Shown here: one piece after another, positions 1 to 29,595 of the stretch
How the letters are laid out: every line of letters begins with the position of its first letter
Numbering within the stretch: position 1 is the stretch's first letter
Position numbers and translations under genes: made by a program
The notes under the pieces: generated by a model
What the model saw: only the letters and a program-made list of their open reading frames with translations
Database searches by the model: none
Told to the model about the DNA's origin: nothing
Virus record (IMG/VR): IMGVR_UViG_3300021963_000481
Span: 1-29,595 of that record
Direction: 5' to 3' (one strand)
Length of the DNA stretch: 29,595 nt
Source: a virus

Positions 1-423
1 TGCCCAGCTGATCGTAATCGATTGGGCTTGAGGCGCGTCCTCACGCTTGTCTCGGATGCCATGCGGCTGTGACCGTGCCAGCGTCCAGCGCAGCGTTTCG
101 ATCTCCAGCTTGCGCCGTTGGATCTCGGCGCCAAGCCACCTGCTGTCGCATGGCGTACCGTCTGCGTGGTGTGTTGGCAGTGGTGATGTTGCCAGGGTGT
201 TGATGCGATCTGAGTGCCATTCGGCCTGGCGCACGCGTCCTTCGCGGTAGAGGCGGAAGAACTCTTCATCACGCATGACGGCTGATGTGATGGCGCGATA
301 TGACGGCATGTGATCGCTTTCGACAATTTGCAGCAGGTTCTCGCCTTGCCCCATGCGGTCAGCGACTTCGACCATGATGGCCTTTGTGACTCTGACCGAA
401 TGGCCTTTATTGTTTCCGCCCAT
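1..423 (-). CDS. Terminase small subunit-like protein (partial, C-terminus off the left edge)
   Basis: The visible 141 residues look like a terminase small subunit, the protein that recognises packaging sites on phage DNA and recruits the large terminase. An N-terminal helical, HTH-like part (about 12-50) is followed by FFRLYREGRVRQAEWHSDRI (59-78), and then RWLGAEIQRRKLEIETLRW (95-113). This resembles the pattern in TerS-like proteins in which an Arg/Ala-rich helix precedes a segment ending near a DKR-type motif (here IRDKRED). The start is well supported: AAAGGAGG lies six bases upstream of the ATG. The gene overlaps the preceding HTH gene by 17 bp, so it ends the replication operon. The large terminase would be expected just beyond the left edge. 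The assignment is from motif style, not a search. Confidence 0.72.
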   Translation of the reverse strand, partial: MGGNNKGHSVRVTKAIMVEVADRMGQGENLLQIVESDHMPSYRAITSAVMRDEEFFRLYREGRVRQAEWHSDRINTLATSPLPTHHADGTPCDSRWLGAEIQRRKLEIETLRWTLARSQPHGIRDKREDAPQAQSITISWA

Positions 424-670
424 TGCGACCTCCTTTGGGTTTTGCTGAGTGTACACCAGACTGCCCATCAGTCCAAGAGTTTGCGGGGATCTCGCCCAGT
501 GTCATCATCTGGATGACCATGCGTTCGTTCTCATCGGGCATTTGATAGCTGGTGTGATCTGGGTGCATGCACCATTTGCAGATCATGCCAGGCGTACTGA
601 TGCCCATGCGCTTTTGCATGTCGTCGTATGATAGGCCTCTGTCCAGGCGCCAGCGTTCAAGTCTGTTCAT
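407..670 (-). CDS. Small HTH (Cro/XRE-like) protein
   Basis: This 87-residue protein opens with LERWRLDRGLSYDDMQKRMG, the layout of a lambda-type helix-turn-helix (helices about residues 3-34), followed by a polar tail rich in Gly, Lys and Arg. It is probably a DNA-binding regulator, possibly of the packaging genes that follow. The start at 670 is preferred over the upstream ATG at 718 because its ATG forms an ATGA overlap with the stop of the gene before it. Its own 3' end overlaps the terminase small-subunit start by 17 bp. The operator it would bind is not identifiable. Confidence 0.6.
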   Translation of the reverse strand: MNRLERWRLDRGLSYDDMQKRMGISTPGMICKWCMHPDHTSYQMPDENERMVIQMMTLGEIPANSWTDGQSGVHSAKPKGGRNGRKQ

Positions 671-843
671 GTTTTGAGATCCACTGTGTTGAGGATTTGC
701 CTGATGAAGTTCAGGCATGCGGTTGCTGGCAGTTTGCCGATCTCTGTTCCGTTCTGCCAGACGTAGACGCCATCGGGTCTTGTGGTGAGGATGACGGCTG
801 TATCTGTTTTGATGATTGGCTCATGCTCACCAAGGAATGTCAT
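667..843 (-). CDS. Hypothetical protein, 58 aa
   Basis: A small protein of unknown function (58 residues). It reads as a compact beta-rich N-terminal half (DTAVILTTRPDGVYVWQNG, residues 14-32) followed by a helix (ATACLNFIRQILNTV). The start at 843 is chosen because it lies within the last codons of the upstream gene (17-bp overlap) with a GGAG element before it, and its stop overlaps the next start as ATGA. That tight coupling is the main evidence that it is real. No membrane segment, cysteine pattern or known motif is visible. Confidence 0.55.
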   Translation of the reverse strand: MTFLGEHEPIIKTDTAVILTTRPDGVYVWQNGTEIGKLPATACLNFIRQILNTVDLKT

Positions 844-1408
844 CTTCCAGCTCCATGTTTCTGACGGCTGTGACTTCTGCACCAGGGAATGCAGCCTTGG
901 CTGCGTCGATCATTTCTTTGGCGAGGCTGCGTCGGTACATGGTGAGAGCCAGGACCATCTCACGCTCGGTGATCAGCTCCAGTTTCGGATAAGCTTCTTG
1001 CGCTCTCTGCCACGCTCTGGGATCTCTCATCAGGCCGAAGGTATAACCATCTGCCTCAACAACCCACACCTGCGCTGTAGGCGGCTCTCCGTGAGCCTGC
1101 GAGGCAATTTGATCCATGGCCTGCATGCCGCGTATGCAGACCGATGCTCTGACTGCCACGTCATCAGGATCTTGTTCATCGATCGCCTGGTTGAGCTTGG
1201 CCATTGCCGATCCATACTTTGCCGCGACATCAGCCGGCACCAGCTCCACGAGCCGATCAATGCCCCACTTGTGATCCATCGCATTTGCCATGCGATCGAA
1301 CGGGGCGAGTGCGAAGTCACATTTGATTTGCACCGCCGTGACATCCCGATGCAGGACACGATCAGCGCTTCGCTGTCTGCGCGGTTTGGTTGGTCTATGC
1401 TCAGTCAT
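827..1408 (-). CDS. Replication-module protein with an SSB-like acidic tip (EDDIPW)
   Basis: A 193-residue protein of unrecognised family. The N-terminus is basic (PTKPRRQRSADR), the middle is helical, and the last residues are MELEDDIPW. The end closely resembles the DDDIPF tip that bacterial SSB proteins use to recruit partners. The body does not look like a classical SSB. Its place directly downstream of the primase-helicase suggests a DNA replication or recombination role, but this is inference. The ATG at 1408 is preferred over the GTG at 1420 because GGAG sits six bases before it. The gene begins just after the TAGGA-rich intergenic region, and its end is overlapped by the next gene. 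Confidence 0.62.
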   Translation of the reverse strand: MTEHRPTKPRRQRSADRVLHRDVTAVQIKCDFALAPFDRMANAMDHKWGIDRLVELVPADVAAKYGSAMAKLNQAIDEQDPDDVAVRASVCIRGMQAMDQIASQAHGEPPTAQVWVVEADGYTFGLMRDPRAWQRAQEAYPKLELITEREMVLALTMYRRSLAKEMIDAAKAAFPGAEVTAVRNMELEDDIPW

Positions 1409-1431
1409 CTTGGTCTCCACTTTTTCGGGGC

Positions 1432-1572
1432 TTGTAGGAATTAGGAAACCCTAAAGGGTTTTCCTAATCCTCCTACAAAATTGCCCGTGTGTAGGATTTA
1501 CTTAGGAATTTGTAGGAATTGTAGGAAACGCCGCCCCAACCCGTTGATTTCATTGCGTTCGGTTTTCCTACA
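1432..1572. repeat. TAGGA repeat cluster with a long hairpin; candidate replication origin
   Basis: The 168-bp gap between two leftward genes contains nine copies of TAGGA or its complement (1435, 1442, 1462, 1471, 1492, 1503, 1513, 1522, 1566). Four direct copies between 1492 and 1526 are spaced 9-11 bp apart, close to one helical turn. Two TTGTAGGAA units lie back to back at 1510-1518 and 1519-1527. Copies at 1432-1478 form an imperfect inverted repeat: arms TTGTAGGA with TCCTACAA and ATTAGGAAA with TTTCCTAAT, closed by CCCTAAAGGG. The stretch is AT-richer than its surroundings. Iterons plus a hairpin beside a primase-helicase gene are typical of an origin. An operator cluster is the alternative. 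Neither strand shows a T-tract after the hairpin. Confidence 0.6.
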
Positions 1573-1576
1573 GCGT

Positions 1577-3667
1577 TCATACACGGCCCTCTTTTGCCGA
1601 CACCCACAGATAGCCCTCGTTTTGGGTCATATAGCCGCTCAAAAGCAGGCCTTCGAGCGCCTGTTTGTACCCGGCTCTGGGGTTTGCGCCTGCCAGTTTG
1701 CCCTGTGCAAACTTTGCAAAGTCTGCCTCATCGATGGCCCAATAGGTGTGGATCTCTGGCCATCCCACGCCGCCTGGGTTCTTCATTCCGATGCCGTCGT
1801 CTCTCATCTGCTTGAAGGCTTGCACCAGTGCGATCTGGTTTCTGCCTGTTGGCTTCTTCTTTTTGCTGTCTTCGACATCCTGGTCGTTGGCTTGTTCGAT
1901 GGTGCAGGTGGTGACCTGGTCACCGTCTGCGTCGAGGCCGAGTTCGTGTACTTTGAGCTGGAAGGTAATTGGCTTTTTGGGTTCGAGGTCGCGTTGTTTG
2001 GTCGCTGTTGCGGTTCGGATGGTGCCGTTGAGTTCCAGTTCGATCTCTGTGTCGGTTGCGGCTCTGAGGCTGCTGTGTCCTCTGGCGCCTTGTGCTGCGT
2101 CTTTGCCTGTGTGGTGAACGATCAGGACGTGCGCACCTGTGAAGTCTCTGAGTGCGTCGAGGTTATTGATGAAGGCTGTCATGTCGCTTGGCCCGTTCTC
2201 GTCACCGCCTGACATGGCTCGGCTGAGTGTGTCCACGACGATCATGGCCAGCTTGCCGTATTGCTGTTCGATCTGCTGACACAGTGCGCCCAGCTCGGGC
2301 ATGTCTGCCTCTGGGTGCAGCAGATCCACCGGGCTGGCTCTGACGGCCAGCGGCACGTTTGTGCTGCCGTGCTTTTGTGTGAGTGCGAAGACCCTGTTCT
2401 TGAAAGCGTGGCCGCCTTCTGTTGCCAGGTACAGGACCGGGCCGCCGTTGATCTTGCTGCCCTGCCACTCCATGCCGGCTGCCACATGGTATGCCAGATC
2501 CAGCACGATGAATGATTTGCCGACGTTGGATGGACCGTACACCACCGACATCTGCCCAGCGCCGAGCCAGCCTTTGACCAGGTAGCTTTGTGTTAGGACG
2601 GGCTGTGCGTCGGCGGCCCAGAAGATCTGCGCCGGTGGCTTGGTTGGCTTTGGCGCTGCGTCAAACTCTGTCTGGTGTGTCTGCAGCGCTTGCTGTGGCG
2701 TGATCTCTGGCTGCGGTGTCCAGCCCTTGGCCCTGGCGCCATCGATCGCCTGCTGCACCTCTCTGCGTGTGTCCTCGGCGGTGTATCCTGCCATGGTGAA
2801 GCGATCAGTGAGGGCGTGGATCTCTGCGTCTGTGAGACCTTTGCTGACGTATGAGGCGACCAGGCGGATGACGTTCTGGTGCCAGTTGTCGCCTTGCAGG
2901 ATGGAGGCCTCTGCCATGGCTCGGTCCATGGCTTGCTGGCCCAGGTCGATCTGGATGGTGGCGACGCTGGTTGTGGCTGTTGAGAGGCTGCGCTGTGTGG
3001 GCGGGAAGGCCCGCATGAGCCGATCGAACGGCACCGGATCTCGGTCGGATGAGAACTCTGTGCGCATTGTGACTTGCTCTTGGATGTAGCCACGGCTCTT
3101 CTTGTCGTCGTTCGGGTAGCTGATCGTGCCGGCCACGCGCATGATGCGGGATGGGTTGATGACAACTGGATCTGTGCCGAGGCTGGCAGCGATGCTGGCC
3201 TGCACCTGGCGCCAGGCGTCCAGGTTGTAGCACGGCTCTTCCAGCTGCCAGTATGCGTGGCCTCTGACGTATGGCGTAGTGCCTGTCTTGACCGACATCG
3301 TGAACTTCGGGCCTGCGAAGGACAGCACGTTGGCCATAGATCCGTCTGTGTCTGCGTCGGCAAAGCAGTAGAAGGCGGCCAGGATGTCTTTGTCGGTGGC
3401 GGCTTTGTTCGGCGGGATGCTGATCCGCCCATCGATCGGGTTGATGCACATGTAGATGTTCTGGCTGTGCTGGTTCATGGCGGCTGCATGCTGCACGGCA
3501 TCTTCGGCCTGGTGCAGGGGGAAGCGTGCCACGCTGACTTGCCGATTGGTGCCGATGCAGCGCAGCTCGATGGCTGCAGGCTCGGCCAGCTCTGACCACC
3601 CCTGCGTAATGTATTGAATGAATTGCCTGATTTGCTCAGGATTTGATTGCATCTGTTGGCTCTGCAT
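1577..3667 (-). CDS. Primase-helicase fusion (RepB-like primase plus RepA-like ATPase)
   Basis: From the start at 3667 this is 696 residues. The N-terminal third looks like an archaeo-eukaryotic-type primase: an acidic FADADTDG motif (about 102-109, candidate metal ligands), GHAYWQL (136-142) and a NPSRIMRVAGTISYPN motif (171-186). The C-terminal half is a RecA-fold ATPase of the RepA/AAA_25 type: Walker A GPSNVGKS (378-385), Walker B IVVDTLSR (476-483), and HHTGKD with RGHSSLRAATD near 518-539. It would unwind DNA and make primers at the phage fork. GAGGG lies nine bases before the ATG at 3667; an upstream ATG at 3712 lies within a terminator-like hairpin and is unlikely. A short C-terminal helical region resembles a winged-helix tail. 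The fusion gives the phage its own replication initiator. Confidence 0.85.
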   Translation of the reverse strand: MQSQQMQSNPEQIRQFIQYITQGWSELAEPAAIELRCIGTNRQVSVARFPLHQAEDAVQHAAAMNQHSQNIYMCINPIDGRISIPPNKAATDKDILAAFYCFADADTDGSMANVLSFAGPKFTMSVKTGTTPYVRGHAYWQLEEPCYNLDAWRQVQASIAASLGTDPVVINPSRIMRVAGTISYPNDDKKSRGYIQEQVTMRTEFSSDRDPVPFDRLMRAFPPTQRSLSTATTSVATIQIDLGQQAMDRAMAEASILQGDNWHQNVIRLVASYVSKGLTDAEIHALTDRFTMAGYTAEDTRREVQQAIDGARAKGWTPQPEITPQQALQTHQTEFDAAPKPTKPPAQIFWAADAQPVLTQSYLVKGWLGAGQMSVVYGPSNVGKSFIVLDLAYHVAAGMEWQGSKINGGPVLYLATEGGHAFKNRVFALTQKHGSTNVPLAVRASPVDLLHPEADMPELGALCQQIEQQYGKLAMIVVDTLSRAMSGGDENGPSDMTAFINNLDALRDFTGAHVLIVHHTGKDAAQGARGHSSLRAATDTEIELELNGTIRTATATKQRDLEPKKPITFQLKVHELGLDADGDQVTTCTIEQANDQDVEDSKKKKPTGRNQIALVQAFKQMRDDGIGMKNPGGVGWPEIHTYWAIDEADFAKFAQGKLAGANPRAGYKQALEGLLLSGYMTQNEGYLWVSAKEGRV

Positions 3668-3714
3668 TCTATTGTCCCTCACGAGGTTACCGCCTCTTCT
3701 ATCTCGCCTCAACT

Positions 3715-3752
3715 ATCCCCCAGCGCGTCTCCTCGCTGGGGGATTTTTCTTT
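3715..3752 (+). terminator. Intrinsic terminator facing right, antisense to the operon
   Basis: A perfect 11-bp stem, ATCCCCCAGCG (3715-3725) with CGCTGGGGGAT (3734-3744), closes an 8-nt loop. It is followed on the plus strand by TTTTCTTT. On the minus strand, along which both flanking genes run, an A-tract precedes the hairpin and no T-tract follows. It should therefore stop rightward, not leftward, transcription. In the leftward mRNA it could act as a stabilising or processing hairpin between the SSB and primase-helicase genes. Confidence 0.75.
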
Positions 3753-3758
3753 GTGTGA

Positions 3759-4394
3759 TCAGAACTCAAAGTCACCGGCTGCTGCGGCTGCCGGAGCTGG
3801 CGGTGCAACAGGCGCCGGTGCTGCGACCGGTGCAGGCGCAGGTGCAGGGGCCAGGGCGATGCCAGCGGCTGCGCCGTCTTTCAGGCAATCGGGACGCGGC
3901 ACCCACTTAATGACTTCCAGCACCGGGCTGATGGTCGATCCGCGCTTGAACTGCATGGCCTTGGTGGATGCCAAGCGCACGAGCGGGAGCTGGCCGGGTG
4001 CCGGTTGCTGCTGCAGCTGCGGGGCCAAATCTGTGAGGGCTTGCCATGCGGCTGTGCCTGCTTGCTCCCAGGTTGCGGTGGCCCCGCCGCCGGTTGCGAC
4101 CGGAATGCTGAAGCCTTTCTTCCAATCCTCACCGGGCTGGGCCATCATCTGCGCGGGGCTTGGGTTCCACTTCCATTCCGGCGCCACGCCTGCGATGCCT
4201 TCGGACTTCTGCCAGCCGGTCTTCATCTTTTCAATGTCGAGGACCATGCCTTTGCTTGCGTCGTATGCGGTTTTGTCGCTGCCGTCGCGGATGTAAAACG
4301 ACTTGGCGTTGATCGCGCCGTCTTGCGTGCCGCGTGCGGACCACTGCAGGAAGGGACCGTTGGCGCCGTTGCCGCCTGTGTCGAGAGAGAACAT
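3759..4394 (-). CDS. Probable single-stranded DNA-binding protein
   Basis: A 211-residue protein. Residues 1-160 are a mixed fold in which FLQWSARGTQDGAINAKSFY suggests an OB-type start. It then has a long Ala/Pro linker (roughly 175-205) and ends in GDFEF, an acidic aromatic tip. A globular domain, flexible linker and acidic-aromatic tail is the architecture of SSBs and of T7 gp2.5-like proteins, in which the tail contacts replication partners. It lies between the exonuclease and primase-helicase genes. AAAGG sits seven bases before the ATG. The function is inferred from architecture and context; the OB fold itself cannot be proved by eye. Confidence 0.65.
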   Translation of the reverse strand: MFSLDTGGNGANGPFLQWSARGTQDGAINAKSFYIRDGSDKTAYDASKGMVLDIEKMKTGWQKSEGIAGVAPEWKWNPSPAQMMAQPGEDWKKGFSIPVATGGGATATWEQAGTAAWQALTDLAPQLQQQPAPGQLPLVRLASTKAMQFKRGSTISPVLEVIKWVPRPDCLKDGAAAGIALAPAPAPAPVAAPAPVAPPAPAAAAAGDFEF

Positions 4395-4414
4395 GTTAGT
4401 GCCTTTCGTTGTCG

Positions 4415-4453
4415 GGTGCTTGTAGCACCGAGGAATGCCTGCTGCCGGCAGGC
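4415..4453. other. Two small hairpins in the gap before the SSB gene
   Basis: The 72-bp gap holds GGTGCT-TGT-AGCACC (4415-4429) and GCCTGC-TGCCG-GCAGGC (4437-4453), each a perfect 6-bp stem. Neither has a T-tract on either strand, so they are not standard terminators. They lie in the leader of the SSB message, upstream of its ribosome binding site, and might affect mRNA stability or translation. Confidence 0.4.
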
Positions 4454-4466
4454 TCGGATCTCAGGG

Positions 4467-5240
4467 TCAGACCCCGTAGAATTCTTTGCGCAGTGCTTCA
4501 GCGCCGGACCAGTAGAAGCTGGACGTGTTCATCGGCACGATCGCCTTGGCCTGATCCTTGTCGCAGTGACGCAGGAACGCCTCCATGCGGCTGATCTGCA
4601 CCTTGGCCTGGGCCAGCAGCTCGGACGGGTCGCCGTCCTCTAGCAGGCTGGTCTTCTTGTCGCTGACGTACAGGAACTTTACGGCCAGGTTGCCCTTGGC
4701 CTTGGCGTAGATGGCACGCTGCAGCTGATGCTCCGGTGACATCTGGGTTGGGATGCGCCCGGTGGTTTTAAGATCGATCACCAGGCCATGCTCTGGGAAG
4801 ACCAGATCCAGGTAGCCGATCACCGGGATCGACCAGCCATCGCCCACGGCTGTGATCTCCACCTTGTTCTGGTGGTTCTCGCCCTCTTCCACTTCCGGAA
4901 AGTCTGGCTTGCCGTAGGCCTGCAGCTCTGCCACGGCCAGGGTTGCCATGGGTTTGATCCGCTCACGCTCACGGGTGGTTGCCTCGTCGCCGATCATGTA
5001 GCGCCCATCGAACTTGGCGATGGCCTTGTCGATCGCCTCCGTGGCTGGCGTGCCAAGGAGGATGGCGGCCACTGCGTCTTCGGTGCAGATGCCACGCCAG
5101 GCGGCAGCACCCATGGGCGTGCGCTTGCCGTGCAGATACTGCATGACCCAGACATCCGGTGCGTTGGACCAGAGGTTGATGGATGATGCGGAGAGGTGGT
5201 CGATGTTGTGTTTGGCGAAGCCGTCAGAGCATTGCGTCAT
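4467..5240 (-). CDS. PD-(D/E)XK exonuclease, RecB/Cas4-like
   Basis: A 257-residue nuclease. The catalytic core is visible: an early Glu (GAAAWRGICTED, E54), IGYLDLVF (141-148, D145), VIDLKTT (154-160, D156 and K158) and the following QLQRAIYAKA helix (172-181) that carries the conserved Gln of the RecB/Cas4/lambda-exonuclease group. It probably resects DNA ends for recombination-dependent replication together with the SSB downstream. I see no four-cysteine iron-sulphur cluster of the Cas4 kind. It overlaps the resolvase-like gene upstream by 17 bp, so the two are likely co-translated. Confidence 0.8.
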   Translation of the reverse strand: MTQCSDGFAKHNIDHLSASSINLWSNAPDVWVMQYLHGKRTPMGAAAWRGICTEDAVAAILLGTPATEAIDKAIAKFDGRYMIGDEATTRERERIKPMATLAVAELQAYGKPDFPEVEEGENHQNKVEITAVGDGWSIPVIGYLDLVFPEHGLVIDLKTTGRIPTQMSPEHQLQRAIYAKAKGNLAVKFLYVSDKKTSLLEDGDPSELLAQAKVQISRMEAFLRHCDKDQAKAIVPMNTSSFYWSGAEALRKEFYGV

Positions 5241-5607
5241 GGGCCATTCTTTCTCTGGCTAGGTAGCAGAAGTCGATGAAGGTCACGTCGGCCCGCACGC
5301 CTTGCAGCATGAGGACGCAGCGCACGGGCTGGCGATCGTACTTGTAGATCAGCACGGGCTGCTTGTGGATCTTCTCAGCTGCGATGCGTGCCTGGTTCCA
5401 CCAGGCTTCCGAGCCGCCGATCGGGCCGGACTTGTAGCGCTTCAGCTCCAGCACATAGGGCCAGGCCGGATCGTCGGTGACGAGATCCCCGTGTTCTGAT
5501 TGCTGATACTGCCGGAGATCACGCGCAAACTTGATGCCCAGCTCATCGCGCAGTGCGTTGGCTATGTCGCGCTCAAAGCCGGCGCCCTTGGCTCTGCTGT
5601 CAGCCAT
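5224..5607 (-). CDS. PD-(D/E)XK Holliday-junction resolvase-like nuclease
   Basis: A 127-residue protein with the signature of small phage resolvase-like nucleases: GAGFERDIANALR (8-20, E12), HGDLV (39-43, D41) and YVLELKRY (51-58, E54 and K56), followed by a helix with WWNQAR (69-74). Those residues would bind the metal and cut branched DNA. It would resolve branched intermediates before packaging. It is the second gene of the leftward operon, overlapping the repressor stop by 8 bp and the exonuclease start by 17 bp. The exact substrate (junction, flap or nick) cannot be read from the sequence. Confidence 0.75.
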   Translation of the reverse strand: MADSRAKGAGFERDIANALRDELGIKFARDLRQYQQSEHGDLVTDDPAWPYVLELKRYKSGPIGGSEAWWNQARIAAEKIHKQPVLIYKYDRQPVRCVLMLQGVRADVTFIDFCYLARERMAHDAML

Positions 5608-5782
5608 CTTGCATTGCCCGGTTGATGTAGTCGGTGAGCTTGACCAGCGTGCTTTCCCTGGCTTCCTGGCGGCCAGAGATGAGACGCCAGAGCGTTGTGT
5701 GCGCCACGCCTGATTGCTTGGCGACTGTCGGCAATGGCCGATCGGCCAGCATCAGCCGTATTTCTCGCATGGTGTAGACCAT
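5600..5782 (-). CDS. Small HTH repressor (Cro-like), first gene of the leftward operon
   Basis: A 60-residue DNA-binding protein that is little more than a helix-turn-helix: TVAKQSGVAHTTLWRLISGR (19-38) fits the XRE pattern very well. It is the first gene of the replication operon, so it may repress its own operon and/or the divergent early promoter. A GAGGG ribosome binding site precedes the ATG. A dyad, TTGCGGTTTCGCAA (5794-5807), begins a few bases upstream, so binding there would block its own expression. No oligomerisation domain or RecA-cleavage domain is present, which fits Cro rather than CI. Lysogeny cannot be claimed, because no integrase or second repressor is seen. Confidence 0.75.
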   Translation of the reverse strand: MVYTMREIRLMLADRPLPTVAKQSGVAHTTLWRLISGRQEARESTLVKLTDYINRAMQDG

Positions 5783-5793
5783 TGCAGCCCTCG

Positions 5794-5862
5794 TTGCGGT
5801 TTCGCAAAAACCATGGGCAAACTGGATGCGAAAGGCAAGAGCAAATAATTTCGATTTCGCAA
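5794..5862. promoter_or_regulatory. Candidate operator sites (TTTCGCA motif, three copies)
   Basis: In the divergent region, TTTCGCA occurs at 5800-5806 and 5855-5861 and, inverted, as TGCGAAA at 5827-5833. The first is part of the dyad TTGCGGTTTCGCAA (5794-5807). Spacing between the motif starts is 27-28 bp. Position between the two divergent operons and next to the repressor gene suggests they are its binding sites. Binding is not shown. Confidence 0.5.
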
Positions 5863-5872
5863 TTCAAGGGTG

Positions 5873-5901
5873 TTGACAGGTGGTTTGTGCGTCACTAACT
5901 C
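5873..5901 (+). promoter_or_regulatory. Candidate early rightward promoter
   Basis: A perfect TTGACA (5873-5878) is followed, 17 bp later, by TAACTC (5896-5901), a weak -10 match. The rightward gene block begins at 5939, and an 8-bp palindrome CGTATACG (5907-5914) lies between. The repeat at 5855-5861 abuts the -35, so repressor bound there could block polymerase. The -35 is convincing; the -10 is not. Confidence 0.5.
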
Positions 5902-5938
5902 TATTGCGTATACGAACTAGCAAACAAGGATGACCCAG

Positions 5939-6151
5939 ATGACCACCATGAACCTCACCAGCGCAAGCGGCAGCCAGACCACCGTGTTGGTTGTTCGCGA
6001 AACACCGAAGGCAATTTTGGTGAAGGGCAACGCAAGCGAGGCTTGGTTCCCGAAGCGCGCAATCGACGCGGACGGCATTATCGCTGATTGGTTTCGGTTC
6101 GACATGGTTCACAGCTTTCTGTTCCACGCGCCATATCGGCCAGCAGAATGA
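5939..6151 (+). CDS. Hypothetical early protein, 70 aa
   Basis: The first gene of the rightward block. The small protein has a beta-rich start (TTVLVVRETPKAILVKG) and a helix-rich, aromatic end (IIADWFRFDMVHSFLFHAPY). No family is recognised. The ATG at 5939 is preferred over 5930, because AAGGA (5926-5930) sits eight bases before 5939 and would be too close to the other. Its stop overlaps the next start as ATGA. As the first early product it could be a host-takeover factor, but nothing in the sequence says so. Confidence 0.6.
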   Translation: MTTMNLTSASGSQTTVLVVRETPKAILVKGNASEAWFPKRAIDADGIIADWFRFDMVHSFLFHAPYRPAE

Positions 6152-6282
6152 CCCTCTCCGAGCACCTCGACCTGCTGGGGATCATCCCCCGGCAGGCCCC
6201 GCCGAAACCAGCCCCACAGCCAGCGGCCTACGCGCCGCCCCAGTGGAAACCAACTTACCCCGGCGAAGAGCCGCCGTTTTGA
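6148..6282 (+). CDS. Proline-rich micro-protein, 44 aa
   Basis: The protein begins with MTLSEHLDLLGIIPR, a short helix, and continues in a Pro/Ala-rich disordered tail ending in YPGEEPPF. It is translationally coupled to the gene before it by an ATGA overlap, which is the main evidence for it. It is too short for a catalytic domain. A linear-motif or inhibitor role is possible but unsupported. Confidence 0.5.
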   Translation: MTLSEHLDLLGIIPRQAPPKPAPQPAAYAPPQWKPTYPGEEPPF

Positions 6283-6294
6283 TAGGAGACTAGC

Positions 6295-6459
6295 ATGACC
6301 ACCATCACCCTCACGCTGGAGCAGGCTGCGACCGCGCTGCGGTGCGTCGAGGCATGCAGCTACTTTTCGGACACGCTTGAAGCAACCTTTGAATTGCGCC
6401 GCGTTGAACTGCGCCAGCGCCTAAACACCGCCATCAACAACGCTATGAAGGACAACTGA
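6295..6459 (+). CDS. Hypothetical micro-protein, 54 aa
   Basis: A 54-residue, mainly helical protein (TLTLEQAATALRCVEACSYF, then FELRRVELRQRLNTAINNAM) with a good AGGAG ribosome binding site seven bases before the ATG. It follows the previous gene after 12 bp. The heptad-like Leu/Val spacing suggests a two-helix hairpin. The function is unknown. Confidence 0.55.
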   Translation: MTTITLTLEQAATALRCVEACSYFSDTLEATFELRRVELRQRLNTAINNAMKDN

Positions 6460-6460
6460 C

Positions 6461-6565
6461 ATGAAATACCGCATCCGGGACGCCGTCGCTGACCTGCTCG
6501 CCTGCATCGCAATCTTCGCCATCGGCTTCGGCCTGATGCTGATCGCTCACGGGATGGGGTGGTGA
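6461..6565 (+). CDS. Single-pass membrane micro-protein, 34 aa
   Basis: The 34-residue product has a charged N-terminus (MKYRIRDAVAD) and one hydrophobic helix (LLACIAIFAIGFGLMLIAHG), so it is likely an inner-membrane micro-protein. It starts one base after the stop of the preceding gene. I recall very similar short proteins in other proteobacterial phages, so it is probably a conserved gene. Its function is unknown. Confidence 0.6.
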   Translation: MKYRIRDAVADLLACIAIFAIGFGLMLIAHGMGW

Positions 6566-6566
6566 G

Positions 6567-6758
6567 ATGGCCGTAAAGCTCGGTGCCGACGACACACATA
6601 TCGTCCTGACCGCCCTGTGGGATTATCTTGAGACACTAACCATCGTCAATGACACTGCGCCGACCCCGCAGGTAACTTTAAGGATCGCCAGCGTTAATCG
6701 CCTCATAAAGCACTACAAGCAATCGTACTTCGCACTGGACAGATTGGGGATCAAATAA
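6567..6758 (+). CDS. Hypothetical early protein, 63 aa
   Basis: A 63-residue helical protein (HIVLTALWDYLETL, then ASVNRLIKHYKQSYFALDRLG). The ATG follows the stop of the membrane micro-protein by one base, and its own stop overlaps the next ATG as TAATG, so the genes are probably coupled. No DNA-binding, metal-binding or membrane motif is visible. Confidence 0.5.
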   Translation: MAVKLGADDTHIVLTALWDYLETLTIVNDTAPTPQVTLRIASVNRLIKHYKQSYFALDRLGIK

Positions 6759-6934
6759 TGACCGAAGCAGACAAACTCCGCGAGTACATCGCCACGAAAG
6801 AGAAACAGCTTGCCGATCTTGAGGCAAAGTACCCCGGAGTTAGACCGGGCTGGGTCTCAGAAGAGACGACCACACTGTGGTTCTACCTGATGGACGCCAA
6901 GGCTGAATTGGAAAAACTGGAAGCAAAGGAATAA
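6758..6934 (+). CDS. Hypothetical coiled-coil protein, 58 aa
   Basis: A 58-residue protein made of two charged amphipathic helices (KLREYIATKEKQLADLEAK and TTLWFYLMDAKAELEKLEA) around a short WVSEE turn. It is probably a small helical hairpin or coiled coil. It overlaps the upstream stop by one base and ends three bases before the next gene. The Lys/Glu/Leu-rich style anticipates the coiled-coil family further downstream, but I see no sequence identity. Confidence 0.5.
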   Translation: MTEADKLREYIATKEKQLADLEAKYPGVRPGWVSEETTTLWFYLMDAKAELEKLEAKE

Positions 6935-6937
6935 CAA

Positions 6938-7339
6938 ATGCAACAAACAATCTTACTGACCAACCAACTCGCCACGGGCAGTGCCTTTGCCTTGACCGAG
7001 AGCAACGAGAACGTCTTCATCCCGAGCAAGGTCATGCTCGAAAAAGGCGTGCGCGTCGGCCAGAAGGTGCAGGCCATCGTCGTGCCTAACATGACCCGGC
7101 CCGACCGCACGCCTTGGCTGGCGGTGAGCATTTTGGACGCAGCACCTCTGCCGCAAGATGACGCGCTGGCTGAGATGATCTTGGACACCATCGCCTTCGA
7201 TGGCCGTGGCACCGTTGAGGAAATCGCGACATCTCTGAACATGGCCGACGCCAAGATTTCCGCAAAGCTGTCTGAGTTGGCAGCGTCGGGGCAGTTGGTG
7301 CGGCTGACCTGCTTTGATTTCCCGGAGGAGGACGCATGA
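6938..7339 (+). CDS. OB-fold plus winged-helix protein (possible transcription regulator)
   Basis: A 133-residue two-domain protein. Residues about 4-66 are strand-rich, with GSAFALTESNENVFIPSKV and VRVGQKVQAIVVPN, a layout like the cold-shock/S1 OB fold. Residues 77-126 look like a winged helix: AEMILDTIAFDGRGTVEEIA, then LNMADAKISAKLSELAASGQ and a wing-like VRLTCFDF. Together this could bind RNA or DNA and regulate early expression. Similar small fusions occur in other phages as I remember, but I cannot name the family. It overlaps the next gene by 4 bp. Confidence 0.6.
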   Translation: MQQTILLTNQLATGSAFALTESNENVFIPSKVMLEKGVRVGQKVQAIVVPNMTRPDRTPWLAVSILDAAPLPQDDALAEMILDTIAFDGRGTVEEIATSLNMADAKISAKLSELAASGQLVRLTCFDFPEEDA

Positions 7340-7554
7340 TGTTCTGGAACAGAGAACCGAAGACCATGCCTGTGCGTGACGTGCAGTCCGAGGCGGTGGC
7401 AGCGATCATTCAGGGCGCAGCGATCCTGCCCTCGAAGCGGCTGACCAACGCGATCTACACCGCCTTGCTCGACAACCGCGACATGAGCGTGGCGGAACTG
7501 GATGACTTGGCAAACAAGATTTCGCGGCTGGCTTGGAACAGGGGGCGCAGATGA
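7336..7554 (+). CDS. Hypothetical early protein, 72 aa
   Basis: A helical 72-residue protein with a basic tail (ISRLAWNRGRR). Two possible ATGs lie next to each other (7336 and 7339); the first overlaps the upstream stop, so it is kept. The stop overlaps the next ATG as ATGA. The SVAELDDLANKISRLAW segment has an HTH-like feel, but the motif is not convincing enough to call DNA binding. Confidence 0.5.
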   Translation: MMFWNREPKTMPVRDVQSEAVAAIIQGAAILPSKRLTNAIYTALLDNRDMSVAELDDLANKISRLAWNRGRR

Positions 7555-7922
7555 CTGACGGAGAAGCGAGAGAGATGGCCCGCGAACTGGTGCGCGGCAG
7601 CATTATAGAGGACGCGGCATCGCAATTCATCGCACAAATCCTAAAGCACGCTCACGACGAGAGAGTTAAGCCCCTGCGAAAGCAGGTGGCAGCCCTTGAA
7701 GCCAAGCTGGCGAAGGCGGTGGAGGCGTTGGACAGTGTGATGGTTGGCGGCAATCACCTTGCGACGATACTGCCCGACAACTTCCCGCCAGCGGAAACAG
7801 AGCCGCTCATTGCATTAGAGACAGTGGGATATGGATATGGCTATGAGGTGTGGTGCTGTTGGCGATCCATCATGCTGGCCCGCACCACCCTCGCAGAACT
7901 GACAGGAGGTAAGGATGAGTGA
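7551..7922 (+). CDS. Mosaic coiled-coil family protein A, 123 aa
   Basis: The first of four neighbouring genes that share modules. It is mostly helical, with KQVAALEAKLAKAVEAL at 44-60, coded by a 35-bp stretch (7692-7726) that is identical at 8486-8520. The C-terminal half is aromatic (GYGYGYEVWCCWRS) and ends in TTLAELTGG, a tail repeated in related form by the next genes. The start at 7551, which makes an ATGA overlap, is preferred over the in-frame ATG at 7533. The role is unknown; a scaffold or antagonist of a host factor is possible. Confidence 0.6.
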   Translation: MTDGEAREMARELVRGSIIEDAASQFIAQILKHAHDERVKPLRKQVAALEAKLAKAVEALDSVMVGGNHLATILPDNFPPAETEPLIALETVGYGYGYEVWCCWRSIMLARTTLAELTGGKDE

Positions 7923-8274
7923 TGATCTGGTGAAGCGCATCAAAGATCGTGGCGATTGGCTTGTTGATGCCGTGGCGACTGCGACCCAAAACAGGATGTT
8001 CCTTCGTGGCGAACCTGAGTGCGATGACGTGGCGTGTGACGCAATTCGCATGAACGGTGAAAAAGCCATGAGCCAAATTGCAAAACCACTGGCCGACCGC
8101 ATTGAAGCCCTCGAAGCCAAGCTGGCGAAGGCGGAGGCTGGGCTGCTCGCCATTGCTAAGCGCGATGAGCAAATGATCTGGGGCGAAGATTATGAGGTGG
8201 AAGAAGCATTCAAAGATATGCGCGACATCGCCCTCGCCACCCTCGCAGATATCCAAGGAGAGAGCCATGACTGA
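7915..8274 (+). CDS. Mosaic coiled-coil family protein B, 119 aa
   Basis: A 119-residue helical protein with ADRIEALEAKLAKAEAGL at 60-77. The module is shared with its neighbours: 8107-8138 matches 7692-7726 almost base for base. An ADRIEAL lead-in also appears in proteins C and D. The N-terminus (DDLVKRIKDRGDWLVDAVAT) resembles short phage Ead/Ea22-type openings, but weakly. AGGAGG lies before the ATG, and the end overlaps gene C by 8 bp. The tail (ALATLADIQGESHD) resembles that of protein C. Confidence 0.6.
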   Translation: MSDDLVKRIKDRGDWLVDAVATATQNRMFLRGEPECDDVACDAIRMNGEKAMSQIAKPLADRIEALEAKLAKAEAGLLAIAKRDEQMIWGEDYEVEEAFKDMRDIALATLADIQGESHD

Positions 8275-8298
8275 CGAAGAACTGATCGCACGGCTGCG
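8259..8298 (+). repeat. 40-bp direct repeat at gene start (second copy 8617-8656)
   Basis: A 40-bp stretch covering the ribosome binding site and first codons of protein C is repeated identically at 8617-8656 at the start of protein D. Further copies of other modules occur: 8341-8382 against 8702-8743 (one mismatch in 42) and 7692-7726 against 8486-8520 (identical over 35). They indicate duplication and module exchange within the early block, about 360 bp apart. Confidence 0.85.
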
Positions 8299-8632
8299 CC
8301 TCTACGGAAGCAAGTTTCACCATGAGTTTGGCCACAACGACGCCGCCGACCGCATCGAAGCCCTGACCAAGGAGCGGGATGCAGCACGTCAGGACGCCAA
8401 GGCTGCGGAGGATGAGTTGGAAATGCAGGAGCAAGAAGCCTGCATGATGGAGAACGACTACATCAAGCTTGAGAAGGAGCGGGACGCCCTTGAAGCCAAG
8501 CTGGCGAAGGCGGTGGAGGCTGCTGGTAAAATGCTGGATGCCTTCTGTGTCCACGAGGACAGCCACCAGAGTGCAGCATATGAGGCTATGTGCGCCGCCC
8601 TCGCAGAGACCGAAAGAGAGAGCCATGACTGA
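8267..8632 (+). CDS. Mosaic coiled-coil family protein C, 121 aa
   Basis: It begins MTDEELIARLRLYGSK, then AADRIEALTKERDAA (26-40), a long charged helix, and DALEAKLAKAVEA (73-85), and ends in ESHD. It is the full mosaic: its start is shared with D, its second module with B and D, and its LEAKLAKAVEA module with A. The predicted fold is one long coiled coil. The start at 8267 lies in the repeated 40-bp block, and an in-frame ATG at 8192 is less likely because it would lie inside gene B. No enzymatic motif is seen. Confidence 0.62.
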   Translation: MTDEELIARLRLYGSKFHHEFGHNDAADRIEALTKERDAARQDAKAAEDELEMQEQEACMMENDYIKLEKERDALEAKLAKAVEAAGKMLDAFCVHEDSHQSAAYEAMCAALAETERESHD

Positions 8633-8864
8633 CGAAGAACTGATCGCACGGCTGCGGGAACTAGACGGATGGGTCATGCTTGGAGCGCACACACATCTTG
8701 CCGCCGCCGACCGTATCGAAGCCCTGACCAAGGAGCGGGATGCGCTTCGGTCTGCACTAGGCCGCATCCGCCCTGTACCAGAAAGAATTTTGCGCGGCAT
8801 TCCTGTTCGCGATTTGGCAGAAACACTGGCCGAGGCTGACAGCGCGTTGAGCAAAGGAGCATGA
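8625..8864 (+). CDS. Mosaic coiled-coil family protein D, 79 aa
   Basis: The shortest family member. It starts MTDEELIARLRELDG exactly as protein C does, followed by a divergent stretch and AADRIEALTKERDAL (27-41). The second half (ALGRIRPVPERILRGIPVR, then AETLAEADSALSKG) is unrelated to C. It lacks the LEAKLAKA module, so it looks like a truncated or recombined copy. It overlaps C by 8 bp and the next gene by 4 bp. Confidence 0.6.
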   Translation: MTDEELIARLRELDGWVMLGAHTHLAAADRIEALTKERDALRSALGRIRPVPERILRGIPVRDLAETLAEADSALSKGA

Positions 8865-9049
8865 CCAGATCCGCCAGCGACAGCCCGGCGGCCCGCGCCC
8901 TGCGTGACGCAGGCTACGTCAAGCTGCCGGGGTGGTGGGTTAAGCAATCAGACTTCGAGCTGATAGAGTATATGGCCAGGCAGAGATTGCCTGAGATAGA
9001 GACCATCAAAAGGAGAGCCGAGAATGAATGGCCGAAGGATTATTACTAG
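8861..9049 (+). CDS. Hypothetical early protein, 62 aa
   Basis: A 62-residue protein with the segment ARALRDAGYVKLPGWWVKQSD, which reads like the short helix and aromatic turn at the start of many phage regulators, and a charged helical end (EIETIKRRAENEWPKDYY). It overlaps protein D as ATGA and shares its last 26 bp with the next gene. No clear domain; DNA binding is possible but unsupported. Confidence 0.55.
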   Translation: MTRSASDSPAARALRDAGYVKLPGWWVKQSDFELIEYMARQRLPEIETIKRRAENEWPKDYY

Positions 9050-9332
9050 GGATATGATGGAGGCTGCCCTAGCCAAGCGCTGGAATGCAGGCCAGGCAAG
9101 CAAGCACTTTGGCTTTCATCGCAAGTCGATCGAATCTGCGTGCGAAAGGTTCGGCATCGTGCTGCCGCTGATGACATTCGGCAAGCCGCTCACTGCGCCG
9201 CAGCGTGTGTGGGTCGATGAGATCCAGCCATACAAGCCGCCCAAGAAGGTGAAGCTGTCGGCCAGCAAGGCATCGATCGAACGTGCATTGGCAAAGCAAG
9301 CCGAGGCAAAGCGGTTGCAGGCTTCCAGCTGA
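9024..9332 (+). CDS. HTH protein closing the early block, 102 aa
   Basis: A 102-residue protein with a probable helix-turn-helix at 22-44 (AGQASKHFGFHRKSIESACERFG), similar in layout to GcrA- or transposase-like HTHs. A Lys-rich tail (PYKPPKKVKLSASKASIERALAKQAEAKR) suggests nucleic-acid contact. It is the last early gene and ends 16 bp before the long inverted repeat at 9349. The GGAG before the ATG at 9024 lies inside the previous gene. It may be a regulator of late genes, but that is inference. Confidence 0.6.
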   Translation: MNGRRIITRDMMEAALAKRWNAGQASKHFGFHRKSIESACERFGIVLPLMTFGKPLTAPQRVWVDEIQPYKPPKKVKLSASKASIERALAKQAEAKRLQASS

Positions 9333-9348
9333 CCCGATAACCTAAACA

Positions 9349-9425
9349 GCGAGGGGCGCAGCACAGGCTTTGTGTTGGTCAAGATCAGACTGCGCTACGG
9401 CTCATCTTCATCAGGCGCCCCTCGC
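9349..9425. other. Long inverted repeat between converging early and late blocks
   Basis: GCGAGGGGCGC (9349-9359) and GCGCCCCTCGC (9415-9425) form a perfect 11-bp stem around 55 nt. Within the loop, CACA/TGTG and AAGAT/ATCTT can form two internal hairpins, giving a three-way-junction shape on either strand. It lies just after the last early gene and abuts the stop of the last late gene (9428). No T-tract follows on either strand, so it is not a standard terminator; it may be a structured 3' end. Confidence 0.55.
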
Positions 9426-9427
9426 GA

Positions 9428-10183
9428 TCACTGCGTCTCCGTGATCAAGATCCCCTCAATCGAAGCCGACACAGAGTTAGGCTGTTGCTTCGAGCAAAAG
9501 GCTTTGGCTTCCAGATCAGATTTCTCAGGCAAGGCGATCGGGAAATCAAACCAGAAGTCGATGAACTTGTTGTTCAGGTTTACGATCGCCGCATTCTGGA
9601 ATGGCAGCCCGAACAGCCTATACACTAGGCGCCCGGTGATGAATGCGTTGGTCGTGTCAGATCCATGCGAGATGGTGCCGTGCGTGATGTAGAACGTGCG
9701 CCCAGCCGGCACTGTGTATCGTGCGCTCTCTGTCCTGTTGTGACCGTTGAAGATCCGCTCATACACCGTGGCCGGCACACCTGCCGTGACCGTGCCGACA
9801 CCGATGTAGATGTTAAGCGCAGTCGGGTCGGCCAGCACATAGGCGTTCTGAATGCGCAGGTATGACAGCGTGGTGGTCACGGCTGTCTGGCCGGTGAGCG
9901 TGACGATCTCATTGATCGGCATGTAGTTGGCGTCCAGGCCGTTGATCATCACCTGGCATGTGGCAGTGGCATCGTCCGACGACACCAGCATCTGCACGGC
10001 AGCTGTCGGGTAGGTGTATAGGCCGCCCTGATACCAGATGGTTTCCTCGACGTTCTCAACATTTGAGTTGTTACCGTACACAAAGACAGGCGTGCCGTTC
10101 GTGACATGCCCCATGGAGGCACGCAGGTTAAACGGCATCTCCTTGTGCAGCTGCCAGCTGTGGTGGGCTTCAAGATCAGTCAT
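9428..10183 (-). CDS. Probable virion protein, 251 aa
   Basis: A beta-rich 251-residue protein. Its features are VFVYGNNSNVENVEETIWYQ, GGLYTYPTAAVQMLVSS, LTGQTAVTTTLSYLRIQNA, VGTVTAGVPATVYERI and YTVPAGRTFYITHG. I recall similar proteins in marine podophages, where they lie in the structural region, so a virion (perhaps baseplate or decoration) role is likely, though unproven. It is the final gene of the late operon, and the start overlaps the DUF6321-like gene by 8 bp. Confidence 0.6.
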   Translation of the reverse strand: MTDLEAHHSWQLHKEMPFNLRASMGHVTNGTPVFVYGNNSNVENVEETIWYQGGLYTYPTAAVQMLVSSDDATATCQVMINGLDANYMPINEIVTLTGQTAVTTTLSYLRIQNAYVLADPTALNIYIGVGTVTAGVPATVYERIFNGHNRTESARYTVPAGRTFYITHGTISHGSDTTNAFITGRLVYRLFGLPFQNAAIVNLNNKFIDFWFDFPIALPEKSDLEAKAFCSKQQPNSVSASIEGILITETQ

Positions 10184-10481
10184 CTTTATTCCTCGCGCTG
10201 ATCGCCGATGCTTTCTTCTTGGCGTCGGCCTTGCTGCTTGCGCCCCAGGCCATCAGAGACTTGAGCAACCTGGTCGGCTTGCCGTCCTTATCACGCTCCG
10301 GCCCAGGCATGTTACCCATACGCGCCAGGAACGAGGCGCGTCGTGGGTTGTCGCCAGACTTCACCGGCGCCTTGAGATCCGAGCCAGGGTTCTCACGCTC
10401 ATAGGAGCGGCGCCCCTTTTCGTTCAGGCCGCCGCTCTCTGCCTTGCCTTCCGATCGCTGCCAGGCTGGAGACTTAGCCAC
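10176..10481 (-). CDS. DUF6321-like small basic protein
   Basis: 101 residues, very basic. PAWQRSEGKAESGGLNEKGR near the start and NPRRASFLARMGNMPGPE, then LLKSLMAWGASSKADAKKKA, match the DUF6321 family as I remember it, found in many aquatic phages. The function is unknown; the basic composition suggests it binds nucleic acid or sits in the capsid. The start is GTG, in an 8-bp overlap (GTGGCTAA) with the end of the 51-aa gene before it. Confidence 0.7.
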   Translation of the reverse strand: MAKSPAWQRSEGKAESGGLNEKGRRSYERENPGSDLKAPVKSGDNPRRASFLARMGNMPGPERDKDGKPTRLLKSLMAWGASSKADAKKKASAISARNKDD

Positions 10482-10629
10482 CCTTCTTCTCCTTCTCCTT
10501 GAACGGCCCAGACTTGCGGGTCATCAGGGAGTAGGTCTTGTCGTCGATCGTGCTGTCGTCCTTGTCGCGAGACGTGCCAGCTTCCTTGCGCTTGTTCATG
10601 TTCGCGTACAGTCCAGGCTTCTTGTCCAT
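10474..10629 (-). CDS. Small conserved phage protein (PGLYANMNKRKEAGTSR), 51 aa
   Basis: The product begins MDKKPGLYANMNKRKEAGTSR, continues DKDDSTIDDKTYSLM and ends in KEKEKKGG. I recall this short basic protein beside DUF6321-like genes in many aquatic phages, so it is probably genuine despite its size. It starts 4 bp after the endolysin stop and overlaps the downstream gene by 8 bp. The function is unknown; its heavy charge and lack of hydrophobic core suggest disorder. Confidence 0.65.
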   Translation of the reverse strand: MDKKPGLYANMNKRKEAGTSRDKDDSTIDDKTYSLMTRKSGPFKEKEKKGG

Positions 10630-10633
10630 CGCG

Positions 10634-11506
10634 TCACCCAATCAGTTTGCCAAGTGTCTTTGGGCCGGCCACACCGTCAGCCGTCAGCCCGTTGGCCGCC
10701 TGCCACTTCTTCAGCGCAGCTTCAGTGCCAGGGCCGAAGTCGCCGTCAGCCGTCAGGCCCAGGGCAGCCTGCATCTTCTTGACCAGCTCACCCTTGGCGC
10801 CACGACGCAAGACCTGCGTGACAGCGTCGGTGATCTGCGAGTTCACCTCGTTGGTGTTGGCTGCACGCAAGGGGATCTTGCCTGTGAGAATGGCCATGGC
10901 TTTGTCGTAGCGCTGCTTGCGATCGGCCAGGCCGATGTCGCCGCCGTTGATGATCTTCGTCATCCGCACCACGTCGCCGGTGTCGGCAACTGCATTCAGG
11001 TTCTTGGTGTTCCAGAACCACAGGGCCGAGGCCAGCGCACCCTCCTTGGTCTCCAACCACTCGGCGGCTTGCTCCGCTGTCATGTCGTAGTCTTTGGCAA
11101 AGCGAGTATAGTTGTCACGACCGGTCAATTGTTTGAGACCGCGTCCAATAAATTTGGCTCCGTCCCCAGGCTGGGTATTGCCAAGTTTGCTAGTGCGGTT
11201 CTCGTCCATATAGACGTAGTTCGCAATCTTCTCAGGGTTCCGAGCATACTCTGCAGCGTTGCGCTTGCCTGGTCCGAAGTACCGAGGGAAGACACGCTCA
11301 AGCGATTGCTGGGAATAATTGAGGTTCTCGCGCAGTTGGTTGAAGTCACCTGACTCATGGGCGCATTGGCTAGTAAATCCAGCAATACGCTCTGGTGTCG
11401 TGATGCCATACTTCGGCAGCGCCTTGTTCAGCTCCTCGCACCAGGCATCCACTTCCTTGTTGGTCGGGATCATGGCACGCAGTTGATCAACGGTCAGAAG
11501 GGTCAT
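10634..11506 (-). CDS. Endolysin: GH19 chitinase-like lysozyme with C-terminal peptidoglycan-binding domain
   Basis: A 290-residue endolysin that degrades peptidoglycan at the end of infection. The GH19-type catalytic domain (about 1-212) shows CAHESGDFNQLRENLNY, whose E51 and E60 are the likely acid/base pair, and KFIGRGLKQLTGRDNY (118-133). A peptidoglycan-binding (PG_binding_1) domain follows at about 231-290: LRRGAKGELVKKMQAALG, DGDFGPGTEAALKKWQ and DGVAGPKTLGKL. No signal peptide is visible, so it should need a holin to reach the cell wall. AGGAG lies before the ATG. The C-terminal position of the binding domain is a common layout, though some GH19 endolysins carry it first. Confidence 0.9.
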   Translation of the reverse strand: MTLLTVDQLRAMIPTNKEVDAWCEELNKALPKYGITTPERIAGFTSQCAHESGDFNQLRENLNYSQQSLERVFPRYFGPGKRNAAEYARNPEKIANYVYMDENRTSKLGNTQPGDGAKFIGRGLKQLTGRDNYTRFAKDYDMTAEQAAEWLETKEGALASALWFWNTKNLNAVADTGDVVRMTKIINGGDIGLADRKQRYDKAMAILTGKIPLRAANTNEVNSQITDAVTQVLRRGAKGELVKKMQAALGLTADGDFGPGTEAALKKWQAANGLTADGVAGPKTLGKLIG

Positions 11507-11516
11507 TCACTTTCTC

Positions 11517-11924
11517 CTATTCGCACCAGGATTGTTTCGCATCGCCCTTGTACGGACGAGCCAAGCCGGCAGAGATCAGGCTTTGAGCTAGGCTCTGGTG
11601 GTCCAGGTAAACATCGCCCAGCACCCGACCACCATACTTATCCCACTTCAAGATCTGCACATCGATCTCTGTGGCATTGGCAACCGCGTCTTTTGTAAAC
11701 GCGCTTGCCTTTCTAGCGAGGGCTGCCTCCGCGTCGCATTGAGCGCGAGGGGCTTTTTCTGGGGTGTCGATGCCCATGACCCTGATGGACAGCTTGGGTG
11801 GCAGGGGCGACGGGAGAAAATCCACCGCAATCTCCACGGTATCGCCGTCAATGACGCGGGTAATTTCATAGGGCGTGGCGACGGCGGGGGCGGTCGATAG
11901 AAGCAGGGCAACGATCCATCTCAT
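11517..11924 (-). CDS. Secreted thermonuclease (SNase-like)
   Basis: 135 residues with a signal peptide-like start (MRWIVALLLSTAPAVA) followed by an SNase fold. Catalytic residues match staphylococcal nuclease: VIDGDTV (23-30, metal-binding D26/D28), IRVMGIDTPE (R48, D53, E56) and KYGGRVLGD (R100). It should be exported to the periplasm and cut DNA or RNA there. Two cysteines (63, 134) could form a disulphide, which would fit a periplasmic location. It sits between a 75-aa gene and the endolysin. The start overlaps the previous stop as ATGA. Confidence 0.82.
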   Translation of the reverse strand: MRWIVALLLSTAPAVATPYEITRVIDGDTVEIAVDFLPSPLPPKLSIRVMGIDTPEKAPRAQCDAEAALARKASAFTKDAVANATEIDVQILKWDKYGGRVLGDVYLDHQSLAQSLISAGLARPYKGDAKQSWCE

Positions 11925-12148
11925 TTCTTGGGTCTCTTGATCGGCACCTTCTTGGTGACAGCGCCCAGCACAGCTTCCTGTGCCATGTCCTTACCCATGC
12001 CGCCAAGCAGGTCACCGACGTTTCCCGTGGCAGCGATCTTAATGGCGTTCTCGACCGGGTCGGGCAAGTCCACCTTGTCCAGCACAGCGTCAACGACCTT
12101 CGCCTTAGCCTTGCGGCCAATCATCATTCCGATCATGCGTCCGATCAT
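11921..12148 (-). CDS. Hypothetical protein, 75 aa
   Basis: A 75-residue protein starting MIGRMIGMMIGRKAKAK, followed by an amphipathic stretch and a basic end (VTKKVPIKRPKK). The Gly/Met-rich start might insert weakly in a membrane, but it is not a clear transmembrane helix. GGAG lies before the ATG, and it is coupled to its neighbours by ATGA overlaps on both sides. No family recognised. It could belong to the lysis group by position. Confidence 0.5.
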   Translation of the reverse strand: MIGRMIGMMIGRKAKAKVVDAVLDKVDLPDPVENAIKIAATGNVGDLLGGMGKDMAQEAVLGAVTKKVPIKRPKK

Positions 12149-12423
12149 TCTTTCGGCTCCTGTGACGACGGCTCGTTGCCGCCCTTGTTGCGGTTGCTTC
12201 CTGCCGAAAGTACGCCGCCAAGCGCACCAACCAGAAAGCTGGCGATAGGGGTCAGGATGGAGAACAGCGCGCGGTCGTTCTCTGAACTCTCACCCAGAGG
12301 CTGGGTCACGAAGATCAGGGCGTAGAGCGTGAAGAACACGATGCCGCCCAAGGTGCAGGTCAAGGCCACGCCGATGAAGTAGCGCAGCTTGGCTTCCATG
12401 AAATCAGGGTCGTTCTTGCTCAT
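12145..12423 (-). CDS. Holin candidate, two transmembrane segments, 92 aa
   Basis: From the ATG at 12423 the 92-residue product has a charged start (MSKNDPDFMEAKLRYF), a first membrane helix (IGVALTCTLGGIVFFTLYALIFV), a short polar loop (QPLGESSENDRAL) and a second helix (ILTPIASFLVGALGGVLSAG). The polar, Lys-rich tail (NRNKGGNEPSSQEPKE) is cytoplasmic-like. This topology and size fit a small holin, which would release the GH19 endolysin. The start forms an ATGA overlap with the upstream stop, and AGGAG precedes it; the ATG at 12471 is less likely. Alternative: an unrelated membrane protein. Confidence 0.6.
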   Translation of the reverse strand: MSKNDPDFMEAKLRYFIGVALTCTLGGIVFFTLYALIFVTQPLGESSENDRALFSILTPIASFLVGALGGVLSAGSNRNKGGNEPSSQEPKE

Positions 12424-12605
12424 TCCGAAACTCCTGTCAGATCGGACGCACAGTTTCTTGTGCGAAGGCAAATCGGGGGGTTGCAGGCGCTGTCGTCGAA
12501 CATTTCAGGCGCCTGGCACGGGTAGCGATAAAAGCCGTCGCCACTGAGCCACAGGATGCCAAAGATGCCAGCGACGAAGGCCAGCCATGTCAGCTTCTCG
12601 CGCAT
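12420..12605 (-). CDS. Small membrane protein with conserved cysteines, 61 aa
   Basis: A short protein with an N-terminal hydrophobic helix (WLAFVAGIFGILWL) and an exported-looking tail YRYPCQAPEMFDDSACNPPICLRTRNC. It has cysteines at 30, 41, 46 and 52. I recall the YPCQ...C..P.C pattern in small phage proteins near lysis genes in aquatic phages. The paired cysteines suggest a periplasmic disulphide-bonded loop. It lacks a lipobox, so it is probably not an outer spanin. The function is unknown. Confidence 0.58.
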   Translation of the reverse strand: MREKLTWLAFVAGIFGILWLSGDGFYRYPCQAPEMFDDSACNPPICLRTRNCASDLTGVSE

Positions 12606-12606
12606 C

Positions 12607-13098
12607 CTACCACCTCCCCAGATAGACGCCCCAGAAGTACAGGCCGACGCCAGCCAGCACCATCGCGGTCAAGATTATACCAGCCCAGAGCAAAAATTCC
12701 ATGATCGATTCGATCAGCTCGCGGCGGCGATAGACCTGCTCTCTTTGCTGCTCTCGCACCCGGCGCTCAATGGCCTGAAACTCTAGCCAAGCGTCGTTCC
12801 CATATGAAAAGCTAATGAGCTGACGAAGCTCCCGCCTTTGCTGTTCGCATTGCTTCTGCGCGGCAAAAATGTCGATGGCGCTTTTCTGCGTGTCGCCACC
12901 GAAGAGCGTCTTGAATATGCCAGGCGGCTCGTCAGCTTTCTCCGCAGCATAGGCAATGTCAGAGACAGCCTTGCCCCACTCTGACAACTGAGACGCCATG
13001 TCCTGGATCTCACGCCCAGCCGCAATGCCTTGCTTCAGCAGGCCGAAAGCCTTGCTGCCGACAGAGATGGCCATGCCAATGCTAACGGGGTCGAACAT
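12607..13098 (-). CDS. Membrane-tethered protein of a phage-conserved family, 163 aa
   Basis: It starts MFDPVSIGMAISVGSKAFGL, continues as a long charged helical region (KQCEQQRRELRQLISFS; FQAIERRVREQQREQVYRR) and ends with a membrane helix (FLLWAGIILTAMVLAGVGLYF, about 135-155). It is a type of protein I have seen near lysis genes of aquatic phages. The coiled-coil body plus C-terminal anchor could belong to host-cell disruption or virion assembly. The ATG at 13098 has TGGAG upstream and is preferred over the ORF start at 13170. The start overlaps the 47-aa ORF stop (TGATG). Confidence 0.6.
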   Translation of the reverse strand: MFDPVSIGMAISVGSKAFGLLKQGIAAGREIQDMASQLSEWGKAVSDIAYAAEKADEPPGIFKTLFGGDTQKSAIDIFAAQKQCEQQRRELRQLISFSYGNDAWLEFQAIERRVREQQREQVYRRRELIESIMEFLLWAGIILTAMVLAGVGLYFWGVYLGRW

Positions 13099-13241
13099 CA
13101 CAGGCTCCAGAACGGCGGACACGGAAACAGCGGATGGACCGCCAGCGCGATGTCCGCAGTATACCTGCAAATCTTGACAAATACCATGCGCCCGTCGATC
13201 CAGATGTGCGTGTACGCCACCCAGATCAACGGCACATTCAC
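13098..13241 (-). CDS. Possible GTG-start micro-protein, 47 aa
   Basis: A 47-residue reading frame opens with GTG, overlapping the preceding stop as GTGA, and closes with a stop overlapping the next start as TGATG. It thus fits exactly between its neighbours, the best argument that it is used. The product is hydrophobic and aromatic (PLIWVAYTHIWIDGRMVFV, ending PLFPCPPFWSL) and could be a membrane-associated peptide. No ribosome binding site is clear, and no family is known. It may be chance. Confidence 0.42.
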   Translation of the reverse strand: MNVPLIWVAYTHIWIDGRMVFVKICRYTADIALAVHPLFPCPPFWSL

Positions 13242-13489
13242 TTTGCCAGGCTTCGCAGCAGCGCGTCGATCTTGTTGTCCAAGTTGTCGATGCGCGTGAT
13301 CAGCATATTGATGCTGGACTGCACATCAGTCTTGGTAACGTAGTCCTTGGCGACTTCTTCCCGCGTGCGGTTCAGCAAGATCTGCAAACGCTTGACCTCA
13401 TTAACATGAGTTTTAAGAACCCAGCTAATTAGGCCAAGTGCAGCAGATAGGCCAAGGCTCCAGAGCATTTCAGGGGTCATCGTAATCAT
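13238..13489 (-). CDS. N-terminally anchored coiled-coil protein, 83 aa
   Basis: A membrane helix at about 9-25 (LWSLGLSAALGLISWVL) is followed by a long coiled coil (VNEVKRLQILLNRTREEVA, then TRIDNLDNKIDALLRSLAK). This is the topology of an inner-membrane (i-)spanin, such as T7 gp18.5, and it sits at the front of the lysis cluster just after the tailspikes. A matching outer spanin is not obvious. Structural or membrane-adaptor roles are equally possible. Confidence 0.55.
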   Translation of the reverse strand: MITMTPEMLWSLGLSAALGLISWVLKTHVNEVKRLQILLNRTREEVAKDYVTKTDVQSSINMLITRIDNLDNKIDALLRSLAK

Positions 13490-13496
13490 TCTTTCC

Positions 13497-14927
13497 TTAG
13501 AGCGCTGTTAAAATCCATCCGCCTGAATCTACTGTGTTTAATGTCCGTATTGCGTAAGACACAAGTTGTTCACCCGGATTGGTACCGACACTATTCCAGT
13601 TCAAATTTGCTGTTACAGTTGCGGTAGAGCCAACAACAGTAACGGTTACAGTTGGAGCAACAGCACCACCACCAAGATTGTGCCAAACAGTTCTAGCGCT
13701 GATTTGAGTAGCAGCAGCCGTGAGAGGTTGAGAAAGACCCCTATTCAAAAGCACATGATAAATCATCACAGACGAGCCTTGCGGAGAAGTGCCGTCGTGC
13801 ATGATTACGGAAAATTCATAGCCTGCTGCATCAGTACCAGAACCGTCTACCGATATGGTAGCCATGTTAAACGATCTTGAAGACGTTGTACCAGAACCTG
13901 ACGTTGGAAGGTCCAGCTTGGTATCCCAATCACTTAGGAATCCACTACCAGTTAACTTCGTCCCAAAGAGCTGCGGGTCTTGGTCTGTAAAACGAATATG
14001 AGTGCCAGCGTCCCCTGCCCCGTTTGCAACTGGGAAGCCTGTCCCAGCCGTAGCGTTGAGCAGCATCCCCGGCCCCTTCCACTGCTCACCAGTAGCACTG
14101 ACCTCTCCGCCGATCCAAACAGGCCCCGTCCCGCTTGAAATGTTTTGAACAGTTACCGCATCACCACCAGCGGTTTCTGCGGTGCTGGAGATGAATACGT
14201 TTCCACCGCCAGTGCCTTCCATCCAGATGCCATAGAAGTTTGAATTGAACTTACACGAGTTAAATTGGTTTTGGTTTGTGCGTGGATTTGAGCCACCTTC
14301 ACCACCCAGCAGAATAAGGCCATACCCAAAATCTTCGACACGAATGCGAACAAAGTTGTTCCAGTAAACACCCATGTTGATGCCTGAAGCGCTATAAATT
14401 GTCTGCAAATCTGAAGCAGCAGGCCATGAAGTAACAGTGCCACTATAGGTCGGACGAAGAGCCAAGCCGTAAGATACTTGCCCTGAAGCTGGGTTTGTAG
14501 CACCCGGTCCTTTGATGAAAACGTTTTGCATCTGGCTTTCCCACATGGCATTTGCCAGAACACCCACGCAATCAACGGTAACAGCCGACATGTCGATAAC
14601 AAGGTCACGAACCATCGAAGCCTTGCTGTTCAAGATCAAGAGTCCAACAGATACAGAACTTGTAAACTTAAACGTAGGTTCATTAGAAACCCCACCCGTT
14701 CCCATGATGGAAACAGCGTTGTCGAACCCATCGTTTAAATCAAGTGTGCTAGAAAGAATGTAAGTCCCTGGATTTACAAGAAGAACTTTTCCGCTTGTTT
14801 TTGAGAAATCAATCGCAGCTTGAATTGCAGCTGTGTCATCCGTCACGCCATCACCAACCGCACCATAGTCAAGGACATTGACGTAGGAGCCAGCGATCAT
14901 GCGGTTGTGTGCTTTAGTCAGTGCCAT
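13497..14927 (-). CDS. Second tailspike, pectate-lyase-like beta-helix, 476 aa
   Basis: The protein begins MALTKAHNRMIAGSYVNV, a short attachment segment common in phage spikes, then VLDYGAVGDGVTDDTAAIQA (19-38), the opening of the Pectate_lyase_3 (right-handed beta-helix) fold. The repetitive Gly/Asn-rich body fits a trimeric spike that binds or cuts host surface polysaccharide. It has no T7-type fibre anchor, so it probably docks on the neighbouring fibre or adaptor. The region is visibly AT-richer than the late genes around it (14641-14700 is about 40% GC; 10741-10800 about 68%), which points to recent acquisition. A catalytic site cannot be assigned. Confidence 0.75.
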   Translation of the reverse strand: MALTKAHNRMIAGSYVNVLDYGAVGDGVTDDTAAIQAAIDFSKTSGKVLLVNPGTYILSSTLDLNDGFDNAVSIMGTGGVSNEPTFKFTSSVSVGLLILNSKASMVRDLVIDMSAVTVDCVGVLANAMWESQMQNVFIKGPGATNPASGQVSYGLALRPTYSGTVTSWPAASDLQTIYSASGINMGVYWNNFVRIRVEDFGYGLILLGGEGGSNPRTNQNQFNSCKFNSNFYGIWMEGTGGGNVFISSTAETAGGDAVTVQNISSGTGPVWIGGEVSATGEQWKGPGMLLNATAGTGFPVANGAGDAGTHIRFTDQDPQLFGTKLTGSGFLSDWDTKLDLPTSGSGTTSSRSFNMATISVDGSGTDAAGYEFSVIMHDGTSPQGSSVMIYHVLLNRGLSQPLTAAATQISARTVWHNLGGGAVAPTVTVTVVGSTATVTANLNWNSVGTNPGEQLVSYAIRTLNTVDSGGWILTAL

Positions 14928-14938
14928 GTCTTTGCCCC

Positions 14939-17050
14939 TTAGTAGACGATGCCGCGAACCTTGAACCGCGCCTTGCCAGTTGTTGCCAACGGCGTAGCGG
15001 CAGCAAAGGTAATTTTGTCAAAGCTCAGGCTTGACTTCTTACTGGTCAACGATGACGTGAAATCAACAACAGTATTCAAAGTTGTTGGGTTAGTCAGGAC
15101 AAGCCCGCTCCCAAAAGCAGTTCCTGATCCATTCACCCCAAAGTTCAATGCGCCATTGCCCGTCCCAGCGAAAGCCTCGGTAACAAGCATTGACATCTCT
15201 TGAATTTCAATCGGGCTTCCAGTCGGAACAATGAACTCGTTTGTGGTGCCAGAAACCGTCAGACTTTTCTCGTTTGTGAAGAAGTCAAAGTTATAGCTGG
15301 CTTGGGTCAAAACACCCATCTGCCGCGTGAACGAACCGCCACCGCCAACAGTCGAAATACCACGGGCATCGACCAAGCCGATCTCAGTATTGGCAACGCC
15401 AACATAAGTCCCTGCAGTTTTCACATTGTAAAAAACGGTTCCGTCGATGGTCACGTTGTCAACGTAAAGGGGGTCTTCAATCTTTAGGCCAGTGGTGTCA
15501 AAGGCGCTGTCGGTGAAGTGACCGTTGCACCAAAGACCAGCAATATAAAGAGCGTCCGTGCTACGCATACTCTTCAGGTGAATGAACGGAGCGCCAGCCG
15601 TGGGCGTGTCCACTGTGGTTTCCATAAAGCCGCCGTTCCACACAACCACGTTCTGAGCGGGCGAACCTTGCATGACGAAACCCGCAACGGTGAACTTCGC
15701 AATGTCCACGTTGGTCATGGTCAACTGGGTGCAACGCTCTGCGATCAGACCTGTGGTGCAACGGGTGATCGACACATTTTTAAGGTGCGCCATGTTTCCG
15801 TTCGTAACGATGCAGCCCGTGCCAGCCGTATTCTGGATGTCCAAGTCTTCGATGTAGCAAAAAGCCGAATTGCCTGCGGCCACGCTATTGTCGGCATTCA
15901 GGCCAATTCCGCTGCTGTTGTTGCTGCGGTTCCCGTCAATAGTAACCTTTGAGATGCTTGCTCTGCTGCTCTCAAGTTTCACGGATTGGACGGGGTTTGT
16001 GCTGTTTTTCAGAAAAAGGGTTGTAGAAGTGCGACCATCGCCCATCACGTTGACACCGCCCGCAATGGTGATGCCCGTGTGAATGTAAGTCCCGGCAGGG
16101 ATAAAGACCGTGACAACGCTTGATTGGTTCGACCCAGTGTCAGCATAGTCTAGTGCAGCCTGAATAGCCGCCGTGTCATCCGTCACGCCATCACCGACAG
16201 CGCCGAAGTCTTTGACCGACACATAGTCACGCAGACGGGATTGAACATTTCGTGAGACAGAGCCTGTGCCGCCTTGGCTGTAAGATACGGCAGAAGCAGC
16301 CGTGGCAGCTCCAGCGGAGATTGCATCGCCGATGACAATCTCAATTGCCGAATTCAGCGGTGGCGCTGTGGAAAATGTCAGCGTGCTGCCAGAGACGCTG
16401 TAGTTGTTCTTTGATTGATACACACCGTCGATGTAGACTGCAGTGTTGTTGGTCGAGCCAGGGCCAGCAGACAACGTGTAAATCGTGGTGGCGCCCGAGC
16501 CTGTAAAAGCATCAAAAACGTAGTTTGCGCCGATGATGGCGTTGCTGAGATCAGCAGGCGCGATGACATCAACCGAGCCGTCGTTGGCAAACTGGATCAG
16601 CTTTAAGCGACGATCAGAAACCGACGGCAGCACATTTGTCAGGCCAAGACCAACTTCAGATGCCGGGAACACAATCGCCCGATCAGCAGCAACGCCGGTC
16701 TGCTGCAACAGCATGGTCAGCTTGTCTAAAGCGTTTTCGTGCGCTGCTGCAGGAAACGGATCGTTCGGCACAAAGTCAGTCTCTTGCGTCAGCGGCAGCT
16801 CACGCCGGATTAACACCGTGTTACCTGACGCAGGAGCTGTGCCGAACACGACGTTGCCGCCCGCGTTGTTGCCAGCGCCGGTGACGGTGTACGCGCTGTT
16901 CAACACCTGCACAGTTTCAACAGAGGTTGCCGTGTTACGCAAGCTTACCACCAGGTCGCTGTTTGCAAAGATCTTGAACGGATAGGCAAACGTCGTCGTG
17001 CTGCCGTTGGCAGTGTAGTTGGCGGTGCTGATGCTGGTTGATACGGTCAT
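14939..17050 (-). CDS. T7-type tail fibre with tailspike beta-helix, 703 aa
   Basis: Residues 1-150 match the T7 gp17 N-terminal attachment domain: TANYTANGSTTTFAYPFKIF, VQVLNSAYTVTGAG, and LPLTQETDFVPNDPFPAAAHENALDKL. A second small beta domain at about 190-245 (YIDGVYQSKNNYSVSGSTL) follows. The beta-helix begins at YVSVKDFGAVGDGVTDDTAA (276-295) and continues with repeated Asn/Gly turns. It should form the fibre that adsorbs to host polysaccharide. It overlaps the large internal protein gene by 4 bp. Any depolymerase activity is inferred from the fold. Confidence 0.85.
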   Translation of the reverse strand: MTVSTSISTANYTANGSTTTFAYPFKIFANSDLVVSLRNTATSVETVQVLNSAYTVTGAGNNAGGNVVFGTAPASGNTVLIRRELPLTQETDFVPNDPFPAAAHENALDKLTMLLQQTGVAADRAIVFPASEVGLGLTNVLPSVSDRRLKLIQFANDGSVDVIAPADLSNAIIGANYVFDAFTGSGATTIYTLSAGPGSTNNTAVYIDGVYQSKNNYSVSGSTLTFSTAPPLNSAIEIVIGDAISAGAATAASAVSYSQGGTGSVSRNVQSRLRDYVSVKDFGAVGDGVTDDTAAIQAALDYADTGSNQSSVVTVFIPAGTYIHTGITIAGGVNVMGDGRTSTTLFLKNSTNPVQSVKLESSRASISKVTIDGNRSNNSSGIGLNADNSVAAGNSAFCYIEDLDIQNTAGTGCIVTNGNMAHLKNVSITRCTTGLIAERCTQLTMTNVDIAKFTVAGFVMQGSPAQNVVVWNGGFMETTVDTPTAGAPFIHLKSMRSTDALYIAGLWCNGHFTDSAFDTTGLKIEDPLYVDNVTIDGTVFYNVKTAGTYVGVANTEIGLVDARGISTVGGGGSFTRQMGVLTQASYNFDFFTNEKSLTVSGTTNEFIVPTGSPIEIQEMSMLVTEAFAGTGNGALNFGVNGSGTAFGSGLVLTNPTTLNTVVDFTSSLTSKKSSLSFDKITFAAATPLATTGKARFKVRGIVY

Positions 17051-20000
17051 CTGATGCCCTGTTCCTTGAGCGCCTGCACATCATCATATGCTTGGCGCAA
17101 GTTAGCATAGTCTGGCAGTTCCAGCAAAGTAAGAACGCCAGCCTCAATAAATTTGGTGTTTAGGCTGCGCACCAGCGTGCGCTTGTCCACGTCGCTGGAC
17201 ATCGTGTACTGCGGAGAGAACACCAGCTGTTCCAGAGATCCACGAAAGTCTGCAAAGCCCATGCCGTACAGGTTGAGCGTCACCTCGTTCTTGGCGATGC
17301 GCGTCAAATCCGACTGCGCACCAGCGCCAAGCTTGATGCCGTCAACACTCTCGGGGTTGGTGATCGGCCAGCCGCCGACATCCTTGGCCAACCGCATCAT
17401 CTCGCTCTCGACTGCAGTCAATTCACGGCCAGGCTTTACGACCATGCCAGTGGTCATGTTCCACAGAGCCAGGCCTGGGCGGGACGAGAAGCTTACGTCC
17501 TCGGCACCCATGACGTTGCCCAGCGTGTCGTACATCACAGCATTCAGATCACGCTCATCAGCGAACATGCTGTCCTGCTGCTGATACGCACGCATCATCG
17601 TCCAGGCTTCACGCATCTGCTGACCAGCATCAGCCTTCGGAGAACCAACAAGGCGGTAACTGACAGTGCCGTTCGGATTGCTGAACAGCGGATCGCCGGC
17701 AGTAAAGCCTGCATCAGCATCTTCCATCGTGTAGTATTCGACATCATCACGCGGCGTCACGCGGGTCGGGTCAATTGCACGCTGCACTGCACGCTGCAGA
17801 GAGCTGTAGATGTTTGGCAGGCCGATCGGCGTGGCAGCCACAGCTGGGCTGCGCACGATTGCTTCAATGCTGATGGTGTCAGTGAAGTCCATGATCTGCG
17901 CAATGCCCTGCAGCATGGGCAGCTCTTTGTAGTAGTTCACGACAGAGCCGAGCGCTGCGCCGGCCATAGACTGAGCCTTCTGCGGATCACGGGCCAGGGC
18001 CATCTTCTGCGGGATAGACGCGCCAAGACCAATGACCGACGACACTGGCCCATAGCCAGCATAGTTGACGTAGGTCAGCGGACCGTTGGGCCGACCGTAC
18101 TCGTCGTACAACGGCAGATCCTCGCCGTCTGCGTCCTTCGGGAAGTTAGCGCCACGCAGCACAATGCTGTACGGTTGCCAGCCAGGCGGCAATGCTTGGC
18201 GCTCTTTCTGATCATCCGGCATTGCGCCAGTAAGACGGCCCTGAGCTGTCAGGTGCGCGGCATAGGCAAAGGTCATTGATCCGACAGACCAACGGCCCAG
18301 CGCCATCTGCTGCGCCTGCGGGCCGTTCTGACCAAGCAGATCCTGGTACAGACGCTTGCTGCCGATCGGGATTGGCAACCGCTCCAGCGTGCGCAGCATG
18401 TCGTTGGTGGGCGCGGTGGCAAACGGCAGGATGATGCGGCCAAGCACTGGCACGTTCTGGATCTTGCTGGCCAGCTGGCCAAGCAACCCGGTGTCCAACG
18501 TCATCGTGTCGTAACGCGCCTTGTTGATCATCTCATCGCTGACAGCACGCGGATCAAGCAGCACCATGCCAGCTTCATCCAGCGCACGTTGCGGGTCTTC
18601 ACCAGCACGCAGGCCTGCCTGATACCGACGATGAGCCGCAACGTAGAGTTCACCGCGCTGCGAAATAGTCTTGAAGAATTCGTCGCCTGCCAGCAACAAA
18701 CGGAAAGGAATACGCGCACGTTTGCCAAACTCGTTGATGCCGCGCGAGTACATGCTCTCGCCGTCCCAGCGAATTGCGCCGACGTTGTAGTCAAGCTTGT
18801 TCATCTGGTCGGTGGGGATCTCGGTCTTGTATGCAGCCGATGCAATGCGGAAGGCATCGCCCACGCTGTCGATCCAGCCCTTTACTCGGACCAAAGCGTC
18901 AGCCGTGTAAACCTGATCTTCGCGCAGATTGTACGGCGCGTTCTTGCCTTTGACGCCACGGATCACTGCGCCCCAAGTGCCGGCCAGCATTTCCTCTGGC
19001 AGCTGGTAGGCCATAAAGCCCATCGTGCCGATGATGTTCTTTGCCTGAGTTGCTGGGCTGGAAAGCAGGCCGACCATGTAGGCTTCGCTGATTGCATCGG
19101 CAGACTTAAGACCCCAGCCGCGCTCGGCCAGTGTGTTGAGTGCAGCAAGCCGCGCACCTTCCGGCAGGCGCCCGTTGTCGAGAATGCGCTGTGCAAGTGC
19201 ATCGGTTGACTGATCAACGCCCGAGTCGGCCAGCGCACGCACAGCCTCTTCGCTCATGCGCTGGGCGCTGAGTTCGCCGGAGACCGGAATGCGGAACGAT
19301 TGCAGCGCACGCGCAGCTTCGGTCTGGGCGCCCTTGATTTGCAGCTGAATGCCGGCATGGATTGCCAACTGCCGGCGGAATGCCAAGCGATCGACGGCTG
19401 ATCCTTGGCCGCTCTTAACCTTCTCGGCCAGATCTGTGAGCTTTGTGGCGCTGCGCACCAGGAGATCCCTGGCAGCCACCATCTCTGCAGCGTTGAGTGC
19501 GCCATCACCGACGCGGCGCTTGAGCAACTGACGGGTCAGGCCGACTTCATCTGCCGCAAGCTTGGATGCTTCCTCCAGCGTGGTCTTGTTGGTGATCACG
19601 CCGCGAGTGACGGCAGCCTGTTCGCTGGACAGTGTTTCTGCGACAGCCGTGATCGTGGCCTTCACGTCATCCGTGGTGGCCATGTAGTCGAAGTTGAAGT
19701 CCCCGCCGTCTTTCAGGCTCTTGATCTGCAGATCGCGCTGGGACAAGGCGTCAAGGACGGGATCTGTGATCTCTTCCGGTGCCACGCCGGTTTCAGGCCG
19801 AAAGCCCTGCGTTTCAGCGTTGAGCGCCTTGCTGGCATCGGTGCGGATTGCCTCGGCATTGGTGGCCGCCTCTGCGGCCTGATCGTCCAGGGCGCTGGTG
19901 GCCGACTGCAGCACATCCACCTGCGGCTGAGCGGTGAGCGGTGCGTTGACAGCTGGTGCCTGCAGACCACGCTCCTGAAAGCGTGTAACGCCTTCCGGCG

Positions 20001-20277
20001 ACAGCACCTGCGGCGCCAGGGCTTCCTTGGTTGCACGCTCAGAGAAGCCAGCGTCATCGGTTAGACGACGCTCTTGCGGTGTTGGTACGCGCTGCACGTC
20101 GCCAAACTGATTGCGCACAGCCGATCCCAGCTTCTGCAGTAGTTCGCCGAAAGCACCACCGCCAGCCACGCGAACTGCTTGCTCAGGCCCCTGCGCAAAC
20201 TCGGTCGGTGCGCCCATCTGCGTGATAGCCTGGCGCTGGTCTTGCTCGGTCGCGAGTTGCTGGGGATCGACTGCCAT
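17047..20277 (-). CDS. Large internal (ejected) virion protein, gp16-like position, 1076 aa
   Basis: A very large protein at the place T7 gp16 occupies, next to the fibre. The first 400 residues are helical and disordered. A hydrophobic segment follows (EAYMVGLLSSPATQAKNIIGTMGFM, 398-422; its middle, LLSSPATQAKNIIGT, recurs in large phage polyvalent or ejection proteins as I recall), then a mixed C-terminal half with YNVGAIRWDGESMYSRGINE. It probably enters the cell with the DNA. No lytic transglycosylase motif is visible, unlike T7 gp16. The function is inferred from synteny and size. Confidence 0.65.
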   Translation of the reverse strand: MAVDPQQLATEQDQRQAITQMGAPTEFAQGPEQAVRVAGGGAFGELLQKLGSAVRNQFGDVQRVPTPQERRLTDDAGFSERATKEALAPQVLSPEGVTRFQERGLQAPAVNAPLTAQPQVDVLQSATSALDDQAAEAATNAEAIRTDASKALNAETQGFRPETGVAPEEITDPVLDALSQRDLQIKSLKDGGDFNFDYMATTDDVKATITAVAETLSSEQAAVTRGVITNKTTLEEASKLAADEVGLTRQLLKRRVGDGALNAAEMVAARDLLVRSATKLTDLAEKVKSGQGSAVDRLAFRRQLAIHAGIQLQIKGAQTEAARALQSFRIPVSGELSAQRMSEEAVRALADSGVDQSTDALAQRILDNGRLPEGARLAALNTLAERGWGLKSADAISEAYMVGLLSSPATQAKNIIGTMGFMAYQLPEEMLAGTWGAVIRGVKGKNAPYNLREDQVYTADALVRVKGWIDSVGDAFRIASAAYKTEIPTDQMNKLDYNVGAIRWDGESMYSRGINEFGKRARIPFRLLLAGDEFFKTISQRGELYVAAHRRYQAGLRAGEDPQRALDEAGMVLLDPRAVSDEMINKARYDTMTLDTGLLGQLASKIQNVPVLGRIILPFATAPTNDMLRTLERLPIPIGSKRLYQDLLGQNGPQAQQMALGRWSVGSMTFAYAAHLTAQGRLTGAMPDDQKERQALPPGWQPYSIVLRGANFPKDADGEDLPLYDEYGRPNGPLTYVNYAGYGPVSSVIGLGASIPQKMALARDPQKAQSMAGAALGSVVNYYKELPMLQGIAQIMDFTDTISIEAIVRSPAVAATPIGLPNIYSSLQRAVQRAIDPTRVTPRDDVEYYTMEDADAGFTAGDPLFSNPNGTVSYRLVGSPKADAGQQMREAWTMMRAYQQQDSMFADERDLNAVMYDTLGNVMGAEDVSFSSRPGLALWNMTTGMVVKPGRELTAVESEMMRLAKDVGGWPITNPESVDGIKLGAGAQSDLTRIAKNEVTLNLYGMGFADFRGSLEQLVFSPQYTMSSDVDKRTLVRSLNTKFIEAGVLTLLELPDYANLRQAYDDVQALKEQGIR

Positions 20278-23201
20278 TACTTGCGTCCTCCAAGAGTTTG
20301 CAGCTGCTTGTCTTGTTCAGCCACAGCCTCGTCGTAATTGCCGAATGTCGGAACGTCTACGGCCCCGCCATAATAGTCTGGATCGTAAACAAAGAAAACT
20401 ACATCCGGCTCTCCGTTGTTGAATTTAGAGAATGCTTCCTTGTCCCAATTGGGAGGAGCAAACTCATCATTCCACGGCAGACGAGCTACAGGACGGAAGC
20501 CGGCTGTCTCATATATCTTTGGGAGATATGTGTCGAAGGCATCAAGCTTTCTGCCACCGGCAGCAACAGCCGCTTGCAACATGGAATAGCCACCGCCTTT
20601 TGCAGATTGTTTGCCTGCGAAGACAGCAACGATGTCGCCATCTGGCTTGATTGCAAAACCGCTGCCATCGTCTGTTCTAAACAGACGAGCCTGCGCCAAG
20701 TCCTCTGCCGACTTGATTTCCACCTGAGCGCCAAACTTGTGGCCCCGCATTGCGTCAGTCATGTCTGCATTGTACTGCGCGGCTGATTGCTGTGCCGGAA
20801 CTTCACGAATGACAGGTAGCGTTAGCCCAGCTTCACGGTAACGCGCCTGAGACTGCGGATTAGGCTCAAGAACTAGAAGCCCATCTCCTGCATCGCCTGA
20901 TCCAGTTCCTCGCGTGTAAGGCCCGGTTTGTCCCTCAGGATTTCTTGGATCAACCCGCTCCGGAAGTCTCCGCTCGGCGCGGACTGTTCGTTGGGTTGCG
21001 CTGATGCCACGGAAGCCTTCGATGCCTCCCGGTTCAGCCGTAGCTTCAGTTGCATCGCCTGCGCGAACTCCTGGTCGTAGTTGTCCATAGATCCTCTCCG
21101 CCTCCTCACTAAATGCACCAGGGCGTGATTGCACGCCAAGATCTGTCATCAAGTTCTGCTCATAGTACCACAGAATGGCCTGAACGTCTTGTTCGCTCAA
21201 ACCTTGATCTTGCAGGCGGTCACGCACTTGCCGCGTGAATTCCTCCATGCGACGACGCTCTACTGTATTTCTGGGTCCGCCGGCAAGCTCCCCTTTGCTA
21301 TCTCTCATATCGCCAAAGTGGCGATTGTACGAGCGGCTGAACCATACGTCTTTTGTGGTGCCTTCATATCCGTTGATGTTGAGAGAGAACCTGCCGGTTT
21401 TGTCGCCGATCACCATGGCGCCCAGGTGCATGCTGTTTTGGCCGCCGCTCAAGCCACTTGGGTCTCCAGAGAGGCCTGCCTCTCTTCTAACATCGCCAAG
21501 TTCTTTGAGAGTGTGAGGGGAAAGCCACCAATCGGCAAAACCATCCGGACCAAGTTTTTCAACAAGGTGAGAAATGACCTGCATGTTCGCAGCGACACTA
21601 CCCTGCTTGAAGCCCCACCCAGCATTCTTGATGCCTTCAGTAACAGAGCCAGCAGCTGGAGGCGTTGTCGGAACTTTTCCGGTACGCTTGTATTGCAGCA
21701 TAGCTGCGATGGCAGCGCGGGTGTTGTTGGTGACGAGCTGCCCAATTGAGGTTGGCGCCATAATCGCCGACATGATCACGCGGTCAGTTTCACTTGTTGC
21801 CAAACTTTCCAAACCAGGAATGCGTGACGCAATCTCAAAAGTTTTCTTCACGTCACTGTCGTACCAACCCTTGCCAGAGACGGATTGATTGAGCTGATAC
21901 CGAACCTCATCGGTTGTTGCGTCAATGGCTGTGTTGAAATCTTGATCGTTGTACTGATCAAGCTTTCGCCCGTACTTGGCCACATGGTTTTGTTCATGGA
22001 ACGATGCAATGTCATCAATCCGGACAAGAGGCTTGTCCCGTGATGGGTCTCTCTGCGCGGCGATGGAGACAACTGCTTGCCGCGCTTGTTCGTTCTCAGC
22101 GCCGCCTTCGCGCAATGGAGTAGTGCTTCCAACAACTGGAGTGGTTGGGCCGCCAGTTGCAGCCGCACTCAAGCTTTGCGTCGTGCCGCGCGGCTGGAAG
22201 ATCTCAATCAGCATGTCCTTGTCGCCCTGCGAGATCGCACGGCTCAGGCCGATCGTGTCGGCCAGCAAGTTCTTTGCCTCGGGAGACATGCGCCGCAACA
22301 TATCCTTAGCAGGATCGCTAAGTGCTTTGACGAAAGGCACGAACTCAGCCACGCCCAGCGTGGTCAGCGCTGCGCCGATCGTCATGTCAACTGCGCCAGA
22401 CGCCATCTGATCTGGGTTGCCAGAGGACAACTGATTGTACCCACGGCCCATCATAGTAGTGCCTTCGTCCACTGAAATAGCGCCGCCAAGTGGAGACGTT
22501 ACATCTCCAAAACCAGTAAACAGATTAGAGAAAAAACGCAGATCGCCTGGGTCCAGATTCTCTGTGCCTGGCAGCATGCTGAACGCCGAGCGCAGCATGT
22601 CGGCGGCACCGCCACTTGGCTCACGGTTCGGATCAAGCGCATTGTAAATCCAATCCTGAACATTCCCACGCACACCAGCGCCTTGCGGCGCGATGATCTC
22701 AGCACCAGGCTGTGCAGCGTACTGGCTGATCTGATCAGGCGTCAACTTTACCGCGTCAGCGATGTTGGGCTGCGCCATGTATTGCTCAGTGCGAAACTTT
22801 TCGTACTGCATGACTTCGGCTTCGGTGTAGCCGGCGGCTTCATAGTCAGCCAGCTCTGGACCGTTTGCACCACCAATAATGCTTTCGATCGGCGCACGAC
22901 CGTTGGTCGGCACAGGCGATGTGGACGTAGCACCAGGCTGCGGTGCCAGCATCTCTTCCTTCTTGGCAGCCGCCGCGTCCGTCTCTGCCACCTGCATTGG
23001 CGTTACAGAGCGATCGCCGATGCGCAGCTTGCCGCCCGAGGGCAGATCGACGTAGACAGCCTCGGTCTTGTTTACGGGATCGTACTGGACAGTGCCGCCG
23101 CGCATGTTCGCCGGCGACAAGCCAGAGTACGTCTTGATCTGATAGGCCTCGTCATAACGGCCCATCTCAACGTCGGTGTCGTCTTCGATCAGTCCAGCCA
23201 T
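20277..23201 (-). CDS. Large internal virion protein with C-terminal GNAT-like domain, 974 aa
   Basis: The protein is 974 residues. N-terminal 1-330: disordered and helical, with LSSGNPDQMASGAVDMTIGA and a hydrophobic alternation near 265-285. The middle has a conserved-looking block with LNINGYEGTTKDVWFSRSYN (about 605-625) and QAILWYYEQNLMTDLGV (about 675). The C-terminus (about 830-942) resembles a divergent GNAT fold: DGDIVAVFAG, a GGGYSMLQAAVAAGG helix, LDAF, and YETAGFRPVARLPWND. Its place between two other internal proteins marks it as an ejected protein. Acetyltransferase activity cannot be claimed: the acetyl-CoA loop is not classical. It overlaps the next gene at one base (TAATG). 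Confidence 0.6.
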   Translation of the reverse strand: MAGLIEDDTDVEMGRYDEAYQIKTYSGLSPANMRGGTVQYDPVNKTEAVYVDLPSGGKLRIGDRSVTPMQVAETDAAAAKKEEMLAPQPGATSTSPVPTNGRAPIESIIGGANGPELADYEAAGYTEAEVMQYEKFRTEQYMAQPNIADAVKLTPDQISQYAAQPGAEIIAPQGAGVRGNVQDWIYNALDPNREPSGGAADMLRSAFSMLPGTENLDPGDLRFFSNLFTGFGDVTSPLGGAISVDEGTTMMGRGYNQLSSGNPDQMASGAVDMTIGAALTTLGVAEFVPFVKALSDPAKDMLRRMSPEAKNLLADTIGLSRAISQGDKDMLIEIFQPRGTTQSLSAAATGGPTTPVVGSTTPLREGGAENEQARQAVVSIAAQRDPSRDKPLVRIDDIASFHEQNHVAKYGRKLDQYNDQDFNTAIDATTDEVRYQLNQSVSGKGWYDSDVKKTFEIASRIPGLESLATSETDRVIMSAIMAPTSIGQLVTNNTRAAIAAMLQYKRTGKVPTTPPAAGSVTEGIKNAGWGFKQGSVAANMQVISHLVEKLGPDGFADWWLSPHTLKELGDVRREAGLSGDPSGLSGGQNSMHLGAMVIGDKTGRFSLNINGYEGTTKDVWFSRSYNRHFGDMRDSKGELAGGPRNTVERRRMEEFTRQVRDRLQDQGLSEQDVQAILWYYEQNLMTDLGVQSRPGAFSEEAERIYGQLRPGVRAGDATEATAEPGGIEGFRGISATQRTVRAERRLPERVDPRNPEGQTGPYTRGTGSGDAGDGLLVLEPNPQSQARYREAGLTLPVIREVPAQQSAAQYNADMTDAMRGHKFGAQVEIKSAEDLAQARLFRTDDGSGFAIKPDGDIVAVFAGKQSAKGGGYSMLQAAVAAGGRKLDAFDTYLPKIYETAGFRPVARLPWNDEFAPPNWDKEAFSKFNNGEPDVVFFVYDPDYYGGAVDVPTFGNYDEAVAEQDKQLQTLGGRK

Positions 23202-23202
23202 G

Positions 23203-24960
23203 TCACTGCCCTTGTATCATCGTCGTATAGCGCGAAATCTGTGCGCGAATTGCAGCATACTTAGATTGTTGAACCGATGTGGGTTCCGGCAGATTTTCAT
23301 ACCAGGCATCAAGATCTGCCAGTTCATTGCCGGGCCTCAAAGTAACTCCGAGAGATGGTGTCTGAGCCGCAAGATAATCACTGAGTTGCGCCTGCAGACT
23401 TGCCCGATAAGACACCATGCGCTCATCCACCAGCTCATTGGCGCGGGTCGTAAGCTGCGTTGATGTCATTGGGTTGCCAGCCTCTCGCGCTTGGTTAAAC
23501 TCGCGGGTGAGATGCGAGTTAACGTAGGCATAGGCAGCCTGCGCCTCTTTCGACTGCTCGTCTGTAGCTGCCGCCGCTCTGTTGAAACCGAATGCCGCAG
23601 CAACTGCATCATCGACAAGGCCCAGGCTCTCCCGCGACTCGGTCTGGATGCCATCAGCCATGGCCTTCCAATCCTGCTGAGACAGATCGCCGATGTTGTT
23701 GTTCAAATCTTGCATCGTGAGCGTGCCAGCCAGCTGTTTTTGATACAGCGTGGTGAACACCGCAGAATTGGTCTGAGTGGCAAACGGTCCAGCCACATCC
23801 GGATTGCGGTGCGTGTCGAGCGTCTTGCGCCGATCTGGCGTCAAGAAGTTCTGGCGATCAAGCGCACTGGTCACCGCATCTTGATACTGCTTGCCAGTGA
23901 TCGGTTGATCTGGGCTGATGCCGGCGAGGGCCAAAGCTTGAGGGTTTGCAGCCTGCAAGCGCTGCGTCAGATCCAGGCTGGCAGGAGCCTTGGGGTCAAC
24001 ACCGAATGCCGAGTTGTAGAGGTTCTCGTTTGCCAAGTTTGTTGCGGCAGTCTGTTCGGCCCTTGCCTCATCCATCGCGCCGTCAAGCTTGTTGGCCGTG
24101 GTTATAGCGCTGGCCAAGGCGTTAATCGCAACATCTGGCCGAGCCATGCGCAGCACAGACAATGTGTACGACGCGTCAGGGCCAAGACCCGACAGCTCTG
24201 CTGCCTCGGCTGAAGTCATCAAGCCAGCGTCAACCTGCGCCTGGTACTCTAGTGCCTTGCTCAGTGCGATTGCCTTGGCGGGATCGGCTGCGACGTAGCC
24301 GGCGGTCACGTTGTCTACGATCTTGCCAAGCAGCTCTGAGTTTACCGCTGCGCGGGTTTCTGGCGTCATAATGCCATTTGCGACACTTGCTTGCAGTTCT
24401 GCGTCTTGGCTGGTTAGCAGCATGGCCGCCAGCTCAACCGGGGTGTTCGGGTCTGAGAGCTGGTTGACCATAGATTCCTGGCGTGCCGAAGCCGCTGCAG
24501 CAGCACGCGCCTTGATGCGGCTTTCAATGGCATCGCGCAGCTGGAACCGCAACGTCAGTTCTTGCTGATTGAAACGCGCATTGAAGGCATCCGTCATCGA
24601 TCGGCTGGACAGCCCATCGGCCAGGCGCTCACGCATATCCTTGGTCTGCAGCTGCCAAGCGCCGGTGCCTTTTTCGTTGATCACATCGCCAAGCCGCCCG
24701 TTCTCTTTCAGGCTTTCGGCCAGCGTGCGCATTTCTTCTTCAGCCGCAAGCATGGCTTCGTTGTACTGCACCTCGGCCTCGGCCTTGGCACGCACAAGCG
24801 CATAGTCGCCAATCCCCTTCATGGCCGAGCTGAAGACCTCGCCCTTGGCCAAGGCGGCCTGCACGAATGGCTGCGCATTCATTCGCGCCTGGATGCGAGA
24901 TCCTGGCGCTTCGTTGGTGGCTTGAGCCTGAGAGCGGAAGATTGGAATTCTCATTGTCAC
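23203..24960 (-). CDS. Internal virion protein, gp15-like position, 585 aa
   Basis: A 585-residue, almost entirely helical, Ala/Gln-rich protein. Segments such as VRAKAEAEVQYNEAMLAAEE and MTDAFNARFNQQELTLRFQL (residues about 55-150) predict long coiled coils, as in T7 gp15. With the proteins on each side it would form the ejection channel. It starts at a GTG within a GTGA overlap (24960); an ATG two codons later (24954) is an alternative with GGTGG in front. There are no cysteines in the stretches I checked. The assignment rests on synteny and composition. Confidence 0.6.
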   Translation of the reverse strand: MTMRIPIFRSQAQATNEAPGSRIQARMNAQPFVQAALAKGEVFSSAMKGIGDYALVRAKAEAEVQYNEAMLAAEEEMRTLAESLKENGRLGDVINEKGTGAWQLQTKDMRERLADGLSSRSMTDAFNARFNQQELTLRFQLRDAIESRIKARAAAAASARQESMVNQLSDPNTPVELAAMLLTSQDAELQASVANGIMTPETRAAVNSELLGKIVDNVTAGYVAADPAKAIALSKALEYQAQVDAGLMTSAEAAELSGLGPDASYTLSVLRMARPDVAINALASAITTANKLDGAMDEARAEQTAATNLANENLYNSAFGVDPKAPASLDLTQRLQAANPQALALAGISPDQPITGKQYQDAVTSALDRQNFLTPDRRKTLDTHRNPDVAGPFATQTNSAVFTTLYQKQLAGTLTMQDLNNNIGDLSQQDWKAMADGIQTESRESLGLVDDAVAAAFGFNRAAAATDEQSKEAQAAYAYVNSHLTREFNQAREAGNPMTSTQLTTRANELVDERMVSYRASLQAQLSDYLAAQTPSLGVTLRPGNELADLDAWYENLPEPTSVQQSKYAAIRAQISRYTTMIQGQ

Positions 24961-25484
24961 CCACCAAACAGTTTGTATTCGTAGCCGATCTGTGCAGCCT
25001 GTCCGACACTGCCAATCAGGCTGGCTTTGCCAGACGAGCGCAGGCCGGCAGCCTGTGCGCCACCTTCCATGCGTGACAGCTCGGCATTCAGCCTGGCCGT
25101 CTCTTGCTGGTCAGAGATCTGCATGTTGGCGATCTCGCGGTTGAACTCAGCCACGTCCTGCTGATACTGAAATTCACGCGCGTTCTCCCGCAGGATCTGC
25201 AGCGGAGAGCCTTGCGAGATGTCGATGCCAGCGAAGCCAAAGCCTGCCTTCACAGCGCCCTGAACGTCCTGCTCAAACGATCGGCGAGAGCGCTGCGCAT
25301 CGACCAGGAAGTTGGCGTTGAAGATCTGGCGCTGACGCTCCAGCAAATCGATGTCGCGTTCGATGATCTTGGCGTTAAACTCGCCGGCCTTTAAAGCCGC
25401 CGCAGCTGCTTTATCAGCTGCACGCTTTTGCGATACACCTCCCAGAATTGAGGCGCCTAGTGCTAAGATCGGAAAGAGAGCCAT
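24957..25484 (-). CDS. Internal virion protein, gp14-like, 175 aa
   Basis: It starts with a short hydrophobic helix (MALFPILALGASILGGV), then a long coiled coil: AADKAAAAALKAGEFNAKII, DIDLLERQRQIFNANFLVDA, and FQYQQDVAEFNREIANMQIS. This is the size and style of T7 gp14 and similar ejected proteins, which insert in the membrane and help form the DNA channel. Gene order (tail tube, nozzle, gp14, gp15, gp16-like) matches the T7-like pattern. It overlaps the next gene by 4 bp. Confidence 0.65.
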   Translation of the reverse strand: MALFPILALGASILGGVSQKRAADKAAAAALKAGEFNAKIIERDIDLLERQRQIFNANFLVDAQRSRRSFEQDVQGAVKAGFGFAGIDISQGSPLQILRENAREFQYQQDVAEFNREIANMQISDQQETARLNAELSRMEGGAQAAGLRSSGKASLIGSVGQAAQIGYEYKLFGG

Positions 25485-25493
25485 CGATCACAC

Positions 25494-28010
25494 CTACTTG
25501 TCGAACGTGTTCATGCGCGGGAAGAGCGCAAGAACTGTTAGTGGCAGCGGCTGGTTCTGTCGCACATAGATGCGATCATCATCATCAAAGCCCCCAGGGA
25601 ATTCAATGTCTTTGTCGCCAGTGAACAAAGGCACTGCAGTGTCCATAGCCATGGAACTGTCGCGGAAGTAAATCTCATCAACCTCACCAGCGCTGTTGCC
25701 AACCTCGACACCCACAGTCTCATGCAAGCGAACCGTGATGGCATGGATGCGCTTGGGCTTGCCCTGGCTCGTGCCATCGACAGATCCAGCCTCAATACGC
25801 AGCGTTTGCAGATTGCTGGTGTATCCGTAGCCGGCAGCTACAATCGTGCTGCTGGTGTTCAAGGTAACGGCGCCAGACGCCACCACCTCGTCAGAATGCA
25901 CGGCGCCATTGGCTAGGATCGAAACCGTCTGTCCCTCTAGGTGGAACAGGCCAGACAAGTTGGTCGTGGCCGAGCCGCTGTAAGACAGGCCGCTGTCCAC
26001 ATAGAACGCGCCTGTGGTGACGCTGCCAAAGTCAAACGGTTTCATCAGCTCGACATAACGCTTGGTCACACCATTGATGGTGCGCTTTACGATCATGTAC
26101 AGTTCGTCTTCGCCGGTGTCGGTGGGCAACGACGCAACGCTTTCAACCACAGCCTGGCCGCCGCTAAAGGTGCCGCCAATCACATGCTTGTGAAAAGCCA
26201 CGACATTTTCTTCCCGGCGATAAGTCATGCCAATCAACGTGCCATCCGCACGAGCCATCCAGATCACACTGTCAGGCTCCTGTTGGTACGCAAATTGTAC
26301 GATGCCACCTTGCGTAATATGCTCGGCAAGGATCGACAAATCAGGAGCTGTGTAAGCATCTACATTGATGTCACCCACATACTTAAACTCGCGGATCTTG
26401 CGCTTGCCGCGCTGCAGAAACAGAGTTACGTCCGCGACCTGCACAGGCTCAATGGTCGAGGTGCCATAGTTTGAATATTTGCGGATGAGGGTCGTGGTTG
26501 GCGTAAGCGGGCCACTGTTTGACGCCGTCACCACATATTCACCGCCAGACGTACCAACGGTCAGGATGCGCGTGGACGAAAGATACCGGATGGCATTCAC
26601 CTGGTTGGACGCGATCGTGTAGATCAAGGCGTCGTCGTCAGCCGTGCCGATTACAAAGTTTTGATAGGCGCTGTTCTTTGAGAAGAACAAAGTCTGCGGA
26701 TTGTTGTTGGTGTTTGCGAAAACCAAGCGTTGCTCAAAAAAGGTAACAACGCTGGGCCGATTATCGGCACCAGACAACGGCGTTTCCCCAGGCCCAATTT
26801 CCTGAACCTCAGACGTGCCAAGTTCGGCAGTGCCGCCCGACGTGTACGCGGTAAAACCCGTGCCATTTACGTTGGTTCCAGCTACAGTTTGCAGGGCAAA
26901 GGTGTTGCTTGTGACCGCCGAAACCTTGTAGTAGGCGTCGTTTAGCTCCGTCATGCCGACGACATTGTTGATGTATATAATTTGACCATTCGTGAAAGAA
27001 TGAGATGCTGATGTCACAACAACCGGGTTGGCTTGAGTAGCGCCCGTGATCGCTCTTTCGGAACCACCGCCATCAACAAAGGCTGTGAAGCTTGTGGTAT
27101 TGATATTGTTGCCGCCTTCGTCCTGCAGCGTAAACGTGTCGGTGGTGACGTTGGCGACCAGAAAGTTTAATCCTTCTAGCTCGACCATTCCTTCAACATT
27201 GCTCAGATGCACCTGGTCGCCGTTGCTGAACCCGTGTCCAGTGACAGTAACAACGCCAGGATTTGCCTGCGTAATGTTTTCAACAGTTTTCGCTGTAAGC
27301 AAAGCAGTCTGAAGAATAGGAACTGTGAACGTCCAGTTTGCCGATCCAGTGCGGGTCAGCTTGCGAACTTCATAGCTCGGATGCACGATGTACATCGTGT
27401 CAGCAGACTGCGCATAACGCAGATTGAAAAGATCAGCTTCTGCGTAAGGCGTGGCCGTCTCATAGATTTCATCAGCCGTGCCGCCCGACGTGTAAGCGGT
27501 AAAGCTGGTTGTGTTGATGTTCGCCCCAAACGCATCTTTCAGCGTAAACGTGTTGGCAGTGACGTTGGCAACGATGAAGTTGCGATCATTCAGCTGCGTC
27601 ATCCCGACAACGCCAGTGATGAAAATCTCATCACCGTTGCTGAAGCCATGAGAAGCAGAAGTTAAAACACCAGGATTGGCCTGCGTCACTGCGGTGATTG
27701 TCTTTGCAGATCCTGTGAGAACCTGCAGGCCGTTGCGGTAAACCCGCATCGTGAGGTTTCCAAACTCAAGAATATATGTGTCAGACGTTTTGAACTGGAA
27801 CGGGATCAGCCTAGACTTTATCGCGCTGTTCTTCACCTCGCCCAGGAACTCAGTGCCAGGCCGGCGCTGCACACCGCCGTGCGGCATGACCACCATGTTG
27901 GTGAGATCCGATAGACCTTGCCTGTATCGCTCAAGGGTAATCTGCCCCTCAAGGCGGGGGGAAATCTCACCGGCTGTAAATGAGCTAAAAGCTGGTGCGG
28001 ATCTCGCCAT
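25494..28010 (-). CDS. Tail nozzle protein (T7 gp12-like) with three inserted FCCH-like repeats, 838 aa
   Basis: Recognised from the opening FTAGEISPRLEGQITLERYR and NMVVMPHGGVQRRPGTEFLG, typical of T7 gp12-like nozzle proteins. The C-terminal part has VVTFFEQRLVFANTNNNPQT and LRKYSNYGTS-type core motifs. Three related 75-residue domains are inserted at 104-178, 243-316 and 321-394; they resemble the E1_FCCH-like fold seen in some phage tail proteins. The protein would form the tail tip through which DNA passes. It overlaps the gp11-like gene by one base (TGATG). Confidence 0.85.
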   Translation of the reverse strand: MARSAPAFSSFTAGEISPRLEGQITLERYRQGLSDLTNMVVMPHGGVQRRPGTEFLGEVKNSAIKSRLIPFQFKTSDTYILEFGNLTMRVYRNGLQVLTGSAKTITAVTQANPGVLTSASHGFSNGDEIFITGVVGMTQLNDRNFIVANVTANTFTLKDAFGANINTTSFTAYTSGGTADEIYETATPYAEADLFNLRYAQSADTMYIVHPSYEVRKLTRTGSANWTFTVPILQTALLTAKTVENITQANPGVVTVTGHGFSNGDQVHLSNVEGMVELEGLNFLVANVTTDTFTLQDEGGNNINTTSFTAFVDGGGSERAITGATQANPVVVTSASHSFTNGQIIYINNVVGMTELNDAYYKVSAVTSNTFALQTVAGTNVNGTGFTAYTSGGTAELGTSEVQEIGPGETPLSGADNRPSVVTFFEQRLVFANTNNNPQTLFFSKNSAYQNFVIGTADDDALIYTIASNQVNAIRYLSSTRILTVGTSGGEYVVTASNSGPLTPTTTLIRKYSNYGTSTIEPVQVADVTLFLQRGKRKIREFKYVGDINVDAYTAPDLSILAEHITQGGIVQFAYQQEPDSVIWMARADGTLIGMTYRREENVVAFHKHVIGGTFSGGQAVVESVASLPTDTGEDELYMIVKRTINGVTKRYVELMKPFDFGSVTTGAFYVDSGLSYSGSATTNLSGLFHLEGQTVSILANGAVHSDEVVASGAVTLNTSSTIVAAGYGYTSNLQTLRIEAGSVDGTSQGKPKRIHAITVRLHETVGVEVGNSAGEVDEIYFRDSSMAMDTAVPLFTGDKDIEFPGGFDDDDRIYVRQNQPLPLTVLALFPRMNTFDK
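26829..27701 (-). repeat. Three FCCH-like domain repeats within the tail nozzle gene
   Basis: Three segments share TQANP(G)V(V/L)T, a GF(S/T)NG turn, a VGMT-type strand, and (T/N)FT(L/A)-type ends: residues 104-178 (27701-27477), 243-316 (27284-27063) and 321-394 (27050-26829). The second and third are tandem; the first is separated by about 64 residues of the nozzle core. The DNA is also similar (CAGCGTAAACGTGT and GTGACGTTGGC recur), so the copies are fairly recent duplications. Confidence 0.75.
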
Positions 28011-28615
28011 CAGAACCTCGATTCAATGAAGTCGCTGGCTTCCAGCTTCTGAGGTGCGCCCTCGGTTGCGTCAACAAACCGAGCCTCGCGGATCTTTTCG
28101 TCGTACATTGCGCTGACAAGCTGCACGACAGTAGTCGAGCCAGTAACCGCGTAGGCGATCTCCATAGCCAGACGAGCCGCAATTGTCTCAATCAGGGTCG
28201 CATCATATTCGGTGGGATCGGTGACGCGTGCGACATATTTGATCCGAACCGTACCTTCGTCCGTAAGAAGTTTACGCCCCTCAATGACAAACACCGGGCC
28301 GCCTCTGTTCGAGAACATGTTGTCCTGCGGGTACGACAGAGATCCATTCGAGAACTCCAGCACGCGCAGGCAGTATGGATCAATTGGCAGCGGATACTGA
28401 TAGGCATAGCCAAACGCAGGAGCCGTTGCTTCTTGCGCCAGTTCAGCGCGGCGGATCAGGCAATTCCAGGGATGTGAGCGGAATACAGCATCACGAGCAT
28501 TTGAGTAACGCTGGTTGACCAGGCGCCCAGCTTTGCTGTTTTCATCAAGGCTTGAGATATTAGATGCCCCGATCATGTTGAGCGCATAGTTCGCAATATC
28601 AACTGTGCTGGTCAT
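28010..28615 (-). CDS. Tail tube protein A (T7 gp11-like), 201 aa
   Basis: The start MTSTVDIANYALNMIGASNI, then LDENSKAGRLVNQRYSNARD and VFRSHPWNCLIRRAEL, is characteristic of T7 gp11-like head-tail adaptor (gatekeeper) proteins. A YQYPLPIDPYCLRVLEF segment follows. It should join the portal to the nozzle and seal the head. Its gene lies between the capsid genes and the nozzle gene, as in T7. It starts after the hairpin at 28636-28660 and is coupled to the nozzle gene by a one-base overlap. Confidence 0.85.
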   Translation of the reverse strand: MTSTVDIANYALNMIGASNISSLDENSKAGRLVNQRYSNARDAVFRSHPWNCLIRRAELAQEATAPAFGYAYQYPLPIDPYCLRVLEFSNGSLSYPQDNMFSNRGGPVFVIEGRKLLTDEGTVRIKYVARVTDPTEYDATLIETIAARLAMEIAYAVTGSTTVVQLVSAMYDEKIREARFVDATEGAPQKLEASDFIESRF

Positions 28616-28635
28616 CGGAGCGCCCCTTATGGTGG

Positions 28636-28667
28636 TAGGGGGCGGTTGTCCCGCCCCCTAAGTTTTT
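28636..28667 (+). terminator. Terminator-like hairpin downstream of the capsid genes, T-tract antisense
   Basis: A perfect 10-bp stem (TAGGGGGCGG, 28636-28645; CCGCCCCCTA, 28651-28660) with a 5-nt loop is followed on the plus strand by AGTTTTT. It lies between the head-associated gene and the gp11-like gene, the position of T phi in T7. The late genes run leftward, however, and in that direction the hairpin is preceded by an A-tract and not followed by T. It is thus a good rightward terminator and only a possible weak leftward one. Confidence 0.65.
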
Positions 28668-29127
28668 AGTCCAGAGCGTACATGATCGTCACTTCGATCG
28701 TGCCGGTGCCAGCGGCACCGCCCATGGTCGCAGTCACGGTCATGCCGTTGGCGTTTGCGTCAACTTCCGAACCCGAACCCAGAGCCAGGGTTGCGAGGAT
28801 GGCAGTCTTAGCAGCCGACGAGGTCGAGGTGGCAGCCAGGTAAGCCGCAGCCGAAGCCGAGACAGCGGTGCCAGCCGCGTTGGTGTGGGCGGCGTAGCCG
28901 ACCGACACCGTGGTGGAAGCGCCAAGCGCGTCATTCGCCAAGAAGCCCGAGATGAGACGAGCGTTGTCCGGCAGGACGAACAGCTCGATCACGTCGCCGG
29001 AAGCCAGCGCCGAAGCCTCATAGGTGCCGTGAGCGATACGAACGCGGCCACCAAGCTCGTTGGCCTTGTTCTTCACGGTCGGGTTTGCACGGGTGTTGGT
29101 GCGCTGCGCAGAGTAAACAGTAGCCAT
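28666..29127 (-). CDS. Head-associated (decoration-like) protein, 153 aa
   Basis: A 153-residue Ala/Thr-rich beta protein beginning MATVYSAQRTNTRANPTVKN and with YEASALASGDVIELFVLPDN. It directly follows the capsid gene. I recall similar proteins adjacent to capsid in related podophages. A decoration or minor head protein is the best guess. Its last codon lies against the hairpin at 28636. AAGGAG precedes the ATG. There is no transmembrane segment. Confidence 0.65.
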   Translation of the reverse strand: MATVYSAQRTNTRANPTVKNKANELGGRVRIAHGTYEASALASGDVIELFVLPDNARLISGFLANDALGASTTVSVGYAAHTNAAGTAVSASAAAYLAATSTSSAAKTAILATLALGSGSEVDANANGMTVTATMGGAAGTGTIEVTIMYALD

Positions 29128-29139
29128 TGCTCAGTCTCC

Positions 29140-29595
29140 TTATTCCGCACAGAGGACTTCAACGACCTTCTTCTCTTCCATGCGGGTGGCGCCAAGCGTC
29201 ATCGCATAGTAGATCTGGGTCGCATACGACTTGTCAGCACGCTCATCAATGCGTGCGGTCGGCTCACGGCCAATCGCCAGCTTGATACCGTCCATCGCGA
29301 AAGCGATGACACGACGTGCAGCGGAGCCATCAACACCGAGACGGTTCGTCACGATGAAGTTGAAACCAACAAAGCTGTTGATCTCGCCCATCGCCAGAGC
29401 CTTGACGGTATTGAAGTCCGAGGAAGTCACGGTGGTGCTGTTGAGCAGGTTCGAGATCTGCTTCGGCGAGACCGCGATGTAGCGCGGGATCGACGGATCA
29501 ACGTCACCAGCATCCAAGATTTCCTTGGCCTGGATCAGCTTTGCCAGCGTCAGACCAGTGGCGCCAGCGGCGATCTGGTTGGTTGCCGTGGCGAA
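29140..29595 (-). CDS. Major capsid protein (partial, N-terminus off the right edge)
   Basis: 152 residues are visible, open at the right edge. The end (IGREPTARIDERADKSYATQ, then MTLGATRMEEKKVVEVLCAE) matches the C-terminus of the Phage_capsid_2-type family (an HK97-fold capsid) as I remember it, and VKALAMGEINSFVGFNFIVTN precedes it. It forms the head shell. The N-terminal half and the scaffold and portal genes are outside the window. Its stop is 12 bp before the start of the head-associated gene, with the ribosome binding site between. Confidence 0.8.
   Translation of the reverse strand, partial: FATATNQIAAGATGLTLAKLIQAKEILDAGDVDPSIPRYIAVSPKQISNLLNSTTVTSSDFNTVKALAMGEINSFVGFNFIVTNRLGVDGSAARRVIAFAMDGIKLAIGREPTARIDERADKSYATQIYYAMTLGATRMEEKKVVEVLCAE

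Follow-up and report, generated by a model that had tools for sequence, protein, structure and literature searches.

What is the function of the 168-bp gap (1409–1576) that separates a primase-helicase gene from its neighbour in the viral record IMGVR_UViG_3300021963_000481, and which protein reads the repeats inside it? The gap is bordered by the stop codon of the primase-helicase (1577–3712, minus strand, an ORF of 711 aa) and by the ATG at 1408 of an ORF encoding a 193-aa protein (827–1408, minus strand). The whole stretch analysed, 29,595 bases, is referred to as the window. A previous sequence-only reading considered a replication origin or an operator and suggested either of the two flanking proteins as the binder. 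Of these proposals, the comparisons described here best support a phage replication origin made up of iterons plus a hairpin. We regard it as quite probable that the gap is a cis-acting iteron origin of the phage, recognised by the adjacent primase-helicase itself.

Repeats and hairpin within the gap

TAGGA or its complement TCCTA occurs nine times within 136 bp (1435–1570), with starts at 1435, 1442, 1462, 1471, 1492, 1503, 1513, 1522 and 1566, and ten further times across the remaining ~29.4 kb of the record. This position list and 200 dinucleotide shuffles of the record, in which the clustering reached at most 4 for TAGGA and at most 7 for any 5-mer, confirm the nine copies noticed earlier. 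The coordinates and spacings given at that time were right, but the chance figure of 0.3 was too high. With ~18.5 copies expected per whole record, the value is nearer 0.085 per 136 bp. All six occurrences of the 7-mer TCCTACA in the 29,595 bases fall inside the gap. Four copies described as 9–11 bp apart are indeed spaced by exactly 11, 10 and 9 bp across 1492–1522, and two exact copies of TTGTAGGAA at 1510 and 1519 form the expected tandem pair.

On the plus strand, an outer iteron TTGTAGGAA (1432–1440), which lies beyond the palindrome in the gene-strand sense, is followed by an inner iteron TTAGGAA (1441–1447) forming a palindrome arm and by the central palindrome CCCTAAAGGG (1449–1458; CCCTTTAGGG on the gene strand). 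Two inverted iterons on the minus strand come next (1460–1468 and 1471–1478, reading TTTCCTAAT and TCCTACAA on the plus strand). The direct run, again on the plus strand, consists of TGTAGGA (1490–1496), which is the fourth repeat in gene-strand order, a degenerate TTAGGAA (1502–1508) and the tandem copies of TTGTAGGAA (1510–1518 and 1519–1527). An outlying inverted iteron on the minus strand (1566–1572, TCCTACA on the plus strand) adjoins the primase-helicase stop codon. Clustered short repeats at helical-turn spacing, as in an iteron-type origin, are hence located beside the gene of the proposed initiator. The gap has a G+C content of 45%, compared with 57% for the record, which places it in the top 1.7% of 168-bp windows by A+T content.

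The imperfect inverted repeat at 1432–1478, with arms of ~20 bp around the central palindrome, is real. Folded as single-stranded DNA, positions 1430–1480 yield −14.5/−15.5 kcal/mol with z −6.1 on either strand, and no shuffle equalled this value. An IHF-like element, AATCAACGGGTTG (WATCAANNNNTTR), is located at 1537–1549 on the minus strand. The exact consensus is present in 24% of 67 related gaps and in 1% of shuffles, and IHF may bind at this element. The sequence-only reading had also suggested looking for a change of GC skew at 1409–1576. Over the record there is no clear turn at this position and the skew is confounded by gene strand; therefore, GC skew was dropped as origin evidence.

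Conserved layout and exchangeable repeat words

Relatives were taken from viral contigs and reduced to 131 distinct helicase loci, and the DNA 3' of the helicase stop codon was read. Aligned as plain sequence, the repeats of the gap fail to align across types, so that the layout alone is comparable. This layout is conserved. Directly 3' of the helicase stop codon, 57 of the 69 loci with a RepA-type (clade A) helicase show the orientation run >>>(>)<<>(>), i.e. three to four direct repeats 9–12 bp apart, two inverted repeats, the central palindrome and one or two direct repeats. Six of the 12 non-conforming loci are the window and its close kin, whose array is alike by eye; they fall outside the 57 because degenerate copies are miscounted by a one-mismatch scan of one 7-mer. 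Typical clade A spacings are near-constant (9–10, 10–11, 10–12, 19–23, 9, 17–22 and 7–8 bp), even for words as unlike as CTACAAA, GTATAAA, TAGGACA, TGTAGAA and CGTACCA. More than 12 words, assigned to classes by hand and differing between lineages, occupy this fixed layout (TCCTACA, TCATACA, TGTAGAA, GTGTAAA, CTACAAA, GTATAAA, TAGGACA, ATGTGAA, CGTACCA, ATACCAA, GGAGGAA and others). The conservation expected for TAGGA in related phages thus holds for spacing and orientation, but TAGGA itself is replaced wholesale by other words.

A CCTWWAGG-type palindrome (CCTTTAGG/CCTATAGG) is found in 47 of 64 non-redundant RepA-type arrays, in contrast to 1.6% of shuffles. A second helicase clade (clade B) has analogous arrays of GGTGAGGAA, GGTGTGGAA, AACTGTGGA or AAGTGTGGA. 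In bacterial genomes, 28 of 73 loci with a helicase of this type repeat a single 7-mer five times or more within the 530 bp at and after the helicase stop codon, compared with two in the coding control, and the CCTWWAGG palindrome occurs in 16 of the 24 such repeat-bearing loci inspected. Longer CCGGACA/CGGGACA-like arrays follow RepA-type helicases in several bacterial loci (L209, L215, L220, L232, L237 and others), which are probably prophages or islands.

Where a gene is inserted 3' of the helicase, the array mostly remains just before the gene of the 193-aa protein. Loci with such an extra gene include L018, L031, L033, L042, L046 and L061, among others, and the array was beside the 193-aa gene where examined; in L018 and L061 the start of the inserted gene resembles PAPS reductase by eye. 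In L110 and L114, four copies were found in the first 800 bases 3' of the helicase stop codon and their arrangement looks disrupted; other sequence, including a strong G+C-rich hairpin, precedes the 193-aa gene. Two words one base apart are mixed in L009, L013, L158 and L161 (CATAC/CCTAC or TCGG/TAGG), perhaps as transitional states.

The primase-helicase as candidate reader of the iterons

The only Pfam match of the primase-helicase is AAA_25 (E 1e-39), and in PHROG it falls with the phage DNA polymerase/primase and helicase-primase families. Its RecA-fold helicase domain (2096–2620, minus strand) is of the RSF1010 RepA type. RSF1010 RepA structures are its best matches (1g8y, E 3.7e-11), and 1g8y is also the top row of the structure comparison (Z 21.3, rmsd 2.5, 214 residues). 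The N-terminal region has no Pfam match up to E 1; hence, the primase label rests on PHROGs and on motif resemblance by eye. The C-terminal ~115 residues are predicted to contain a winged helix, since AlphaFold2 models residues 624–711 (1580–1843, minus strand) in this way with a block pLDDT of ~83–94, using the window and viral contigs as alignment rows. The modelled recognition helix comprises residues 678–691 (1640–1681, minus strand). The corresponding clade B model is poor outside the C-terminus. The VIA-align rows, which reached ~residue 275/360 of the model and span the helicase part, contained no solved structure related to the winged-helix domain; this absence is therefore not evidence for a new fold.

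The closest isolates by helicase are the Roseobacter phages CRP-811, 821, 822, 823 and 831. CRP-821 and CRP-831 carry the word TTTATACAA, CRP-823 and CRP-811 the word TTTGTAGTA. The last ~115 residues of the primase-helicase are 98–99% identical within a word type and 69–70% between the types. For the remainder of the protein, the values are 89–90% within and 89–97% between types, i.e. the N-terminal part is unlinked to the word. Overall, the CRP-821 and CRP-823 proteins share 93% identity and their differences concentrate at the C-terminal end. The same is seen in the DNA of this pair, where an identity of mostly 90–98% falls to 52–83% over the stretch encoding the C-terminal end plus the array, before rising again at the gene that follows. 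A natural swap is found in L110, L088 and L109, which keep the 193-aa protein (87–91%) and the N-terminal region (71–72%) and have a different helicase half together with iterons GGTGAGGAA. As judged from these comparisons, the C-terminal domain and the array are exchanged together as one cassette.

Within this domain, residues 680, 683 and 684 covary most with the hand-assigned word class (partial r 0.37, 0.32 and 0.29, with helicase-core identity controlled). In the AlphaFold2 model they form one face (i, i+3, i+4) of helix 678–691. In clade B, all 14 GAGG arrays go with Gln at residue 722, which lies in the modelled wing, and none of the 25 TGTG arrays does. On the clade B tree, five changes of residue 722 and word are needed; three pairs are on well-supported branches, all of them in step, which are too few independent changes for a significant sign test. 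Moreover, the covariation partly reflects cassette exchange, so that single residues remain causal candidates. In L013 the recognition helix is identical to that of the window, yet the array mixes CATAC and CCTAC, which counts against the proposed explanation.

Three other proteins were rejected as determinants of specificity. The 193-aa protein has a basic N-terminus and no family match or assigned function, and is conserved across many such replication modules. It changes little in the natural swap, where the helicase half and the repeats both differ, and follows the word weakly in the isolates; it is a linked gene. The SSB is 96–99% identical across both repeat types, and the PD-(D/E)XK nuclease does not track the repeat type. 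Of the two binders suggested before, the comparison consequently favours the primase-helicase, specifically its C-terminal domain, and speaks against the 193-aa protein.

Proposed origin, competing functions and known systems

We propose that the winged-helix domain at the C-terminus recognises the iterons by their sequence, and that the direct run, the inverted pair and the palindrome would position the helicase rings, possibly assisted by a bend at the IHF-like element. The A+T-rich or palindromic centre would then open, the RepA-type helicase would load itself and the N-terminal region would prime; synthesis would then pass to a replicative polymerase, supplied by the host or the phage. As one cassette, domain and array would set the replicon specificity. 

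Alternatively, the repeats might be repressor or activator sites through which downstream genes are controlled, the autoregulator being either the 193-aa protein or the helicase. We consider this unlikely. The array is situated directly upstream of the 193-aa start codon and stays beside this gene when another gene follows the helicase. However, dozens of clade A loci without a detectable 193-aa homologue still have it downstream of the helicase, which weakens the operator interpretation, and the 193-aa protein remains 87–91% identical although the iterons change completely. About nine repeats with a helical-turn run and a central palindrome are, in addition, elaborate for an operator. Plasmid iterons often autoregulate too, and operator function could be a secondary role. 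Of the two functions left open by the sequence-only reading, the origin is supported by the conserved layout.

Slightly less probable still is that the initiator binds here to a site for copy control (like P4 crr) or partition (like a centromere), while the true origin is located elsewhere. In P4, ori and crr both have the same iterons and are bound by alpha. A second array was not seen in the three genomes counted, since the array words are nearly confined to the gap in the window, whose record looks incomplete, in CRP-821 (TTTATAC, ten in the gap and two elsewhere) and in CRP-823 (TTTGTAG, 11 and two). A recombination or packaging site, attP- or cos-like, is highly improbable. It would comprise the repeats, the IHF-like site and the palindrome, and attP and cos likewise have an IHF-like site between repeats. 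Against it, a tyrosine-recombinase or integrase match is absent from the window record, and in the CRP records ~3–4 kb, counted over the circular junction, separate the gap from the terminase genes. CRP-821 and CRP-823, moreover, have TerL proteins of 99.6% identity despite their differing repeats. An RNA element transcribed from the region between the two genes, whether an attenuator, a terminator or another structured RNA, would fit the strong hairpin, but it is the least probable of all, since Rfam gave no match in positions 1–4000 of the window and the repeats outside the hairpin switch word along with those inside, which pairing within the hairpin leaves unexplained.

For the origin reading, several known systems provide parallels. 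P4 alpha combines origin binding, helicase and priming in one protein and acts with short iterons; one-protein replication and short iterons are shared with the proposed initiator. The primase of P4 alpha is of the TOPRIM type (PMC4234260), whereas the primase region of the window has no Pfam match, and one array was seen here.

SaPI Rep works through its C-terminal domain on iterons that lie immediately 3' of the gene encoding it, and the C-terminal domain of Cch2 from SCCmec binds downstream direct repeats (PMC7581432). An initiator helicase with its array directly 3' of its own gene is thus a parallel to the window, for which covariation suggests reading by the C-terminal domain as well; SaPI5 Rep additionally has a fused primase, much as proposed for the window. 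The helicases differ: they are DUF927 or Primase_Cterm/D5_N in SaPI Rep and Cch2, and AAA_25/RepA with a RecA fold in the window. A palindrome-centred fixed layout with many interchangeable words was not described in the accessible part of that source.

The helicase acting at RSF1010 oriV is RepA, and replication there involves the three tasks proposed for the window protein, namely iteron reading, unwinding and priming (PMC4234260). In RSF1010 they are divided among three separate proteins, RepA, RepB' and RepC, and hairpins serve priming; here, one polypeptide would combine them, with its C-terminal domain as the iteron reader. ORF904 of the crenarchaeal plasmid pRN1 likewise joins primase and helicase, carries a winged helix at its C-terminus and has its origin immediately 3' of the gene; unlike the window, it has an SF3 helicase and a large stem-loop without iterons (PMC4234260). 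The mode of action is best read as resembling that of SaPI Rep/ori or P4 alpha, but with a helicase of the RSF1010 RepA type to which a primase-like region and a putative domain for reading the iterons are joined.

With middling confidence we extend this to a widespread class of phage and prophage replicons, in which one protein would combine priming, RepA-type unwinding and iteron reading. The C-terminal domain and array would form an exchangeable cassette with a readable correspondence between amino acids and iterons across more than 12 words, and the conserved central palindrome may be the opening or priming site. Among the open-access papers searched, none was found to describe such an array, which by itself does not establish novelty; the main text of the CRP phage paper contains none of the terms repeat, intergenic or primase. 

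These loci represent a natural series of initiator–origin pairs with constant layout and changing specificity. The series includes cultured Roseobacter phages on one host strain, FZCC0197 in the case of CRP-821 and CRP-823, that are sharply unlike in the proposed reading domain and the array, so that origin recognition by a self-reading replicative helicase is directly testable with matched pairs. It may account for replicon compatibility among co-infecting marine phages, and it offers a sequence-only route to origins in phages with a RepA-type helicase.

The window itself is probably a fragment of a T7-like podovirus, given that it encodes a tail tubular protein, an internal virion protein and a tail spike. 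In the CRP phage records, by comparison, a tape measure protein and a tail terminator are annotated. The replication module of this podovirus-like record is akin to that of the siphovirus-like CRP phages.
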